Part shown: positions 1 through 64,000 of the stretch, piece after piece
How positions within the stretch are numbered: the first letter of the stretch is position 1
Layout: each line of letters opens with the position of its first letter
Assembly (NCBI GenBank): GCA_951812755.1
Contig: OX638329.1
Span: forward strand, 977,339 to 1,041,338
Length of the DNA: 64,000 nucleotides
Origin: an uncultured Latescibacterota bacterium
GTDB taxonomy: Bacteria > Latescibacterota > UBA2968
Direction of reading: 5' to 3'
Made by a program: the position numbers and the translations under genes
The notes under the pieces: generated by a model
The model's database searches: none
Seen by the model: only the letters and a program-made list of their open reading frames with translations
Told to the model about the DNA's origin: nothing

Positions 1-1
1 A

Positions 2-409
2 CGAGACAGAGAAGGACAGGATATTCCAGTCGTATCGACAGATACACTCAAAACAGAGGGAGAACAACGAGAAAGTCTGCCTATCCCTATCCGTGCAGAT
101 CGGCTTCTTCAGTGGATAGAAAGCGAAATAGAAAATATAGGAACAATTTTGGTTTTTACAAGCCAAGAAATGAATACGACAACAGCAGCTGCATGGTCTG
201 AATCTATAAACTTTCAGGAAGTGAAATTTTTACTAGACCATTTGTGCGAACAAGGTTGGCTAGAAAGACCTCAGCCATCTCTTACCAATAACTATCTCGT
301 AACAGTTGAGGGTTACAACCGGCTTGCAGAGCTTAAGACAATGAATGACGATTCAACATCAGGAGATGAGAATGATGATTCGTCAATTAGGGTGTTTGGA
401 CTAAAATAA
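2..409 (+). CDS. 3' end of a hypothetical gene (truncated by the window)
   Basis: The frame is open from base 2 to the TAA at 407-409, giving 135 visible residues; the first possible start inside is only a TTG at 149, and the residues before it look equally protein-like, so the gene begins left of the window. The visible part ends in a winged-helix-like stretch (FLLDHLCEQGWLERP, then YLVTVEGYNRLAEL) followed by an acidic linker. Such a module often precedes a sensor or effector domain in conflict-system proteins, but here the protein stops about 25 residues later at SSIRVFGLK. I do not recognise the family. Codons are AT-rich like the next genes, which fits the accessory island. Confidence 0.55.
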   Translation, partial: RDREGQDIPVVSTDTLKTEGEQRESLPIPIRADRLLQWIESEIENIGTILVFTSQEMNTTTAAAWSESINFQEVKFLLDHLCEQGWLERPQPSLTNNYLVTVEGYNRLAELKTMNDDSTSGDENDDSSIRVFGLK

Positions 410-447
410 TGATAAGTTAGATGCTATAATATAGAAAGGAGAATACA

Positions 448-1170
448 GTGTTTGGGGGAGAAGCAAGTGTTGTTATTGCTCTTATTGGGATTATTAGCGC
501 CTTTGTAATAGCAGGGCTATACATAGGAGAGAGATTGGTATATTATTGTATTGCGAGAAAAGAAAAGAGACGGAATAGGGCAATAGAAGATTTAGATAAG
601 ATGCTTAGTGATTTCCGTGTTCTTGCAGAGCGTGTCGTATCCGGTAAAGAAAAAAAGGAATGGCTACAGGTAAAAGCACAGGGAAAAGTGATTAAGCATA
701 GAGAAAGAAGAACAAATGATTTGCTAATAGGGCAAATGGCATTTGATGATCTTTCAAAAAGAATGTCGAAAAAGTTCGATGAGTCTCGTGAATGGGAGTT
801 TAAGATAATGGAAAACCAATTAAATCACTATTTTGTAAACTTATATGATTTAATTGAGCGAATCGAAAAAGATAAAAATCTCGATAAGCAAGATAAAATC
901 TTTTATATAGACCGAGTGAGACGGTCCCTATCTACCCATGAGATACTTACTCTGTTTTATTTTTGTATGGGGGAGAATGATTTTTGTAGACAGCTAAAGT
1001 GTTGGGTAAAAAAATACTATCTTTTTGAAGCTTGGCCTTTCTATTTATTTGACACTGAATGGAGTCATATAAAATATTTGAAATGCTACGGTCCCAGCGC
1101 TTTTGGTAAAAGAGGAAAATTCTTGTCACAACTCAATGGCGCAACCCCTAACCATAAGGAAGATATTTAA
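448..1170 (+). CDS. putative phage abortive-infection protein (putAbiC-like), membrane anchored
   Basis: 240 residues, GTG start at 448 chosen because AAAGGAG lies 6-7 bases upstream (434-440). One N-terminal membrane segment (about residues 8-32) is followed by a basic cytoplasmic stretch and a helical region. Residues 126-136 (NHYFVNLYDLI), 156-171 (RVRRSLSTHEILTLFY) and 188-196 (KKYYLFEAW) resemble the core pattern of the putative AbiC family (PF16872: YF..LY, R.QLS.yEll.LfY, ..ekY.lf), recalled from memory and not searched. The stop overlaps the next start (TAATG), so the two are translationally coupled. The inferred role is phage defence by abortive infection. The exact family is less sure than the general architecture. 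Confidence 0.6.
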   Translation: MFGGEASVVIALIGIISAFVIAGLYIGERLVYYCIARKEKRRNRAIEDLDKMLSDFRVLAERVVSGKEKKEWLQVKAQGKVIKHRERRTNDLLIGQMAFDDLSKRMSKKFDESREWEFKIMENQLNHYFVNLYDLIERIEKDKNLDKQDKIFYIDRVRRSLSTHEILTLFYFCMGENDFCRQLKCWVKKYYLFEAWPFYLFDTEWSHIKYLKCYGPSAFGKRGKFLSQLNGATPNHKEDI

Positions 1171-1835
1171 TGTCTGCACATAATCCACCCGAATACAAGA
1201 AGACAGCATTTGATTGCCCTTATTGCGAAGCGTATGCACATCAACATTGGTATGATTGTTTGATCATGGATCCTGAAGAGCACATTTCCTCGGCACTGAT
1301 TACGGAGACAAATAATACAAAAGAAATAAAAGTTTCTAAGTGCTCACACTGTAATAATCCAACATTATGGTCGGTCTTTCCTGATAGGGGTGTAGGTGGG
1401 ATAAACGGGCAAATTATATATCCCCGTATTCGCACAACACCACTACCAAATGACGATTTGAATGAGAAAATAAAGGAGATTTACAATGAGGCTGCTGACA
1501 TTATGAATCAGTCTCCCCGTGGGGCCTGTGCTTTATTGCGATTAGCGGTGCAGATGCTTCTTAAGCAGCTAGGAGAAAAGGGTGATAATATCTATGAAGA
1601 CATAAAAAATCTGACGGAACAAAAAGTGCTTGATCCGAAATTGCATAAAGTATTAGAATCCGTGAGAATAATAGGAAATAACGCAGTTCATCCGGGAAAA
1701 ATTGATTTTGACGATACTGTTCATACTACTTTGAATCTTTTTAAGTGGATCAATCTAGTCGCAAATGATTTAATTACTCAACCTAAACAAATTGACGAGG
1801 TTTTTGAGAATCTTCCAGGCAAGACGAAGAGATGA
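1170..1835 (+). CDS. DUF4145 domain protein
   Basis: 221 residues, start ATG overlapping the upstream stop by one base. The N-terminus carries a zinc-ribbon-like pair of CxxC motifs (CPYC at 16-19, CSHC at 58-61). The C-terminal part (about 95-205) has the hallmarks of DUF4145: ArGACALLRLAVQMLL-like helix at 117-131 and RIIGNNAVHPG at 166-176. DUF4145 is helical and, from memory, related to HEPN-type folds; it is often found in restriction and abortive-infection loci. The R..H spacing here is seven residues, longer than a classical HEPN RNase motif, so nuclease activity cannot be assumed. Coupling to the putAbiC-like gene suggests a two-component defence unit. Confidence 0.75.
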   Translation: MSAHNPPEYKKTAFDCPYCEAYAHQHWYDCLIMDPEEHISSALITETNNTKEIKVSKCSHCNNPTLWSVFPDRGVGGINGQIIYPRIRTTPLPNDDLNEKIKEIYNEAADIMNQSPRGACALLRLAVQMLLKQLGEKGDNIYEDIKNLTEQKVLDPKLHKVLESVRIIGNNAVHPGKIDFDDTVHTTLNLFKWINLVANDLITQPKQIDEVFENLPGKTKR

Positions 1836-1922
1836 TGAGACGAAAATGACTTAAAAGCCGATCTACTTGCGAAGTGGCTCGACTTCTTTTTTCGAAGTTA
1901 CATATTTGACGTTTCTCTTGCT

Positions 1923-2141
1923 ATGGCGTCAGGGGTTTCAGAAATGGTCACAGAAGTTAAAATATTGGGAGAAACAATTGCTTCTGGCCAATTTTCGCGG
2001 GATGACGTTATAAAAATTTTGGGATACTGGACGGCTGCCAAAATAGTAGTCAGAAAAGTTTTGGGAAAGAAAAATACTAACAAAATTACCAAAAAAGCCA
2101 AAAAGTGGCGTGATGAAAACATCAACAATTTGACCAAATGA
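1923..2141 (+). CDS. small hypothetical protein, start uncertain
   Basis: 72 residues from the first in-frame ATG at 1923, which has no recognisable ribosome-binding site. The same frame stays open back to 1839 and reads sensibly (DLKADLLAKWLDFFFRSYIF) without any ATG, GTG or TTG. An ATG at 1835 overlapping the DUF4145 stop reads five codons in another frame to a TGA at 1847-1849 (AAA TGA C); a +1 shift there would join it to this protein and give about 100 residues. It may therefore be a frameshifted gene or use an unusual start. Basic C-terminus (KKNTNKITKKAKKW). No known family recognised. Confidence 0.4.
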   Translation: MASGVSEMVTEVKILGETIASGQFSRDDVIKILGYWTAAKIVVRKVLGKKNTNKITKKAKKWRDENINNLTK

Positions 2142-2156
2142 GGGAGGTGATGCCCG

Positions 2157-2228
2157 ATGAGCTCTGAAAATATCAGCCAGCTTGTAGCAGGAATAACGGC
2201 AGAATTACAAAACAAAGGAGATATGTAA
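2157..2228 (+). CDS. 23-residue microprotein
   Basis: ATG at 2157 to TAA at 2226-2228 encodes MSSENISQLVAGITAELQN plus four more residues. It is preceded by AGGGAGGTGA (2141-2150), an almost perfect anti-16S match, at six bases spacing, the best ribosome-binding site in the region. The SD begins on the last base of the upstream stop codon, so the small genes are likely co-transcribed, and a strong terminator follows within four bases. The peptide could form a short amphipathic helix. No function is inferred; it may be a small component of the island's defence operon. Confidence 0.45.
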   Translation: MSSENISQLVAGITAELQNKGDM

Positions 2229-2231
2229 AAA

Positions 2232-2270
2232 GGGGCAAGACCAAGGATTTGCGGTCTTGCCCCTAATTTT
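2232..2270 (+). terminator. Rho-independent terminator of the defence operon
   Basis: Perfect 11-bp stem GGGGCAAGACC (2232-2242) / GGTCTTGCCCC (2253-2263), 10-base loop, then TAATTTT. It closes the 448-2228 gene group. Confidence 0.85.
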
Positions 2271-2300
2271 AATGCGCACCAAGCAGAGGAGGGGTAACGC

Positions 2301-2987
2301 ATGGACAAATCATACAACATTGCTATAAAACGTAAATCTACAGAAAAGACAACCCACCTCTCAGGGCAAATTCCCAGCAAGTCTTGGGAGACGCTACTCA
2401 GGTTCCGGGATGAAGTAAAAAAACTACTTTCAGTCCTTAGAGAATGTGAGAACTTGAACGTCAGCTTTAACCTACAATGGTCGCGGGATGATAATGTTTT
2501 AAGGTCAAATCCGAAAGCAACTGTCAAGGATCGAGACCTTGCAGCTATTCTTCACAGCTTAAGACCATTTATACTTCAGAAGGAGACGATAGAATTTAAT
2601 AGAACAATAAACACAATTCAGCGTCACATAAGACATGAAGTGATAAAATCATACTTTCAATCTCTTAAGGATTTGTTTTCTGGAAAAGAGTTTCAGGGCT
2701 ATGTCCAGGTTTCTCAAGAACAGCGGGTAGGAGAGTTAGGAAATTTAGAAGAATTACAGGTCGTAAACAGTGAGAAAATTCTGATGACTTGGTTAAATGC
2801 CTATGAGTATCACAGAGACGACGACAAACAAAAATTGATAGATCAAATTGATAGCGTGCTTCCAAAGGACTTTACGCGAATGTTATTTGTATCAATGGTG
2901 TTGGACAAAGTTAAGGTGATTCTCCAACTTGGAGATATTATACATGTGATTGAGGAAAAAGGAGGGTTTGGGATCGAAATTCGTTAA
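2301..2987 (+). CDS. hypothetical protein of the accessory island
   Basis: 228 residues; ATG at 2301 with AGAGGAGGGG six bases upstream. No signal peptide or membrane segment. Sequence is mostly helical and charged, with a hydrophobic C-terminal segment (FTRMLFVSMVLDKVKVILQLGDIIHVIEE) and an N-terminal basic patch. I do not recognise the family. It stands between a terminator upstream and a non-coding stretch downstream, so it is likely its own transcription unit. AT-rich codons agree with neighbours in the island. A role in host-virus conflict is only a guess from location. Confidence 0.7.
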   Translation: MDKSYNIAIKRKSTEKTTHLSGQIPSKSWETLLRFRDEVKKLLSVLRECENLNVSFNLQWSRDDNVLRSNPKATVKDRDLAAILHSLRPFILQKETIEFNRTINTIQRHIRHEVIKSYFQSLKDLFSGKEFQGYVQVSQEQRVGELGNLEELQVVNSEKILMTWLNAYEYHRDDDKQKLIDQIDSVLPKDFTRMLFVSMVLDKVKVILQLGDIIHVIEEKGGFGIEIR

Positions 2988-3397
2988 GCCATGTCTCCAC
3001 AAAAAAACCTGAGTACAAATGGAGTTGCCCCGCTCTGGATGCCGTTGCCGAATTACAAATTCTGTCCCGATATAATAAAATATAGGGCTTATAGAACCTA
3101 ATTTCCGGCCACAAACAGCCGTTTTTCCAACCGCAGGCTCCCTCTCGATCAATTCGGCAACAGCATCGCTTTGGTGGAGTATTTAGGGCTTAAGTTTCAA
3201 GCCTATGATTGATGCAGTTTTCCGTATAGAATCATTTGTTCCGTAGGCTATCGGCGCATTGTGTATGGAATGGTCTGAAGAGTGGATCTCAGGCGAACGT
3301 TATCTGGACATGACGTAATTGAAACAAAATCACTGCGCCCTATCACGAAGCTACCTTTTTACAGAACTTTTTGGACTTGACCGGAGGAATTTTGGCT
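2988..3397. other. non-coding stretch, possible gene decay
   Basis: 410 bases with no convincing gene on either strand. A 17-codon piece at 3265-3318 (MEWSEEWISGERYLDMT) reads like the tail of a protein but has no start context; it may be a remnant. No hairpin terminator was seen after the 2301-2987 gene. Confidence 0.4.
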
Positions 3398-4279
3398 ATG
3401 AATAAAATACAAAGAAAACTCAATCAGTATTACGAGGACGTTGGTATTGCACCTATTACTGATATACCTGTTACGCCTGGCAACCTCGACACCATATTTG
3501 CGGCCTTCCGTTGTCCTAAAAATAATAAAGAGAGTTGTCGAGATGCCTGCCAAGAAACCTCACAAGGAAACGTTCACTTTTTAGCTCGGACAGAGGGCGT
3601 TACCGTTAGCCAATACTATAAAAAAAGAAAGTATAGAGGCCATCGCATACCCCGTATCGTGGTTGTCTCCTTGTCCGCCCCAAAGCCAGATTTTTCTTCT
3701 ACAGAGAGTACAGAGAGGAAGCCGTTGAATCCGCACTGGCGGGGAACGACAACGACCGTCCGGAGCCTTCTTCGTCCCTTTATTGAACTAGCTCCTGCAA
3801 AGGACTTTGGAGACAAGAGTACAAGAATAATTGAGCAACTCTTCGTTCATGTGAGAACAGCGAAGTGTTGTTCCAGCGCAGGTGGAACAAATCAAGAACC
3901 CTACAGAATGTACCAGAATTGTGGTCCTTATCTCGGGAAGGAATTACATATCCTTAAGCCCGATGTGATCGTTACCCAAGGCAATAATGCACACGATCAG
4001 GCAGAACAGCATGTTTTTGAAATTACCCAGAGAACCGCAGTCCAGCCAGTACAAGGTATCCCTAATTCCATCGCACGTATCGTGAATCTAAAAGGAGATG
4101 GCCGCCGGATCTATTGGCTACGGTCATACTTCCCTATTGGCCGTTTCTATTCAAGCCACGCAGGTCCACCAATTCACTCTGAGTGCAATTTAGTGGGCGC
4201 ACATCGAGAGTATTTAGTGCGCTATGGAGAAGACATCCAGCGGTTCATGAATGAGGAAGATAGGTGGACTAATTGTTGA
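3398..4279 (+). CDS. uracil-DNA-glycosylase-superfamily-like protein
   Basis: 293 residues from ATG 3398, chosen over a TTG at 3371 because GGAGGAA (3383-3389) is correctly spaced for it. The segment NCGPYLGKELHILKPDVIVTQG matches the strand-loop pattern C..yL..EL.iLkP..iv..G typical of family 4/5-like uracil-DNA glycosylases. Cysteines cluster in the N-terminal third (CPKNNKESCRDAC) and again before that motif (KCCSS), which could hold an Fe-S cluster, although spacing differs from what I know of the classical enzymes. The catalytic residues cannot be assigned confidently. It may act in DNA repair or in restriction of modified phage DNA. Isolated gene in the island. Confidence 0.5.
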   Translation: MNKIQRKLNQYYEDVGIAPITDIPVTPGNLDTIFAAFRCPKNNKESCRDACQETSQGNVHFLARTEGVTVSQYYKKRKYRGHRIPRIVVVSLSAPKPDFSSTESTERKPLNPHWRGTTTTVRSLLRPFIELAPAKDFGDKSTRIIEQLFVHVRTAKCCSSAGGTNQEPYRMYQNCGPYLGKELHILKPDVIVTQGNNAHDQAEQHVFEITQRTAVQPVQGIPNSIARIVNLKGDGRRIYWLRSYFPIGRFYSSHAGPPIHSECNLVGAHREYLVRYGEDIQRFMNEEDRWTNC

Positions 4280-4442
4280 ACATATCTATCTACGCGATGT
4301 GTGATTCAAAACCGCCACAGAGTAATACCGATAAACACCGAGTTTATTTATTAGGGGGTATCGCAGACCGTTTAATGCAGCTATCAAGTCCTGATAGTGC
4401 AACCTGCTCATACCAGGCACTTTGGTAGCTTTGGCCTGGATA

Positions 4443-4961
4443 TTACTCTTCGATCATTTTCCAAAATTTCCTTCTTTGTCGCTCCTTACTTTTAACCTGG
4501 AATAACGACTGCAACCGATAGACAGTCAGGGAATTCAGTCCTGGGTCTGAGTCATCTATCTTCAAGATAAAATCTTTAATTTCTTCATCCAGCTTGAGCA
4601 TCTGTAGAATCAAGTGGATTTTGGGCTGAGAAATTCCCACCTGTTTCGCAAGTGCCCTCTGAGATTGAACATGGCCCTTTTTAAGAAGCTCCTGATAATA
4701 TAAGGCTCTTTTGAGATAGTTCGGATGTCGTAGTTTTTGAGTAACCAATTTTTTGGAGGGCTTATGTCCGATTGCGATTATGGGCTTATTGTTCCTGCGG
4801 AAGTGATGTATGGGGAAGTGGTCCCATACGGTAAAAAGTTCAGTGAGTGTAGCAGTCGGGCAACCATTTTTTAAGGTCGTAAGTTTTTGCTGTAAATGAA
4901 CAGCACTTACGGCCTTTTGTTTTAGTTCCGCGAGAGTTGATTCATTAGTGCATCTCGGCAA
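4443..4961 (-). pseudogene. recombinase/ParB-type helix-turn-helix protein, 5' end probably replaced
   Basis: 172 codons on the minus strand. The last 90 residues contain a clear helix-turn-helix (QSQRALAKQVGISQPKIHLI) of the kind at the C-terminus of ParB/KorB proteins and of large serine recombinases, flanked by YLKRALYYQELLKKG and LKLDEEIKDFIL. The first 35 codons are read through a 66-bp repeat that is really a tRNA-terminator block (4858-4923), so that N-terminus is accidental. No obvious alternative start with a ribosome-binding site follows. I read this as a truncated integration or partition gene next to an attachment site. Possible alternatives are a small intact DNA-binding protein from an internal start. 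Confidence 0.5.
4858..4923 (+). repeat. 66-bp direct repeat, copy 1 (tRNA 3' end + terminator)
   Basis: Identical to 5402-5467. It starts with GGGCAACCA (last bases of a tRNA acceptor end) and contains the hairpin AAGGTCGTAAG...CTTACGGCCTT with inner TGCTGT/ACAGCA and a T tract, i.e. a tRNA-gene terminator. It lies inside the coding frame of 4443-4961. Likely an att-site duplicate. Confidence 0.75.
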
Positions 4962-4993
4962 AAGAAACTGGTCATATCAATTTGACTTGCGGT

Positions 4994-5036
4994 TGTCATT
5001 GCGGCATGGTTTTAGCCGCAATCCAGAAGGTTTTGC
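4994..5036. repeat. REP-like palindrome, family R1
   Basis: GTCATTGCGGCATGGTTTTA followed by GCCGCAATCCAGAAGG; the arms TTGCGGC/GCCGCAA are complementary. Related copies at 6337-6368, 14370-14410 and 40347-40387. Confidence 0.75.
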
Positions 5037-5080
5037 TGTTCATGTCTATATGGGGCATGATTTACGCCACGATGCACTAA

Positions 5081-5264
5081 GAAGCTGTTTTAAAATTAAT
5101 ACCTGATGTTACGCATGTCAGGCGTTTTGTCATGCTGAGCGTAGCCGAAGCATCTTTTCCACCTGAGTTGGTAAGAGATTCTTCGACTCCGCTGCGCTCC
5201 GCTCAGAATGACAGGGCAATAGCGCATCGCCGAGAAGGGGCAAAATGAGTTTTAAAACAGTCTC
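5081..5264. mobile_element. MITE-like element A, 184 bp
   Basis: Terminal inverted repeats GAAGCTGTTTTAAAA and (complement of right end) GAGACTGTTTTAAAA, flanked on both sides by TAA (5078-5080, 5265-5267), which looks like a 3-bp target duplication. The interior (ACCTGATGTTACGCATGTCA then the segment around 5178-5213) is shared with elements B, C and D. No coding capacity. Confidence 0.75.
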
Positions 5265-5387
5265 TAAGTACTTTTTCTGGTAATCTCGCTCAGTACTCTC
5301 AAAAAATACTGGCACGGTGACACAACCGCAACCCCTTTTTAGCCCATTCTAACCCTTCTAAATAACAATGCGCCTATCTGTATAAAA

Positions 5388-5410
5388 TTCGAATCCCTGG
5401 GGGGCAACCA
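5388..5410 (+). other. tRNA 3'-end remnant (putative attR)
   Basis: TTCGAAT (T loop), CCCTG (T-stem 3' strand), GGGGGCA (7-nt acceptor strand) and ACCA fit the last 23 nt of a tRNA exactly, but the preceding bases cannot form the rest of a tRNA. Typical of the fragment left when an element integrates at a tRNA 3' end; the complete gene is not in the window. Confidence 0.6.
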
Positions 5411-5467
5411 TTTTTTAAGGTCGTAAGTTTTTGCTGTAAATGAACAGCACTTACGGCCTTTTGTTTT
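5402..5467 (+). repeat. 66-bp direct repeat, copy 2 (tRNA 3' end + terminator)
   Basis: Identical to 4858-4923 but here continuous with the 23-nt tRNA end, so this copy has the natural context. The hairpin and T tract at 5417-5467 would act as a terminator. Confidence 0.75.
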
Positions 5468-5649
5468 TCCTATGTTTTTCTATTACGTAACTGTTTTTCT
5501 TGCCATTTGCCGAAAAATAACAATAATTCTCATTTGATAATCATTTTTCCGGGTTGCATAAAAAATGAGGGGACGGCAGGGAGGGATACCATTTACCTTG
5601 CCGCCCCCGAAGACCGGGCCTGGAGTGAAGGGATATCTCGGCCCGGTCA
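5468..5649. other. intergenic stretch with a GC-rich hairpin
   Basis: No gene seen. GACCGGGCC (5612-5620) pairs with GGCCCGGTC (5640-5648), 9 bp with a 19-base loop; the T tract after it is poor, so terminator function is unsure. The base composition rises here toward that of the main chromosome, consistent with the end of the island. Confidence 0.4.
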
Positions 5650-5841
5650 GTGTTTTCATGGGGATCTGTATTAAAGCTGATCGAACACTTAGACGGACTG
5701 CAAGCGCATTTGGTGTCAGATTTGGAGGGAAAAAGAATCCCGGTACAAAAATTTTGTGTTGTCCCGTCAGATGTGACAGAATCGTTCACGGAGCAGTTTA
5801 AAAAAGCTGAGTATTTGTGGGGAATTTCTACTAAATTATGA
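5650..5841 (+). pseudogene. possible gene remnant
   Basis: About 55 codons read like real protein (LKLIEHLDGLQAHLVSDLEG, then VQKFCVVPSDVTESFTEQF) to a TGA at 5839-5841. The frame has only a GTG at 5650 as possible start, without a ribosome-binding site, and the first residues overlap the hairpin at 5612-5648. I read it as the tail of a decayed gene; the family is not recognised. It could also be a short functional protein. Confidence 0.25.
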
Positions 5842-5908
5842 TACCCGCAATTCTCGTGTTATATGTGGCATGAATGATTCCTTTTCCCACCCTTTTTGGA
5901 GATTTCCT

Positions 5909-6250
5909 ATGATTTACGACATGCGGACCTACGATTTGAATCCCGGCGCATTGCAAGCCTATATGGATGCGGTGCGCGAGGTGGCGCTTCCTCTGCGCGA
6001 GGATTATGGTATCAAACTTGCCGGGTGGTATTATACCGATATTGGAAAATTAAATCGCGTGGTTCACATTTGGGCGTATCGCGATTATACCCATTTTGAT
6101 CAGGCGCGGCAGGCTGTCCGCAGCGATCCCCGATGGGTCAATGACTATCTGCCTCGCGTCAAAGGGCTGGTCGCGCGCCAGCAAGATCAAATTATGCTCG
6201 CGTCCGATTTTTTCGAGGCCCGGGTTCCGGCTTTGTCGGAAGATGCGTAA
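5909..6250 (+). CDS. NIPSNAP-family protein
   Basis: 113 residues from ATG 5909, chosen over ATG 5870 because TGGAG sits seven bases upstream and because NIPSNAP proteins begin with MIYDMRTYxLxPG exactly as here. The family has a dimeric ferredoxin-like alpha/beta barrel; residues RVVHIWAYRDYTHFDQAR form the second conserved block. In bacteria such proteins are usually cytoplasmic and of unknown function, sometimes encoded with degradation enzymes. The length is typical of the single-domain form. It is a stand-alone gene ending before a strong terminator at 6430. Confidence 0.9.
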   Translation: MIYDMRTYDLNPGALQAYMDAVREVALPLREDYGIKLAGWYYTDIGKLNRVVHIWAYRDYTHFDQARQAVRSDPRWVNDYLPRVKGLVARQQDQIMLASDFFEARVPALSEDA

Positions 6251-6268
6251 TCCCATTTTATTTAGTGG

Positions 6269-6406
6269 TCTGTCAAATAAGTTTCGCGTCTAAACCCACT
6301 GGACTTCGGCCTGCGCCGGAGTGACGAACGGCGGTTGTCATTGCGGCATGGTGTTAGCCGCAATCCAGTCTTTCAGAAAAACATATCAGCAAATTTTTTT
6401 GACAGA
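6269..6406. repeat. 138-bp TIR-flanked repeat candidate containing REP R1
   Basis: TCTGTCAAA (6269-6277) is inverted at 6398-6406 (TTTGACAGA). An R1 palindrome lies inside (6337-6368). Looks like a small non-coding mobile unit, but only one copy is in the window. Confidence 0.35.
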
Positions 6407-6429
6407 GCATTTAGTCGTGGGAAAAAAAG

Positions 6430-6470
6430 AACGGGTAGAGAGTATTACAATTCTCTACCCGTTGCTTTTT
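6430..6470. terminator. bidirectional terminator between convergent genes
   Basis: Perfect 12-bp stem AACGGGTAGAGA (6430-6441) / TCTCTACCCGTT (6452-6463), T-rich to the right and A-rich to the left (6421-6429). Serves the NIPSNAP gene and the EEP gene, which converge. Confidence 0.85.
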
Positions 6471-6498
6471 GCCTGGGAGATTGATTAGTCAGGCAATG

Positions 6499-7452
6499 TC
6501 AGTCGTCATCCTGGCTCGGGATTTTCAGGCGGAATAATACGGGGTGGTGATCCGAGTAGTATTGTGCAAATAAGCTCCCTTTGTACGGGTCGCCGGGATA
6601 GGTTTCGGAGCCTCGCCAGGTGTCGCGCATCTGGTCGATGAGGTCGATGACTTGAAAGTCAAATTTCTCATCTATTTCGTCTAATCTGGCAGGGCGGTAC
6701 ATGACGTGGTCATAGGGTTTGCTGCTTTTGGCCGCTGTGTTCGTTTTTCGGCATTCGTCGTTGAGCGATACAAATCCCCGCGGTGTTGCTGCTTTAAGTT
6801 CTGCGGCGTTTTCGATGTTCATATCTCCTACGATGTAGAAGTCCTGCTCTTGCGCGTCATTGAGATCGATCCACTGGGCGATGCTCAAAAGTTCTGCTCT
6901 GCGTGCGTTTTTTTTGTTTTTGCCGGGGGATAAGTGGACGTTGATGACGACAAAGTCCATTTTGCCATCTACGGTGCGGAAGCTGTGGGCGTGCGGTACG
7001 CGGGGATATATGGGATGGGCAGATCGGTCGTCTGAGAGGAATCCATTGGGCAGGTCATGGGCAATTTTCAGTTTGCCGGGTTTGTAAAAGACTGCGGACC
7101 ATTCGGTGCTCGATCCGGCTTTGTGGATTTTTTCGCCTCTTCCCGTGTCTTCGCAAGATAGGGAGTAATCAAAGCCCTGTGCGCTCATGGCATCGAAGAA
7201 TGCATCGGCTTCGGGGTCTTCGCGATAGGATGTGCCATCGCAGTATCGACCGTTATCAGGTGGGGCAACGAGTTCCTGGACGATGACCATGTCGTATTTT
7301 CCGACCAGCTTTGCAAGTGCGTTATTGTCCTTTTTTTTGTACAGACCGACGAATTTAATGTTGAAAGAACAGACGGTGATTTGTTCGTCAGAGACTTTTG
7401 GTTGACAACCGAATAATAACAGTAGAGTGGAGAATAAAAGATATTTTTTCAT
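6499..7452 (-). CDS. endonuclease/exonuclease/phosphatase-family lipoprotein
   Basis: 317 residues from ATG at 7450-7452, preceded by AGGAAAAGCT; a longer frame upstream runs into a MITE and is not used. Residues 1-16 (MKKYLLFSTLLLLFGC) are a lipoprotein signal with lipobox LFGC. The rest has the EEP (DNase I-like) motifs in order: SFNIKF, VQE, VINVHLSPG, GDMNI, YDHVMY and SDHHPV, so the metal-binding and catalytic Asp/His residues are kept. It is probably a periplasm-facing phosphodiesterase or nuclease; the substrate is unknown. Divergently placed from the 7770 gene with element B in between. Confidence 0.88.
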   Translation of the reverse strand: MKKYLLFSTLLLLFGCQPKVSDEQITVCSFNIKFVGLYKKKDNNALAKLVGKYDMVIVQELVAPPDNGRYCDGTSYREDPEADAFFDAMSAQGFDYSLSCEDTGRGEKIHKAGSSTEWSAVFYKPGKLKIAHDLPNGFLSDDRSAHPIYPRVPHAHSFRTVDGKMDFVVINVHLSPGKNKKNARRAELLSIAQWIDLNDAQEQDFYIVGDMNIENAAELKAATPRGFVSLNDECRKTNTAAKSSKPYDHVMYRPARLDEIDEKFDFQVIDLIDQMRDTWRGSETYPGDPYKGSLFAQYYSDHHPVLFRLKIPSQDDD

Positions 7453-7492
7453 AGCTTTTCCTGTGTTGGGTACAATTCTTAGCGCGGCTTTT

Positions 7493-7660
7493 TTTATAAC
7501 TGATGTTACGCATGTCAGGCGTTTTGTCATGCTGAGCGGAGTGGAACGGAGCCGAAGCATCTGTTCCACCTGCGTTGGTAGGAGATTTTTCGACTCCGCT
7601 GCGCTCCGCTCAAAATGACAGGGCCATTATATTGTGCAGGTGCGTAACATCAGTTATAAA
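7493..7660. mobile_element. MITE-like element B, 168 bp with 20-bp perfect TIRs
   Basis: TTTATAACTGATGTTACGCA at 7493-7512 is repeated inverted at 7641-7660 without mismatch. The interior shares the GTCATGCTGAGCGGAG...CGACTCCGCTGCGCTCCGCT palindromic core with elements A, C and D. It occupies the shared upstream region of two divergent genes. No coding capacity. Confidence 0.8.
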
Positions 7661-7769
7661 TATAAGTGGGTGACAAATCCAGTACGGAAAAAAATACTTG
7701 AAGTCCGCCTGAAATTTCTCGACCATGTGCGCGAGTAATCATCTGACAATTCTGGACAGGAGATTTATG

Positions 7770-8327
7770 ATGAGCGATGGACAGATCATTTTTCAAGATA
7801 CATTTGACGGCGCGCTCGATAGCGGCTGGTCGTGGTTGCGGGAACAACTCGATGATTGGCGGATTCGGGATGAGGGTCTGGAGATTTGCGTGCGTCCCGG
7901 TGTGAAGGATACGGTGCAAAATGCTTTGCTCCGGTCTGCGCCAGATCGCGGTGACGGCGCGTATGCTGTCGAGGTTACGATTACCAATCACAGCCAGCCG
8001 ACGCAGCAATACGAACAGGCGGGTATTACGTGGTATCACAATGGGGAGCCGGTGTTCAAAGAGGTGAAGGAACTCATTGACGGCGATCTGTACATTATCC
8101 CCGGGAAGCAGCCGATGCCCACACAGAGCGTTCGTTTGCGGCTTGTTGTTACCGCCAGCACATGGGAGGCGCAGTATCGCGCCGAGGGTGAGACCGCGTT
8201 CCAGACCGCTGCCGAGGGTGAACTTCCGCCTCCGGGCAATGATCAGGTGAGTATCCAGTGCTACAATGGCCCGGAAGAAGGCGATCATTGGATACGATTT
8301 TCGGATTTTTGTATTAGGCGTGTATAA
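7770..8327 (+). CDS. concanavalin A-like (DUF1349-type) protein
   Basis: 186 residues from ATG 7770 (AGGAG seven bases upstream; the adjacent ATG 7767 is only four away). The sequence DTFDGALDSGWSWLRE, then YEQAGITWYHNGEPVFKEVKE and a late WIRFSDFCIRR fit the beta-sandwich of DUF1349 / beta-xylosidase C-terminal-like proteins, which bind or act on carbohydrates. No signal peptide is visible, so it is probably cytoplasmic. The protein is GC-rich like the main chromosome. It ends four bases before a terminator. The function beyond the fold is unknown. Confidence 0.75.
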   Translation: MSDGQIIFQDTFDGALDSGWSWLREQLDDWRIRDEGLEICVRPGVKDTVQNALLRSAPDRGDGAYAVEVTITNHSQPTQQYEQAGITWYHNGEPVFKEVKELIDGDLYIIPGKQPMPTQSVRLRLVVTASTWEAQYRAEGETAFQTAAEGELPPPGNDQVSIQCYNGPEEGDHWIRFSDFCIRRV

Positions 8328-8330
8328 AAA

Positions 8331-8359
8331 AAGCACCATCTCGTTTTGAGATGGTGCTT
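8331..8359. terminator. bidirectional terminator
   Basis: AAGCACCATCTC (8331-8342) / GAGATGGTGCTT (8348-8359), 12 bp, loop of 5, A tract before and TT after; shared by the ConA-like gene and the convergent cold-shock gene. Confidence 0.85.
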
Positions 8360-8386
8360 TCCGCTTAATTCTGAATTTATTTCAGA

Positions 8387-8587
8387 TTATTGCTTGGTGA
8401 CATTCGCAGCCTGGAGCCCTTTAGGACCCTGGGTAATGTCAAATTCGACCAAATCACCTTCGGACAAAGACTTAAAGCCTTCGGCCTGGATCGCTGAGAA
8501 ATGGACGAAAACATCTTCGCCCCCTTCTTGCTCGATAAAGCCGAATCCTTTGGCGTCGTTAAACCATTTAACTCTTCCTTCTGCCAA
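8387..8587 (-). CDS. csp: cold-shock protein, CspA family
   Basis: 66 residues, a full-length single cold-shock domain. RNP1 (KGFGFIEQ) and RNP2 (VFVHFSAI) are both intact. The start is a TTG at 8585-8587: AGGTGGTGA lies six bases upstream and there is no ATG at the expected N-terminus. Csp proteins bind single-stranded RNA and DNA and melt secondary structure. The TTG start with a very strong ribosome-binding site suggests translational tuning. The paralogue cannot be named more precisely. Confidence 0.96.
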
Positions 8588-8631
8588 CGTACTTCACCAC
8601 CTTTCTACATCGAAAATTGCACATCAGAACG

Positions 8632-8666
8632 AAAAAAGGCAAGAATCAGAAGTTTCGATTCTTGCC
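8632..8666 (-). terminator. terminator upstream of csp, downstream of the M28/FtsX gene
   Basis: On the minus strand GGCAAGAATC...GATTCTTGCC (8666-8657 / 8647-8638) followed by TTTTTT. Ends the long gene transcribed from 13332. Confidence 0.8.
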
Positions 8667-8805
8667 ATACCGTCTTTTCAAGCCGATTGTACAGGAAACA
8701 AAACAACACATTCTTAATGCTTTGGGCACAAATCCCCATTATACATGGGCAAAGATACCCTTTATTATCTTAGAAGTCAACGCTTTTTCCAAAAAAAGTT
8801 CCATT

Positions 8806-11800
8806 TCAAATTGTAGCCCCAGCGAGCATCATCTGTCCTTTTTCCGTGTACTGCGCTTTATCCTCTGGTGCTACGGTGCGCCAGATCAGGAATTGTTTGC
8901 GTAGCGCGTTCATAAAATTCTTGTTGACCCGCCGCCATGACGAGGCATCGCCCGACAGCCGATCTATGGTCAATGTCATGGCAAAAATATTGTGTTCACC
9001 TGTGGGTATAGCTTCAAAATGCACCTGCTGGCTCACGCCCAAATCAAAAGGTGCCAACCAGATTGTTGTGTCAATGGTATGTCCCTGTCCGGTTGTGATT
9101 TCAACTGAGCCGAGTCGCGCGCCGTTTGTGTAAAATGTGCCCAGGCTTTCACCTGCGTGTGCCTGGAAATAATCGACGAGGAACACGGACAGGCCAAATA
9201 CGTCTTTGCCGCCTACGGTAAATGGAAATTCAAAATGCCATCGGTCGCCATCTGGATCGGGAAATTTCCAGCGGCGCGTCACGTCGGGCACGGCCATCAT
9301 GGATGCCTGGCGCGCGGGATAGATTGACGAGAGCAAGACCACCAGCATGACCAGCATTGAGGATGTCACGGTCGAGAGTGCCGAATAGTTCACGGTAAGG
9401 CCTTGTAAGGCATCTTGCCACAGTAAAACTTTGACGACACTTTGTCCCAAAAGATACCCGCCAACGGTCCCCAAAACAGCGTAAACACATGCCTCGGCAA
9501 TAAACAAGAAGGCGATGTGTACGGGTGCTAATCCCACAGAAGAATAAATGCCGATCTCTCGGAAGCGTTCGTACACCGATCCCATCATGGTATTGAGCAC
9601 GATCAGCGCGGCGACCAGAATGGGGATAAACAAATTGGCCATGCCTTGCAAAGATGTATTGCCCAGCGAACTGTAAACCGCGACGCGTATGCCGCCATCT
9701 GCTGTTGGAATGCCGGCAAATAATACCACCGATAAACGGGATAAAAACGACTTGATCTCGGCTTCTACATCTACTTCTTCGTGAAATCGCACGGCTACGG
9801 ACTGCAATGGACTGCCCACATCGCGCAGCAACGAGTATGGTACGATAAAAATATCATCGGGGTCCAGATGCTCAAATGGCATGGTCTCGACTTCGGGTCG
9901 CTCCAATCCTTGCCGCTCGCGGGTCTCGGTTTGCGACATGACGGTAATAAATTCGTCTTCGGTTACTTGAAAATCTGCCGGTGTCAGCGGTTCCTCATCC
10001 AGATCGACAAACAGGCGCATTTTCTCCGAACTGATCAATCCAATCACCGTGAGTTGCTTGCCAAAGAGGCGAATGTGCGTTTTGCCGACGTCTTGTTCTG
10101 TGATACCCAGAGTCTCTGCCATTTGATCGGGCAAAATACAGGCAGACTCGCCCGGTTGAAACCAGCGTCCAGCCCGCAACAGGGTATCGATCTGCGTGAC
10201 TTGTGCCTCTTCGGGTGCCGCCCCCAGGATCCCCTGGATGCGAGAATTTTTATTTTTATAACGCACCACGGCTTTTGATTTTTTGTCTTCTCTTGTGGCA
10301 ACATACCAGCTTCGGGGGGTTACGGTGCCTCTGTCTTTGAAATTTATGCGCGCATAATCATAAGCCGTGTCTTCCAGTGGTCCCCAGAATTTGCTTCTGA
10401 TCAGTATGCCGGGATACGCGCCTTCCGAATCGCGCTGAAGCTGGTGGAATTCCAATGCCGATTTAATAGATGTAAAGGATAGCACGGTAAATGTCAGCAA
10501 TACCAGGGTTGCAAATGTCAAATAGGTGCGCAATTTGCGCTTTTTCATATTGGCGATGCCCAGTTGAAACGCCGCTACTGATGCGCTGATCCGTCCCACG
10601 TCGGTTTCGTGCAGTAATACCTCGGCACTGCGGAGTCGCCGAATATTCTCGTTGAATCGGCCCGATAAAATCGAGATTACAAAGATCGCCAGTGCCAGAA
10701 TGACAAAAGCCAGCAAAATCACAAAGGGGTTGGAGAGATCAAATGCGGGGTGTACCTGAGATAGGAAAATCCAGATGATCACAAAGACGATGCCGATCCC
10801 GCCGATTTGCAGGCGAATATCTGAGAAGGTAAAGATCAACCGCTCGAGAAAAAATGCGCAGGGAATGACGAGTAGCATGAAGAAAATCACGCCGCGGATC
10901 ACATCGTTTTGCGTTGTTTTTACATCTGGATATGCCCGCGATTCAATGCCCATGCCCGCGCGCGTGTGTTTGACAAAAGCATCCCATTGTTTTTCCTGCA
11001 TTGCGGTTTCTGCTTCGTCCAGATGTTGTTTGGCCTGTGCGTGCAATATTTCCAGTCGCTGGTTTTCAATTGAGTACTCGCGCAGTTTTCGCATGCGCGA
11101 CTCGTTCAGCATCCACATATCTCGCGCTGCCTGATAGGGCGTGCGGATTAGTGATCCCGATGATAGGGTTTGAAATCCCTCGCCCCGGGCATCCCACTCG
11201 GTGTCTGCGCTTTTTGAGTTGAGCAACAAATAGCGCACGCCAATCGCCCCTGCGCGCATGGCTATTTTTACTTTTTCACCGGGCGATGTATAGACCACGC
11301 CGACGGGTTCGTCTGGCCCAAATCCGATGTCATAACCGTATTCTTGTGGCGCGGTATTGCCCACGCCATAGACGCTGATATTGGATAGTGTGTTCAAATA
11401 TCGGGGATCGACTGTGCCGTAAAAATCGGTTGCCACGCAGGGGAATAGGATGACGGTTTGCTTTGTGATCCACCAGTTCATATTGAAATGGCCGCTGTAA
11501 ATTTTACCCTGCCGTCCCTGATTGGGCGCGTATGAGATTTCGCCACTGTGCGGGTCGATATAGTATGCCCGCACGTGTACGCGGCGCTCTGCCACGCCCG
11601 GGATATAGTATTCGCCGTTTTCATCTGCGAGGTCGTAGTAAATGCGCCGCACGCCTTTGACCGATTTTTCCAGGCCCATGCGCATGGCGGCTATCGCACC
11701 TGGGCGCGATTTATCAGGGGTGATACTGCGCCGCGGAAAGGTGCGTACATATCCCTTGAGGCCGCGCATGCGGTCGATGGGGTCCAGTTTGTAGTCGGGC

Positions 11801-13332
11801 AAAAATTCCGCGTCGTTGAAGGACAGGTCCAGCAGGCCCGCGAGTACGCGAATCTGTTTGGTCAAGTTGGTGTAGTTCACATGCTCGGCCTGGTCCAGGG
11901 GGGTATCTACCCTGAATCGCGCGTCGTTTATGGTTGTCAATGACAGTGCCGGGGTGCCGGCATAAAGTACGACTTCGCTGTCGCTTTTGACATTTTCGCC
12001 GGGGATGTACATGTCCCAGGTCATTCCGCCTTTGGGGTTGATGCCATCGACCATGACGTCTTTTGAAGGTACGCCCATGCCTTCGGCAATGGCGGTTGCA
12101 TAGCGTACAAAGGATTTGCTAAATGTGGCAAAAAATCGCGTGGAGAAATAATTGACCGCTGTATTGACCCCAAATCCCGCTGTCTGGGTCGATACGCCCA
12201 TTTCATCTGTTTGGCTCGATAGGTCTAATCCGATGAACAGGTCGATGTCAATGGGTTCGGTCATGAGCGCGGCAAAGTGTTCTTCTTTGCGCGAGTGCCG
12301 GTTTAGAAAGTCGCATATACCCCGGAATCCCAGGTGGTGCGCGGAAGATGCGAGGAAGAGTACGGTGTATTTGGGGCGGTGCGCTTGAAAATATTCGGCG
12401 AGGCGCATGAGTCCGACGATGCCACACGCCATTTCTGCGCCGGGTGCCTGTGCAGGTACGACAGACATGGCGTCGTAGTAGGCATTGATGACTACGATTT
12501 TTTGCTTCATTACTGGATCCGATCCTTCGATCCAGCCCAATACGTTGGATGCGTCGTTTTTCTTCCAGGGCATCTGGGATTCGAGTTGTACTTCTATTTC
12601 GCCCTGGTCTGATAGGAGCGCGCGTAACTTCTCGCCGTGTTCGCGGTCGATCCAGAATCGCTCTATGGTGTTGGGTACTTGCAAAAATTTTGTTTCCGCT
12701 TGTGTATAAGATGTGGTGTCTGGCGCGATGAAGATGATTTGTTGTGCGCCCAGGACGGCGGCGTTGAGCCATCTGTTCCAGGTGTTAAAGTTCATGAGTA
12801 CGACGGTGTTTTCCACGTCTTTGCCGTCATAAGCTTTAAATTCGCCGTTGCCGCCGTCAATTAAGCGCGTTCGCACACCGCCCGGTGGCAATGTGGAGGT
12901 TTTTACGAGGTTGGGCCATAGTCCGGAGAGCGGAAATACTTCGCCGGAGGAGATGATGGTCAATTGGCTGCCTTCATCTATGGGTGAGGTCACGCCGTAT
13001 GTTTCTGTTTCTACGTTTTTTAAGCCGAGTGCGCGGAAGCGTTGTTCGATAAATTGCGCGGCGGCATCGTGACCCGGGTAGCCCGGTACGCGAGATTTAT
13101 ATTGGGTAAAGGTCGCCATTAATGCGCGCACTTCTGCTTCTGTGATTTCGCGTCTGACGCGATCAGCGACGACTTCGGCACCCGGTACAGGGGTTGGTTC
13201 TACGGGTTCGGGTGTTTGCAATCCCAGTACATTGCGTAGCAACGGGTCAACCGTATCGGGTCCCAAAATGACCGCGCCAAACCCAAATACAGCAATCCCG
13301 ATCAATGCCAACCAACCGATGCGACGATACAT
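8806..13332 (-). CDS. M28-like peptidase domain fused to FtsX/MacB-type permease
   Basis: 1508 residues from ATG 13330-13332, preceded by AAAGG seven bases upstream; an ATG at 13365 lacks one. An N-terminal membrane anchor is followed by an M28 aminopeptidase-like domain (about residues 60-500), a long extracytoplasmic region, a helix cluster near 830-900, and FtsX-type membrane segments (KKRKLRTYLTFATLVLLTF and the LFIPILVAALIVLNTMMGSV core). Where active M28 enzymes have AHxD, D and EE zinc/catalytic residues, this protein has AYYDA, GAEMACG and SAHHLG, so the peptidase is probably inactive and may bind a ligand. A partner ABC ATPase is not adjacent. Confidence 0.82.
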   Translation of the reverse strand: MYRRIGWLALIGIAVFGFGAVILGPDTVDPLLRNVLGLQTPEPVEPTPVPGAEVVADRVRREITEAEVRALMATFTQYKSRVPGYPGHDAAAQFIEQRFRALGLKNVETETYGVTSPIDEGSQLTIISSGEVFPLSGLWPNLVKTSTLPPGGVRTRLIDGGNGEFKAYDGKDVENTVVLMNFNTWNRWLNAAVLGAQQIIFIAPDTTSYTQAETKFLQVPNTIERFWIDREHGEKLRALLSDQGEIEVQLESQMPWKKNDASNVLGWIEGSDPVMKQKIVVINAYYDAMSVVPAQAPGAEMACGIVGLMRLAEYFQAHRPKYTVLFLASSAHHLGFRGICDFLNRHSRKEEHFAALMTEPIDIDLFIGLDLSSQTDEMGVSTQTAGFGVNTAVNYFSTRFFATFSKSFVRYATAIAEGMGVPSKDVMVDGINPKGGMTWDMYIPGENVKSDSEVVLYAGTPALSLTTINDARFRVDTPLDQAEHVNYTNLTKQIRVLAGLLDLSFNDAEFLPDYKLDPIDRMRGLKGYVRTFPRRSITPDKSRPGAIAAMRMGLEKSVKGVRRIYYDLADENGEYYIPGVAERRVHVRAYYIDPHSGEISYAPNQGRQGKIYSGHFNMNWWITKQTVILFPCVATDFYGTVDPRYLNTLSNISVYGVGNTAPQEYGYDIGFGPDEPVGVVYTSPGEKVKIAMRAGAIGVRYLLLNSKSADTEWDARGEGFQTLSSGSLIRTPYQAARDMWMLNESRMRKLREYSIENQRLEILHAQAKQHLDEAETAMQEKQWDAFVKHTRAGMGIESRAYPDVKTTQNDVIRGVIFFMLLVIPCAFFLERLIFTFSDIRLQIGGIGIVFVIIWIFLSQVHPAFDLSNPFVILLAFVILALAIFVISILSGRFNENIRRLRSAEVLLHETDVGRISASVAAFQLGIANMKKRKLRTYLTFATLVLLTFTVLSFTSIKSALEFHQLQRDSEGAYPGILIRSKFWGPLEDTAYDYARINFKDRGTVTPRSWYVATREDKKSKAVVRYKNKNSRIQGILGAAPEEAQVTQIDTLLRAGRWFQPGESACILPDQMAETLGITEQDVGKTHIRLFGKQLTVIGLISSEKMRLFVDLDEEPLTPADFQVTEDEFITVMSQTETRERQGLERPEVETMPFEHLDPDDIFIVPYSLLRDVGSPLQSVAVRFHEEVDVEAEIKSFLSRLSVVLFAGIPTADGGIRVAVYSSLGNTSLQGMANLFIPILVAALIVLNTMMGSVYERFREIGIYSSVGLAPVHIAFLFIAEACVYAVLGTVGGYLLGQSVVKVLLWQDALQGLTVNYSALSTVTSSMLVMLVVLLSSIYPARQASMMAVPDVTRRWKFPDPDGDRWHFEFPFTVGGKDVFGLSVFLVDYFQAHAGESLGTFYTNGARLGSVEITTGQGHTIDTTIWLAPFDLGVSQQVHFEAIPTGEHNIFAMTLTIDRLSGDASSWRRVNKNFMNALRKQFLIWRTVAPEDKAQYTEKGQMMLAGATI

Positions 13333-13373
13333 GGAGGGTCCTTTCAAAAAATCAGATGTGTCCATTGTTTCAA

Positions 13374-13679
13374 TTACATTCCAGGGCGTGACTCTTTAGA
13401 CACGATGTCAATTTCCACAACTGCGTCCAATGCTTCGGCGACCTTTTTAAGGGTACTGATGGTACAATTTCCACGGTTTTCCAATCTGCTAATTACCGGT
13501 GTACTGGTGTCCAGCTTCGCTGCTAATTGCGCTTGCGTTAATCCTCGACGTTGCCGCAGTTGGGCAATTTTAACCGCAAGCCGCAGTTCATCAAGGCCTT
13601 GATAGAATGATTCCGCAAATTCTCTGTCTTTCAACTGTTCTTCGAGAAATGTCTGAGCACTTGTCTTTTGGCGTGCCAT
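13374..13679 (-). CDS. higA: HigA-like XRE antitoxin
   Basis: 101 residues, ATG 13677-13679 with GAGGGA just upstream inside the toxin's last codons. The helix-turn-helix (LRQRRGLTQAQLAAKLDTST, then VISRLENRGN) is of the Xre/Cro type, and STLKKVAEALDAVVEIDIV closes the domain as in HigA and MqsA-type antitoxins. The N-terminal 30 residues would contact the toxin. It follows the toxin gene by three bases, the toxin-first order typical of HigBA, and the pair is probably autoregulated by HigA binding to the promoter upstream of 14030. Confidence 0.88.
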   Translation of the reverse strand: MARQKTSAQTFLEEQLKDREFAESFYQGLDELRLAVKIAQLRQRRGLTQAQLAAKLDTSTPVISRLENRGNCTISTLKKVAEALDAVVEIDIVSKESRPGM

Positions 13680-13682
13680 ATT

Positions 13683-14030
13683 TTATCCCTCTTGTTTCTT
13701 TCGGTCAGCTATCATGCGTTCCATCGCAATCCGAATTTCTCGTTGCGGAAGTTTCTGACTTCGTTTTTCAAATGCGTGCAACAGGACAAAAATCCGATTC
13801 GCATCACAGTAGTACAAAACGCGATATTGGTTTTTGCCATAACGCGCTCGCAGTTCTCTCAACCTTCCCTCAACTTGGCTCGAATAAGGAAAGGGTAGAT
13901 CGATACCAAACTCTGAAAGAATCTGAATCACCTGCACGATCTTTCCTCTCGGCTTTACATGAAGCGAAAGCAAAAAGTCTCTGACGGGTTCTTGTCCGTT
14001 TTCATTTTGGTAAAATTCAACAGGCCACAT
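13683..14030 (-). CDS. higB: HigB/Gp49-like toxin (RelE superfamily)
   Basis: 115 residues. The sequence MWPVEFYQNENGQEPVRDFL, then GRLRELRARYGKNQYRVLYYCDANRIFVLLHAFEKRSQK and a final helix with EIRIAMERM, is the classic DUF891 (phage Gp49-like) HigB family. These toxins cleave mRNA at the ribosome. The basic/aromatic face (R..YR..Y, K) needed for activity is kept. It has no strong ribosome-binding site visible. The MITE C element begins 11 bases upstream and so provides the promoter region. Confidence 0.9.
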   Translation of the reverse strand: MWPVEFYQNENGQEPVRDFLLSLHVKPRGKIVQVIQILSEFGIDLPFPYSSQVEGRLRELRARYGKNQYRVLYYCDANRIFVLLHAFEKRSQKLPQREIRIAMERMIADRKKQEG

Positions 14031-14040
14031 ATCGCCTATA

Positions 14041-14245
14041 TTATCTGACTGACGTTACGCATAGGCACAATATAATGCGCCTGTCATTCTGAGCGGAGCG
14101 CAGCGGAGTCGAAGAATCTTCTATCACGTATTACTTCATGGGTAAAAGATGCTTCGTCAGCCTATCGGGTGTTGGGCGCAGGAGATTCATTGCGCCCGCC
14201 TCAGCATGACAGAAACGCGAGACCTGCGTAACACCAGTTATCTGA
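14041..14245. mobile_element. MITE-like element C, about 205 bp
   Basis: Imperfect inverted ends (left CTGACTGACGTTACGCA, right complement AGATAACTGGTGTTACGCA) around the shared CATTCTGAGCGGAGCGCAGC core. More diverged than A and B and longer inside. Located directly upstream of the toxin-antitoxin operon. Confidence 0.65.
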
Positions 14246-14425
14246 TATGTTGTGTAATCGAAAACTCACATACTATCATGCACAAAAAGATAGATTGTTC
14301 CAAATAAAATTGAGGCTACTAAACTTTGGTGCAGGTTATCTACTCAACCGTAACCTTCGCGTAAAAGCCGTCATCGCGGCATGCTTTGAGCCGCGATCCA
14401 GAAGGTTTTGCCTGTCATTACTTTT
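14246..14425. repeat. short intergenic stretch with REP R1 copy
   Basis: GTCATCGCGGCATGCTTTGA + GCCGCGATCCAGAAGG (14370-14405) is a GC-shifted R1 copy with compensating changes in both arms (TCGCGGC/GCCGCGA), evidence that pairing matters. No gene seen. Confidence 0.65.
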
Positions 14426-16876
14426 TTAATCTCGGATGATTCTAAAAAAGGTCTCATTATGAGCCACGGTTTTGCCCACTTTGTCATAGGCTGTTACCGT
14501 TAGCTTGTGAATGCCCGAAGGAACTTGAGATACATCGATCTGTAGATACGTAAACTCATCCTCGCGATTGCCGAGATAGTCCGCCGTTACTGTTGTTTCA
14601 TGCGCGACACCTTCTTTGAGCACTTTGACCAATTCCTCTGAGGTCTGTTGTTGAGGCACGACATATTTGACGACTGATGTCCCGGTATCATATACCAGTT
14701 CAGATAACAGTTTCTGTTGTTCAAGCGCGTAATCAGGACTTTCCGATTCTTCATCATCATCAACATCTGGATTTGGGTTTTCGCGTCCCAAAGAGACTGC
14801 ATCCACTCTGGCGGCAGGTGTAGATAGTTGATCTGGAGCTTCTGGTGGTTCAATTCGTTCAATAAATGTGGGAAGGGCACGTTGGCGGGTGAAAAACATA
14901 TCGGGGTCTATTTCTTCTACGGAAGGTTTGGATAGTGTATAGGAAACTTGAAACTGGGTCTGGTTAAATTCGTCCTGTGACAGATTGTACACCTCGAAAT
15001 ACACATAGACCGGTGAGGCGTGTCCATAAGTCCGCAAAGGATTCGGAATGATCTCCAAATCCTCTCGGCTTTCTGAGAAAGCAGTCTGAGAGCGAATAAC
15101 ACTGGCCAGAAGTAAATCGCTTACTTGAAGTGTGGAATCTGAATATGTAATGGTCTTCTGATTTCTAAATTCTCCTATCGAACCAGAGACCTTATCGCGC
15201 ACTTCACCTCGGATTTGATACGTGCCGGGATTAACAGCAACATCTTTGAAAGTTAAAAAGTATGCATTTTTCAAACTGTCTATGGGACTCTTATATTTGC
15301 GGATAGGGGAAAAAAGCAGGACGTTAGGCTCAACACTGCGATAGACCATCTGGTCATTGTTGTCGAGCATAAAGAGGCCGTCGTCAATTGTGAACTGTTT
15401 TTGATCTAATGAACCGAATCTCGCTTTGGGAAGTGCGTAGGAGACTTCAAGGCGGATGCTGTCTGCGCGCTTAAAGGCGGTCATTTGGTTGAACAGGTGA
15501 TATCTTTTGTTTGCATAAGGATCGATAAATCGCGGTGGTAGGGATTCCAGAACGCTTTTGGGTGAAGCGGATACTTTTCGAATGCGGTTCACATACTTCC
15601 ACTGCTCTTTTTTTCTCCAATACACTGCATTGGGATTGCGAGGGTTCGGATCCTTAAGGTAAATATAAGCAACATCTATCATAAAGGGTCTGGCAGTTCT
15701 AATCAGACCAGAAAAAGTATCGAACATCCAGCCCGTGGTGCCATCCGCACTGCGAAACGCCATCTCAAATCCCTCGTAATACCACATCTGACGATAGACA
15801 TGGCTGTCCAATTCTGAACGAAAATACACGGGTGGCATGTCGCCAGTGCCCTCTCGTATATTTGGACGCACCATGCGTTTTCCCAGTGGCTTTCCAAACT
15901 TGAGAAAGGTCTGTCCACGATCTGTTTCCCAACCCTTGATACCCTTTTCGGGACGTCCCAGACATAAGATCACATACGCGGCGCGACCATAGCGCTCGAG
16001 CACATGTTCGTTATATTCCGTTAATAACAGGGGATCTACTATGTCTGAGACCGTCGAAGTATCCAAATCCGATACATAAGCCAGGGCATTGGAAACATAC
16101 CGATCCTCCTCCACGGCTTTTATGACCGCGAGTTCGGCTTCAGGTAGTTTTTTCTTCGCTATCAGGAAAAACTGCTCGGCCATCTCACCTTCTTCGCCCA
16201 GATGATGACTTAAGCCACACAACAGTAAGGTCTCCCAATCATCGGGAAAATGGCGCAACATACGCCGCGATAAACTGACCAAAGGCGCTATCTGATTGCT
16301 CTCAAGATATGCCACAGCCAAATGAAGATATGCCTCCCGGTAACTCGGATGCGCTTCTATCGCGCTGTCAAAATACCTCACAGCCTCTTGAAAGTCCTTT
16401 CTCGCAAACTCCTTATTGCCAGCAATATTCAGATTGCGGTATTTCAAAAACTCCCCGAGATGAAAGCGTCCAATGCCCACGAGCGCAGCAGGCTCATTGG
16501 GAGATCGCTTGAGTACCTTTTTATATTGACCCAGAGCGAGTGCGTGCTTGTCCTGCATTGAGAAAAAGTCCCCCAATGCAATCATATAGGTGATATTTTT
16601 GGGTTCCAACCTGAGTGCCTGTTTTAATGCTCTGTGTGCATCTTGATAGGCTTCTGGCGTGTGATCCTCAACCAGTACCTTGTGCAAATCATAATGGGCT
16701 TGTGCGTATTTGGGATGTGCGCGAATAAAATCTCTTATGGCCTGGCGGCGTGCCTGTTTGGACAGCGATTCGAGGTTCATTTGGTCATACGCTACATCTG
16801 GCTGGTCCTCAAGCCCCCACAAGATTTGTGGAAACAAGAAGACGCAAAGTATCAACCAATAGCTCTTGCCAGTCAT
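14426..16876 (-). CDS. GWxTD-domain TPR protein, copy A'
   Basis: 816 residues from ATG 16876 (GAGGAGG six bases upstream). Signal peptide MTGKSYWLILCVFLFPQILWG, tetratricopeptide-like repeats over about residues 25-270, then the GWxTD domain with GWETDRGQTFLKFGKPL (about 315-331), and beta-rich C-terminal domains ending with an Asp-rich linker (NPDVDDDEE) and a final Ig-like segment. GWxTD proteins are exported, widespread in FCB bacteria and functionally unknown. The gene is nearly identical to 19327-21744, including about 40 bases upstream of the start. It is the last of three co-directional genes. Confidence 0.88.
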   Translation of the reverse strand: MTGKSYWLILCVFLFPQILWGLEDQPDVAYDQMNLESLSKQARRQAIRDFIRAHPKYAQAHYDLHKVLVEDHTPEAYQDAHRALKQALRLEPKNITYMIALGDFFSMQDKHALALGQYKKVLKRSPNEPAALVGIGRFHLGEFLKYRNLNIAGNKEFARKDFQEAVRYFDSAIEAHPSYREAYLHLAVAYLESNQIAPLVSLSRRMLRHFPDDWETLLLCGLSHHLGEEGEMAEQFFLIAKKKLPEAELAVIKAVEEDRYVSNALAYVSDLDTSTVSDIVDPLLLTEYNEHVLERYGRAAYVILCLGRPEKGIKGWETDRGQTFLKFGKPLGKRMVRPNIREGTGDMPPVYFRSELDSHVYRQMWYYEGFEMAFRSADGTTGWMFDTFSGLIRTARPFMIDVAYIYLKDPNPRNPNAVYWRKKEQWKYVNRIRKVSASPKSVLESLPPRFIDPYANKRYHLFNQMTAFKRADSIRLEVSYALPKARFGSLDQKQFTIDDGLFMLDNNDQMVYRSVEPNVLLFSPIRKYKSPIDSLKNAYFLTFKDVAVNPGTYQIRGEVRDKVSGSIGEFRNQKTITYSDSTLQVSDLLLASVIRSQTAFSESREDLEIIPNPLRTYGHASPVYVYFEVYNLSQDEFNQTQFQVSYTLSKPSVEEIDPDMFFTRQRALPTFIERIEPPEAPDQLSTPAARVDAVSLGRENPNPDVDDDEESESPDYALEQQKLLSELVYDTGTSVVKYVVPQQQTSEELVKVLKEGVAHETTVTADYLGNREDEFTYLQIDVSQVPSGIHKLTVTAYDKVGKTVAHNETFFRIIRD

Positions 16877-16965
16877 GTCAGCCTCCTCTTGGAATATGAT
16901 GGACAATCAAATTCAAGTCAGTGTGAAAATCAGAGTTGGAAAACGAATCCGAATACCCCTCTTAA

Positions 16966-19302
16966 TTATTGTTCCATAATTCTTTCTATGGCCCCTTGGA
17001 ATCTATCTGAAAGAGCTTCTTCTTCTCGCTTTGTTACGCGTTCATTGATTTCATTTTTGTTTAAAATAAAAAGTGCATCTTGAGAGCTTGTTTGCTGGCT
17101 TATCAAATCATGAACCTCGACTTCAAGCTGATATAGACCCGGTTTTAATTTGCGTGTATCCAATTCAATATATACCGGCTCAGTGGCGCTGTTTCCATTG
17201 TAGTCAGAACTAATCGAGATCTCTGGCTTTTCATCGGTGACTAATTTACCCAGGAAATATGATATGTTGCCCAATAGACTGGCATTTTTTCGTACATCTT
17301 CCCATATCGTGTATTTAATGCGGAATTTCGTTTGACCAAATACATCTTTTTGCAAATTGTAAATTTCATAATAAATATTGACTGCTTGGTTTCTGAGATA
17401 ATTTCGGGTGGGCATGGGAATGACCCAAACATCACCCTTTTGAAACTTGTATGATTGGGGTTCAGTGAAGATGTGATAGGCCATTTCAATATCGCTTATG
17501 CTCAGTGAATCAACAGCGTAATTTGGGATATGAATTTGCTGTTGATAGAACCCCCATTTTCCAGAATTTTGGTCCGTGAGATGAACGATGAGGCGATAGT
17601 CTCCCGGTAGAGCTTTAAGAGACATCGCATCAATGGCGATACCACCTTGCATACTTGAAAGAGATACAGTGTGTTGAGCACTGTTGATGACTGAGCCTTC
17701 GTCATTCACGAGAGATGCCGTCCAATTAACAAGTGCAGAGGTTGTTGTGGTATCATTTTGGGCAAAAATATCTTTTGGCAATAGTCCAAGATAAATATTC
17801 TGATCCGTTTCGAGATTCTTTCCCCGGAATGTCGCCATATCATAGTAAAAGTTCAAAACTTCAGTGCCAGGTATTCCATTATAAAAATCAGGTGTCTCTT
17901 TGGCATGGTGCCCAATAATAACTTGAGGATGGAAATTTTGTGACGCTACTGCTAAAAGAGGATTCTTGGGAGGGAGCGGATAATCCCAACTGCCATTCAT
18001 GAAATGATCTGTAAATACAATTTCTATGCCTTTGCCAATACCGAGATAAATCCACGATTCCCAGGGAAATCTGGGTGAACCATCGGGGTGGCGATCTATA
18101 GGATAAATAGGATCTGTCAGGGCACCTTTACTCTGCTTGCGCTTCAATGTATTCCACTCGGGAACCTGTTCTACGCGCTCAGCCCTTTGCAAATTCAAAG
18201 CAAGTTCGTAAGCCAATCTTTCCTTCAAAAATTCAACAGATAGGGGCGGAACTCTGCCTCCATGATCCCCGCCAAATTTGTAATCCGGTTCACCAAATTT
18301 GATATACACTTCGCCGCGCCGATCCCAAGGTTGTTTACCATTAAAAAACTGGCGTGCATACCATACTCTTCTATAGTGTTCCACTTTTCTGATATTGGCC
18401 CCTGCACTCAATAAGGGGTCTCGCTTCTTCCAAAACTCATTTATGAACTGTCCTCGTTCTTCTTCTTTCAAGCTACTAAAGGTATTTTGCTCTTCGGGCG
18501 ACATCATCAATGCGATGTTATCGTAATATCTGCGCTCATCTTCTGGAATTAGACGCAGGAACTTTTGAAATAAATAATCAGCCACCTTTACTTCACCCAT
18601 AGCTGCGTAGGCTTGCGCCTGAAGCGGTAACCAATTGTCCTTGTCCGCGTGACTTGCTGGTAATTGTTCAATAATCTCCAAAATTGGCTTGTATCGATAG
18701 TCCTTTGCGTAATTCAGTGCCATTTGATACAGAAAGTCCGCATCTTGTGGAACTAACTGAAGATATGACTTAAAATATGCCAGCATTTTCTTTTCGTTTT
18801 TTTGTTCGGCGTACCATTCGGCAAGTGCCATATGAGCAGGTGCGTATAGAGAATCATCTTTGACAATGCCTTTTAGAGTTGATACGGCATCGGTACTTTT
18901 GTCCTTCAGTTGAAGACGTGCAATATCCATTTTTACTGCCGTCATATTTGGATCTATGGCAAGTGCGCGACGAAAATTATAAAAGGCTTTTTGAAGTTTG
19001 CCTTTTTGATTGGCGTATGTTAAGCCCAATCCGCGATACGCCTGTGCTGATTTTTTGTAACGAATGGCTTTTTTAAATGCTTCTTCAGCCTGTTTAAAGT
19101 CGCCAGCCGAGAAATAGGCATATCCCAGCCTGACCCACAGGTTGCCATCTTTTGGCGCACGCTCAATCGCCTCTTTGAGTTGGCGCAGTGAATCGGTTTT
19201 TACCTGCGAACGCATTTCATCGGTCGATACTGCACTTATAGGGCCTGTTAGGAGACAAACGACAAGCGTCACAATAGATATAAATGAAAGTAAATAACGC
19301 AT
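16966..19302 (-). CDS. GWxTD-domain TPR protein, divergent middle copy B
   Basis: 778 residues. Signal peptide (MRYLLSFISIVTLVVCLLTG), TPR array from about 38 to 240 (LWVRLGYAYFSAGDFKQAEE and following), a GWxTD-related domain with FWKKRDPLLSAG and PWDRRGEVYIKFGEPD in place of the strict GWxTD, and two beta-sandwich C-terminal regions ending in a coiled tail. It has the same architecture as its neighbours but little sequence identity, so it is an old paralogue kept between two recent duplicates. The ribosome-binding site is weak (AAAGGGAT 10 bases away). It is probably secreted or periplasmic. Confidence 0.87.
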   Translation of the reverse strand: MRYLLSFISIVTLVVCLLTGPISAVSTDEMRSQVKTDSLRQLKEAIERAPKDGNLWVRLGYAYFSAGDFKQAEEAFKKAIRYKKSAQAYRGLGLTYANQKGKLQKAFYNFRRALAIDPNMTAVKMDIARLQLKDKSTDAVSTLKGIVKDDSLYAPAHMALAEWYAEQKNEKKMLAYFKSYLQLVPQDADFLYQMALNYAKDYRYKPILEIIEQLPASHADKDNWLPLQAQAYAAMGEVKVADYLFQKFLRLIPEDERRYYDNIALMMSPEEQNTFSSLKEEERGQFINEFWKKRDPLLSAGANIRKVEHYRRVWYARQFFNGKQPWDRRGEVYIKFGEPDYKFGGDHGGRVPPLSVEFLKERLAYELALNLQRAERVEQVPEWNTLKRKQSKGALTDPIYPIDRHPDGSPRFPWESWIYLGIGKGIEIVFTDHFMNGSWDYPLPPKNPLLAVASQNFHPQVIIGHHAKETPDFYNGIPGTEVLNFYYDMATFRGKNLETDQNIYLGLLPKDIFAQNDTTTTSALVNWTASLVNDEGSVINSAQHTVSLSSMQGGIAIDAMSLKALPGDYRLIVHLTDQNSGKWGFYQQQIHIPNYAVDSLSISDIEMAYHIFTEPQSYKFQKGDVWVIPMPTRNYLRNQAVNIYYEIYNLQKDVFGQTKFRIKYTIWEDVRKNASLLGNISYFLGKLVTDEKPEISISSDYNGNSATEPVYIELDTRKLKPGLYQLEVEVHDLISQQTSSQDALFILNKNEINERVTKREEEALSDRFQGAIERIMEQ

Positions 19303-19326
19303 GGCTGAAGTTATCCCTTTCTTTGC

Positions 19327-21744
19327 TCAGTCCCGGATAATTCTAAAAAAGGTCTCATTATGAGCCACGGTTTTGCCCACTTTGTCATGGGCTGTAATCG
19401 TCAGCTTGTGAATGCCCGAAGGCACTTGAGATACATCGATCTGTAAATACGTAAACTCATCCTCGCGATTGCCAAGATAGTCCGCCGTTACTGTTGTTTC
19501 ATGGGCGACACCTTCTTCCAATACTTTGACTAATTCCTCTGAGGTCTGTTGTTTGGGCACAACATATTTGACGACTGATGTCCCGGTATCATATACCAGT
19601 TCAGATAACAGTTTCTGTCTTTCAAGCGCGTAATCAGGGCTTTCAGCTTCTTCATCATCAACATCCGGATTTGGATTTTCGGGTCCCAAAGAGAGTGCGT
19701 CGGTTCTTGCGGCAGGTGTAGATAGTTGATCTGGAGCTTCTGGTGGCTCAATTCTTTCAATCCGTGTGGGGACAGTGCGTTGGCGGGTGAAAAACAGATT
19801 GGGGTCTATTTCTTGTACGGAAGGCTTGGATAGCGTGTAAGAAACTTGAAACAGGGTCTGGTTAAATTCGTCCTGTGCCAGATTGTACACCTCGAAATAT
19901 ACATAGACCGGTGAGGCATGCCCATAAGTCCGCAAAGGATTCGGAATGATCTCCAGATCCTCTCGGCTTTCTGGGAAAGTTGCCTCAGAGCGAATAACAC
20001 TGGCCAGAAGTAAATCGCTTACTTGAAGTGTGGAATCTGAATACGCAATGGTCTTCTGATTTCTAAATTCTCCTATTGAACCAGAGACCTTATCGCGCAC
20101 TTCACCACTGATTTGATACGTGCCGGGATTAACGGAAACATCTTTGGAGGTTAAAAAGTACGCGTTTCTCAAGCTGTCTATGGGGCTCTTATAGTTGCGG
20201 ATAGGAGAAAAAGGCAAGACGTTAGGCTCAACACTGCGATAGACCATCTGATTATTGTTGTCGAGCATAAAGAGGCCGTCGTCAATTGTGAACTGCTTTT
20301 GATCTAATGATCCAAATCGCGCTTTGGGAAGTGCGTAGGAGACTTCAAGGCGGATGCTGTCGGCGCGCTTAAAGGCGGTCATTTGGTTGAACAGGTGATA
20401 TCTTTTGTTTGCATAAGGATCGATAAATCGCGGTGGGAGGGATTTTAGGACGCTTTTGGGTGAGGCGGATACTTTTCGAATGCGGTTCCTATATCTCCAC
20501 TGCTCTTTTTTGGCCCAATATTCTGCACTGGAACTTGTGGGATCTATCATAAAAGGTCTGGCAGTTCTAATCAGGCCAGAAAAAGTATCGAACATCCAGT
20601 CCGTGGTGCCATCCGCACTGCGAAACGCCATCTCAAATCCCTCGTAATACCACATCTGACGATAGACGTGACTGGTAAACTCTGAATGGAAATAGTCTGG
20701 ATCCTGAATAGGAGTCCCCTGATTTATACCTGGACGCACGATGCGCTTTGACAGTGGTTGCCCAAATTTGAGAAAGGTCTGTCCCCGATCTGTTTCCCAG
20801 CCCTTAATACCCTTTTCAGGACGTCCCAGACACAAAATCACATACGCTGCACGACCGTATCTCTCGAGCACTTGTTCGTTATATTCCGTTAATAACAGAG
20901 GATCTACTATGTCTAAGACTGTTGAAGAATCCAGATCCGATACATAAGCCATGGTAGTGGAAGCATACCGGTCCTCCTCCAGGGCTTTCATGACCGCGAG
21001 TTCGGCTTCAGGCAGTTTGTTCTTTGCAGTCAAGAAAAACTGTTCGGCCATCGCACCTTCTCCACTCAGGTGATGACTCAAGCCCCCCCAGAGTAAGGTC
21101 TCCCAATCATCCGGAAAATGGCGCACCATCTTCCGCGATAGGGCAACCAGAGGTTCTGTCTGATTGCTCTCAAGATATGCCACAGCCAAATGATGATATG
21201 CCTCCCGGTAACCCGGATGCGCTTCTATCGCGCTGTTAAAATACCTCACAGCCTCTTGAAAGTCCTTTCTCGCAAACTCTTTATTGCCAGCAATATTCAG
21301 ATTGCGATATTTCAAAAATTCCCCGAGATGAAAGCGTCCAATGCCAACGAGTGCAGCAGGCTCATTGGGAGATCGCTTGAGTACCTTTTTATATTGACCC
21401 AGAGCGAGTGCGTGCTTGTCCTGCAGGGTGAAAAAGTTCCCCAATGCAATCATATAGGTGATATTTTTGGGTTCCAACCTGAGTGCCTGTTTTAATGCTC
21501 TATGTGCATCTTGATAGGCTTCTGGCGTGTGACCCTCAACCAGTACCTTGTGCAAATCATAATGGGCTTGTGCGTATTTGGGATGTGCGCGAATAAAATT
21601 TCTTATGGCCTGGCGGCGTGACTGTTTGGACAGCGATTCGAGGTTCATTTGGTCATACGCTACATCAGGCGGGTCCTCAAGTGCCCACAAGAGTTGTGGA
21701 AATAAGAAGATACAAAGTATCAACCAATAGCTCTTGCCAGTCAT
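19327..21744 (-). CDS. GWxTD-domain TPR protein, copy A
   Basis: 805 residues from ATG 21744 with GAGGAGG six bases upstream. Signal peptide, TPR region and GWxTD domain (GWETDRGQTFLKFGQPL) as in 14426-16876. The two copies differ mainly by scattered substitutions, by indels in the loops around the middle of the protein (a shorter segment after MIDPT) and by one Asp in the acidic linker. The 3' ends are equally alike, so a block of roughly 2.5 kb was duplicated or is being homogenised. It is first in the A-B-A' array. Confidence 0.88.
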   Translation of the reverse strand: MTGKSYWLILCIFLFPQLLWALEDPPDVAYDQMNLESLSKQSRRQAIRNFIRAHPKYAQAHYDLHKVLVEGHTPEAYQDAHRALKQALRLEPKNITYMIALGNFFTLQDKHALALGQYKKVLKRSPNEPAALVGIGRFHLGEFLKYRNLNIAGNKEFARKDFQEAVRYFNSAIEAHPGYREAYHHLAVAYLESNQTEPLVALSRKMVRHFPDDWETLLWGGLSHHLSGEGAMAEQFFLTAKNKLPEAELAVMKALEEDRYASTTMAYVSDLDSSTVLDIVDPLLLTEYNEQVLERYGRAAYVILCLGRPEKGIKGWETDRGQTFLKFGQPLSKRIVRPGINQGTPIQDPDYFHSEFTSHVYRQMWYYEGFEMAFRSADGTTDWMFDTFSGLIRTARPFMIDPTSSSAEYWAKKEQWRYRNRIRKVSASPKSVLKSLPPRFIDPYANKRYHLFNQMTAFKRADSIRLEVSYALPKARFGSLDQKQFTIDDGLFMLDNNNQMVYRSVEPNVLPFSPIRNYKSPIDSLRNAYFLTSKDVSVNPGTYQISGEVRDKVSGSIGEFRNQKTIAYSDSTLQVSDLLLASVIRSEATFPESREDLEIIPNPLRTYGHASPVYVYFEVYNLAQDEFNQTLFQVSYTLSKPSVQEIDPNLFFTRQRTVPTRIERIEPPEAPDQLSTPAARTDALSLGPENPNPDVDDEEAESPDYALERQKLLSELVYDTGTSVVKYVVPKQQTSEELVKVLEEGVAHETTVTADYLGNREDEFTYLQIDVSQVPSGIHKLTITAHDKVGKTVAHNETFFRIIRD

Positions 21745-21824
21745 GTCAGCCTCCTCTTGGAATATGATGGACAATCAAACTCAGGTCCTTACCCTTATAC
21801 AGCTTTATGCAGCAATAGTTTCGT

Positions 21825-23831
21825 TCAATACCATTTGTGAACGGTGTGTCCCTGAGGCATGAACCAGATTGCATCTACGATGAGGCCCAGGGCGGTTGAC
21901 AGGACATAAGCCACGAGCATGCCGACGAAAAACGGCTTTGAGCGGCGGTAAAAGGGCGCGCCGCCGATGCGCAATAATGTGAATTTGATGAGCCATGCGA
22001 CAAAGATGGTGAAGCTGGTGAGGCGGGCGAGGCCGGTGCCCGATAGGGCGAGTCCAATGGGGTGCAGGGGCCACCAGGTGAATTGGTATCGCAGGAATAG
22101 CAAGGTGTACATGGCGAGTGTCCCGATGAGAAAGAACCAGTAGTCGATCTCTTCCATCGGTTGCGGCGATATGATCGCGTTGACGGAATTTTGATATCCG
22201 CCTATGCCTGCGCGAATGATGAGCCAGTTTGGCGAGAAGTTGTACCCGCCAATGCGATAGCCCAGCCAGATTGTAAAGAGGGTGGATGAGACGATGCCGA
22301 CTACAAAAGCCACGCAGAGGCCGCCGAAGAGAGGGCGTTTGTTGCCATGGATGAAGTCGGACAGGCGGTTGATGTGCGTGCCCACGGAAAAGGTAAATCC
22401 GCGGAAGTGATCGATGGCGACAGATGCCGGATAGATCATGGCATGAGACGCCGCTGGGATGGCGCGGGCACCGCCCATGAGCGCGGTCGTCAGTGTCCAG
22501 GCGGTAGATGGGGCCTTGACGTAAATAAGTCCGGAGTCGGCCAGAATTTTCGATACGGCGCCATAGGACAAAAACATAAATGGCAACAGGATGGCGAGGA
22601 CTTTCCACGCCATGCCCGCTGCGGACAACCAGACCAGTGCGTAGGCGACTGAAGCGGCGAGATAGCAGAAGGCTGCGCGATAGGATATGAGTTCCCGGCT
22701 GTCGTCTATATGCTCGCTTTTTGGATGGAGAGCTTTTTGAAATGCCTGTTTTAGATGCGCCCGCGCTATCCACACCCACCACAGAGATAGGGCGACAAAC
22801 GCGCCCGTTGTTTGCCAGAGATAGCGTTTGGAGGCGTAGTAGCGGTTAAAGGCCGTTATGCCCAGTTGATCGAGGATGCCGGATTCTACGATGAATATGA
22901 GATCAAAGAGCCACATGCTGAACAATAATTCCAGGCTCGCAAAATACGAAAAGCATATTCCCACGGTGCTTATGAATACCCACTGCGGCGGAAAGTTCCG
23001 GCCTATGGGCACCCAGGTGCCGCCAGCGGTTGGAAATTTTGGCAGCGCGGGATGAAACCACGCGATGATGTTCCAGACGAATATCACGCCTACCACGCCA
23101 AATCCGGTCCAGAACATCCGTCCCTGCATAAACTCGGGCAAATAGGTCCGTCCTGTGCCGGGCTGTGTGGTCAGTTCGACGATGGGTTCCATGGCGGGAT
23201 AGACCAGTTTTTCGTATTCTGCCCATTGTTTGCGCATGATGACCGAGGCACAAAAGCAGGCGAGTGCTATGGCACATATAAAGGTGAACCACCAGAAGAG
23301 GGGACCGATCCAGACAGACCAGGGTACGGGCGCACCGGCGGGCAAGCCGTCGTAGAACCAGTTCATTGCGCCGTCGCGATTGGACGGTATGATCCATTCG
23401 GGCAGGTGCGGGTGCAAAAACTCTGCCCACCGGTTTTCGGGCGAGGAAAAATAATAGGGGGTTACGATGACGCCGACGAGATATCCACTTACGCCATAGG
23501 TGGGACCGAGCGAACAGATAAAGCCCATTGAAAAGATCGCGAGCCATTCGCCCGGGGAAAAGGCAAAGGGTTTGCCAAAGTACCGCGCGAGCACACTGCA
23601 GACGATCAAACACAGCAGTGTGAGCATCAGATTGCCCATGGGCATGTGACTGTATGCCATGAAGGAACTGTGCATGATGTATCGCGCGACTGTGGCCAGT
23701 GCGTTGATTGCAATGACCAGCACAAGCCCGAAGATCAGCGATCGGACTGTGACCCCTTTGTTCGCATGATCTGGCGAATCTGCGATTGAATATGTTTGTT
23801 CTGCGGTCATAAAGACGTGAAATGGAACCAC
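21825..23831 (-). CDS. DUF6785-type polytopic membrane protein
   Basis: 668 residues from GTG 23831, or 661 from ATG 23810; neither has a clear ribosome-binding site. At least twelve membrane segments, large loops with AEFLHPHLPEWIIPSN and an ending VVDAIWFMPQGHTVHKWY shared with the 24840 gene. The DUF6785/DUF6784 family is an oligopeptide-transporter-like group of unknown substrate that is common in Latescibacteria, Planctomycetes and relatives. It is encoded next to an isochorismatase-like hydrolase and mirrored by a second copy, suggesting an uptake-and-hydrolysis function for a small carbon source, which is inference. Confidence 0.82.
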   Translation of the reverse strand: MVPFHVFMTAEQTYSIADSPDHANKGVTVRSLIFGLVLVIAINALATVARYIMHSSFMAYSHMPMGNLMLTLLCLIVCSVLARYFGKPFAFSPGEWLAIFSMGFICSLGPTYGVSGYLVGVIVTPYYFSSPENRWAEFLHPHLPEWIIPSNRDGAMNWFYDGLPAGAPVPWSVWIGPLFWWFTFICAIALACFCASVIMRKQWAEYEKLVYPAMEPIVELTTQPGTGRTYLPEFMQGRMFWTGFGVVGVIFVWNIIAWFHPALPKFPTAGGTWVPIGRNFPPQWVFISTVGICFSYFASLELLFSMWLFDLIFIVESGILDQLGITAFNRYYASKRYLWQTTGAFVALSLWWVWIARAHLKQAFQKALHPKSEHIDDSRELISYRAAFCYLAASVAYALVWLSAAGMAWKVLAILLPFMFLSYGAVSKILADSGLIYVKAPSTAWTLTTALMGGARAIPAASHAMIYPASVAIDHFRGFTFSVGTHINRLSDFIHGNKRPLFGGLCVAFVVGIVSSTLFTIWLGYRIGGYNFSPNWLIIRAGIGGYQNSVNAIISPQPMEEIDYWFFLIGTLAMYTLLFLRYQFTWWPLHPIGLALSGTGLARLTSFTIFVAWLIKFTLLRIGGAPFYRRSKPFFVGMLVAYVLSTALGLIVDAIWFMPQGHTVHKWY

Positions 23832-23845
23832 CGATGATAGTATAG

Positions 23846-24613
23846 TTACCCCGGCAATCCCGCGATCAGTTCCTCCGATATCAGAGAGTAGTGTCCGAAC
23901 ATTTCCAGGAATAGTACGGCGCCCCGCGTCTGTCCGAGGCTTTGATGGGTTTCAAAAGATTCCATTCCCGTGGTGCAGTCCCGCAGGAGGATGATTTCAT
24001 ATCCGCGGTGGCCCATTGCGAGGGTTCCGTAGTCTCTCATCAAGATGCAGGCGTTGGTGTTGAAGCCGAGGTAGAAGAGGAAGAGTATGCCCTGTTGTTT
24101 GCACCAGCGGTGGAGTTCTTCACCAGTGGAGATGACGGCTTCTTTGCCTTCTACCTGTACCAGGGGATGCATTTCGAGTTTGGCGCGGATCTCGCCGAGT
24201 TCTTCTTCGCGCGGTTCTATGGGCCGCGCATAGTTTTCATAAATTTCCGTTTTGCTGCGAAATGCGGCTGGGGGCCAGTTGTCCCTGTCTTCGGCGTTCC
24301 CTTTTTTGATTAGTTTTACCCAGGATGGATGCGCTTCGGCCAGTCGCGGTGCCGGTGCGTGAACAATGGGCATTTCCGCTTTTCTGCAGGCGGATAGGAG
24401 GGGGACAATTTTGTTGCGTACGATTTTCTCGGACCGGGCTGCGGTGTCTTTCAGGTAGTGGTGCGACCAGATATCGACGAGTACGAGTGCGGTTTGCGCT
24501 ATCGGGATTTCCCAATTGAGGTGGGCATAGTTCGTATTTTTTTCGAGCCAGACCACGCCTTTGTCAACGTGCCAGCGGTAGTAACGGGGTTTGATTGTGA
24601 TTTTTTTCTGCAT
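23846..24613 (-). CDS. isochorismatase-family cysteine hydrolase
   Basis: 255 residues, ATG 24613 with a perfect AAGGAGG six bases upstream. The core has the family triad candidates: Asp47 in LVLVDIWSHHY, a Lys or Arg in the middle segment, and Cys189 in LGFNTNACILMRDYGT, the G.xTxxCv motif. The extra N-terminal 35 residues (KPRYYRWHVDKGVVWLEKN) are also seen in other uncultured-bacterium homologues as I recall. Such enzymes hydrolyse amides or enol ethers (nicotinamidase, N-carbamoylsarcosine amidase); the substrate is not evident. It lies 14 bases upstream of the membrane protein, hence an operon. Confidence 0.88.
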   Translation of the reverse strand: MQKKITIKPRYYRWHVDKGVVWLEKNTNYAHLNWEIPIAQTALVLVDIWSHHYLKDTAARSEKIVRNKIVPLLSACRKAEMPIVHAPAPRLAEAHPSWVKLIKKGNAEDRDNWPPAAFRSKTEIYENYARPIEPREEELGEIRAKLEMHPLVQVEGKEAVISTGEELHRWCKQQGILFLFYLGFNTNACILMRDYGTLAMGHRGYEIILLRDCTTGMESFETHQSLGQTRGAVLFLEMFGHYSLISEELIAGLPG

Positions 24614-24839
24614 GTATCCTCCTTCACGCTATTCGCCTGGATTCTCCTTATGGTGTGCCAAAGGCCCGCACGAAAATCAAAAAATGTCCGAACTATTGTT
24701 TTCAAGAGCAGTAAATTCTTGTGACTTATCGCCGCTGTATATGACTATATTAGCGCTACTCAAACGGAAAGTTACATGACAAATTTTGAAATACAAGAAA
24801 ATTTGGGTTTGCTTCAAAAGCCCATTCTTTGAAAACACT

Positions 24840-26828
24840 ATGGTCCTTCCCGAACCCCTGTCTCCCATATCTGAAGATGCCCAAAGAAAAGCGGCGCGCA
24901 TTACGCCTCGCAGTGTCGCGCTGGGGCTTCTGATTGCATGTCTGGCGAGTGCATGGGTGACGTATTCCCGCACGGCTGCAAATACTTCTGCGGTCAATAT
25001 TACGCATCTTCCGGTTTCCATTTTTGCGATTTTTCTGTGCGTTTTTATTGCTAATACGCTCTTGAAGATTCGGTTCGACAAGCAAGGTTTGGCTTCCCGA
25101 GAATTGGCTGTTATTTTCGCGATGGGCCTGATTGGTGCGATTATTCCCGCGCGTGGGTTGACCGGTATCTGGCTGGGGTTGATGGCTGCGCCTTATTATC
25201 TGGCAACGCCGGAGAATGGGTGGATTGACAATGTGCAGCCCTATCTTCCGTCCTATCTTTTTCCTTCCAATGATCACCGGCAGACGACGTTTTTGTACGA
25301 GGGTTTGCCATCTGGCGCGTCTATTCCGTGGGAGGTGTGGGTCGGTCCGATTTTCTGGTGGGTTACGCTGATTTTGGCCGGGTTTGTGGTGTGTTTTTGT
25401 CTGGTGGTTATTCTTCGCAAGCAATGGGTTGAGAGCGAGCGCCTGGATTATCCTTTGCTCGCACCGATTCTCGAGATGGTTGCCGAAACGCGCGATTCTT
25501 CGGGGCGAAGTGGCTGGCCGGTCCTGTTTCGGGGATATCTCTTTTGGATTGGTTTTGGGCTGGCGTTTGGGATTATCGGGTGGAATATTATTACTTATTT
25601 TTATACGACGGTTCCCCGCATTAGCATGAGTCCGAATGCGGGGCTTTTTTATTTTGCGCGCCTTTTTCCGCCGCTGTTGACTCATATTAATACTTATACG
25701 ATTGGTTTCGGATATTTTGTGAATTTGGAAATTCTTTTTTCGATATGGTTTTTCCACTTTGTGCTGATGGGCGAGATTGCGCTTATTCGGAAGACGGGTT
25801 TTCAGTTTGGGCGCATGCACCAGAAGGGCGGTGGATGGGGCGATCCCCTGGTGCAGTGGCAGTGTATGGGCGCGCTTTTTGTGTTTGTGGCATGGGGGCT
25901 GTGGACAGCGCGGCGGCACTTGAAGGCGGTTTTTCGAAAGGCCTGGAATGACGATCCCGATGTGGATGATGCGGATGAGCTTCTTTCCTATCGCACGGCT
26001 GTGATTGGCCTGATTGTCGGCGTCGCCTATATCGTGGCCTATCTTTTGAAGGCGGGAGTCGCGCCGGGGCTTTTGATGATTACGATACCGGCGGCGATTG
26101 TTATTTATATCGCGCTTGCCCGCTTTGTATGCGAGTCGGGTACGCTGTATTTGGGTATTCCCACGACGCCTCTCAATATGGGTTTTCAACTGATCGGTAC
26201 GGTTACTATTGATCCGAGGACGGTTGCCGTAGGTTCTACTGCTCATGCGCTGCGCTGGATGCTGTTTATGCCTGCTCTGTCGCAGTGTGCCAAAGTTTTT
26301 GACCGCGTGCCGGGCAATAAACGCGCGCTTTTTTGGGTGTTGCTTCTGGGGTTGGGCGGTGCGCTGGTGGTCAATATTTCTATGGTGCTCTATCTGGGCT
26401 ATACACACGGGGCGTACAATTTTACGGAGTATCCCTTTACCCGGTATGCACCCCGTCTTTACGATGCTGTTGTGAATAAAATCAAATCGCCTGAGCCGGC
26501 CTCATGGGAGCGGGTGGTGCTGTTCGGCTTTGGGGGCCTCATTTTTGCGATTCTCACGGCTCTTCGGTATCGCCTGCCCTGGTGGCCCATCCATCCCGTG
26601 GGTTTTATTATTACGACGACGAGTATTCTTCACGAGATTACGTCTCTTATTATTGTCTGGTTGTTCAAAGCTATCGTCACCCGGGTGGGCGGTGTGTCCC
26701 TCTACCAGAAATACCGTCCGCTTTTTTTTGGCATTATTGCGGGTAGGGCCACGGGTGTGCTCGTTTCGTTTGTTGTCGATTTGATCTGGTTCCCCGGTGG
26801 GGGTCATGGGGTACACGGTTGGGCGTGA
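24840..26828 (+). CDS. second DUF6785-type membrane protein
   Basis: 662 residues from ATG 24840; an upstream TTG at 24786 is unsupported. About twelve membrane segments; loops match the 21825 protein: ATPENGWIDNVQPYLPSYLFP, GLPSGASIPWEVWVGPIFWW, FVVDLIWFPGGGHGVHGW at the end. The two genes are clearly homologous but well diverged. It is transcribed away from the isochorismatase/first copy pair, with roughly 225 bases between them for divergent promoters. The substrate is unknown. Ends shortly before a strong terminator. Confidence 0.84.
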   Translation: MVLPEPLSPISEDAQRKAARITPRSVALGLLIACLASAWVTYSRTAANTSAVNITHLPVSIFAIFLCVFIANTLLKIRFDKQGLASRELAVIFAMGLIGAIIPARGLTGIWLGLMAAPYYLATPENGWIDNVQPYLPSYLFPSNDHRQTTFLYEGLPSGASIPWEVWVGPIFWWVTLILAGFVVCFCLVVILRKQWVESERLDYPLLAPILEMVAETRDSSGRSGWPVLFRGYLFWIGFGLAFGIIGWNIITYFYTTVPRISMSPNAGLFYFARLFPPLLTHINTYTIGFGYFVNLEILFSIWFFHFVLMGEIALIRKTGFQFGRMHQKGGGWGDPLVQWQCMGALFVFVAWGLWTARRHLKAVFRKAWNDDPDVDDADELLSYRTAVIGLIVGVAYIVAYLLKAGVAPGLLMITIPAAIVIYIALARFVCESGTLYLGIPTTPLNMGFQLIGTVTIDPRTVAVGSTAHALRWMLFMPALSQCAKVFDRVPGNKRALFWVLLLGLGGALVVNISMVLYLGYTHGAYNFTEYPFTRYAPRLYDAVVNKIKSPEPASWERVVLFGFGGLIFAILTALRYRLPWWPIHPVGFIITTTSILHEITSLIIVWLFKAIVTRVGGVSLYQKYRPLFFGIIAGRATGVLVSFVVDLIWFPGGGHGVHGWA

Positions 26829-26844
26829 TGGGAAGTGTAAAATA

Positions 26845-26878
26845 AAAGCCCCGTTTGACCTTTGTCAGACGGGGCTTT
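26845..26878. terminator. bidirectional terminator
   Basis: 15-bp stem with one G-U pair: AAAGCCCCGTTTGAC (26845-26859) / GTCAGACGGGGCTTT (26864-26878), loop CTTT. Serves the membrane protein gene and the convergent basic protein. Confidence 0.9.
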
Positions 26879-26904
26879 CAATATTGGCGGGTATATCTGC
26901 GGCG

Positions 26905-28092
26905 TCATGCATTCTTTAAGGCATTTACCGCTTCTATCAATCGCCGGTCGGCTTTGTAGCGCAATTCTAAGATCGCGTCTATATCCGATAGTGCGTTCGA
27001 CTCGGCCTGTAGTCGGCATACGTCAATGCGGTCTGACAGGGCATTCATTACCACGTCGAGCAACATCAAATCTGTAACATCATCGGCAACCATACACTCA
27101 TCGGCCAGAACTTTGCGGATCATTTCCAGGGGCTTTTTGAGCCTCTCGGCGTCCGGGATGGATTCGCTATTTCCATTGTTGACCAGTTCGGGCGACAAAC
27201 TGCCGAGAAAGCCTTCGCTGATGAATTGCCGCGTTTTGTCTTCTGTCCAGGATTGCGCCAAAATTTGTGTCAGTTTGTTCGACGGTTGATTGGGTTTCTG
27301 GCTGCGACTGCGATCGCTTGTGCGCTTTGAAGGCCGCTGTTTGTTCTGAGTGCTCTGTTCGTTGCGCTGGCGTCCTTTAGGTGGACGAGACACATTGCGC
27401 GTGTCTTTTTGCGCATTGCGAGTATCTTCTTTTTTGGGTTCATCCCGCTGGGCCTGAGCAGGTGTTTCGGTTCGCGCTTGCGGTGGTGCTTCTGGCTTCG
27501 CAGATGCTTCAACGGGTTGGTTCTCTGCATTCGCGTCCTGCCGTCGAGCGGGTTGAACAGGTGTGTTTACACCGACGCGGTCTTCCCAGCCAATTGGTGC
27601 AGACCGCCTTGTTCGACGCCCCCATTGCATTTCTTCTGTTTGTACATTTTCTGGGGTCTCTTGCGGTGTTTGCACGGCTTCTACAGATTTTTGATCTCGA
27701 TCAACAGCGGTCTTTTTCTGTTCTCTGCGCTGTCTGGATGGCGGCGATGAGATCACCGTGCGCTCTTCCTGTGCAGCAGCCCTTTCGATCTTTTTCGCAG
27801 GTTTTTTGGATTTCTGCGCTGGCTTTTTGGCCTGTTTTACAGGCTTTTTGGCTGTTTTTTTAGTTGCCTGCTTTTTGGCTGTTTTTTTAGATGGCTGCTT
27901 TTTTGCAGGTTTTTTGGACGACCGCTTTTTCGATACACGCGGTGTAGAAGACCTGGTGTTCGTTTTCTTAGCTGGCTTTTTGGCTGTTTTTTTGCTCGCC
28001 TGCTTTTTTGACGGACGTTTTGCTTTTTTTGCTGTGGATGTTGCGCCTTCAGTTTCCCGAGGTTCATCAGTCTGTGATTTCGTTTTTGCCAT
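26905..28092 (-). CDS. histone-H1-like Lys/Ala-rich protein with C-terminal helical domain
   Basis: 395 residues, ATG 28092 with AAAGGA upstream. Residues about 20-105 form a low-complexity basic tail of KKxAKK/KKPAKK units, the composition of histone H1 C-terminal tails and bacterial AlgP/Hc1-like proteins that bind DNA. Residues 105-270 are a polar, disordered Gln/Arg/Glu-rich linker. Residues 275-395 are a compact helical domain (LTQILAQSWTEDKTRQFISE, then LLDVVMNALSDRIDVCRLQA) that I do not recognise. It probably coats or bridges nucleic acid and may be nucleoid-associated. Codon shuffling of KK repeats suggests slippage. Confidence 0.75.
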   Translation of the reverse strand: MAKTKSQTDEPRETEGATSTAKKAKRPSKKQASKKTAKKPAKKTNTRSSTPRVSKKRSSKKPAKKQPSKKTAKKQATKKTAKKPVKQAKKPAQKSKKPAKKIERAAAQEERTVISSPPSRQRREQKKTAVDRDQKSVEAVQTPQETPENVQTEEMQWGRRTRRSAPIGWEDRVGVNTPVQPARRQDANAENQPVEASAKPEAPPQARTETPAQAQRDEPKKEDTRNAQKDTRNVSRPPKGRQRNEQSTQNKQRPSKRTSDRSRSQKPNQPSNKLTQILAQSWTEDKTRQFISEGFLGSLSPELVNNGNSESIPDAERLKKPLEMIRKVLADECMVADDVTDLMLLDVVMNALSDRIDVCRLQAESNALSDIDAILELRYKADRRLIEAVNALKNA

Positions 28093-28177
28093 ACTATCCT
28101 TTCACAAAAGTTAGATCAAATTTGGCTTAAGTCTTTAGATAATATAGATAAAACTGCCCACAAATTCAACCAAACAC

Positions 28178-28204
28178 AAAAAAAAGGCTGACCAATGGTC
28201 AGCC
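28178..28204 (-). terminator. groEL terminator
   Basis: On the minus strand GGCTGACC/GGTCAGCC (28204-28197 / 28193-28186) with a 3-base loop, followed by eight T residues (28185-28178). Confidence 0.9.
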
Positions 28205-28239
28205 CTTTGTGGAAGTCGAGCATATTTTGACAGTCCGAT

Positions 28240-29859
28240 TTAGTGCATGTGCCCGTGGTCGTGGGCGGGCGCAGCACCTTCGTTTTCTTCTGGCAAATCT
28301 GTCACCAGGGCTTCGGTTGTCAATAATAATCCCGCGATGGACGCTGCATTTTCCATCGCAGTACGCACTACTTTTGTGGGATCAATCACACCGGAATCTA
28401 CCAGGTCTTCATATTGCTCGGTGCGTGCATTAAACCCATAAGCACCTTCGCCTTCGGTCACTTTTTGCACGACAAGGCTGCCTTCTAAGCCGGCATTATC
28501 GGCGATCTGACGCAGCGGGGATTGCAGTGCGCGACGCACGATATCTACGCCTGTGCTCTGGTCGCCATGCACATCCGTTTCGTCCAATGCGTCAAGACTG
28601 CGCAGGAGAGCGACTCCGCCGCCGGGCACAATGCCTTCTTCAACTGCAGCACGCACGGAGTGGAGTGCGTCTTCGACGCGGGCTTTCTTTTCTTTCATTT
28701 CTGTTTCGGTTGCCGCACCAACGTTGATGACGGCTACACCACCGGCCAATTTCGCCAATCGCTCTTCGAGTTTTTCGCGGTCATAGTCAGAGGTGGTGTC
28801 TTCAATCTGCCGACGAATTTGACTCGTTCGGCCTTGAATATCGGCTATGGACCCCGCACCTTCTACGATTGTGCTGTTGTCTTTGTCGATTACCACGCGC
28901 TTGGCCTGCCCGAGGTCGCTCAGCTCGACGTTTTCGAGCTTAATGCCGAGGTCTTCTGTAATTACGCGCCCATCTGTCAGCACGGCGAGATCGCCCAACA
29001 TCTCTTTGCGGCGGTCGCCATATCCCGGTGCTTTTACCGCACAGGCAGCGAGGGTGCCGCGCACTTTGTTGACGACAAAAGTGGCCAGAGCTTCACCCTC
29101 AACATCTTCAGCGATTACCAGAAGCGGCTTGCCTGTGCCAGCGACTTTTTCGAGGAGAGGCAATAAGTCGTTCATGTTTGACAATTTTGCCTCGTGAATG
29201 AGGATCAGCGCGTCTTCCAGTATGGCTTCCATGTTTTCCTGATCGGTCACAAAATAGGGCGAGAGATAACCGCGGTCAAACTGCATTCCTTCGACCACAT
29301 CCAACGTTGTCTCGATGCTCTTGGCCTCTTCGACTGTGATGGTGCCGTCTTTGCCAACTTTGTCCATTGCATCGGCTATAATCTCGCCAATACTGCTGTC
29401 GCTGTTGGCGGAAATTGTCCCTACTTGTGCAATTGAGTTGCGGTCTTTTACCGGTTGGCTCTGGCTTTCCAGTGCTTTGACCACGGTTCCAACGGCCGCA
29501 TCAATACCGCGCTTGAGGTCCATTGGGTTGGCTCCGGCGGTCACATTGCGCAAGCCTTCACGGAAGATCGCTTCGGCGAGTACTGTCGCTGTGGTTGTGC
29601 CGTCGCCCGCAATGTCAGAGGTCTTGGAGGCGACTTCTTTGACCATTTGCACACCCATGTTTTCGTAAGCGTCTTCGAGTTCGATTTCTTTTGCAACGGT
29701 CACGCCGTCTTTTGTCACGGTGGGGGACCCCCACGACTTGGCGACAACCACATTCCGTCCAGCAGGTCCCAACGTGGCTTTCACGGCTTTGCTCAAGAGC
29801 GTTACACCATCGAGAATACGCCCGCGAGCATCTATTCCATAGGCAATCTGCTTTGCCAT
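28240..29859 (-). CDS. groL: 60 kDa chaperonin GroEL
   Basis: 539 residues, full length, ATG 29859 with AGAGGAGAT upstream. All hallmarks are present: [26 protein letters not shown] (ATP site), [14 protein letters not shown] and [12 protein letters not shown]. It forms the folding cage with GroES. The C-terminus is unusual: instead of the GGM repeat tail it ends [13 protein letters not shown], a His-rich tail. Follows groES by 14 bases and is under the same CIRCE-like operator. Confidence 0.98.
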
Positions 29860-29873
29860 AATATCAATCTCCT

Positions 29874-30161
29874 CTACTGAATAATGCCCAATACGTCATC
29901 TTCGTTTACGATTACGTAATCATCGCCGTCAACTTCAATTTCTGTGCCGGCGTATTTGCCGATTAAAATTTTTTCTCCAGATTTTACCGCTGGCGCGATC
30001 ACGTCGCCATTCTTATTGCGTTTGCCCGGTCCAACGGCAACGACTTCTGCTTCCTGTGGCGTTTCCACAGCGGTATCGGGGATGATAATGCCCCCCTTCA
30101 CCTGCTCATCAGCATCCACCCGTCGCACCAGGATGCGATCGGAAAGCGGACGGACATTCAT
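29874..30161 (-). CDS. groS: 10 kDa co-chaperonin GroES
   Basis: 95 residues from ATG 30161 (AAGGAGG six bases upstream); a longer frame upstream is only readthrough of the 5' UTR. Contains the mobile loop ([21 protein letters not shown]) and the base region ([21 protein letters not shown]). It caps GroEL. Typical length. Promoter and operator lie at about 30221-30300. Confidence 0.98.
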
Positions 30162-30220
30162 GAGAAACCTCCTTGAACGACAGTTGGTTAAATGTAATAA
30201 ATTTAACTTGTTATATGTTA

Positions 30221-30247
30221 TTAGCCACTCATCCTGTTGAGTGCTAA
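30221..30247 (-). promoter_or_regulatory. CIRCE-like operator upstream of groESL
   Basis: TTAGCCACTC-N8-GAGTGCTAA (plus-strand view) within 27 bases; the consensus is TTAGCACTC-N9-GAGTGCTAA. One arm has a single extra C. Position between promoter and groES fits HrcA repression of the chaperonin operon. Confidence 0.8.
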
Positions 30248-30330
30248 GGGAGGAAAATATATAGAAGCACCAATATTTGTGCAAGGTAATATTTTGGTAA
30301 CTATTTAGGTCATTTGGATGATTAGCCACA

Positions 30331-30455
30331 AGCGGGGTACAACTGGCCGTCTCTCAGGCCAGTTCAAATGCACAAAAATCACAACAGGATGCTGTAGGAG
30401 CGGCATCCCTGCCGCGATCAAGGTCGGGAAAAGGATTTCCCTCCTACGCGACCAC
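30331..30455. repeat. two REP-like elements (families R2 and R3)
   Basis: R2: AGCGGGGTACAACTGGCC + GTCTCTCA + GGCCAGTTC (30331-30366). R3: TGTAGGAGCGGCATCCCTGC-CGCGAT (30390-30418) followed by GTCGGGAAAAGGATTTCCCTCC (30422-30443, in two parts). R2 recurs at 40276-40317 and 58861-58930; R3 recurs at 49390-49460 with the two parts swapped. The rest of 30248-30491 carries no gene. Confidence 0.7.
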
Positions 30456-30491
30456 AAGAACCTAAATAATTACATTCTATCAATACCTTTT

Positions 30492-31277
30492 TTACGGTTG
30501 CGAGACTTTTGGTCCTTCTCGCAATATTCGAACGCCTACAGATGGATAGCCATAAATCTCGTAAGCAGGGACATGCATGAAAGATGGTGTACTGTCCGTT
30601 GATGATAGATAACTGCTTCCGTATATAACACGATATTTTATATCTGGATATCCTGAGTCGTGTACCCACTCAGCCACGTTTCCATACATATCATACAGTC
30701 CCCAGGGATTGGGCAATTTAGTACCTACTGTGTGAAATCCACCCTCAGAATTGCCGCTCCACCAGGCGTAATCACTTAAAGGACCAGAGCTATTTCCAAA
30801 GAACCAGGTGGTTGTTGTGCCCGCTCGACAAGCATATTCCCATTCGTCTCCGGTTGGTAATCGATATATGCCGTCATTTTGAAGGGCAGTCAACTTTTCT
30901 ACATAAACTTGTACGTCACGCCCTGAAATGTAGGCAGCAGGAAAATTCGGCCCAGTGGAATCGACTTCGGCTTTTCCTGTCCAGGGTGCAGTGAGCATAA
31001 CTTGCTTCCACTGTTGCTGAGTGAGTTCATATTTCCCAAGATAAAAGCCTTTTGTAATTGTAATTTCATAGAGCCACTTTACGGTGCCAGGCTCAATCCA
31101 TACAAAGGCCATTTTTATCCCGCCCGGCAGGTCAATCACCAGATCACCTGCCTCGTGATTGGGGATAGGTTCTGGTTTTTCTTCTATTTCTGGCACTGGC
31201 TCTAGCTTTGGTCCTGTACTATTACCGCCACAACTCAGGATGCAAAACGCAAGCAGAATACACCAGAAGCACCTCAT
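30492..31277 (-). CDS. SUMF1/FGE-like lipoprotein, copy 1
   Basis: 261 residues, GGAGG five bases before ATG 31277. Lipoprotein signal MRCFWCILLAFCILSCGG (lipobox LSC) and Pro/Glu linker. The formylglycine-generating-enzyme-like (SUMF1) fold shows GFYLGKYELTQQQWKQVM, YRLPTGDEWEYACRAGT, GTKLPNPWGLYDMYGNVAEWV and the end SVGVRILREGP. Active FGE has a Cys in the final GFRCA motif; here it is GVRIL, so sulfatase activation is unlikely and a binding role (as in ergothioneine or lectin-like relatives) is possible. Outer-membrane or periplasmic. Paralogue of 32364-33110. Confidence 0.88.
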   Translation of the reverse strand: MRCFWCILLAFCILSCGGNSTGPKLEPVPEIEEKPEPIPNHEAGDLVIDLPGGIKMAFVWIEPGTVKWLYEITITKGFYLGKYELTQQQWKQVMLTAPWTGKAEVDSTGPNFPAAYISGRDVQVYVEKLTALQNDGIYRLPTGDEWEYACRAGTTTTWFFGNSSGPLSDYAWWSGNSEGGFHTVGTKLPNPWGLYDMYGNVAEWVHDSGYPDIKYRVIYGSSYLSSTDSTPSFMHVPAYEIYGYPSVGVRILREGPKVSQP

Positions 31278-31292
31278 GGCAACCTCCGCTAT

Positions 31293-32096
31293 TTAGCGGC
31301 TTGTCACATCGGTTTTCAATCCATTGACCAAACCGCGAAAGTCTGTCACCAACCAATCATCGCCCACTCGCAACATTCGCAGTGTGAGAGATCCAGGTGA
31401 GCGATTTTTGTAGGGACGGCTCAACCGGGTGGCCTGACCTATAATATCATACTTCCACTGCGCTGTAACCGTGGCTGATTGACCGTGATACTGTATGCTT
31501 CCCGATTCGAGTACGATGCGCACATCCGGAGGCAAGCCATCAAACATGCTCAGGAAGGTCTTGCGAATCTCCCGGCGTTCCGCCTCAGTATAATCTCGCT
31601 CCGCCGTTGTGGTCACCTTGTGTCCTTCACTGAAGAATATAGAGCGACGGTCAATCCGATGGGTGATGATATGAGGGATAGAGATAGAGTCCGATTCCGT
31701 CGTCCCAACCGACGGGGTATCGTCTGAAGTTATGCCGCCGGGAATAGCTCCTGGACCCGGGGGCGTCGCTGTACTGTCAGTGGTTGAACCCACTGGTCCG
31801 CTAACTGAATCTGCAAGTCCCGGCACTCGTGTGGTTACTATGCGGGAGCGGTCTTCTTCAATTGGCCCCGTCAATGCTCCCAACTCGAAATTTCTGAATT
31901 GTTTGGCAAATATTTTTGCGGTATGCCAGATGAGTCCTTCGTCGTAAATCTGCTTAGCTGATTTATCGCTGTTGGGAAATTGTTCTGCAATCTGGGCAAT
32001 TGCCATTGCGCGAAAAGATTGTTGTGCATCGGCGGTATGGCTCAGCACAATTAATCCCAGAATGGGTATTGTCCATCGCTTCAAAAATCGTTTCAT
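31293..32096 (-). CDS. secreted hypothetical protein with disordered middle
   Basis: 267 residues; ATG 32096 preceded by GAGGAGG seven bases away. Signal peptide MKRFLKRWTIPILGLIVLSH-TADA. N-terminal helical part (FRAMAIAQIAEQFPNSD), a Ser/Thr/Pro/Gly-rich disordered middle with many DST motifs (about 90-135), and a C-terminal beta domain (RIVLESGSIQYHGQSATVTA, then LRMLRVGDDWLVTDFRGLV) that looks like a NTF2- or DUF4878-type nuclear-transport-factor fold with WLVTDF. Function unknown. Its stop lies 15 bases before the downstream SUMF1-like gene, so one operon. Confidence 0.75.
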   Translation of the reverse strand: MKRFLKRWTIPILGLIVLSHTADAQQSFRAMAIAQIAEQFPNSDKSAKQIYDEGLIWHTAKIFAKQFRNFELGALTGPIEEDRSRIVTTRVPGLADSVSGPVGSTTDSTATPPGPGAIPGGITSDDTPSVGTTESDSISIPHIITHRIDRRSIFFSEGHKVTTTAERDYTEAERREIRKTFLSMFDGLPPDVRIVLESGSIQYHGQSATVTAQWKYDIIGQATRLSRPYKNRSPGSLTLRMLRVGDDWLVTDFRGLVNGLKTDVTSR

Positions 32097-32363
32097 CTAT
32101 AACCTCCTCGTTTGGGTTGTTCGTGTCAAAAAATGTTTATCCTGAACCTGATAGAGACCTATCTCCTGCCATTGATCAAAGTCAGCTTGTGTCACATTGC
32201 CGTTGTCATGTTATCCTCCTTTCAGGCAAAAATCTTAGTGTCGTCACCCTTCTTATGTGGCAAAATACACACCTAAAACGTTTGTGTTTCAACAAACACT
32301 TAAAGACACTCAAGTACTTGAAAAACAAAGTGATAAATAATGATTGTTCTTTCAATGCCTTTT

Positions 32364-33110
32364 TTATGGCTGCACAACTTTTGGACCTTCTCGCAATATT
32401 CGCACGCCTACGTCTGGAACGCGTGCGTTATAGTGAAAAATCTGAATCGTGCTAATTATGTCTGCCGGGGACGTCGTATCATAACTGCCGCCTATTCTAT
32501 AAGTCCATATACCCACGAAATAAGCACCGTGGCTATCCAGTACCCACTCCCACACATTACCATACATATCATAAAATCCCCAGGGATTGGGCAATTTAGT
32601 ACCCACGATTTGCGCGCTATCCACGTTCTTGTCCCACCAGGCGTAGTCACTTAGAGAATCAGAGCTATCTCCAAAGAACCAGGTGGTTGTTGTGCCTGCC
32701 CGACAAGCATATATCCATTCCTTGAAGGTTGGTAAGCGGTATATCCCGTCATTTTGAAGGGCTGTCAACTTTTCCGCGAAATTTTGTGCATCAAACCAGG
32801 AGATATTGTAGGCGGGATAAACCGGTTCCGTGAAGCCGACGCCCTCTCTTTGGGGCCAGGGTAAGGTGTGCATCACTTGCTCCCACTGTTGCTGCGTGAG
32901 TTCATATTTCCCAAGGTAATAGCCTTCGCCAAGCGTGCCGGGTTCTACCCATATAAAGGCCATTCTTACCCCGCCCGGCAGGTCAATGATCAGGTCACTT
33001 GTCCTCGGTTTGGGGATGGGTTCTGGCACTGGTTCTATTTCTGGTCCTGTACTATTACCGCCACAACTCAGGATGCAAAATGCAAGCAGAATACACCAGA
33101 AGCTCCTCAT
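32364..33110 (-). CDS. SUMF1/FGE-like lipoprotein, copy 2
   Basis: 248 residues, same GGAGG start context as copy 1. Lipoprotein signal MRSFWCILLAFCILSCGG. The SUMF1 motifs are conserved (GYYLGKYELTQQQWEQVM, IYRLPTFKEWIYACRAGT, GTKLPNPWGFYDMYGNVWEWV) but the final motif is again GVRIL without the catalytic Cys. The shared leader, both flanks and the C-terminal sequence show that copies 1 and 2 arose by segmental duplication; the middle parts vary. Upstream at 33126-33152 a truncated 3' end of the 31293 gene remains. Confidence 0.87.
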   Translation of the reverse strand: MRSFWCILLAFCILSCGGNSTGPEIEPVPEPIPKPRTSDLIIDLPGGVRMAFIWVEPGTLGEGYYLGKYELTQQQWEQVMHTLPWPQREGVGFTEPVYPAYNISWFDAQNFAEKLTALQNDGIYRLPTFKEWIYACRAGTTTTWFFGDSSDSLSDYAWWDKNVDSAQIVGTKLPNPWGFYDMYGNVWEWVLDSHGAYFVGIWTYRIGGSYDTTSPADIISTIQIFHYNARVPDVGVRILREGPKVVQP

Positions 33111-33125
33111 GGCAACCTCCGCTAT

Positions 33126-33152
33126 TTAGCGGCTTGTCACATCGGTTTTCAA
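33126..33152 (-). pseudogene. residual 3' end of the 31293-type gene
   Basis: The 27 bases read through to KTDVTSR-type end codons and match 31293-31319 exactly; upstream of it the copy is lost. Marks the edge of the duplicated block. Confidence 0.7.
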
Positions 33153-33663
33153 CATAAATAATAGAAGTGTAATTCATTATTTGGGAAATAGGCTGTATAA
33201 TTCAATGCTCTCTGTCAAGAACTTCTTTTCACATAATTCACACGTTTGCTGTGTCTGGTGATTTTTCAGGCACGCGATGAGATAGGTGAGGCTCGTGGTC
33301 AATAGGATTTCCACATCGCAAGATGCGTGCCAGAAAACGGTTTCAAAGAAAAAAAAGCATTTAAAATTATTCAAGTGCTTGAAAAACAAAGAGATAAAAT
33401 TTAAGAATTATTCGTGTCGCAAATGCGACAGTCAGTTACAAGTGTATACGGCAGGATACACTTGTAATCGCTTATTTAAGTAAAATGTAAATAAATAATT
33501 GATTTATATAAAGATAAGAAGGTGCATCCGATGGGATGCACTACTGCATACAGTTGGATGCACCTGTTTTGCGTTTATTTTCACTCTATCGGTGGGGTGA
33601 TGGGAAGTGTGAAGTAGGAAGTGTGAAGTAGGAAGTGTGAATTTCTTCCTTCTAACTTGCTTT
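33153..33663. other. AT-rich intergenic region with stacked palindromes and tandem repeats
   Basis: No convincing gene. Contents: GTCGCA-AA-TGCGAC (33416-33429), TTACAAGTGTAT/ATACACTTGTAA (33436-33447/33456-33467), GGTGCATCC/GGATGCACC (33521-33529/33556-33564), and a 14-bp tandem repeat GGAAGTGTGAAGTA (33603-33642, nearly three units). A weak 70-codon frame (33177-33389, minus) with a CELC motif is possible but unsupported. Confidence 0.55.
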
Positions 33664-34137
33664 TCACTTGCTTTCAGCCAATTTTGTTTTTTTCTGAGCC
33701 AACACTTTTTCTATATGATCAATTTGCTCTTTGAGCAGTTCGGGGTTTTCCGGCGCACCCGTTTCTTCCGGTGGCGGCGGTATTTCAGCCGGCAAATGTG
33801 CATCTTCCCAGTCTCCGTATCCGCCGTCCATTGAGATTACCTTTTCGTATCCCATCGCTTTCAGGGTTTCGCCAGCGAGGAGAGAGCGCACGCCGCCTGC
33901 ACAGATTACAATGACTTCACGCGACTTGTCGGGTATTGTCGCTTCTGCTTGGTATTCCAATTCACCGCGCGGGATGTGTACTGATCCTTTTAAGTGCCCG
34001 CGCTCCCATTCATCCAGTCCGCGCACGTCGAGTAATACGGGATTATTGCCCTCGTTCAAATGCTCATGTACTTCCTGTACGGTCATTTCCGGAATATTTT
34101 GACGCGCATCATCTAACAAATTTTCACGCGACTTCAT
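33664..34137 (-). CDS. rhodanese-domain protein
   Basis: 157 residues, GAGGAG eight bases before ATG 34137. Single rhodanese domain (about residues 17-118): VLLDVRGLDEWERGHLKGSV, then the active-site loop CAGGVRS with catalytic Cys, and YEKVISMDGGYGDWEDA. C-terminal Pro/Glu tail and a helix of unknown purpose (ELLKEQIDHIEKVLAQKK). No signal peptide; probably a cytoplasmic sulfurtransferase or a sulfur carrier. Last gene of the leftward secA train. Confidence 0.92.
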   Translation of the reverse strand: MKSRENLLDDARQNIPEMTVQEVHEHLNEGNNPVLLDVRGLDEWERGHLKGSVHIPRGELEYQAEATIPDKSREVIVICAGGVRSLLAGETLKAMGYEKVISMDGGYGDWEDAHLPAEIPPPPEETGAPENPELLKEQIDHIEKVLAQKKTKLAESK

Positions 34138-34155
34138 AGACTCATCTCCTCATTT

Positions 34156-37100
34156 TCAAACTCTTCCATGGCAGTGTTTGTACTTTTTTCCACTTCCGCA
34201 CGGACAGGGCGCGTTTCGTCCTATCTTTTTTTCAACGCGCACCGGCTGTTTTTTGGGCGCATCGCCTTCTGTAGAATTGGCGGTCAATTCATCGGTACCC
34301 GGTTCGGGCATGCCGGCAAAGCCCATTCCCGTGGCATCGCGGTGTTCCAATGATAGGCGTGCGGGCTGTTGGGTGCGCGGTTGTGCGGGTGTTTCTTCAA
34401 TAGAAATGCGGAATAACAATCGCAGGGTTTCGCGGTTGATGTCTTCGAGCAATGCCACAAACATTTCATAACCTTCGCGCTTGTACTCGATTAATGGATT
34501 TTTTTGTCCATAACCGCGAAGGCCAATGCCCTCTTTCAGATCGTCCATTTCGCGGAGGTGTTCTTTCCACTTTTCATCAAAAACGCTCAGGTAAATCATG
34601 CGTTCGATCTGGCGCATGCGGTCTTCCCCAATGACCCTTTCGCGGCGATCATAAGCCTCGCGAACCCCGCGCAATACGCGATCTCGCAAACCCGCTTCGC
34701 GCAATTGGGGCAAATCTTCATCGGGTATGATGGGTGCTTGCAAAAACACATTGCGCAAATCGTTCATTAATCCATCAAAATTCCAGTCTTCGGGATGTGC
34801 GTCGGGCGGTATGTGAATATCGAATAGCGCATCGATGGTTTCGTCGATCATCTCGCTGATCATCGCCGAGATATCTTCTTCTTCCAGCGCGTGTCTGCGT
34901 CTGTCGTAAATTACTTCGCGCTGTTGATTCATGACGTCGTCGTAATCCAGCACCTGTTTTCGAAATTCAAAATTGCGCGCTTCAACCCGTTTTTGCGCGG
35001 TTTCAATGGATTTTGTCACCCAGCTGTGTTCGATCACTTCGCCTTCTTCGGCTCCCAGGCGGTCCATGACGCGGGCGATGCGCTCGGATCCAAACAAACG
35101 CATCAGGTCGTCTTCCAGTGAAATGAAAAATCGCGAGCTTCCCGGGTCCCCTTGTCGTCCGGAGCGACCGCGCAACTGACGATCGATGCGCCGGGATTCG
35201 TGTCGTTCGGTGCCGATGATAGTCAAGCCACACGGGACTTCATCTCGACACCCGTATTCGTCTATGTAAGGACACAGGGGCTGGGTGTTATCGGGATCTG
35301 CGATCAATGCACACTGGTGTCCTTCGGGTGCTTTTACGATGCCGGGTCCCAGTTTGATATCTGTACCGCGCCCGGCCATATTGGTCGCAATTGTCACTGC
35401 ACCTGGTTGCCCGGCCTGTGCGATGATCTGCGCTTCTTGTACATTTTGTCGGGCATTGAGCACCTGGTGTTTAATTTTTTTGCGCGCGAGCATCCGCGAA
35501 ATCAACTCGGAGGTTTCAACGGAAATCGTGCCGACCAGGACCGGCAAATTTTGCTCGTGCAGATGCTCAATTTCATCGATTAGGGCATTGTATTTTTCGC
35601 GTTTTGTGCGGTAGATCCAGTCGTTAGAATCGATGCGGCGCACCGGCTCATGCGTTGGAATCGATACCACATCGAGCTTGTAGATTTGATGAAATTCTTC
35701 GGCTTCTGTTTCGGCAGTGCCCGTCATGCCCGCCAGTCGGTCATAGAGCCTGAAGTAATTTTGCAATGTAATCGTCGCCACTGTTTGCGTGTCGCGTTCG
35801 ACTTTTACCTTTTCTTTTGCTTCCAATGCCTGGTGCAATCCATCGGCAAAACGGCGTCCGGGCTGTGGCCGCCCCGTAAATTCATCGACGATGACGACCT
35901 TGCCGTCGTCGATCATGTATTGCACGTCTTTTTCGTACAGAGAATAGGCTTGCAACAATTTTCGCACGCTGTGGATGGATTCATTCTTTTCTCCGTAATC
36001 CTGATAGGCGGCTTCTTTTGCCCGGTCTTGTTCCGCGTCTGATAGCGATGCGTTTTGCTCGATATCCCGAAGCACTTCATCGAGGTCTGGCAATACAAAA
36101 TCGTCTGGGTTGCGGCTGATTTCGTCGCGTCCTTTTTCTGTCAGGTCGATGATATGGCTTTTTTCATCGATGCTAAAATAGAGATCTTCGTCGAGTTCCC
36201 CGGTGCGTTTGTCGCGGATATAATCGGCTTCAACCCGCTGCACGAGACGCTTGATGCCCTCTTCCTGAAGTCGCTTCATGAAGCGACTGTTTTTGGGCAT
36301 TCCGCGCTGGACCTGTAATAACAAGATGCCGGCCTCGTATTCGTCGCCGGCCTCGAGTTCTTCTTCTGCTTGCTTTAAAATATTATTGACGATTCGGGTT
36401 TGCGCGCGCACCAGTTTTTCGACCAGCGGACGCATTTCTTCATATCGATGCGATGTGGATTCCGACACGGGTCCCGAAATAATCAGCGGCGTGCGCGCCT
36501 CGTCAATCAAGATGCTATCTACTTCGTCAATAATTGCAAAATAGTGCTCGCGCTGTATCAAATCTTCGGGGCGAATCGCCATGTTATCGTAGAGGTAATC
36601 AAAACCAAATTGGTCTTTTGTGCCGTACACGATATCCATGAGACAGGCGTCTTTGTGGTCACACACGCGCATGTGATATCCGTCTTCGCCCTCTTCTTCC
36701 ATAATAAAACCTTCCACGCCCAGGGCGCGGTCCTGTATCACGCCTACGGTGAGGCCCAGGAACAAATACACGGGTCCCAGCCACATGGCGTCGCGTTTGG
36801 CCAGGTAGGAGTTTACGGTGACGAGATGTACGCCGCGCCCGAGCAAGCCATTCAGGTACAAAGCCAGGCCCGCGGCCAGTGTCTTGCCTTCGCCCGTGGC
36901 CATTTCGGCGATTTTGCCCTGATGCAATACGGTCGCGCCGATCAGTTGCACGTCGTAAGGTATTTCATGCCACATGATTTGATCGCCAGCCCGGTCCCAG
37001 GACTTCTCCCGCTCTTTGAAGCGGCGACACGTTTCCTTAAAGACGGCGAATGCTTCTGGGTGAATTTCATCGAGCACATCGCGCTCAATATCCTTGATTT

Positions 37101-37374
37101 CGGCTTCGACTTCGGCAATGGCTTCCAATTGTTCGGTGCGGTCTTCGTCTCGCTCTAACGCGGCCAGTTCTTCCTTGAGCTGAATGAGATGTTTTTGAGC
37201 ATCATCAGTCGCTTCGGCAATGCGCGTGCGAAATTCTGCTGTTTTGCCTTTTAATGCCTCGTCGGATAAAGAGGCATACTCTTCGTAGTATTGGTTAATT
37301 TCATCCACGACCGGTTGCATCTTTTTGACATCCCGATCGTGTTTGCTACCGAAAATTTTTGTCAGGAAATTCAT
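34156..37374 (-). CDS. secA: preprotein translocase ATPase SecA
   Basis: 1072 residues from ATG 37374; a longer frame with 15 more codons lacks a good start. Walker [28 protein letters not shown], the preprotein cross-linking and helicase domains ([31 protein letters not shown]), and the C-terminal zinc/SEC-C motif [16 protein letters not shown] are all seen. It drives secretory proteins through SecYEG. Longer than E. coli SecA (901); extra residues lie in nucleotide-binding region 1-2 loops (acidic stretch at 330-450) and a Cys-containing insert [17 protein letters not shown] in the helicase region, both known in FCB SecA proteins. Overlaps nothing; 18 bases to the next gene. Confidence 0.97.
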
Positions 37375-37402
37375 TGTGATTCGTCCTGTGAATAAAGAGG
37401 TG

Positions 37403-38137
37403 TCACATCCCCAATTCAATGCGCTCGGCTAAAAAAGGAGGAAGTCCCGCGGATAGAATTTTGGCCTGTGCTGCTGCCACATCGTAAGACACGCGGCGCA
37501 ATTGGAGGTTCCCTTTTTCTCGATCCCATACGACAAAAGCTGCCCGCGCATCGCCGTCGCGAGGTTGTCCCACGCTGCCGACATTTACGAGGTAGCGGTC
37601 ATCAGTGGATAACTGCACTTCTCCTTCGCTCAGCAGCACTGTTTTTTGAGATGCCGAGCATACAAATGCGCGGTGAGAATGACCGACAAAACACATCTCA
37701 AAGTCGGTTTGATCGAGCATTGACCAGCCATCTTCGGGGTCGAACAAATAGTGCCACAACTCGGGTTCAATTGGCGAAGCGTGGGCATAACAATAAGCAG
37801 ATTCATTTTGAAAGGGTTGGTAAGATCGCAATAGCGAGGCGTTTTCATCACTCAGCATCTGAGCAGTCCATTGTATTGCCGCCAGTGCCACGGGGTTAAA
37901 AAATCCTGGATCTTCCAGGCCCACAGCTGCCCAATCGTGATTGCCCGCCAGCACGAGGTCCGATACTTCGCGCACGCGTTCTATACACATATTGGGGTCT
38001 GCGCCGTATCCAACCATATCGCCCAAACAAATAATTCGATCTACCTGTGCTTCTGCAATTTTTTCCAGCACTGTTTGCAAGGCTTCGAGGTTTCCGTGTA
38101 CATCTGAAAAAATTGCAATGCGTCCAATATTATCCAT
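37403..38137 (-). CDS. metallophosphoesterase (YfcE/MJ0936-like)
   Basis: 244 residues from ATG 38137, which overlaps the nusB stop by eight bases; a start at 38152 would add five residues. Motifs [36 protein letters not shown] are the calcineurin-like metal-binding blocks. It probably hydrolyses phosphodiester or phosphomonoester substrates (Diadenosine-polyphosphatase-like relatives exist); exact substrate unknown. Translationally coupled to nusB. Confidence 0.9.
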
Positions 38138-38552
38138 TGGGTTGTTCCGCATTCATCTTGGACAGGGTATCGAGAATACCATTGATAAAGTTAGAAGCAT
38201 TGGCTTCGCTAAATTGCTTGGCCAGTTCTATGGCTTCGTCAATAGAGACTTTGTAGGGAATATCTTCGAAATAGCGCATTTCCGCAAGTGCCATCCAGAG
38301 GACGATGCGATCTATGCGCGAAACCCGATCTAATGACCAATTTTCCAGCACGGGTTCAATAGATGCATCCAGTTCTTCGCGGTGTTCCCAGGCTGTTTGG
38401 GCCAGAGTTATCGCAAAATTCGAGGTGGATGCCGAAAGGCGCGCGCGGATGCACATGGTCTGCGCTGTTTGTTGTACCGGATCGCCCACACTTGCGGTCC
38501 AATAAAGTGCTTGCAGCGCAGCCTGACGCGCTTTGCGTCTCGATTTTATCAT
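38130..38552 (-). CDS. nusB: transcription antitermination factor NusB
   Basis: 140 residues, all-helical. Start ATG overlaps the ribH stop as ATGA and is preceded by GGGAGG. Recognisable blocks: [13 protein letters not shown] at the N-terminus, [21 protein letters not shown] and [20 protein letters not shown] at the C-terminus. NusB with NusE/S10 binds boxA for rRNA antitermination. The ribH-nusB order is common in bacteria. Confidence 0.95.
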
Positions 38553-39022
38553 TTTGCCTCCCAGGCTGCGATAACCCCAATCATTTCAATTGCGCCCAGC
38601 GCGGCTTCCCAACCCTTATTGCCGGCTTTTGTACCCGCCCGCTCAATCGCCTGTTCAATGGTATCGGTTGTCAAAATGCCAAATATGGTGGGCACACCTG
38701 TTTCGCGACCGACAGATGCCACGCCTTTTGCGGCTTCATTGCATACGTAGTCAAAATGCGGTGTGCTGCCTCTGATTACTGCGCCCAGACAGATCAGCGC
38801 GTCATATCGACCGCTTTGCGCCATTTTTTGTGCTATTGTGGGAATTTCAAAACTTCCCGGTACCCACACCACGTCTATGGCATCTGTATCGCCACCGTGT
38901 CTCGCAATACAATCGAGCGCGCCGCCGAGCAATTCTTTGCTGATAAACGCATTGAATCGCCCTACTACAATGCCAAATCGTTTGCCTTCTGCCGATAGCT
39001 GACCTTCATAAACTTTGGGCAT
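38549..39022 (-). CDS. ribH: 6,7-dimethyl-8-ribityllumazine synthase
   Basis: 157 residues; condenses the ribitylaminouracil with dihydroxybutanone phosphate to form lumazine. Signature blocks: [45 protein letters not shown] (substrate and phosphate loops, catalytic His in the PHFDYV segment) and [14 protein letters not shown]. Its start overlaps ribBA by 17 bases. Full length. Confidence 0.97.
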
Positions 39023-40256
39023 CGCGATCTCCTTCTTCGCCTAATTGCAATTCGTCCTCTTTAAATAAATGCCCCATCTTCTCCTGCTTGGTTCGCATAT
39101 ATGTCAAATTCCACTTGTTGACTTGAATGGCGACGGGGATGCGGTCTATAATTTCTATCCCATACGCTTCCAATCCCACGCGTTTTGATGGGTTATTGGT
39201 GATGAGTACGACTTTTCTGATCCCCAAATCCGACAAAATTTGCGCGCCAATGCCGTAGTCTCGTTCGTCCATTTTAAACCCGAGTTTCAAGTTGGCTTCT
39301 ACAGTATCATATCCCTCTTCTTGCAGTTTGTACGCATGCAATTTTGCCCGCAGGCCAATACCTCGCCCTTCTTGCCGCATATACACGAGTGCCCCGCGTC
39401 CTTCTTTTTCGATCATTTCGAGTGCGGAGTGTAAGTTTTTTTCACAATCACATCGCAATGAGCCGAGTGAGTCACCCGTCAAGCACTCGGAATGCATCCT
39501 CACCATTACGGGCGCATCGTCGGCAAGGTCGCCTTTTACCAGTGCGACGTGCTCGCGTTCATCCACATCGCTTTCATACAGGTGCAACTGAAAGGTACCA
39601 AATCGCGTGGGCATATCCACTCGCTCGACACAGCGCACCAGTTTTTCGGAACGGCGGCGATAGGCAATCAGATCGTGAATTGTCGTCACTTTCAAGCCGA
39701 ATTGATCGGCAATTTCCAAAAGCTGTGGCAAGCGGGCCATGGTGCCATCTTCATTCAGAATTTCACACAGTACACCGGCGGGATACAGGCCGGCCAACCG
39801 CGCCAGATCTATTGCAGCTTCTGTGTGTCCCGCTCGTCGCAACACGCCGCCGGGCATTGCGCGCAGTGGAAAAATATGCCCTGGTCGGCCAAAACTTTCA
39901 GACCGAGATTTGGGATCTACAAATTGTCGAATTGTTTCCGCTCGATCTTGTGCGGAAATACCGGTCGTCACACCGTAGAGTGCGTCAATGCTCACCGTGA
40001 ATGGCGTGCCGTGAAGTGCTGTATTGGTATTGACCATCATGTCCAGGTCGAGTTCTTTGAGGCGGTCGGGTGTTGCGGGTAAGCAGACCAGTCCGCGTCC
40101 ATGGCGCGCCATAAAATTAATGGACTCAGATGTTACTTTTTCTGCCGCCATAATAAAATCGCCTTCATTTTCCCGGTCTTGGTCATCAACGACAATGACG
40201 ATTTTTCCCGCTCGAATATCTTCGAGGGCTTCTTCTATTGTTGCGATTTTGCCCAT
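39006..40256 (-). CDS. ribBA: bifunctional DHBP synthase / GTP cyclohydrolase II (RibBA)
   Basis: 416 residues from ATG 40256 (AGGGAGAT upstream). DHBP synthase half: [11 protein letters not shown] acidic motif, the HGRGLVCLP and [11 protein letters not shown] and GHTEAAIDL blocks. GTP cyclohydrolase II half: zinc ligands in [23 protein letters not shown], and [12 protein letters not shown]. Both halves keep their catalytic residues, so it supplies both branches of riboflavin synthesis from GTP and ribulose 5-phosphate. Between ribE and ribH. Confidence 0.97.
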
Positions 40257-40275
40257 ACATATCTCCCTGCGAATC

Positions 40276-40387
40276 AGCGGAACGGTGTACAACTGGCCGC
40301 CTCTTAGGCCAGTTCATCAACAGCCAGCAATCAGTCCCCACCTATCGTCATTGCGGCATGATTTAAGCCGCAATCCAGAGGTTTTGG
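40276..40387. repeat. REP families R2 and R1 between ribBA and ribE
   Basis: R2 at 40285-40317 (GTGTACAACTGGCCGCCTCT + TAGGCCAGTTCA) and R1 at 40347-40387 (GTCATTGCGGCATGATTTAA + GCCGCAATCCAGAGG). They separate ribE from ribBA by about 180 bases and could form strong hairpins in the polycistronic RNA. Confidence 0.7.
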
Positions 40388-40402
40388 GTGGTGGAGCGGG
40401 GT

Positions 40403-40442
40403 TCTATTCGTCTATTCGTCTATTCGTCTATTCGTCTATTCG
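40403..40442. repeat. 8-bp tandem microsatellite (TCTATTCG)5
   Basis: Five perfect units of TCTATTCG run from 40403 to 40442. The ribE stop codon (40436-40438) is inside the last unit, so slippage here could change the stop context by up to a frame-shifting number of bases. Confidence 0.95.
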
Positions 40443-41083
40443 TCCACGCTCATCATCGCCCGAATGCGATCTTCTGTGAGCTTATTTTTACCATCTCCCG
40501 ATTGCACCAACCGCTCCAGATAACGCGCGATCATATCCACTTCGATATTTACCCGGGCACCCGGATATTTTTCCGATAATGTCGTAACTTTTAGTGTGTG
40601 CGGAATTGCCGCGATCGAAAAGGTGCGGTCGGTTACTGAAACCACTGTCAGGCTGATTCCGTTGACGGTGACTGATCCTTTCTCGGCAATATAAGGGGCC
40701 AACTCAGACGGAACTTCAAATTCAAATATAATTTGGTCAGGAGATTCTGTTCGGCCTTTCACGCGGCCCACGCCATCGACGTGTGCGGCAACGAGATGGC
40801 CGTCGAGGCGGTCGCCGAGTTTTAATGACCGCTCCAGATTAACGCGGCTGCCCACGCGGCAATCACCCAATGTGGTTCTTTGCAGTGTTTCTGCTATGGA
40901 TTCGATCACAAATGTGTCGGCATCAAAATGTACGACGGTATGACACGCACCTTCGATGGCAATGCTGTCGCCTATTTTTACGCCATTGAGCACCTGCTTC
41001 GCTGCAATAGTCGTGCGCTGGTAACCCGCGCGCGATTCAATATGCCGAATCGTTCCCACTTCCTCTACAATGCCAGTAAACAT
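40436..41083 (-). CDS. ribE: riboflavin synthase alpha subunit
   Basis: 215 residues, two tandem lumazine-binding domains. First domain starts [12 protein letters not shown] and includes [12 protein letters not shown]; second contains [14 protein letters not shown] and ending in [11 protein letters not shown]. It dismutates lumazine to riboflavin. The start is 12 bases after the TIR gene stop. The stop lies in a tandem repeat. Canonical length. Confidence 0.97.
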
Positions 41084-41095
41084 AAGTAATTAACC

Positions 41096-41704
41096 TTATT
41101 GAACGGGTGCGGGCTTGGGGTGCTGAGCCGTAAATCGTTCGATAAGTCCTGGTTGGGCCTTTAAGCGAGCGTATGTACGGGAATCGTACCGAATCCCATT
41201 AAAAATATCCTGTCCTCGTTTTTCTTCCCGCCGGATGAATGAGTCAATCTGACGAACAGCCCAATCTACAGCGTCTCCATCCTGTGGACTATGGAAGGCA
41301 GCGCGGTCGCGGATAGATTGCCAGACTGAGCGCAGGAGTCGCTCATCGTCTCTTGGGAGGAAAAGTAGCGGCAGCATAATGTTTTGTAGGACACCGCCAG
41401 CCCTGTGCAAATTCTCCTGCAATAGATCGGCCCAGGCGAGTTCCACTATTCCCCAGCCTCGCGGCTGATCCAGCATCGCATCGGTTATGAGGAACACAGT
41501 ATGACGACATTTCAACACGCCGTCACGGAGTGCCGCGAGTGAAGTGCGACCATAGGGGTAATCATGGCGATCAAGCCAAGGACTGATGTCTTCTTGGCGC
41601 AATGCCTCACACAAAGGATCTGCCAGCCATTCCATATCCTCGCGACAGTAGGACAGAAATACATGATGGGTACAAACAGGGAAGGACTGAAGTTGCCAGA
41701 ACAC
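41096..41704 (-). CDS. TIR-domain protein inside the rib operon
   Basis: 202 residues, GTG start at 41704 with AAAGGAA seven bases upstream. TIR fold: HHVFLSYCREDMEWLADPLC (box 1, residues 13-32), ISPWLDRHDYPYG (residues 40-52), HTVFLITDAML, and the alpha-C helix RGWGIVELAWADLL, in which Glu88 sits at the NADase catalytic-glutamate position (W..E spacing). The C-terminal 90 residues are helical, with an unusual tail ending in PAPVQ. TIR proteins cleave NAD+ in immunity or act as scaffolds. Transcribed after two small paralogues and before ribE. Confidence 0.85.
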   Translation of the reverse strand: MFWQLQSFPVCTHHVFLSYCREDMEWLADPLCEALRQEDISPWLDRHDYPYGRTSLAALRDGVLKCRHTVFLITDAMLDQPRGWGIVELAWADLLQENLHRAGGVLQNIMLPLLFLPRDDERLLRSVWQSIRDRAAFHSPQDGDAVDWAVRQIDSFIRREEKRGQDIFNGIRYDSRTYARLKAQPGLIERFTAQHPKPAPVQ

Positions 41705-41714
41705 GACAGTTCCT

Positions 41715-42038
41715 TTACGTTGGCAGTGCCGGCAACTCCGGCACTCGAACTACCAACGCACTTTGACCTGTAATGATACCGATCAAGCGCTCGCCAAGCT
41801 CTGTTGGGCACACAAAATTAGTGTGTTTAATTTCGACTATGTCACGTTGCGCTAGCTGCTCGCATGCCTGGATGATCTCTCCAAAACTGTAGCTCTCCAA
41901 ATCTACTTCAAGAGTTTGAAATGTTTGCCCGTAGCCCGGTCCGCGGCTGGGAGCTATTCGCGGAAAGGCGGCCAAGATTTCCCGATAAATGGGCGGGAGC
42001 GATTCGGCATAACTTTTCAATTGTTCATCGGTTGCCAT
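41715..42038 (-). CDS. 107-residue TIR-associated winged-helix-like protein, copy 2
   Basis: ATG 42038 with TAGGAGAT just upstream; the stop TAA leads into the TIR gene's ribosome-binding site. The sequence LPPIYREILAAFPRI, then EIIQACEQLAQRDIVEIKHT and TELGERLIGIITG suggests a winged-helix domain (helices then a beta wing ending in a short helix). It is about 75% similar to 42049-42372 by eye. A Leu/Pro tail (VRVPELPALPT) is shared. No family recognised. Its immediate linkage to the TIR gene suggests a regulator or specificity partner. Confidence 0.75.
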   Translation of the reverse strand: MATDEQLKSYAESLPPIYREILAAFPRIAPSRGPGYGQTFQTLEVDLESYSFGEIIQACEQLAQRDIVEIKHTNFVCPTELGERLIGIITGQSALVVRVPELPALPT

Positions 42039-42048
42039 TTTGCATCTC

Positions 42049-42372
42049 CTACGTTGGTAGCACAGGCAATTCCGGAACTTGAATTACCGGCGCGCTTTGA
42101 CCCGTAATGATACCGATCAGGCGCTCTCCAAGCTGTGTTGGATGCACAAATATTTTGTGTTTAACCTCTACGAGTTCGCGCTGCTCTAACTGCTCGCATG
42201 CCTGGACGATCTCTCCTAAGTTATAGCTTTTCAAATCTACTTCAAGAGTTTGAAAAGCGAGACCGTAACCCTGTTTGCGGCCGGGTTCCAGGCGCGGAAA
42301 GGCAGTCAAGATTTCCCGATAAATAGGCGGGAGCGATTTGGCATAACTTTTCAGTTGTTCATCGGTTGCCAT
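42049..42372 (-). CDS. 107-residue TIR-associated winged-helix-like protein, copy 1
   Basis: Same length and architecture as the next gene: LPPIYREILTAFPRLEPGRK, then EIVQACEQLEQRELVEVKHK and TQLGERLIGIITG. ATG 42372 is preceded by AGGGAG. Differences are mostly conservative and in the loop GRKQGYGLAFQTLEVDLKSY. It is separated from the ribD reductase by 31 bases. The tandem pair resulted from duplication; both look intact. Confidence 0.75.
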   Translation of the reverse strand: MATDEQLKSYAKSLPPIYREILTAFPRLEPGRKQGYGLAFQTLEVDLKSYNLGEIVQACEQLEQRELVEVKHKIFVHPTQLGERLIGIITGQSAPVIQVPELPVLPT

Positions 42373-42403
42373 TTTGCGTCTCCCTGATTTACGATATGAT
42401 CAA

Positions 42404-43087
42404 TCAGTGCGGTTTCGCAACGCGAGCAGTGAACAAAAAATCATCGCCGATGGATTCGACTTTTACATTTTCGAGTGCAATTGCATCGGTTATCGAAACA
42501 ATATCTAAGGATCCGATTGCGGGTATTCCAGCACCCAGTATTTTGGGCGCGACAAATGCGGCTATTCGATCTATCAGGCTCAGGCGCAATGCCGATGCAG
42601 CCACGCGACTGCCGCCTTCGATCAGGATGTGTCGCAATCCTATTTGAGCGGCTTTTTGCAAGACCGCCTTCAAATTAATTTGACCATTCAGCATTGGCAA
42701 CTGCCAGATCTGCGCGCCTTTTTTTTTACGTTCTTCTATTCGTTTTTTGCACACCTCTTTAGCGGTTGCTATAATCAGTGGTGCCCCGCCAAAAATCCTG
42801 GCGTTTAATCCGATTTTTAGCTGAGTATCCAGAACGATTTTTGTCGGGCTGCATCCATCGACATAGCGCACGGACAATTCCGGGTCATCCGTCATCACTG
42901 TGCCGCGTCCGACCAGAATCGCGTCGGCCTCTGCGCGAAGTTGATGCCCGCGCACCCGCGATGCTTTTGATGTGATCCACTTCGAGTCACCCGTGCAGGT
43001 GGCGATGTTGCCGTCTAATGTTTGCGCCAATTTTAAGGTGACAAAGGGCAATCCGGTTGACCGATATTTGGTTTCGAATTTGTTCAT
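42404..43087 (-). CDS. ribD: RibD-type 5-amino-6-(ribosylamino)uracil reductase domain
   Basis: 227 residues from ATG 43087; no strong ribosome-binding site. DHFR-like fold blocks: VTLKLAQTLDGNIATCTGD, DAILVGRGTVMTDDPELSVR (NADPH/substrate), and HILIEGGSRVAAS. It corresponds to the C-terminal reductase of bifunctional RibD; the N-terminal deaminase with its HAE and PCxxxG motifs is absent, so the deaminase must be encoded elsewhere or replaced. First gene of the leftward rib group. Confidence 0.88.
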   Translation of the reverse strand: MNKFETKYRSTGLPFVTLKLAQTLDGNIATCTGDSKWITSKASRVRGHQLRAEADAILVGRGTVMTDDPELSVRYVDGCSPTKIVLDTQLKIGLNARIFGGAPLIIATAKEVCKKRIEERKKKGAQIWQLPMLNGQINLKAVLQKAAQIGLRHILIEGGSRVAASALRLSLIDRIAAFVAPKILGAGIPAIGSLDIVSITDAIALENVKVESIGDDFLFTARVAKPH

Positions 43088-43185
43088 TATGTAGCGGTGA
43101 GACGTGAGACGAACGCCCAACCAGCCCCCAGTCCTCTCCAGCCTCTCGCCTTTTATCTGCGTTTATCTGCGTTCATCTGCGGATA
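43088..43185. repeat. simple repeats between ribD and the propeller gene
   Basis: GTGAGACGTGAGACG (43098-43112) resembles pieces at 47570-47577 and 58710-58722; TTTATCTGCGTTCATCTGCG (43161-43180, part of a longer repeated motif) resembles 49545-49560. The stretch must also hold the rib operon promoter, if any; none stands out. Confidence 0.5.
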
Positions 43186-45207
43186 CTATTTTACTTCAAA
43201 AACGGTTTTTCCAACACCCACGTTGCCCAGTGCATCTTCCGCTTTTACTACGAGTGTATAAGAGCCGGTTTTCAGATTTTGAATAGAAAAATTCAGTGTC
43301 TCTGTCGGCGAATCAAAAATCTGGTCAGTGGGAAAGACCACCTTCCAATCGTCGGAATTGAGCGAGTACGCTGCCTTGTGAATCGCAGTGGCGGCATCTT
43401 GAATTGTACCGGTTACGCTCACCTTTTTGTCGGTCTGCCTTATGTTGTGCAACTGCACAGTTGGTGCCGAATTATCAATTTCAAAGGGCGCACTGACCGC
43501 TTCGGCTGTTAATTCGATGGGGTTGTCCAATCGGTCTGATGCTATGACCTTGACTTCGACTGTGCCATCGGGAACAGCTTCGGTGTGCCAAAAATAATGT
43601 GAGGTCTTCAAATCGTCTTTTAATAGTCGCCAGTGCGATTCGCCAATACTTCTAAAATACAGGGTATAAATCAAGGTGTCGTCGTTGGCATCACCGGCAG
43701 TCCAATCAATTTTCCACACGCCTTTTTCCACAAACTCCGGGTTTTCACCTTCGTTGCCAGACTGGTCGGCCTCGGCTTTAACCCTCAATATTCTGGGATG
43801 AACATTGTCCTGCAAGCCCGCGAGTCTGATAGAACGCACCAGAGGTGTCGCATTTTCCGATCGCGTTTTCAAGACCAACCGATATTGCAAAAAGCGCCCC
43901 GGGCGACTGGTAATGGATTTTCCCGATGTGGTGATTGGCTCTGACCACGCGCTCCATGTATCATCGGGTTCTTCACTGTTGCCGGACCGCGTTTGAACAG
44001 CGACCGATGTTTCTGGCGGTGTTTCGCTTTGCCATGATACGCGCCCCCAATGCGATACCCGGTCAAAGTCATGGGGTTCAGAAGTGAGTAGTCCTTCTCT
44101 GGCAAATCCTTTTTCTATTCGATAAATTTCACCTGATCCACTGCATCCAATCCACAATGCGTCTTTGTGCGCGGCAACCATAACATAGGGATTTACATCT
44201 TTTAATTCTGCGAGCAAAGTGGCGTTGCCATCGGGCCAAACGCGATGTATGCGGCCGTGTTTTCCCGTGATCAATTTTACTGTTCCATTGGCATCTATTA
44301 CGGAATCCAACAACATCGGGTCGTCGGTGTTCCACAGTCGCATTGCCGATCCCGAAGGTCGGATCGCATACAGTGTTGCGCCGGATTGGTCTGACCTTTT
44401 TTCCTCTCTTCCATTTCCTTCTGTCCGACCGATTTGCGCCATTGCTGTCGCATAAATTGTGCCATTTGGCCCTATACTCAGCGAGTGAATCTCTTTTTCA
44501 CGGGCGTCGTAAAGCACGTCTGCACCACCCTGATTGTGTACCCGATAAATCAGGCCGCTGTTATCTGTGCCCGCATAAACCTCACCCTGAGCACCTATCG
44601 CGAGCGATACCACATTGGGGTCCTTGCTCGCGTAGAGCGCGACGACTTTGCCCTGTTTGTCAATTTTCAAAATGCGCCCGCGGTCACCACCTGTGCCCGC
44701 GTATAACCCACCGTCCGGACGCGCGATTAGTGCAAATACATGGCGATCACCTGTCTGACAAAATTCCGTGGGTTCTCGTCCCGGTTCTATGCGATAAATC
44801 AGCCCGCCCGGCGATGTGCCTGCGTAAATAGCACCATCTGTGCCAATGGCGAGGCTAAAAATGTGAACTTCGGAGGAATCAAATAACAATTCTACCCGAT
44901 CGCTATCGGGTTTGAGCATGTAAATTCGACCTTTGTTGCCGGTTCCGATGTACAGGGTTTGGTCCTTATCTACAGATAGTGCCCACACAAAGTCTTCACC
45001 TGTATCAGCTGCCATTTTATAAGCTGGCGCCAATGTAACCGTGCCTTCCCGCGTGAGCGACACGCCATCGGGTTCTCCTTTCAGGAAAGCCGTCTGTGAA
45101 TCTTCTCGCCAAATTTTGGGCGAGACCGCCTCGGCGATTGTCCCAAGGAAAACAAAAAGCAGCACATGTGCGATACCTGTCTTCAATATTTTATTGCTTC
45201 TGTTCAC
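43186..45207 (-). CDS. secreted beta-propeller protein with C-terminal Ig-like domains
   Basis: 673 residues. Signal peptide MNRSNKILKTGIAHVLLFVF. About seven blades with the recurring pattern LxIGTDGAIYAGTSPGGLIYRI over residues 65-350, then fibronectin/Ig-like regions with DNDTLIYTLYFR and a final SYTLVVKAEDALGNVG. Propeller of WD40/NHL/SMP-30-like type, common in uncultured FCB bacteria; likely ligand- or polymer-binding in the periplasm. It overlaps the S55 gene's end by 17 bases, so they are one operon. Confidence 0.85.
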   Translation of the reverse strand: MNRSNKILKTGIAHVLLFVFLGTIAEAVSPKIWREDSQTAFLKGEPDGVSLTREGTVTLAPAYKMAADTGEDFVWALSVDKDQTLYIGTGNKGRIYMLKPDSDRVELLFDSSEVHIFSLAIGTDGAIYAGTSPGGLIYRIEPGREPTEFCQTGDRHVFALIARPDGGLYAGTGGDRGRILKIDKQGKVVALYASKDPNVVSLAIGAQGEVYAGTDNSGLIYRVHNQGGADVLYDAREKEIHSLSIGPNGTIYATAMAQIGRTEGNGREEKRSDQSGATLYAIRPSGSAMRLWNTDDPMLLDSVIDANGTVKLITGKHGRIHRVWPDGNATLLAELKDVNPYVMVAAHKDALWIGCSGSGEIYRIEKGFAREGLLTSEPHDFDRVSHWGRVSWQSETPPETSVAVQTRSGNSEEPDDTWSAWSEPITTSGKSITSRPGRFLQYRLVLKTRSENATPLVRSIRLAGLQDNVHPRILRVKAEADQSGNEGENPEFVEKGVWKIDWTAGDANDDTLIYTLYFRSIGESHWRLLKDDLKTSHYFWHTEAVPDGTVEVKVIASDRLDNPIELTAEAVSAPFEIDNSAPTVQLHNIRQTDKKVSVTGTIQDAATAIHKAAYSLNSDDWKVVFPTDQIFDSPTETLNFSIQNLKTGSYTLVVKAEDALGNVGVGKTVFEVK

Positions 45208-46966
45208 CCGAACCTCTCCTCCCTAAAAAAGTTGCTCTACCATCTTTGCCCACGACCAGAATCGCCGTCTGACTACCGGTCAATACATAATCGGTCATCA
45301 GATGTTTTTGACCATATACCGACTGCTGTGATTTTTGCACGACATCTGATCCACGCGCCAGTGATAGTGCTGACATGACCGATGTGGGCAATCCCGAAAT
45401 TTCGCGTCCGCCCATTGTCACGCCAGGACGGGAAGCTATGAATCTCGCAACGAGCACATCATTGCGCCCCGATTTCTCGATTAGACCAATCAGTTCTTCC
45501 AGTGTTTTGGGTTGATAAGCGATACGCTTTATATCTTGTAATTGCTGTTGGTGCTCATTTACAACCTGCAATATCAAACGTCCCGGTGTTATAAACCCGG
45601 GGATTGTCAGGGCGATATCTACGATCTCGCGCTTGCCCAGCAACGGAGTCAGGGCAACAGAGACATGTACTGTATCGCCCGGTTCGTAGTGCAAACGATC
45701 CAATCTCAACCCCTCAATATGCGCACTTTGTGTGTGCTCCTCAACGAATAATTGAAACACAGCGGAGTCAATATTGGCTTCGACAAAGGGATTCTGAATC
45801 ACTTGGGCAAGGGGTTGTGTTAAGCCCAGCACCGCCAATCCGAGTCCCTGAGTACCTGCGTACTTATTTTTTATGATCACGGGTTCGCGTTTGGGCATGT
45901 GCAATGTCAATTGTCCCACAACAGTGGTTTCTCCCGTCAATTTCTCAGCGGAGATAACAGAGGTCGCTACAGCCATCCGCACCAGCAATGGACCTAATTC
46001 TCGGTGGCGAAATACCTCCATATTAAACGAAGCGTCGCGGTCGGAAGATACGACAGAGATACGCACGGGCATCATTTCTGCTTCGGACCCTATTACGCCA
46101 GCAATGCCCGGTGCGCGATCTTGTAAAATCACACCGATATGCCGCGATGCAGTGCCCACCTTAAACGAAAGCATCTGGCTGGAAATCACTTCGTGAATAA
46201 ATGCTGCGGTCATAGACATGGCTGTGCGACCACCAAATAACAGGGGATGCCCAAATCCCACTACCTTATCACCTATGCGATGTGTCAGCGTGCCAATACC
46301 CGTGACACTGAGATCGCCCCGAACCAATTGCACGCCCAGAGGCGCGCCCGGTTCAAATGCACCGACAGACAGGGATGGGTCTGTTCCACCGCCACCCTGC
46401 ATGGGCAATAAGCCGTATTGTGACAATTCTTCGCGAAATTCCGCAACGACTTGCGGGGCAAATCCCGAAAGCATCAACGGTATAGATACGGGTTTTAGCA
46501 CACCGCCATGTACACCAGCTATTTGTCCATCCCACGGCGCAGATCCATAAGTCGCGCTCGAGGATAGGGTGTCACGCGATGTGCGTTGGAGCACCGTCAT
46601 CATTTCGCCAATTGGCGTGATCCCCGCAATTGGCTCTTCGGCGAATGCACCAATGCTGTAGCCGACTGCACCGATGAGTTTGCCTTCGATATATACCGGA
46701 CTGCCACTCATGCCGGCGATGACGCCAGTTTGCGCCATGGGACCGCCGGATAGCCGTGCGAGAATCATATCGCTTTTTGGACCAAAAACATTGCGTAAGA
46801 CACCTAAAATTTCAACGCCAAATGTATCGATGCGGGTGCCTTGAAATACCGTGCGACCGACGCCTTTCATGCCGCGCTGGATATCATCTACGGACATGTA
46901 CAACTCGGCACTGGTCGATCCATATAGCATGCAGATCGTAAAAAATGTCAAAAATCGAGAAAGCAT
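45191..46966 (-). CDS. SpoIVB-type (S55) serine peptidase domain protein
   Basis: 591 residues from ATG 46966 (GGAAGTGA upstream); a start at 47044 has no ribosome-binding site. Signal peptide MLSRFLTFFTICMLYGSTSA. The S55 domain begins SVDDIQRGMKGVGRTVFQGT and has ARLSGGPMAQTGVIAGMSGS with the catalytic Ser, and the VGFGHPLLFGGRTAMSMTAA block. In sporulation SpoIVB cleaves SpoIVFA; here a Gram-negative homologue must have another signalling or housekeeping role. The second half is a beta-rich binding region. Linked to a propeller protein. Confidence 0.9.
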   Translation of the reverse strand: MLSRFLTFFTICMLYGSTSAELYMSVDDIQRGMKGVGRTVFQGTRIDTFGVEILGVLRNVFGPKSDMILARLSGGPMAQTGVIAGMSGSPVYIEGKLIGAVGYSIGAFAEEPIAGITPIGEMMTVLQRTSRDTLSSSATYGSAPWDGQIAGVHGGVLKPVSIPLMLSGFAPQVVAEFREELSQYGLLPMQGGGGTDPSLSVGAFEPGAPLGVQLVRGDLSVTGIGTLTHRIGDKVVGFGHPLLFGGRTAMSMTAAFIHEVISSQMLSFKVGTASRHIGVILQDRAPGIAGVIGSEAEMMPVRISVVSSDRDASFNMEVFRHRELGPLLVRMAVATSVISAEKLTGETTVVGQLTLHMPKREPVIIKNKYAGTQGLGLAVLGLTQPLAQVIQNPFVEANIDSAVFQLFVEEHTQSAHIEGLRLDRLHYEPGDTVHVSVALTPLLGKREIVDIALTIPGFITPGRLILQVVNEHQQQLQDIKRIAYQPKTLEELIGLIEKSGRNDVLVARFIASRPGVTMGGREISGLPTSVMSALSLARGSDVVQKSQQSVYGQKHLMTDYVLTGSQTAILVVGKDGRATFLGRRGSGEQKQ

Positions 46967-47076
46967 GCGTTCACTTCCGAGTATAATGGGTGAGAGAAAA
47001 TTTTTGCATTCTGATATTATACCGTTTTTTGGGGCGGTGAACAAGTTTCTTGTAAAACATATCTAATCTGTGTATA

Positions 47077-47556
47077 ATGGCAAATATGCAGATCACTTTG
47101 ATCACTGTGGGCAAGTTCAAAGACGCCTGTTATCGAGACGCCGCACAAAATTATATCAAACGACTGAAACACTACGTCGCTTATGATGAAATTGAAGTGC
47201 GAGAAGAGCGCGGTGGCAAAAATGCCCGTGTGTCTGATATTATCGAAAAAGAAGGCCATCGCCTTTTAAGCGCGTTGCATCCAGATGCCACTGTGGTTGC
47301 TCTTGGGCCTTCTGGCAAATTGTGTCGTTCTGAAGCCTTGGCCAAACGCTTGACAAATCTGCGCGTACAAAGAAAAAGCCGCCTCATTTTTCTCATTGGC
47401 GGCCCCTTTGGGCTTGCATCTCGAGTTTTGTCGCGTGCAGATTGGCACCTGTCTCTTTCACCTATGACCTTCCCGCACGAATTGGCGCGTGTTATTTTGC
47501 TCGAGCAACTCTATCGCGCCTTCACGATTATTAGAGGTGAAAATTACCACAAATAA
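47077..47556 (+). CDS. rlmH: 23S rRNA (pseudouridine1915-N3)-methyltransferase RlmH
   Basis: 159 residues, SPOUT-fold methyltransferase. Marks: ITLITVGKFKDACYRDAAQNY, the SAM-binding LIFLIGGPFG, and the family ending LSPMTFPHELARVILLEQLY-RAFTIIRGENYHK. The dimer methylates helix 69 of 23S rRNA in 70S ribosomes. A second ATG at 47086 is possible (MQITLI). No clear ribosome-binding site. Divergent from the S55 gene. Confidence 0.96.
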   Translation: MANMQITLITVGKFKDACYRDAAQNYIKRLKHYVAYDEIEVREERGGKNARVSDIIEKEGHRLLSALHPDATVVALGPSGKLCRSEALAKRLTNLRVQRKSRLIFLIGGPFGLASRVLSRADWHLSLSPMTFPHELARVILLEQLYRAFTIIRGENYHK

Positions 47557-47645
47557 AAAAGCGGTAAGAGGTGAGACGCAAAAGGTAAGAGGACCACCCA
47601 ACCCCTCTCACGTCTTTCGTCTCACGTCTCACCGATTTAAAATCA
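47557..47645. repeat. GTGAGACG-type inverted simple repeat
   Basis: GGTAAGAGGTGAGACG (47563-47578) is opposed by CGTCTCACGTCTCACC (47619-47634). Similar pieces occur at 43098-43112 and 58710-58740. No gene seen. Confidence 0.55.
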
Positions 47646-47735
47646 GCCCGGGGGCAAACGACTCACACAGCCTGGGAGAGATGATTCCGCAGAGAATCCG
47701 GCTACGTTAAGTCAACTCGCCCCCGGGTTTTAACA
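47646..47735 (+). ncRNA. candidate structured RNA with four nested stems
   Basis: CCCGGGGGC (47647-47655) / GCCCCCGGG (47719-47727), GACT (47660-47663) / AGTC (47710-47713), AGCC (47669-47672) / GGCT (47700-47703) and GATTC (47683-47687) / GAATC (47694-47698) nest exactly, with TTTT after. It does not match a riboswitch, SRP RNA, tmRNA or 6S RNA I know. The reading as a transcript is inference; it may also be a mobile palindrome. Confidence 0.4.
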
Positions 47736-47848
47736 TGTCAAAACCAAACATGTGCTGACAAGAGGTAAGTCAGTAATGGCGTGTTCACTAATCCAAATGT
47801 ATGGTAAAGAGAATAGGAACGGGGAGTTCAGATAAGCAATTCAACACT

Positions 47849-47900
47849 CAGATGACTGAAGAAAATCCGATGGGGAATCGGTGTCATCTGCTTGTTTTAG
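47849..47900 (+). terminator. hairpin with T tract downstream of the structured region
   Basis: CAGATGAC (47849-47856) / GTCATCTG (47883-47890) and inner CCGAT (47867-47871) / ATCGG (47877-47881), then CTTGTTTT. Suggests the 3' end of an approximately 250-nt transcript from 47640. The remaining 47736-48038 shows no gene. Confidence 0.5.
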
Positions 47901-48038
47901 GGGGATCAACAAGTGTTTTCCGCAAAGACGGTATTAAGATAAGCCATTGTTTTTATTAAGTCAAGATTACTTTTTTTTTATTTGGTATGCGCCAGATATT
48001 GTGTATCTGGTCATCAGGTGCCACAGCCCAATGTGGTC

Positions 48039-49316
48039 CTATTTTCGAAATAATCGCGTGTACACCGTCGGTTCTTCAAAAATCCCTCCGCTTTGATCGT
48101 AGTAGTTCTCATCCAACACATAAGCACCACCTCGAGGTCGCAACCACGATGCATTGGGCACGGGATATTCTGAGAGCATGCGGTCCCAGGTGCCGTAATT
48201 TTCCGGGCCGTTGGATTCCATCAATCCCCCTTTTACTCCCGGGAATGCGGGCAGTCGCGCCGCTACATTTTTGTTCCATTCCACCAGCACGGGCACACAC
48301 GCATTATCCGCTACAAAACACGGCACATTAGATAGTATTGCCGCTTCGATCATGCGAAAAGCCAATGACAGGGTTTTGCCCGCGGGTTTGATCGCCATAG
48401 CACCATATCTCTGCTCCAATCGGGTGTGTACATCTGCAACGGTTTCGATGCTTTCATCTCCAGCAAAACGCGCAGGTAAGCCGTGTACATCGATATCTGC
48501 CGGGCGTGAGAAAGGCTCTTCAATCAGAACAATGCGATTTAGCATACCTTCATTGTCCGCATGATCTAATAAGCGCGCCATGCTGTTTTTTTCGCCATAA
48601 CGACCATTGGCATCGAAATAATAAAGCACATGGCCCGAATCGGTCATTTCTGTTTCGTACTGAGATGCCAGACTGTGGATCTGCGACAGACAGGCCATGT
48701 CTTTTTCAACCATTTCGGCTTCATCCCCAGGATGCCCAATTTTGATTTTTAGTATGTATGCCCCGCTATCTAAAATCGCCCGCAATTCATCAATGGGCAG
48801 GGTATAACTCACCGCAGGTACAAGCGCGACATGCGATTGGCGATGAGATAAAAATGAGCGAAATTTTTCTGGGATTAAGTCATTGAATGTCGCCAATCCC
48901 ATCCGCTTTGCATACAAAATCCATGCGGCGTTGTCCAGTGCTACCAGCGCAATCAGCGCGAATGTTCGGCGCAGATCTCTATAGCCCGTGATGGCTTTGG
49001 CATAAGAAAAGACCTCGTTTTCAACGGCGTCGAATAATGCCATTGGGTCGGCAAATTCTCGCCCTTTGACGTTCTGTAGTGCAAATTCCAGAAGAGACGC
49101 CTGGAGCAAATTGCCGCCCATTTCCGTATGTGCAGCAAATACCGCAGCGTCTGACCACAGCACAGCCAGACCGCCTATCCCAAAAGCCTCATATCCATCG
49201 GCATCTTTCAAACGCACGACGAGATTCCACTTTTCGTGAAAAGCCGATCCCTTAAACGCAAAGGGTCGCGCGAATGGCTCGCGCTGAATTTCTAAATCTG
49301 TTTCGACAATGTGCAT
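48039..49316 (-). CDS. enolase-superfamily enzyme (mandelate racemase/muconate lactonizing type)
   Basis: 425 residues. The N-terminal cap (FARPFAFKGSAFHEKWNLVV) and barrel motifs KIKIG (KxK catalytic lysines), YFDANGRYG and IEEPF and AGDESIE (Mg2+ ligands), then AIKPAGKTLSLAF are all seen; the opposing catalytic residue is a Lys. Racemase or dehydratase acting on a carboxylate is expected but the substrate is not predictable. Larger than dipeptide epimerases (about 350). Divergent from the kinase gene; the intervening sequence is repeat-rich. Confidence 0.9.
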   Translation of the reverse strand: MHIVETDLEIQREPFARPFAFKGSAFHEKWNLVVRLKDADGYEAFGIGGLAVLWSDAAVFAAHTEMGGNLLQASLLEFALQNVKGREFADPMALFDAVENEVFSYAKAITGYRDLRRTFALIALVALDNAAWILYAKRMGLATFNDLIPEKFRSFLSHRQSHVALVPAVSYTLPIDELRAILDSGAYILKIKIGHPGDEAEMVEKDMACLSQIHSLASQYETEMTDSGHVLYYFDANGRYGEKNSMARLLDHADNEGMLNRIVLIEEPFSRPADIDVHGLPARFAGDESIETVADVHTRLEQRYGAMAIKPAGKTLSLAFRMIEAAILSNVPCFVADNACVPVLVEWNKNVAARLPAFPGVKGGLMESNGPENYGTWDRMLSEYPVPNASWLRPRGGAYVLDENYYDQSGGIFEEPTVYTRLFRK

Positions 49317-49623
49317 ATATTGTATCCTTATACCAATCGTAAGAATTAACTATGCATGGTCTGTTGCCTGCTCAAGCTGTCGCAGAGTCGGGAAAAGGAT
49401 TTCCCTCCTACAACTCGCTTACTGTGGGAGCGGCATCCCTGCCGCGATTATCCAGTTTCGAGAACCTGATGCAAGATTTCTATATCTGATTAGTATTAGA
49501 TGGCTGACGCTGTGCTGCGCGTGGCGTTCTATCCTCCGCCATCTGTGTTCATCTGCGTCCATCCCTGCTTACACCCGCAGGGACATGCCTGTGGATGCTT
49601 TTTCATCAGCATGGATAATATAC
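49317..49623. repeat. repeat-rich intergenic region
   Basis: REP R3 parts GTCGGGAAAAGGATTTCCCT (49389-49408) and GTGGGAGCGGCATCCCTGCC (49424-49443), and an ATCTGTGTTCATCTGCGTCC-type motif (49542-49561). Nothing coding apart from the kinase leader. Confidence 0.6.
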
Positions 49624-50253
49624 ATGCCCAACGCGATTTGCAAGCCCTACATAGTTGGTATTGCCGGAGGCACCGGTGCGGGTAAGACCGCACTGGCCCA
49701 CATACTGTTTGATCATCTCGGTGAAGACCGTGCTATAGGCATTGCCCACGATGCGTATTATCGCGACTTTGCCCATGTCCCGGCAGACCAGCGCGCGCAA
49801 ATTAATTTCGATCATCCCGATGCTCTCGAAACAGAGTTGCTGGTGCAACACCTTCAGGCACTATCCCGCGGAGAAACCGTATTGATACCAGCGTATGATT
49901 TTATCACCCATTCCCGCGCTTCTGAAACCCTTGAGGTATCCCCGCGGCCCGTTATTATTGTGGAAGGTATTCTCGTATTGGTCGAACAAATACTGCGCGA
50001 TGCCCTGAATTTGAAAATTTTTGTGGATACGCCGCCGGATATCCGCTTGATTCGTCGCGTCAACCGCGATGTCGATGAACGCGGACGCACTCCTGAATCC
50101 ATTATCCATCAGTACCTCGAAACTGTGCGCCCCATGCACGATACTTATGTCGAACCGTCCCGCAAATATGCCGATTTCATCGTTTGCGGAGATCGCGATT
50201 TTACCATTGCCGCGGATTTGATTTTGGGACATCTATATGCTCTGAAAAAATAA
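49624..50253 (+). CDS. udk: uridine kinase-like P-loop kinase
   Basis: 209 residues from ATG 49624; the frame upstream is repeat DNA. Walker A GIAGGTGAGKT, DAYYRDFAHVP, NFDHPDALE, IPAYDFITHSR, VEGILVLVEQIL, RRVNRDVDERGRT are diagnostic of the uridine kinase / phosphoribulokinase family, phosphorylating uridine and cytidine in pyrimidine salvage. No ribosome-binding site is visible. Length matches Udk (about 210). Confidence 0.9.
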   Translation: MPNAICKPYIVGIAGGTGAGKTALAHILFDHLGEDRAIGIAHDAYYRDFAHVPADQRAQINFDHPDALETELLVQHLQALSRGETVLIPAYDFITHSRASETLEVSPRPVIIVEGILVLVEQILRDALNLKIFVDTPPDIRLIRRVNRDVDERGRTPESIIHQYLETVRPMHDTYVEPSRKYADFIVCGDRDFTIAADLILGHLYALKK

Positions 50254-50278
50254 AGGGGAGATCTTTTGAGATCTCCCC
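50244..50278 (-). terminator. terminator for the outer-membrane protein gene
   Basis: GGGGAGATCT (50255-50264) / AGATCTCCCC (50269-50278), 10 bp, with TTTATTTTTT following on the minus strand. Confidence 0.7.
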
Positions 50279-50356
50279 CACCTCGCCTGGTCGCATCTGA
50301 TTAACCACGCCACGAAGCAAACCAGAAATGCCGACCCGGATCGAGAATTGAATAAC

Positions 50357-51100
50357 TTAACGCGAAAAGCCGATGTTTACGCCTCCCCAAAAAGTGCGGT
50401 TGTCGGGGTTGATTTTTGTATCGGCATAAGAAAATGCAATGGTTGGCGCAATCGCAATTGCGCATGCATTACAACTGAGAGAAGCTGTAACCGTGACATC
50501 GTTAAAACCTATTTTATTAGCATCCGTTTCATCTACGTAATTGCTCATGGCAACACTTGCACCGATACTCAACACTTGCCCATCTTCTGAGCCGAGCGGA
50601 ATGTCATAGCCACCGGACAAAGATACATACCATGCATCGACCAGACCAAAGTCGTAGTAAAATGTCACTGCCGGTGATATGGCGTTGTCCAGAGATAGCC
50701 CAACATAAGCTTCTTGGGAGAGATTTGAGTCTTCAGACGCACTGGGAAATACGTATTGGATATAACCGATGGAAATGCCCAGGCCCATGTCTTCGCTCAA
50801 GGACCTCGAATAGTCGGCATAAAAGTCGAGTTCATCGGCATTTTGGGTTTGTGCATCGGGATTTCTGTCATCAATGCGGTCCTGCACAAACCACGATCCC
50901 CACGCGCCTAATGACAAACCCGTTTCACCGAATCCCACCTCAATACCCGGCTGGGCCACAATTCTGTCATCGGCCCCAATCACATAACCGCGCCAAATAT
51001 ATCCCGTATAGCTGTCCAGAGTCACACTGACCGACATCTGAGCGTTTGCGGGGGCGATTAGAAAAATTCCTGCAAGTAAAATGCCACATAATTTCTTCAT
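50357..51100 (-). CDS. TorF-like outer-membrane beta-barrel protein
   Basis: 247 residues, ATG 51100 with AGGAGGGA seven bases upstream. Signal peptide MKKLCGILLAGIFLIAPANA. The mature protein is a chain of alternating beta strands with the family opening SVTLDSYTGYIWRGYVIGAD and last strand FWGGVNIGFSR. TorF-type barrels (TIGR02001-like) are outer-membrane proteins of unknown transport role. Two Cys (SCNACAIA) lie in a late loop. Single gene. Confidence 0.82.
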   Translation of the reverse strand: MKKLCGILLAGIFLIAPANAQMSVSVTLDSYTGYIWRGYVIGADDRIVAQPGIEVGFGETGLSLGAWGSWFVQDRIDDRNPDAQTQNADELDFYADYSRSLSEDMGLGISIGYIQYVFPSASEDSNLSQEAYVGLSLDNAISPAVTFYYDFGLVDAWYVSLSGGYDIPLGSEDGQVLSIGASVAMSNYVDETDANKIGFNDVTVTASLSCNACAIAIAPTIAFSYADTKINPDNRTFWGGVNIGFSR

Positions 51101-51328
51101 AAGTCCCTCCTGATGGATTTATACTTAGTGATGCATTATGACCTGTATGCCAAACTTTGTGGCGTACACACAGACCATATTTTGGATTTTGAAGCTTGCA
51201 CTGTCAGTTTTCCATTTGCTCCTTTCTATAATATATGAGAGAGATGTTTCATTGGGATTTCTTAAACATAAAAAAAAGTAAAATAAAAACCAAAAATAAG
51301 TCCAATGTTTCAAATGTGTAAACGGTTT
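51101..51328. other. AT-rich intergenic stretch
   Basis: No gene or strong terminator seen between the barrel gene promoter and the last Mrp gene; low GC (51234-51350). Confidence 0.4.
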
Positions 51329-53080
51329 TTAAAAATAATAAATCAAATAAATTGCCAGAAAAATAATAGCGATGAGCACATTGCTTTGCGATAACCACGA
51401 GCGTCCAAATAATCCTCTATTGTTGTGTTGCGCCCGAATAGCCGCAATGAGCTTTTGAATCAACGCCTTTGCTCCCGCAAAAAAACGATCCACGATCAGC
51501 CCACCTGTGCGGACAACAGCGCGAATACCTCTTGGTAAAGCGCGTCGATAAATCCAGTCCGAGTCGAGATTTACACCGGGCAATTCGGGAGGGTGATGAC
51601 CTATCAACAGAAGCACCCCAACAGTTATTCGCTGCGTTCGCGTTTTCAGCGATACGTCGATTTCGCTCGTCAACATCAGTGCCACAAATGCCAGTACTGC
51701 GAAGAAGACCAGTTGAAGTTGGAGCACGACATGGGTCGTGGTATAGGGCACGTAATCTACGGGATGCGGCAACAGGTTGTAGAGTAGCGGTGGATAGGAG
51801 CCTATGACGATACAGAGTATGGCTGAGATCGTCATGGCGATCCGCATGTTGAGGGGTGCTTCGCGACAGCGAATCCCGGCGTCGTGTGCAAAGAATGAAA
51901 AAAATGGAATTTTGACGCCCGCGTGGTGAAGTACGCCCGCCGATGCAAATAAGAGCACCAGCCAGATTGTCACAGCACCGCTGTCGGCAACGCCCTGCAT
52001 GACCATGGACTTGCTGATAAACGCGTTGAACAGGGGTATTGCGGATATGGATGCGGCACCTATAATACAGCAGGCACAGGTCCAGGGCATGGACTTGTAA
52101 AGGCCGCCCAGATCTGAGGCATTGATACGCCCGCTGGAAAATAAGACAGCGCCCATGGACATGAATAGCAGTCCTTTGAAGATTACGTCATTGAATGCAT
52201 GCGATACTGCGCCGTTAATGCCCAGTGCGCCTCCGATGCCAATGCCTACGACCATAAATCCGATCTGGTTGATCATGCTATAGCTCAATACGCGGCGCAT
52301 ATCGTTTTCGATGGCTGCGTAGAATATCGGGAAGATGGTCATGATGGTGCCGATGTAGATGAGCAGGTCTTCACCGGCAAATCCGCGCGCGAGGGCATAT
52401 ATAGCGGCTTTGGTGGTAAATGCACTTAAAAATACCGTGCCCACGGGCGTGGATTCTGGATAGGCGTCAATCAGCCAGTTGTGCAGCAGGGGAAAGGCGC
52501 ATTTGATTCCAAAGGATAGAAATATCAGGTAGTGATGTCCCTTATCTAATCCGATGTGGTCAAAGGCAAGGGATTTTGTGTTCAAATAGTAGAATACCGC
52601 GCCGAGCAGCAGCAGCAATCCCGAGGAGATGTGCATGACCAGATAGCGCATTCCCGACCGCAGTGCGCGCTCACCGCCGCGCGCCCACACCAGAAATACC
52701 GATGTAATTGCCAGCAATTCCCAGAAGATGAATAGTGTGATCAGATCGCCGGCAAATACCGCCCCAACCGCGGATCCCGCGTAGATTAATCCCGTACCGA
52801 TCTGCAACCGGTCTTTGAGATGTAGCGCGTAAATTGCGCCGATAAAGGCCGCCAGATGGAACAGGTATCCAAATAGCATGCTCAATCGGTCCGCGCGCAG
52901 TACGGTCAGTTCGTAGCCGCCCCAGGTGATGTGCCACAGGGTGCCATCGGCAATGGTCAGGAGGTTTAAAAATCCAAATACCGGCAAGATTACCGACACG
53001 ATGCGGCGCGGTGTGGTTGGCAGGCAAAATAAAAGCAGACCGCCCGCCAGCAGGATCAGTGCGGGATGAACCTCACTCAT
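51329..53080 (-). CDS. mrpD: MrpD/NuoL-like antiporter subunit, third copy (C-terminal extended)
   Basis: 583 residues, about 14 membrane segments plus. Start ATG 53080, overlapping the previous stop, with GGAGG nine bases upstream. Core FAGDLITLFIFWELLAITSV (the Glu that carries protons), GIKCAFPLLHNWLIDAYPE and AFTTKAAIYALARGF (Lys channel), RRVLSYSMINQIGFMVVGIG. Longer than the other two copies; its tail PPELPGVNLDSDWIYRR is like Deltaproteobacterial Mrp D subunits. Part of the proton/Na+ antiporter. Confidence 0.9.
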   Translation of the reverse strand: MSEVHPALILLAGGLLLFCLPTTPRRIVSVILPVFGFLNLLTIADGTLWHITWGGYELTVLRADRLSMLFGYLFHLAAFIGAIYALHLKDRLQIGTGLIYAGSAVGAVFAGDLITLFIFWELLAITSVFLVWARGGERALRSGMRYLVMHISSGLLLLLGAVFYYLNTKSLAFDHIGLDKGHHYLIFLSFGIKCAFPLLHNWLIDAYPESTPVGTVFLSAFTTKAAIYALARGFAGEDLLIYIGTIMTIFPIFYAAIENDMRRVLSYSMINQIGFMVVGIGIGGALGINGAVSHAFNDVIFKGLLFMSMGAVLFSSGRINASDLGGLYKSMPWTCACCIIGAASISAIPLFNAFISKSMVMQGVADSGAVTIWLVLLFASAGVLHHAGVKIPFFSFFAHDAGIRCREAPLNMRIAMTISAILCIVIGSYPPLLYNLLPHPVDYVPYTTTHVVLQLQLVFFAVLAFVALMLTSEIDVSLKTRTQRITVGVLLLIGHHPPELPGVNLDSDWIYRRALPRGIRAVVRTGGLIVDRFFAGAKALIQKLIAAIRAQHNNRGLFGRSWLSQSNVLIAIIFLAIYLIYYF

Positions 53081-53351
53081 CGTAATAGTCCTCCGACCGT
53101 AGCAGCTTTTTTCTCAAAATTATGGAGCCCCAGACGATTAGTAAATAAGCGACAAATCCGTAAATGGCGTAAAATCCAAATCGGCCTTCAATTGGCAGCT
53201 CGCCTTCGGCAAAAGTCAAGTGCCGATGCACGATGAGGTCGGTCAGGATCAATAACGCACACCATACCACAAAGCCCAGGATCAACCAGCGCACGGCCCC
53301 GAGATGGGCCAAAAAGCGTTCATTCTGTTTTGGGGATTCGGGATGGTTCAT
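53073..53351 (-). CDS. small membrane protein between Mrp subunits
   Basis: 92 residues from ATG 53351 (ATGA overlap with the previous stop). Two membrane segments (VRWLILGFVVWCALLILTDL and FYAIYGFVAYLLIVWGSIIL) and a cytoplasmic tail RKKLLRSEDYYDE. Sits at a fixed position between MrpD-like genes in comparable operons as I recall; no name assigned. Probably an accessory subunit of the antiporter. Confidence 0.8.
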   Translation of the reverse strand: MNHPESPKQNERFLAHLGAVRWLILGFVVWCALLILTDLIVHRHLTFAEGELPIEGRFGFYAIYGFVAYLLIVWGSIILRKKLLRSEDYYDE

Positions 53352-54811
53352 GGCATGGCCCCTCCGATCAAGCGCAATAGGTTCAGTACAGGGTCGGGAT
53401 AGATATAGAGCACCAGGCAGCCGACGGCTGTAAATGATAAGGGGAGCACACATGCAAGCGGTGCTTCGTGCAGACCGTCGTGGTCATTTGTTGCGGTGGC
53501 AAAAAATGCATAGATGGGAATTGGCAACAAATAGAGGACATTGAGTAGCGAACTCATCAGCAATACACCCGCTGCCACATATTGATGGGCCTCAATAGAA
53601 GCCATGACCAGATACCACTTGCTCCACGCACCCGCAAAAGGCGGAATTCCGATAATGCTCAGAGAGCCGATCAAAAAGGCGAACATCGTAAAGGGCATCT
53701 GCCGTCCAATGCCCTTCATGTCGCTGATTTCCGTTTTGTGCAAGGCTACGAGGATGGCTCCGGCACAGAAGAACAGGGTGATTTTGCCAAAGGCGTGCGT
53801 TACAATGTGCATACTGCCGCCCAACACACCCAGATCATTTGCAAGCGACGCTCCCAGCACGATGTAGGATAACTGGCTGATTGTGGAATACGCCAGTCGC
53901 GCTTTCAAATTGTCCTTTGTCATCGCTACCAGCGACCCCACCAGAATGGTGAAGCCAGCGATATAGGTCAGCCATGTGCTGAGACCCGCACCCGAAAGCA
54001 GGTCTGTGCCAAAGAGGTAGATCACCACTTTCATTATTGTGAATACGCCGGCTTTTACTACGGCCACTGCATGCAATAATGCACTGACCGGTGTGGGCGC
54101 GACCATTGCGGCGGGCAGCCATCTGTGGAATGGCATTAAAGCCGCTTTCCCGGTTCCAAAGGCATAGAGACCGAGGAGGACGATTACAATTCCTTCGCTC
54201 GCTTTGCCGGTTAGAATACCGCCAGGCGCAAATTCCAGCGTGCCGGTCAGTTGCCAGGTCCACACCATGCCCAGCAACAGAAAACCCACCGATGTACTCA
54301 TCAAAATGCCCATGTAAATACGCCCGGCGCGCATGGCTTCTTCACTGCGGTGGTGCGTTACAAGTGGATATGTCGATAGGGTCAGCACCTCGTAAAATAT
54401 GAACAGGGTGAACATATTGCGGGCAAAAGCCACGCCCAGAGCAGCCGAGATCGCAAATGCGAAGAACACAAAAAACCGGGTCTGGTTTTCTTCGTGATGC
54501 CCGCGCATGTACCCGATGGCATAGACTGTGGTGACAATCCACAAACCCGACGCGATGAGGGCAAATATCATGCCCAATGGCTCTATCTGAAATGCCAGTG
54601 ATAGGCCCGGCATTACGTCTATGACATGCGCGGCGGGCTGTGCGCCGTCCATCACTGAAGGCAAAAGTGAAATTACAGTGCCAAAGGTCAATACAGCCGT
54701 AATCAACGTGATTGTTTCACGCATATTAGGGCGGCGCGAGGTCAGTGCAATAAAGGGCATGCCCAAAAGCGGTAACGCGATGGATACGAGTATGGCGGTT
54801 GATCCACTCAC
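53348..54811 (-). CDS. mrpD: MrpD/NuoM-like antiporter subunit, second copy
   Basis: 487 residues, GTG start at 54811 overlapping the upstream stop (GTGA), which is why the longer frame to 54910 is not used. Motifs FARNMFTLFIFYEVLTLSTY, KAALMPFHRWLPAAMVAPTP, SALLHAVAVVKAGVFTIMK, KARLAYSTISQLSYIVLGAS and the discontinuous helix are typical of the proton-translocating subunits shared by complex I and Mrp. Acts with the other D copies. Confidence 0.92.
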   Translation of the reverse strand: MSGSTAILVSIALPLLGMPFIALTSRRPNMRETITLITAVLTFGTVISLLPSVMDGAQPAAHVIDVMPGLSLAFQIEPLGMIFALIASGLWIVTTVYAIGYMRGHHEENQTRFFVFFAFAISAALGVAFARNMFTLFIFYEVLTLSTYPLVTHHRSEEAMRAGRIYMGILMSTSVGFLLLGMVWTWQLTGTLEFAPGGILTGKASEGIVIVLLGLYAFGTGKAALMPFHRWLPAAMVAPTPVSALLHAVAVVKAGVFTIMKVVIYLFGTDLLSGAGLSTWLTYIAGFTILVGSLVAMTKDNLKARLAYSTISQLSYIVLGASLANDLGVLGGSMHIVTHAFGKITLFFCAGAILVALHKTEISDMKGIGRQMPFTMFAFLIGSLSIIGIPPFAGAWSKWYLVMASIEAHQYVAAGVLLMSSLLNVLYLLPIPIYAFFATATNDHDGLHEAPLACVLPLSFTAVGCLVLYIYPDPVLNLLRLIGGAMP

Positions 54812-56286
54812 GGCGTTACCCCCAGCAATAATCCGGCGGCGCGTTGTGCTACGTTGACGGTCAAGTCCGTTTGAATACCAAAATACAATGTTGCTCCCGT
54901 CAAAACCCACATGGAGATCTGCATCATTAACGGCGCTTCCTTCACATTGGAATCATCATCGGCTTTCTGAAAATAAGCGACTTCAACGACGCGCCACACA
55001 TAAATCACGGCGAGGAGAGAACTGAGCAGGGCCAGCAGTGCTATGGGCCACCATCCCTTTTCCAGCGCGGCCAGGATTAAATACCACTTGCTGACAAAGC
55101 CCACTGTTAGAGGCACGCCAATCAAGCTCAAACCCGCGAGTACAAAAGCCGCCATTGTCACGGGCATGCGCCGCCCCAGGCCTTTCCAGTCGGCGAGGTC
55201 AGATGAGCCGAGGCGCAACACCGCGCAGCCCACGGATAGAAATAGGGCGGCTTTCATCAGGGCGTGATTAAACAGGTGAACAATCCCGCCGGTCAATCCG
55301 GTTATGGAAACAAAGCCGATGCCCAGCATCATATACCCGATTTGTGCCACGCTGGAATAAGCCAATAACCGCTTTATATTGGTCTGGTAAATGGCGGACA
55401 GAGATGCTACGTAAATCCCGATGAGGGATAGGGGGATTAAAAAGGCATCGAGTTTGAGTTTTTCAAACACAAACTCGGCACCCCATACGGTAAATGTGAA
55501 TCTCAGAAATACGTAGATGGATACTTTTGTCGCTGTTGCAGCCAAAAAAGCTGTGACCAGAGAGGGCGCGTAACAATAGGCATTGGGCAACCACATGTGC
55601 ATCGGGAACATCGCCAGTTTGATCAACATGCCCACGGTCAAAAAGGCGAATGCGACCATTGCTGTGCGGGTTTCGAACATGGCGGGCAAGCGTTCGGATA
55701 GGTCAAACATATTTAGCGTGCCCGTCATCATGTACATCAGTCCGATACCAATGACAATAAACGTGGCTCCCAATGTGCCCATGATCAGATATTGATAAGA
55801 TGCTGTCAATGCGCGCCGATCGCGTCCCAGGGCAATCAGAGTATAGGACGATAGCGATGATATTTCCAGAAATACAAAGACATTAAACGCATCGCCCGTG
55901 ATCGCAATGCCCATCAATCCGGTAAAGCAGAGCAGATAAGCTGTATAAAACAAATAATGCTGCTTACCGGAAATTTCATCGGCCACGCTCGGCAGTGCAA
56001 AAAACATCAGCACGGCGGCGATGATCGAAACCAGTAGCAGCACAAAAGCATTGATTGTATCGACGCGGTATTCAATGCCCCAGGGCGCAATCCATCCGCC
56101 TATTGCATACGAGATGACGCCTTCTTCCAGCACGCGGATGAGCAGCATAGATGCTATGCCCAAAGAGGCGACACACACGAGAGATGCAAACGCCCATACC
56201 AGCGTTTTTTGCCGCAATAATACGCACAGGGGAGCTGATACAAGGGGTACAACGATCAACAATATGGGCAAATGCATATCAATCAT
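54808..56286 (-). CDS. mrpD: MrpD antiporter subunit
   Basis: 492 residues, about 14 membrane helices. FNVFVFLEISSLSSYTLIAL (Glu), KLAMFPMHMWLPNAYCYAP, FLAATATKVSIYVFLRF (Lys), RLLAYSSVAQIGYMMLGIGF are the classic MrpD/NuoN pump residues. ATG 56286 overlaps the end of mrpC by eight bases. One of three D-like subunits in this operon; the first is the most canonical. Confidence 0.94.
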   Translation of the reverse strand: MIDMHLPILLIVVPLVSAPLCVLLRQKTLVWAFASLVCVASLGIASMLLIRVLEEGVISYAIGGWIAPWGIEYRVDTINAFVLLLVSIIAAVLMFFALPSVADEISGKQHYLFYTAYLLCFTGLMGIAITGDAFNVFVFLEISSLSSYTLIALGRDRRALTASYQYLIMGTLGATFIVIGIGLMYMMTGTLNMFDLSERLPAMFETRTAMVAFAFLTVGMLIKLAMFPMHMWLPNAYCYAPSLVTAFLAATATKVSIYVFLRFTFTVWGAEFVFEKLKLDAFLIPLSLIGIYVASLSAIYQTNIKRLLAYSSVAQIGYMMLGIGFVSITGLTGGIVHLFNHALMKAALFLSVGCAVLRLGSSDLADWKGLGRRMPVTMAAFVLAGLSLIGVPLTVGFVSKWYLILAALEKGWWPIALLALLSSLLAVIYVWRVVEVAYFQKADDDSNVKEAPLMMQISMWVLTGATLYFGIQTDLTVNVAQRAAGLLLGVTP

Positions 56287-56635
56287 TCACAACGTCCCGT
56301 TCTATAATTTCATCTTCCTCAATTGTATCATAAGCTTCCCCAATTCGCACGACGAGTGCCAATCCCAGGGAAAGCGTTGCGATGCCCACGACAATTGCTG
56401 TCAGGATGAGCACATGGGGCAATGGGTTGGAATATGTGTCAATCCCTTCACCCAATATTGGCGCAGTACCACCGCTGACTTTTCCCATGCTGATATAGAG
56501 CAAGAAAACCGAAACTTGGAAGATACTCAGACCAATCAATTTTTTGACGAGATTGGGACGCGCAATAGCGGTGTACAATCCAATCATCATCAAGATCATG
56601 CAGGCCCAGTAGTTGAATAATCCGACAGAGATCAT
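56279..56635 (-). CDS. mrpC: MrpC (NuoK-like) antiporter subunit
   Basis: 118 residues, three membrane helices. MISVGLFNYWACMILMMIGL, LVKKLIGLSIFQVSVFLLYI and LPHVLILTAIVVGIATLSLG match MrpC/NuoK, including Pro/His/Leu of the third helix. Acidic C-terminal tail. Overlaps mrpB end by four bases. Confidence 0.94.
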   Translation of the reverse strand: MISVGLFNYWACMILMMIGLYTAIARPNLVKKLIGLSIFQVSVFLLYISMGKVSGGTAPILGEGIDTYSNPLPHVLILTAIVVGIATLSLGLALVVRIGEAYDTIEEDEIIERDVVND

Positions 56636-57057
56636 CGCAATCGCCTCCGGCCTGCAAAAGAAAAAAAGATTGCTATCATTACGGCGGCTACGGTAATACC
56701 CACGCCGAGTTCGACCAGAAAGATGCCCAGATGTTGTCCGTGTGGTGCATTGTCCGGATCCAGAGCAGTATAATCCAGGAAATTGTAACCGAGAAATAAG
56801 GAGACCAATCCCGTGCCCGCATAGAGCAAGACGCCAAGTGCGACGAGCGTTTCAACGATGCGGGGTTTTACAATTTGTTTTGCGGCTTGTAGGCCAAAAA
56901 TTAGCGCGTAGAGCACCACTGCTGCGGCAAAAATCACACCGGCTTGAAATCCTCCTCCAGGTCCGAAATCGCCGTGAAATTGCACGTAGAGCGCGAATAA
57001 CAGAATCGGAGCAATTAACCACTTGCTCACCACGCGGGGAATACCCTGATGTCTCAC
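56632..57057 (-). CDS. mrpB: MrpB antiporter subunit
   Basis: 141 residues, four membrane helices. The segment LFALYVQFHGDFGPGGGFQA (G-rich loop) is the MnhB hallmark, then FGLQAAKQIVKPRIVETLVA and LGVGITVAAVMIAIFF. Translationally coupled to both neighbours (four-base overlaps). Confidence 0.94.
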   Translation of the reverse strand: MRHQGIPRVVSKWLIAPILLFALYVQFHGDFGPGGGFQAGVIFAAAVVLYALIFGLQAAKQIVKPRIVETLVALGVLLYAGTGLVSLFLGYNFLDYTALDPDNAPHGQHLGIFLVELGVGITVAAVMIAIFFSFAGRRRLR

Positions 57058-57599
57058 TGCTCGTCCTCCTTGCGCCAGATATGTCCCATGAGCAATATTA
57101 CGCCAATACCTGCTGTAAAAATCACGGTCACTTCACCCAGTGTATCGTATCCCCGGTAGCTCGCCAATACCGATGTTACAATATTGGGTATGTCTATTTC
57201 TTTTTCCGATTTTTCAATATAGCGATCGGCAACGTGCTGGTGAACGGGCGCATTGGGGTCACCGAACTGCGGCATATCCAATGTGCCGTAGATAAGCGCG
57301 CTGCCCGTAATGAGCACCACGAGCAATGCCAGTGCATTATTTTTTTTGACAACTTTTTCTTCGTGCGTCGTTAATGATAGGGTGCCCAGCAGGAGTACTG
57401 TTGACACGCCAGCTCCGACAGCCGCTTCGGTAAATGCGACATCGACGGCGTCGAGCAATGTGAACATGATAGCCGATAGAAAGCTGAATATACCCATCAT
57501 CATTGCGGCCATAAACAAATTTTGCATTCGGGAGACCGCAACCGCGAGTACTATCATAAAGGACAGCAGGACGATGTCCAGAATTTCAGTCATGCTCAT
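57054..57599 (-). CDS. MbhD/MrpA-C-terminal-like subunit (DUF4040)
   Basis: 181 residues, five membrane helices. The first half (DAVDVAFTEAAVGAGVSTVL) is the MbhD domain that forms the C-terminal part of full-length MrpA; the last half (TVIFTAGIGVILLMGHI) corresponds to the MrpB N-terminal (MbhE-like) extension. In this operon no full-length MrpA exists, so the MrpA C-terminus is a separate gene, as in split-MrpA operons. AAAGGAAAAA precedes its ATG. Confidence 0.9.
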   Translation of the reverse strand: MSMTEILDIVLLSFMIVLAVAVSRMQNLFMAAMMMGIFSFLSAIMFTLLDAVDVAFTEAAVGAGVSTVLLLGTLSLTTHEEKVVKKNNALALLVVLITGSALIYGTLDMPQFGDPNAPVHQHVADRYIEKSEKEIDIPNIVTSVLASYRGYDTLGEVTVIFTAGIGVILLMGHIWRKEDEQ

Positions 57600-57918
57600 T
57601 TTTTCCTTTGTTGTCGGGATTGTTCAAAAAAGGCTTGAGACCCGACATCAATGCCGCTTTGCCCACTGCGTGAGTCGATGTTGGGCTGGTGAGGAGCAAT
57701 ATTACCAGGATCATCACCAGTTTTACTGTGATCATTGTCAGGCCGCCCTGAAACATCAATCCCAGGAGAACGAGGCTCGCCCCCAGGGTGTCGGTAACAC
57801 CACCGCCGTGCATGCGGCTGTAAAAATCGGGTAAGCGCAACAGGCCCAGGCCGCCAATTATGCATAGAATACATCCCGGGATGAGGCAAATCCAGCTCAG
57901 TACATCGATAATCATCAT
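57586..57918 (-). CDS. mrpG: MrpG antiporter subunit
   Basis: 110 residues, three membrane helices. GLLRLPDFYSRMHGGGVTDT is the signature of MnhG; LGASLVLLGLMFQGGLTMIT and PTSTHAVGKAA follow as in the family. Overlaps the MbhD-like gene by 14 bases at its end. Starts with two ATGs (MMIIDV). Confidence 0.95.
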   Translation of the reverse strand: MMIIDVLSWICLIPGCILCIIGGLGLLRLPDFYSRMHGGGVTDTLGASLVLLGLMFQGGLTMITVKLVMILVILLLTSPTSTHAVGKAALMSGLKPFLNNPDNKGKNEHD

Positions 57919-57935
57919 GGTGTTTGCGTCCTGTT

Positions 57936-58205
57936 TTATTTTTCGGGATCAGCACCCAGGTCATTATAGGTCACAAATTTTAGAACGGCCAATGTACCGA
58001 TAAAGTTGATCAATACATAAATAAGGGCGAGATCCAGAAAATCCGGGCGACCAGTTAAAAATCCGAGCACAGCAATAAATAATACGGTTTTGGTGCCAAA
58101 CATATTTACCGATAGGATGCGATCGTACACAGTTGGTCCCAATAGGGCGCGGCAAAGTGCCAGTGCCATGGTGACCAATATGCCGATCATTGCCGCAATA
58201 AACAT
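57936..58205 (-). CDS. mrpF: MrpF antiporter subunit
   Basis: 89 residues, three membrane helices. CRALLGPTVYDRILSVNMFG (the RxxxGPxxxDR motif of MrpF) and LDLALIYVLINFIGTLAVLK are intact. No internal change. It is one base after mrpE. Confidence 0.95.
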   Translation of the reverse strand: MFIAAMIGILVTMALALCRALLGPTVYDRILSVNMFGTKTVLFIAVLGFLTGRPDFLDLALIYVLINFIGTLAVLKFVTYNDLGADPEK

Positions 58206-58206
58206 C

Positions 58207-58683
58207 TCATCGCTCCAGTGCCGTTACGCGGCGGTCCATATCGCCGCTCTGTACATCGTCAGCGGCTTCTTCTGTCAGGGCATGTACCACAATTTCTTCT
58301 TCGTCCAGGTCGAGTGATACGGTGCCAGGGGTCAGGGTTATTGAATTGGCAAAAATGACGCGACATAGATCGGTTTTTTGCGTTCCTGTTACGCGCACTA
58401 TGCGCGGGGCAATAGGCAACCTGGGGCTCAATATTCGCTTTGCCACGTCGATATTCGCTTTGAAAATGGCCCAGGCCAGCCACGGAATATACAAAACCAT
58501 GTGCCGGGCCAGATGAATCGGGATCCCTTCTTCATCTACAATATCCAGACGACTCACCAGATAAACGACAAAACCGCAGGACAACATACCCATTGTGAGA
58601 ATAAGTGGGTGATGAAGTGCGTAATGTCCAGACCAGAGCAGCCAGATGACGAATGAAAAAACGCAGAAAAAGATGTAACGCAT
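58207..58683 (-). CDS. mrpE: MrpE antiporter subunit
   Basis: 158 residues from ATG 58683 (GAGGA five bases upstream). N-terminal membrane helices (FFCVFSFVIWLLWSGHY) then VLYIPWLAWAIFKANIDVAK, NSITLTPGTVSLDLDEEEIV and VHALT are the MnhE signature. The first gene of the operon; MITE D lies in its upstream region and may supply or disturb its promoter. Confidence 0.94.
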   Translation of the reverse strand: MRYIFFCVFSFVIWLLWSGHYALHHPLILTMGMLSCGFVVYLVSRLDIVDEEGIPIHLARHMVLYIPWLAWAIFKANIDVAKRILSPRLPIAPRIVRVTGTQKTDLCRVIFANSITLTPGTVSLDLDEEEIVVHALTEEAADDVQSGDMDRRVTALER

Positions 58684-58761
58684 GTAATCCTCGGGTGGAT
58701 TAAAAGCGGTGAGACGTGAGAGGTAAGAGGAGAGTACGCCGCCCAACCGCCCGGTCCCTTA

Positions 58762-59014
58762 GAAGCTGTTTTAAAATTAATACCTGATGTTACGCATGTC
58801 CGGCGTTTTGTCATTCTGAGCGTAGCCGAAGCATCTTTTCCACCTGAGTTGGTAAGAGATGAACTGGCCTGAGGATGGTGTACAACGAGCCGCTTTTCAG
58901 GCTCGTTCACCGGCCAGTTGTACCCCGCTCCTTCGACTCCGCTACGCTACGCTCAGAATGACAGAGCAATAGAGCATAGACGGGGAGGGGCAGAATGAGT
59001 TTTAAAACAGTTTC
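58762..59014. mobile_element. MITE-like element D, 253 bp, containing a nested insertion
   Basis: Ends GAAGCTGTTTTAAAA / complement GAAACTGTTTTAAAA, flanked by TTA (58759-58761 and 59015-59017). Apart from a 70-bp insertion at 58861-58930 it is the same as element A. The rest of 58684-59102 has a GTGAGACGTGAGAGGTAAGA simple repeat (58710-58729) and no gene. Confidence 0.8.
58861..58930. repeat. REP R2 with a second palindrome nested inside
   Basis: Reverse-complement reads AGCGGGGTACAACTGGCC ... CAGGCCAGTTC, the R2 family, but its loop is replaced by GAACGAGCC-N8-GGCTCGTTGTACACC, a variant R2 unit. It is inserted between GAGAT and CTTCGACTCC of element D. Confidence 0.75.
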
Positions 59015-59102
59015 TTATAGTTGAAACCTGATTGGAAAAGGCTTGAGAATTTCTCTCATCCGCTCGAATGGGGTGGATGAGAGAAGCATCTTATTTATAT
59101 TT

Positions 59103-59489
59103 ATGGACGCGAAAAATCAAGCGAAATATCGCGTTGTGTCCTATTTTTTAGATATAGACAATCTTAGATTTAATAGAAAGGTGCGTTCTGTGTCAACTAT
59201 TTTGATCGCGTATTTGTTTACAGCACTTATTTTTGGATTTTTTATCTATTATTTTGTTTGGCGCAATCGCTATGTCACACAGATTCGCCTATCTGTTTAC
59301 AAAGTTGAAGGGCGGGTTGTGAGTATTGAGCGCGTGGTGAGGGAGATTCATGTGAATGAGCATCAGAATCTGCTGGCGTTAAAACGCATTGAGTGGAAGG
59401 TTATTTACAAAGATCGGAATGACAATCTTCGCGAGACCCGTTGCCGCGTTCAAGGAGGGCAACTCGACTGGCATCCTCCGCTGGGCTGA
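59103..59489 (+). CDS. small single-pass membrane protein
   Basis: 128 residues from ATG 59103; no ribosome-binding site. One membrane helix (STILIAYLFTALIFGFFIYY) after a 28-residue N-terminal tail, then a basic C-terminal region with RVVSIERVVREIHVNEHQNL. No family recognised. It ends one base before the convergent nqrM-like gene. Function unknown. The upstream frame (59043-59102) is unsupported. Confidence 0.55.
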   Translation: MDAKNQAKYRVVSYFLDIDNLRFNRKVRSVSTILIAYLFTALIFGFFIYYFVWRNRYVTQIRLSVYKVEGRVVSIERVVREIHVNEHQNLLALKRIEWKVIYKDRNDNLRETRCRVQGGQLDWHPPLG

Positions 59490-59717
59490 TTATCCCACTT
59501 TTTCCGCGATGGAGACGGTGTTCTGGTCTTTTTGCGCTTTTTTGCGCCGAGGACATGTAAAGCAGGCCGAGTCTTCGTCGGAACTCTGTTCAGGGGTTTC
59601 TAAGACGTCGCCACAACAACTCTGCTGTTTTTTTTTGTACTGTGCAAATGTCAACGCTCCTGCCATAAATGCAAATGCCACGACGAGAAAGATCGTCGCT
59701 GTTAATATTGTTTCCAT
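59490..59717 (-). CDS. nqrM: NqrM-like Na+-NQR maturation protein
   Basis: 75 residues from ATG 59717 (AGGGAC upstream). N-terminal membrane helix (TATIFLVVAFAFMAGALTF), then a cytoplasmic CCGDV and CFTC pair of cysteine motifs before a basic end. This matches the small NqrM family, which helps insert the Fe centre between NqrD and NqrE. The strongest support is context: directly after apbE, and nqrD-E-F are 2 kb away. Normal NqrM has GSCGG; here QSCCGD, so the assignment is good but not certain. Confidence 0.6.
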   Translation of the reverse strand: METILTATIFLVVAFAFMAGALTFAQYKKKQQSCCGDVLETPEQSSDEDSACFTCPRRKKAQKDQNTVSIAEKVG

Positions 59718-59727
59718 GGTAAAGTCC

Positions 59728-60783
59728 CTATTTGAGTAATGCCTCAAATCTATCCGTCATTTTTTCTACGAACCCATCCCCCTGTCGTACAATCATAAAT
59801 ACGGCGAGATTGCGTTTTTTGGCATAAGCAAATCCCTTTTCCGGTCCCATTACGTTGATCGCCGTGGCCAGTCCATCGGCATAGGCGCAGCTTTTGTGTA
59901 GTACTGTTACGGAGGCCAGGGTATGCGTTATCGGCCGTCCTGTGCGCGGGTCGATGGTGTGGGAATACCGCACGCCGTCGCGTTCAAAATAATTGTGGTA
60001 ATCGCCCGATGTTGCCATTGACATGTTGTTCAGGGCGAGTGCTTTTTGTAGTTCGCCCTGTCCCGCCGGGCTTGCAATGCCTATCCGCCAGAGTTGTCTC
60101 AGGTGGTTGTGTCCCTTTGTTCGCAGTTCTCCGCCAATTTCGATAAAATAGCGATTGATGCCCAGGCTGTCCAGATAACTCGCTATGCGATCTACACCAA
60201 ATCCCTTGGCTATTGCGGATAAGTCGCAATAAATTTCGGGCAATTCTTTTTTTATTGAAAGAGCAGATATATCGACGCGAATTTTTTCATAGCCGACCAG
60301 TGCTCTGTGAGCTTGTATTGAGTCGGGCGATGGTACGCGTTCGGGGATGGCGTTGGGTCCAAAGCCCCACAGGTTGACCAGGGGACCAATGGTGACGTCA
60401 AACGCGCCGTCGGACCAGGTGCTGATTTCACGCGCGATATGTAAAACATAAGCAAAGTCCGATGAAACGCCAAACCAGTCTGTTGTACGCGAGCGATTGA
60501 ATTGGGTGATTTCAGAGTTGTCCTGATAAGTGGACATCTGGCGATTGACTTCTGTTAGATGCGCGTTGATTTCTCGCTCCAATACATCCATGTCCAGGGT
60601 TATCTCACTTTGGACGATTTTCACCTGAAATGTCGTTCCCATCGTCGAGCCGGAAATCGTTACCAGTTGATCCTGACATCCGATAATAGCGGAGATCAAG
60701 ATTAAAAAGAAGCAACGGCAAATTCTGTCCGTTACCCCAAATGTCGTGTTGAAAAAACGCATCGCTGTGTCTCTCTGTCTCAT
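59728..60783 (-). CDS. apbE: FAD:protein FMN transferase ApbE (lipoprotein)
   Basis: 351 residues from ATG 60783 (a start at 60762 is possible). Lipoprotein signal ends ILISAIIGC. ApbE hallmarks: STMGTTFQVKIV, FDVTIGPLVNLWGFG, CDLSAIAKGFGVDRIA, FIEIGGELRTKG (flavin pocket) and HTIDPRTGRPITH (Mg-binding). It covalently attaches FMN to Thr residues of NqrB and NqrC in the periplasm. Encoded beside the NqrM-like gene, upstream of it by 10 bases. Confidence 0.95.
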   Translation of the reverse strand: MRQRDTAMRFFNTTFGVTDRICRCFFLILISAIIGCQDQLVTISGSTMGTTFQVKIVQSEITLDMDVLEREINAHLTEVNRQMSTYQDNSEITQFNRSRTTDWFGVSSDFAYVLHIAREISTWSDGAFDVTIGPLVNLWGFGPNAIPERVPSPDSIQAHRALVGYEKIRVDISALSIKKELPEIYCDLSAIAKGFGVDRIASYLDSLGINRYFIEIGGELRTKGHNHLRQLWRIGIASPAGQGELQKALALNNMSMATSGDYHNYFERDGVRYSHTIDPRTGRPITHTLASVTVLHKSCAYADGLATAINVMGPEKGFAYAKKRNLAVFMIVRQGDGFVEKMTDRFEALLK

Positions 60784-61102
60784 GCATTATGGTATCTGAA
60801 ATATATATAACATTGGACAGAAAAATAAGGAAATCTGGATGACACTACCTGGATTTATTAATAGAATATTAATAGAAATGCGTTAAGAAAATAAACGTAT
60901 TTGACACGGTGTTTTGATCTCTTTATATTCTTCAAAACAGCGGATAATCCGACAATTCAATGAGGAGGTTGAATATGTTGCCCAAACCCGATTCATAGTT
61001 GGGTTGCTATAAAATATTTGGTGGAGATTTTTCGGCATATAGCCCGTGCATTTGCTCAATGGGCGGGTCTTGACAACTAACGTGTACACAAGGAGGAGGG
61101 CC
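60784..61102. other. intergenic stretch
   Basis: AT-rich; possible apbE promoter on the minus strand around 60795-60830 (TATATATATT). A 73-codon minus frame (60883-61104) lacks support. The SD for the 61103 leader lies at 61090-61100. Confidence 0.35.
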
Positions 61103-61147
61103 ATGCCACCAACGAATTTATGCGGCTCCGATGGAAAGTCATACTGA
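61103..61147 (+). CDS. 14-residue leader-like peptide
   Basis: ATG 61103 to TGA 61145-61147 encodes MPPTNLCGSDGKSY. The start is preceded by AAGGAGGAGGG (61090-61100) at two to seven bases, one of the strongest ribosome-binding sites in the window. It ends 78 bases before the CBS gene. It may be a leader peptide or only chance. Confidence 0.3.
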   Translation: MPPTNLCGSDGKSY

Positions 61148-61225
61148 GAACCACTTTTGATCGAGGCCGCTTTTTGTTTTTTCTGAATCCGTGAAATTTT
61201 TCCCCGAACTCATGGAGGTATGATC

Positions 61226-61669
61226 ATGACTATTCAAGATATTCTCGACCAAAAAGGCTGCCGCGTGATTACGACTGCCCCTTATCACACGTTGGATTCG
61301 GTACTGGCTACGCTGATTCAAAATAGCGTGGGTGCGCTTGTCGTGCAGAATCGAGCAGGTGATTTGCTCGGTATTATCACTGAGCGCGATCTGATGCGCG
61401 AGGTGTATAATGGCACGGATTTGCGTGCTGCGTGCGTTGAAGATGTGATGACGCGCGATCTTGTTACAAGCAATCCGGATTGCGATATTGAGTATGTGAT
61501 GGCAGAGATGACCGAAGGGCGATTCCGTCACATGCCGATTGTTGATGAGGTGGGTCGTCTTGCTGGCATTGTGTCGATTGGCGATATTGTTAAGGCCAAG
61601 TTGGAATCTGCTGAGGAAGAAGTGATGATATACAAGGATTTTGTCACGCTGGATTGGCGGGCATCGTAA
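61226..61669 (+). CDS. CBS-domain protein
   Basis: 147 residues from ATG 61226; GGAGG is seven bases upstream (ATG 61220 is too close). Two CBS motifs (about residues 5-60 and 76-131): LLGIITERDLMREV and MPIVDEVGRLAGIVSIGDIV. The pair forms a Bateman module that binds adenosyl nucleotides or NAD(P). No catalytic domain; such proteins act as energy-state sensors. Convergent with nqrF; no operon partner. Confidence 0.92.
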   Translation: MTIQDILDQKGCRVITTAPYHTLDSVLATLIQNSVGALVVQNRAGDLLGIITERDLMREVYNGTDLRAACVEDVMTRDLVTSNPDCDIEYVMAEMTEGRFRHMPIVDEVGRLAGIVSIGDIVKAKLESAEEEVMIYKDFVTLDWRAS

Positions 61670-61704
61670 CACAGGAGGTTGATGTGTCTGAAGAACTACC
61701 CGAC

Positions 61705-61743
61705 AAAAAAGTCTTCGGTTGCTGGTGAACCGAAGACTTTTTT
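61705..61743. terminator. bidirectional terminator
   Basis: GTCTTCGGTT (61711-61720) / AACCGAAGAC (61728-61737) between an A tract and TTTTTT. Shared by the CBS gene and nqrF. Confidence 0.95.
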
Positions 61744-61745
61744 GT

Positions 61746-62996
61746 TTATCCACCAAAATCGTCGAATAAGATATTTTCGGGTTCCACACCCATATCGTCC
61801 AGCATATCCAGGCAGGCCACTAACATCAGCGGGGGACCGCAGATATAATATTCACAGTCTTCGGGAGCTGGATGATCTTTTAAGTACTCATCGTAGAGGA
61901 CCTGGTGGATAAATCCGGTCAGGCCCGTCCAATTGTCTTCTGGCATGGGGTCGGATAGTGCGACATGCCAGGTGAAATTATCATACTCGCTCTGCAAGCC
62001 GTCGAAGTCATCGACGTAGAACATTTCATTCAGGCTGCGCGCGCCATACCAGAAGGTTACTTTGCGGTCTGTGCCAATGCGTTTGAATTGATCGAAGATG
62101 TGCGACCGCATCGGCGCCATGCCCGCGCCGCCACCAATGAAGATCATTTCTGCGTCGGTCTCTTTGGCATAGAACTCGCCGTAGGGTCCAGATATGGTCA
62201 CGTCATCGCCGGGTTTCAAATCGAATGTCCACGACGACATTTTGCCCGGTGGGATGCCCGTTGTGCCCGGCGGTGGGGATGCCACGCGGATGTTGAGCAT
62301 AATAATCCCTTTTTCTTCGGGATAATTCGCCATTGAATACGCGCGGAAGACGGATTCATCAACTACCGAAATATTGTCCCATACATTGAAATGATCCCAG
62401 GTACTTTTAAAGCGGTCTTCACCATCGGCGGCTTTGATATCGAAGTCGCGATAGTCAACGGTGTGGGGTGGGCATTCAATTTGAATAAAACCGCCGGCTC
62501 GGAACCCGACATCTTCCCCTGGCGGTAGTTCGAGAACGAGTTCTTTGATAAATGTGGCGACGTTGTAATTTGAGAGTACCTTGCAGTTCCATTTCTTGAT
62601 GCTAAATACCTCGGCAGGCACTTCGATATCCATATCGCCTTTTACGGTTACTTGGCACGAAAGCCGACACCCTTCCCGCGCTTCTTTGCGGTTGATGTGC
62701 GAGATCTCGGTAGCTAAGATATCGCCTCCCCCGTCGTTGATCGTCACTTTGCACTGTCCACAGGTGCCGCCTCCGCCACAGGCGGAAGACACAAAAATTT
62801 TATTATCGGCCAATGTGTTGAGCAATTTGCCGCCTACGGGAACAGAAATGCTGTGGTCGGGGTCGTCATTGACGGTGATGTTAGCCTGTCCTGAGGCAAC
62901 CAATCGCGATCTGGCCATGAGTATAACCGCTACCAGCATCAGTACAATGGTGGTAAACATCCCTACACCGAGTAAAATTAGCCTTACGTCTTCCAT
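61746..62996 (-). CDS. nqrF: Na+-translocating NADH:quinone reductase subunit F
   Basis: 416 residues from ATG 62996 (GGAG upstream). One N-terminal helix ([20 protein letters not shown]), 2Fe-2S ferredoxin domain with Cys 73, 79, 82 and 114 ([12 protein letters not shown] ... RLSC), FAD site ([13 protein letters not shown]) and NADH site ([20 protein letters not shown]), ending FDDFGG as in all NqrF. Accepts electrons from NADH. Last gene of the nqr operon. The extra upstream 58 codons are not translated. Confidence 0.97.
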
Positions 62997-63019
62997 ATTA
63001 TCTCCACGCTTGCCTGGAT

Positions 63020-63631
63020 CTAAAGTTGAATCCCCGAAAAGAGCATAAATGCCATCGCCATCAATCCAACGGTCATAAACGTAATGCCCAGCCCGCGCAG
63101 TGCAGGTGGCACATTGCTGTATTTCATTTTTTCGCGTATGCCTGCCAGCCCGACAATGGCGAGTGCCCAACCCGTGCCACTGCCGAGTCCAAATACGACA
63201 CTTTCTGAAAAATTAAAGTCGCGCTCGACCATGAGTAGAGAACCGCCTAAGATCGCGCAGTTCACTGTGATGAGGGGCAAGAATATGCCCAGGGCGTTGT
63301 ACAGGGTGGGTACGTATTTGTCCAGTACCATTTCCAGAATTTGGATCATTGCGGCGATCACGCCGATATATGTAACCAGACCCAAAAATGTGAGATCTAC
63401 GTTTGGCAAACCCGCCCAGGCGAGCGCGCCTTCGGTCAGGACATGGGTAAAAATGAGATTGTTGATCGGTACGGTAATCGTCTGCACCACAATTACCGCA
63501 ATGCCCAAGCCCACAGCGGTTGTCACTTGTTTGGAGACAGCGAGATATGTACACATGCCCAGGAAGAAAGCGAGGGCCATATTTTCGACAAAAACGGCTT
63601 TGACAAATAAGCTGATATAGTGTTCGGCCAT
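63020..63631 (-). CDS. nqrE: Na+-NQR subunit E
   Basis: 203 residues from ATG 63631 (AAGAGGA six bases upstream). Six membrane helices; [20 protein letters not shown] and TVNCAILGG carry the Cys residues that, with NqrD, hold the Fe centre matured by NqrM. Length and sequence are normal. Ends 23 bases before nqrF start. Confidence 0.97.
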
Positions 63632-63632
63632 T

Positions 63633-64000
63633 TTAATCCTCTTCCACTTGCTCGGGTTTCCACGCGCGCACAACCCAGATGAAGAACCCGATTAAGAAAA
63701 ACGCACTCGGCGATAGCAACATCAAGCCGTTGGGCATGTACCAGCCGCCTTCGGTAATGAGTGGCAAAACGTCAACGCCCAGAAGTTTACCCGATCCCAG
63801 AAGTTCGCGGAAAAACCCCACCACAATTAAGATGGTACTATAACCAAATCCATTTCCCAGGCCGTCTAATAAGCTGTGCGTGGGTGGATTTTTCATCGCA
63901 AATCCTTCGGCGCGTCCCATGATGATGCAGTTGGTAATGATCAGGCCGACAAAGATCGACAATTGTTTGGATATATTGTAAGCAAATGCCTGGATCGCTT
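63633..64000 (-). CDS. nqrD: Na+-NQR subunit D (5' end outside the window)
   Basis: 122 codons visible, reading on to base 64000; the frame continues upstream ([19 protein letters not shown]) without a start. Membrane segments with [20 protein letters not shown] (the Cys and motif of NqrD) and [18 protein letters not shown] at the C-terminus. It pairs with NqrE. Its stop is one base before the nqrE start. Confidence 0.96.

Follow-up and report, generated by a model that had tools for sequence, protein, structure and literature searches.

Background

Immunity in bacteria, plants and animals has a common root in TIR proteins, which often destroy NAD+ to stop phages. The control of stand-alone bacterial TIRs is often unknown. 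The TIR of SpbK needs assembly to become active (PMC12847820); Thoeris TIR proteins, as described in PMC11204291 and PMC11312562, make a signal for a separate effector. The locus analysed here places a TIR gene and two small genes within the riboflavin operon of an uncultured Latescibacterota bacterium (G000); our literature search returned no description of a TIR gene in a riboflavin operon. The window, which is the whole 64,000-nucleotide stretch under analysis, corresponds to C1:977339-1041338 of this genome, a single contig of 6.53 Mb.

Gene organisation of the locus

The genes ribD, small, small, TIR and ribE run as a single minus-strand train, separated by 31, 10, 10 and 12 nt (Table 1); purine-rich ribosome-binding sites precede the genes, and ribBA and then ribH follow 3' of ribE. 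The sequence-only reading had given this order, strand and position, with gaps of 10-31 nt, tight ribosome-binding sites and no terminator between the genes; all of these points proved right. In a consensus scan, whose match count equals the chance expectation, the sole minus-strand terminator-like match of the region lies within ribD, and no minus-strand promoter was found in the train region. The two 107-residue small proteins, read as paralogues, share 77% identity. The label ribD holds in part: the gene encodes the reductase half (RibD_C), and no deaminase domain was found in it with Pfam or NCBIfam. Neither an FMN riboswitch nor any other Rfam family was found in window positions 30000-52000.

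Table 1. Features of the ribD-ribE region, in window positions
Feature	Position	Strand	Evidence
ribD reductase half (RibD_C), upstream host gene	42404..43120	-	Pfam RibD_C 6.8e-47
Small protein 1, 107 aa, MarR-like winged helix	42049..42372	-	Family alignment of 10 sequences
Small protein 2, 107 aa, tandem paralogue of small protein 1	41715..42038	-	AlphaFold2 pLDDT 87.4, Foldseek MarR neighbours
TIR protein, 202 aa, GTG start	41096..41704	-	Pfam TIR_2 8.4e-12, residues 15-96
ribE (riboflavin synthase), downstream host gene	40436..41083	-	NCBIfam PRK09289 8.1e-70
Inserted segment, about 1313 nt	41084..42396	-	Empty-site comparison with relatives

Empty riboflavin sites in relatives

RibE was searched in 31 genomes and RibD was then located in the same stretches. 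In all 28 other genomes where both can be placed, ribD and ribE are adjacent and lack the block; no relative was found to keep it beside the rib genes. The 28 include nine congeners with RibE identities of 83-96%. In eight of these the RibD stop directly precedes the RibE ATG, and the spacing in the ninth is comparably close. G000 resembles the congeners up to about ...TGATCAT and the match resumes from ATGTTTACTGG; both small genes and the TIR gene lie between these junctions, of which the downstream one is the ribE ATG. The junction comparison also shows that the last ribD codons of G000 differ from those of the nine congeners. DNA similarity to the copies in G027 and G046 is limited to the block, from the small-gene start or just before it to the end of the TIR gene. 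Read by eye, the outermost 60 nt at each end of the insert show no obvious terminal inverted repeat.

The placement in the rib operon happened once and is seen in this genome alone, and the rib linkage of the block is accidental, a chance landing. Chance insertion had been named as the alternative by the sequence-only reading, which itself favoured a cofactor-linked or co-regulated conflict system. The conflict-module half of that proposal is supported by pairing at unrelated sites and by matched divergence (see below); the flavin half is not supported, given the empty rib sites.

The single transcription train with its tight spacing would suit a function of the block linked to this operon's supply of riboflavin or FAD, as would a further copy beside nadC, an NAD synthesis gene. 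However, the nadC placement traces to one inherited event within a single genus, the block occupies five other unrelated sites, it is absent from the rib operons of the 28 genomes, and no FMN riboswitch was found. This explanation is largely refuted already and we regard it as extremely unlikely. Two candidate explanations were rejected: rib linkage as a function, given the empty site in all comparable relatives, and FMN riboswitch control of the block, given the lack of an Rfam match.

Pairing of the TIR and small genes

Using the window TIR as query, members of its family were found in seven of 59 other genomes at E<=1e-19; the small-protein query returned the same seven genomes, with the small gene adjoining the TIR gene in each. 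Profile searches covered 64 genomes of the phylum, G000 included, and added only a C-terminal remnant of the small protein in G008. This remnant lies near an apparent transposase gene. Beyond G000, seven of the phylum's 63 other genomes and one spirochaete have TIR homologues; a small homologue is adjacent in eight out of eight, and no family TIR without a neighbouring small gene was found among them. The spirochaete MAG is the only carrier of the pair among 393 genomes of its phylum, where no further copies were found.

Six unrelated sites carry the pair: rib (G000), the DctQ/AAA_14 interval (G002 and G005), nadC/glycosyltransferase (G044, G034 and G046), sugar transporter/esterase (G027 and G046), SMP-30/methylase (G015) and WYL/nucleotidyltransferase (the spirochaete MAG). 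Either gene order occurs, G015 having the TIR first, and the TIR and small genes abut or overlap. No common third gene stands beside the pair across these sites. The TIR-small pairing is not accidental; as in toxin-antitoxin systems, two genes are adjacent and their pairing is conserved across sites.

The sequence-only reading had proposed a search for the block outside the rib operon, and the TIR and small genes do stay together at unrelated sites. It had also set two outcomes jointly against its own proposal, and these came apart: relatives' rib operons do lack the block, while the small proteins do co-occur with the TIR elsewhere.

The TIR protein

The TIR domain lies in the N-terminal half of the protein (Pfam, residues 13-96) and is followed by a conserved C-terminal extension to residue 202. 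The TIR_2 score of the window protein exceeds the Pfam gathering score, and TIR_2 matches all seven members. Both the TIR assignment and the catalytic-type Glu88 picked out earlier are borne out; Glu88 lies in W84-x-x-x-E88, and W84 and E88 are among the positions that are invariant in an alignment of seven full-length homologues. We take this motif to correspond to the W-C-x-x-E motif of TIR NADases. A glutamate at this position is also found in animal TIRs without strong NADase activity; Glu88 alone does not prove activity, and the protein is a predicted NADase. A TIR profile run against the PDB matches Cat1 (6.7e-5) and AbTir (0.003), and PADLOC and NCBIfam give weak likeness to Thoeris and other defence TIRs. 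The TIR structure predicted from seven sequences has a pLDDT of 45, probably due to too few sequences, and was left out of the fold search.

A TIR that serves as a non-enzymatic scaffold, or that makes a cyclic ADP-ribose signal for an effector elsewhere in the genome, would agree with the glutamate of the animal TIRs and with the signalling of Thoeris TIR proteins cited above. Such an arrangement is at odds with the lack of a common third gene across sites, and we consider it improbable.

G000 has other TIR genes. The second (L113:1291-2330, near C1:3876600) is ThsB-like (PADLOC 6.6e-15) and overlaps a gene that matches the PADLOC 2TM effector model; from these matches the two genes are a putative Thoeris-like or TIR-2TM pair. 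The third (L111:1411-1731, near C1:5884900) encodes 106 aa with a good TIR_2 score and W-x-x-x-E, and stands alone.

The small winged-helix protein

The small proteins of the window have no family match in Pfam, NCBIfam or PADLOC. Assignment to a named family was abandoned: neither these collections nor PDB sequences yielded a usable match, and the sole PHROGs match was weak and concerned one small-protein member. An AlphaFold2 model built from ten sequences (pLDDT 87.4) supports the earlier guess of a winged helix. In a Foldseek search of the PDB, its best neighbours are mostly MarR-type winged helices; the best match has E 0.015, probability 1.00 and TM about 0.6, and none passes E 0.001. 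The protein is modelled with the winged-helix fold of the MarR family; it lacks a Pfam MarR match and, in P0002, a basic recognition helix. It may represent a previously unclassified family of winged-helix partners.

Members of the family are mostly acidic, and the predicted recognition helix of P0002 (residues 52-64, FGEIIQACEQLAQ) contains no Lys and no Arg. These properties favour a protein-binding role for the small protein over DNA binding. They also weigh against a DNA-binding repressor of its own module, which would silence the TIR through transcription and not by direct binding. The nearest solved structures, mainly MarR-type repressors, are consistent with such a repressor; at the nadC and DctQ sites, each copy comes with an upstream region of its own, and the tandem duplicate could be a dimerising pair. 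The G000 copy, however, lacks a promoter region of its own and has a leader of about 23 nt to the first ATG, and no conserved operator-like inverted repeat was established. Repression of this kind is quite unlikely in our judgement.

Two copies have unusual features around the small gene. The small protein of G027 forms an in-frame fusion with a member of the uracil-DNA glycosylase superfamily (L060:10048-11274), whose Pfam UDG match falls just below the cut-off; the small-TIR junction of this copy contains ten N bases, so the assembly is imperfect there. In G002, an inverted repeat, CAATGAGT...ACTCATTG (L055:135-200), spans the small gene's start region, where it could occlude the site of translation initiation. 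The hairpin upstream of the G002 copy has z -2.2, and that of the sister G005 has z -1.1 (weak).

Horizontal movement, loss and selection

The identity matrices of the TIR and small proteins correlate with r = 0.98 (seven pairs, 21 non-independent comparisons). The congeners G000 and G002 have identities of 0.96 in RibE and 0.44 in the TIR; for the distant pair G000 and G027, the values are 0.50 and 0.73. The TIR and small proteins diverge in step yet contradict RibE, which indicates that the pair moves horizontally. Searches of phage, plasmid and viral collections yielded no copies.

Empty sites are known at three loci: rib, nadC and DctQ/AAA_14. At nadC, five congeners are empty and G044 carries the complete pair. 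In G034 the 3' part of the TIR gene is gone, and in G046 nearly all of that gene; each keeps the small gene intact. At DctQ/AAA_14, the block is absent from G006, G007, G004, G001, G003 and G008. In G000 this interval holds a SocA/Panacea antitoxin-family gene (L105:6241-6885, near C1:791240); the interval appears to be a small hot spot for modules of this kind. In the second G046 copy of the pair, a stop interrupts the small gene and the TIR gene is frameshifted; sequencing error is a possible cause. A 784-aa P-loop NTPase with weak STAND and mad8-like matches (L056:6989-9343) is encoded immediately upstream of the decayed TIR pair in G046.

Judged by pairwise omega (0.17-0.35 for the TIR and small genes alike, and 0.25 between the tandem small copies of G000), both genes are under purifying selection. 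Retention of an intact small gene where the TIR gene is truncated or deleted is expected if the TIR is the costly part, and this favours restraint of the TIR by the small protein; the argument rests on two TIR losses in one genus. The orphan small proteins could also have a role independent of the TIR.

The small protein may instead act positively, as a sensor or adaptor that the TIR requires for activation, rather than as an inhibitor. Strict pairing and co-divergence suit either sign of interaction, and TIR proteins need assembly for activity, as in SpbK (PMC12847820). Retention of an intact small protein after truncation or loss of the TIR would be expected more of a neutraliser, although there are few such cases; we think a positive role unlikely.

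Proposed function

Our preferred reading, in which our confidence is evenly balanced, is that of a transferable module of a TIR effector and a winged-helix partner which landed by chance at the start of ribE; the partner would restrain or trigger the TIR, in defence or in a toxin-antitoxin-like role. Its basis is the constant pairing, co-divergence, horizontal movement, repeated changes of site and empty site in relatives. This module would be compact, with the partner duplicated in tandem here, and having arrived at the ribE start codon it is now probably read through from the rib operon. The TIR would cleave NAD+ when assembled. The winged-helix protein would bind the TIR and, by protein contact, either keep it off or pass on a trigger; release of the TIR during infection or stress would then halt growth, as abortive infection or toxin-antitoxin-like behaviour. 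Flavin metabolism would have no part in this.

We put the following proposition at just short of even: the two genes form a previously undescribed module for immunity or of the toxin-antitoxin kind, its TIR NADase is held through direct contact with an acidic MarR-like winged helix of no known family, and its insertion fell exactly between host genes, with no transposase recognised.

Cloning and testing are easy for a module like this one, which is about 0.95 kb long and strictly pairs two genes, one of them from a new family of small partners. The locus is also a warning: close gene spacing within a housekeeping operon can reflect nothing more than where an insert happened to land.

Comparison with known systems

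In literature largely outside subscription journals, no description of a TIR-winged-helix pair was found. The bacterial TIR NADases SpbK (PMC12847820), AbTir and Cat1 share with this protein a TIR domain with the W-x-x-x-E glutamate. SpbK differs in being a single protein with extra domains, and Cat1 in being CRISPR-coupled; here, a 202-aa TIR has its own C-terminal extension and a separate winged-helix partner.

Thoeris ThsB is likewise a small stand-alone TIR gene, and PADLOC gives weak matches to it (3e-4 to 9e-3). In contrast to Thoeris, where ThsB lies beside ThsA, no ThsA-type effector gene was recognised among the neighbours examined, and the partner is a winged helix; the neighbours identified at the six sites are metabolic, transport or unrelated genes. 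Thoeris identity was rejected on this gene-neighbour comparison.

The effector-associated domains (EADs, PMC7159879) provide a further parallel, in that a small non-enzymatic protein partners a TIR effector. Unlike these, the small protein matches neither an EAD nor, credibly, any other Pfam family, and the TIR carries no fused copy of its domain.

RES-Xre and MbcTA, which are NAD-degrading toxin-antitoxin systems, also consist of two small adjacent genes, usually with the small one first; they too are horizontally mobile, with loss of the effector gene and retention of the partner. They differ in that the effector here is a TIR instead of RES, and the partner is an unrelated acidic MarR-like winged helix with a putative neutralising role. 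By analogy, the pair would work most like these two-gene NAD-degrading toxin-antitoxin or abortive-infection modules.

Follow-up and report, generated by a model that had tools for sequence, protein, structure and literature searches.

A small RNA gene that is absent from Rfam very probably lies on the minus strand, and not on the plus strand, of the window (the whole stretch of 64,000 nt of Latescibacterota DNA that was analysed), convergent with rlmH and oriented so that transcription runs towards it (Table 1). Comparison with related genomes supports the strand, the promoter, the approximate boundaries, the hairpin structure, the single copy and the restriction to one order; its expression and a trans mode of action we infer. 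The original prediction, made from this one sequence, was of a possible RNA of about 250 nt downstream of rlmH that matched no familiar class and was read on the plus strand: a structured RNA of ~250-300 nt does lie there, although on the opposite strand, and no Rfam family matched at its gathering score in the window. The RNA may well be a trans-acting regulator of translation, a reading to which we give an even chance.

Table 1. Positions of the small RNA gene, its parts and its neighbour (coordinates of the window; minus-strand features run from the higher to the lower number)
Feature	Position	Strand	Basis or detail
Small RNA promoter	47964..47936	-	-35 TTGACT (47964-47959), 17-nt spacer, -10 TATCTT (47941-47936); sigma-70-type
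Small RNA gene	47929..47638	-	~290 nt; 5' end ~47929 and 3' end ~47638, deduced from where promoter and terminator lie
First C tract, CCCCC	47904..47900	-	Near 5' end; mean unpaired probability 0.76 in G000
5' hairpin, CCCC in loop	47890..47849	-	Inner part CCGAUUCCCCAUCGG, 47881-47867
Conserved segment CUUAUCUGAACUCCCCG, which holds third C tract	47838..47820	-	CCCC at 47824-47821
Dispersed palindromic repeat in linker (...CATGTGCTGACAAGAGGTAAGTCAG...)	47744..47775		No part of conserved RNA
3' terminal hairpin, intrinsic terminator	47727..47647	-	Fold and covariation; 81 nt
Pyrimidine bulge AUCUCUCCCA (RUCUCUCC), proposed mRNA-pairing seed	47682..47673	-	3' side of terminal hairpin
T run after terminal hairpin	47642..47639	-	TTTT, CTGA before it
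rlmH (SPOUT methyltransferase), convergent neighbour	47077..47556	+	PF02590, E 3.5e-52

Structure, strand and promoter of the small RNA

The four nested stems originally proposed between 47647 and 47727 form a hairpin exactly there, and the fold of the surrounding 97 nt is more stable than expected by chance on both strands (z -4.74 on the minus strand and -3.63 on the plus strand, with none of 200 shuffles as good on either). When 19 sequences were aligned, 93.1% of 494 cells were paired and 11 of 26 pairs carried two-sided changes; none of 500 shuffles reached this paired percentage, this number of two-sided pairs or this covariation score, and 14 reached the number of pair types. With 18 sequences, 94.0% of cells were paired and two-sided changes affected 12 of 26 pairs. 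When one strand was shifted by 1-3 columns, pairing fell to 32-54%, and RNAalifold on its own returned nearly the same hairpin. Because the innermost stems hardly vary, they are uninformative on pairing, either way. The core of the hairpin reads CAGCC..ATTC / GAATC-RTCTCTCC-..GGCTG, with TAGCC in the window's own genome (G000) and several members of its genus. On its 3' side the bulge RUCUCUCC is the most conserved piece among those predicted to be unpaired: UCUCUCC is invariant in 18 of 18 genomes and differs by one base in G019, and CUCUCC is predicted to be mostly unpaired across the 19 RNAs (mean 0.42-0.98). The T run that follows the hairpin is longer in other genomes (for example, TTTTTT in G012 and G020) and poor in G009 and G002. 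Several genomes have T runs on both sides of the hairpin, that is, on both strands, and the hairpin could stop rlmH transcripts on the plus strand too.

The choice of the minus strand rests on several measures. Across the alignment of 19 hairpins, G-U pairs fill 41 of 494 cells when the minus strand is read, compared with 8 that would be G-U on the plus strand. A covariance model of the hairpin scored the sense strand at 63-101 bits and the opposite strand at 16-29 bits where a second match was reported. Folding of the whole 271-nt region gave z -3.69 on the minus strand, with none of 200 shuffles as good, as against a non-significant z -1.36 on the plus strand (18 of 200). No sense reading frame runs through the whole set of 19 RNAs, so the small RNA is most simply read as non-coding; frames of at least 18 codons are absent from two of them (G001 and G017), although close relatives have short ones in common.

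A scan of the minus strand for the sigma-70 consensus found one promoter where 1.2 were expected by chance, so it is conservation that carries the weight of the promoter call. Among 18 genomes, which have TTGACT-17-TATCTT or close variants at 179-254 nt from the hairpin, 17 of the 29 promoter columns are invariant, including 9 of 17 in the spacer. The pattern TTGACTNANNAAAAACAATGGCTTATCTT, allowing up to three mismatches, occurred once each in 17 of the 21 genomes searched (19 of them from the order discussed below) and its reversed control not at all; G005 and G010, the order's two negatives in this search, had no match, and G013 and G014, which lay outside the search set, also carry the promoter. 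The conservation of the spacer exceeds what a bare sigma-70 promoter needs, and a regulator site there is possible. About 29 nt upstream of the -35 element, a palindrome (CAGATA-ttgtg-TATCTG, 47993-48009) that is partly kept in the genus may be another such site.

The 5' half of the RNA is less firmly defined. Its hairpin has the better fold on the minus strand (56-nt stretch: z -2.99, 0 of 200 shuffles; plus strand: z -1.88, 12 of 200), and in nine members of the genus 9 of 117 cells are G-U and none A-C when read on the minus strand. The covariation of stems in relatives that the original prediction had named as a check was found for the terminal hairpin but not to a significant degree for the 5' hairpin, where 86.3% of cells are paired, the two two-sided pairs were equalled by 122 of 500 shuffles and the genus shows one-sided changes only. 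A second hairpin with a T tract had also been proposed, at 47849-47898; the hairpin itself stands, at 47849-47890, whereas the plus-strand T tract after it is not conserved (GACTC or GATTC at loci L035-L038) and so is probably no terminator; this hairpin forms part of the 5' half when the RNA is read on the minus strand. The order of parts implied for the plus strand is accordingly reversed, with the main hairpin at the 3' end and the hairpin of the supposed T tract near the 5' end. Further along, the stretch CUUAUCUGAACUCCCCG is alike in eight of nine genus members, bar small differences, and less so in G008; the third C tract within it has a mean unpaired probability of 0.97 in G000. A tract of at least four C residues starts at RNA position 48-58 in 17 of the 19 RNAs (the exceptions are G011 and G020), and C runs were more frequent than in shuffled sequence at P < 0.05 in no more than 8 of the 19 genomes.

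A relaxed Rfam scan of 47450-48100 returned eight matches, all far below their gathering scores and regarded as chance, the best of which (E 0.01) fell on a neighbouring repeat and not on the RNA. The only bacterial small RNA family placed over the hairpin was DUF3800-IV RNA (RF02963), at 18.5 bits and E 3.1 against a gathering score of 60.7; this far sub-threshold match, unreported in nine relatives, was rejected as a chance likeness of two long GC hairpins. The same relaxed scan of the nine relatives gave three matches, none on the hairpin. The 6C model was not among the Rfam matches reported for the window, the locus or the nine relatives, and ARAGORN found no tmRNA in the window or in seven loci.

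Distribution across genomes

By DNA search of 100 genomes, the window's own included, the stretch was found in 12, eight other members of the genus matching over nearly its full length. We located rlmH in 39 of 60 genomes, and 18 of these, from families f1 and f2, have in common the downstream layout of hairpin and promoter. Counting G019, which has no rlmH match, 19 of 21 genomes from a single order carry the small RNA unit; in the two without a match, G005 and G010, rlmH lies at a contig end. The hairpin covariance model, run with stricter filters over 157 genomes, matched 19, all in this order (63-101 bits), with one sense-strand match in each, indicating a single copy. An exact 20-base motif sought across GTDB (84,980 species), a scan that misses relatives with a changed motif, occurred at 25 loci, of which 13 were confirmed by the model and belong to this order (G002, G004, G008, G009, G011-G018 and G020); the other 12 had no model match at E 10 and were set aside as chance. 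By record name, these 13 carriers are Latescibacteria/Latescibacterota (7), Gemmatimonadetes/Gemmatimonadota (5) and unclassified (1), and those from the window's genus (G002, G004, G008 and G009) are all recorded as Latescibacteria/Latescibacterota. No copies were found on plasmids, nor in viral contigs searched with two exact patterns.

The small RNA appears to be limited to one order, and outside it we observed weak, unconfirmed matches only. Of 26 genomes in families f3 and f4 of the same class, three gave weak matches to the model, four in all, and the best of them (29.6 bits; 301 bases inspected) contains a partial motif. Ten more distant rlmH neighbourhoods yielded 20 matches of at most 12.3 bits, three of which were inspected and are short terminator hairpins.

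Within the order, the small RNA looks like a free-standing gene that does not depend on rlmH: G019 keeps the RNA, promoter and hairpin included, immediately ahead of the S55-peptidase gene, and among the flanks compared the neighbour on the promoter side was found only at genus loci and not in G008. At L077:1585-1760 in G019, rlmH has apparently been deleted, and by inspection no more than a start-like remnant of it separates the small RNA from the peptidase gene. The promoter-side neighbour encodes a 425-aa protein (48039-49316) that is enolase-superfamily-like by inspection and matched no Pfam family at E 0.001.

Pairing with ribosome-binding sites and competing readings

We propose that RNA polymerase would start ~7 nt past the conserved promoter and produce a non-coding RNA of ~290 nt, terminated by the long end hairpin, which from the other side could terminate rlmH as well. 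The bulge RUCUCUCC and its flanks would pair with the purine-rich ribosome-binding sites of certain mRNAs, perhaps helped by the exposed C tracts of the 5' half, and translation of the paired mRNAs would be blocked or tuned without Hfq. We consider this explanation as a whole, in which the small RNA acts in trans by pairing its bulge region with ribosome-binding sites, to be a shade better than evenly balanced.

The ribosome-binding sites of G000 are of the AGGAG/AAGGA/GGAGA type. Taking the first ATG of long frames as start sites, we compared initiation regions with internal windows for 322 genes of G000, 283 of G017, 198 of G011 and 122 of G012. The 16-nt segment comprising the bulge and its flanks preferred translation starts to a degree matched by 2, 4, 0 and 1 of 100 shuffles in these four genomes, respectively, the pairing being centred 4-7 nt before the ATG. 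When windows containing N were dropped (4 in G011, where they had spoilt the internal mean of the first run, and 2 in G012), the corresponding values were 4, 3, 0 and 1 of 200. The bare bulge of 9-10 nt was matched by 18, 16, 74 and 46 of 200 shuffles; with so weak a preference it was rejected as a seed on its own, and much of the pairing signal comes from the flanks, themselves base-paired within the hairpin, and from pyrimidine content. One C-tract segment tested in each genome was matched by 24, 3, 3 and 44 of 100 shuffles (in the repeat run, 5 of 200 for G011), and we rejected the C tracts as the main seed since their preference for translation starts is inconsistent across genomes. In an earlier run on four segments of G000, the bulge segment was matched by 0 of 60 shuffles and three C-tract segments by 16, 19 and 16 of 60. 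Overall, these comparisons speak for pairing between the bulge region and ribosome-binding sites without proving it, and they name no target; complementarity to generic ribosome-binding sites falls short of showing regulation.

The main competitor is that the RNA binds or titrates a protein, the invariant bulge and C-rich loops forming the protein site and not an mRNA seed. Two stems that hardly vary enclose the bulge in a fixed frame, as is often the case in protein sites, and neither the bare bulge nor the C tracts have a clear preference for translation starts. We nevertheless hold this reading to be rather unlikely, given that the 16-nt segment does prefer translation starts and that the familiar partners were not found. 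Hfq was detected in none of 46 genomes, by a search that was positive in 5 of 14 named control genomes and could miss a diverged Hfq. CsrA was found in 14 of the 46, in 5 of 21 genomes of the order and in none of 11 of the genus (its control was positive in 3 of 14 named genomes, so that a diverged protein could be missed), and KhpA/KhpB had no match over the cut-off in 21 genomes and weaker matches in five, with a control positive in 10 of 14 named genomes and the same proviso for diverged proteins. On these grounds we also rejected an Hfq-dependent small RNA, a CsrA sponge of the CsrB/RsmZ type and a Khp-dependent mode of action. A bolder version of the preferred reading would make the RNA an order-specific global regulator of translation, its terminator hairpin being the active domain that presents a fixed bulge to ribosome-binding sites; we regard this as improbable, and if it is true, one RNA present in a single copy would modulate many mRNAs, or the ribosome itself, in bacteria without detectable Hfq and, in this genus, without CsrA.

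Four other readings are less likely still. That the locus makes no functional RNA and the hairpin simply ends transcription from both directions between rlmH and the gene that follows would fit the T runs seen on both strands in several genomes; a terminator, however, has no need of an invariant bulge, of invariant inner stems or of a conserved promoter 179-254 nt away, and these features are kept in G019 where rlmH is missing, which leaves this reading very unlikely. We think it just as doubtful that the RNA is a cis-acting leader of the S55-peptidase gene with the hairpin as an attenuator: the two share a strand and the peptidase gene is present at every compared locus whose sequence reaches that far, G019 included, but in all except G019 rlmH lies antisense in between, and the peptidase gene apparently has a promoter of its own, read by eye. 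A highly diverged 6S RNA has a smaller chance still. The 6S model (RF00013) matched none of 21 genomes, the window's own included and 19 of them in the order, so that their 6S gene is unaccounted for, although the same search was positive in only 5 of 14 control genomes and its silence means little. The fold here is also wrong for it: 6S RNA forms a single long rod, paired at its ends and opened by a central bubble, whereas in this RNA the 5' hairpins stand apart from a terminal hairpin of 81 nt. Least probable of all is an RNA or small gene on the plus strand downstream of rlmH, where GGGGAGAGATG resembles a ribosome-binding site and start; the plus-strand hairpin folds too, yet the G-U bias, the promoter and the model scores favour the minus strand, and the ATG in question is ACG in G008, G013 and G020 and TTG in G019.

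If the preferred reading of a small RNA pairing through its bulge region is true, it would represent a regulatory RNA family in Latescibacterota, reportedly an uncultured phylum with sponge-associated members, and would offer a handle on RNA control of translation in carriers without detectable Hfq. A literature search combining the phylum name with small RNA and sRNA terms returned no small-RNA study of Latescibacterota among the matches listed. The family appears to be a new one of a known kind, and it may resemble in its mode of action the 6C/B11 type, which is said to act independently of RNA chaperones. The multi-hairpin small RNA LhrC of Listeria has UCCC-type motifs; it is multicopy there, whereas here each genome has one sense-strand match. 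The mycobacterial RNA B11/6C is described in one report as a non-coding RNA whose exposed C-rich loops pair with ribosome-binding sites (PMC10470900). The likeness lies in exposed C-rich segments and possible pairing with ribosome-binding sites, although here the C tracts are mostly exposed with an inconsistent preference for starts, and the better-supported seed is a bulge region in the terminator hairpin and not a hairpin loop. Many staphylococcal small RNAs, RsaE and RNAIII among them, are likewise described as directing an unpaired UCCC motif at ribosome-binding sites (PMC2873960); a pyrimidine motif, predicted to be unpaired in the RNA here, is common to both, whereas lineage and architecture differ and no Rfam match was reported here. 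The family model and the promoter pattern together make the small RNA directly checkable in metatranscriptomes.

Repeats and neighbouring promoter

Two dispersed palindromic repeats lie at this locus. The one in the linker of the RNA (47744-47775) has further copies in seven genomes of the genus (G000, G002-G004 and G006-G008) and is missing or shortened at the locus in G004, G006, G007, G008 and G009. The other, of the GTGAGACG type, occupies 47557-47640, between rlmH and the terminator of the small RNA; 10 of the 11 other matches of the searched stretch in its own genome fall on it, and at the locus it is absent in G003 and G004 and replaced by a different repeat in G002. On the far side of rlmH, the S55-peptidase gene runs on the minus strand from 45191 to ~46970. 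Before it, on the same strand, lies the promoter-like TTGTTC-17-TATAAT (47016-47044), whose spacer contains an A tract and GG, as in the small RNA promoter. The listed start of the peptidase frame (47044) falls inside this element, and the true start is therefore probably further in.
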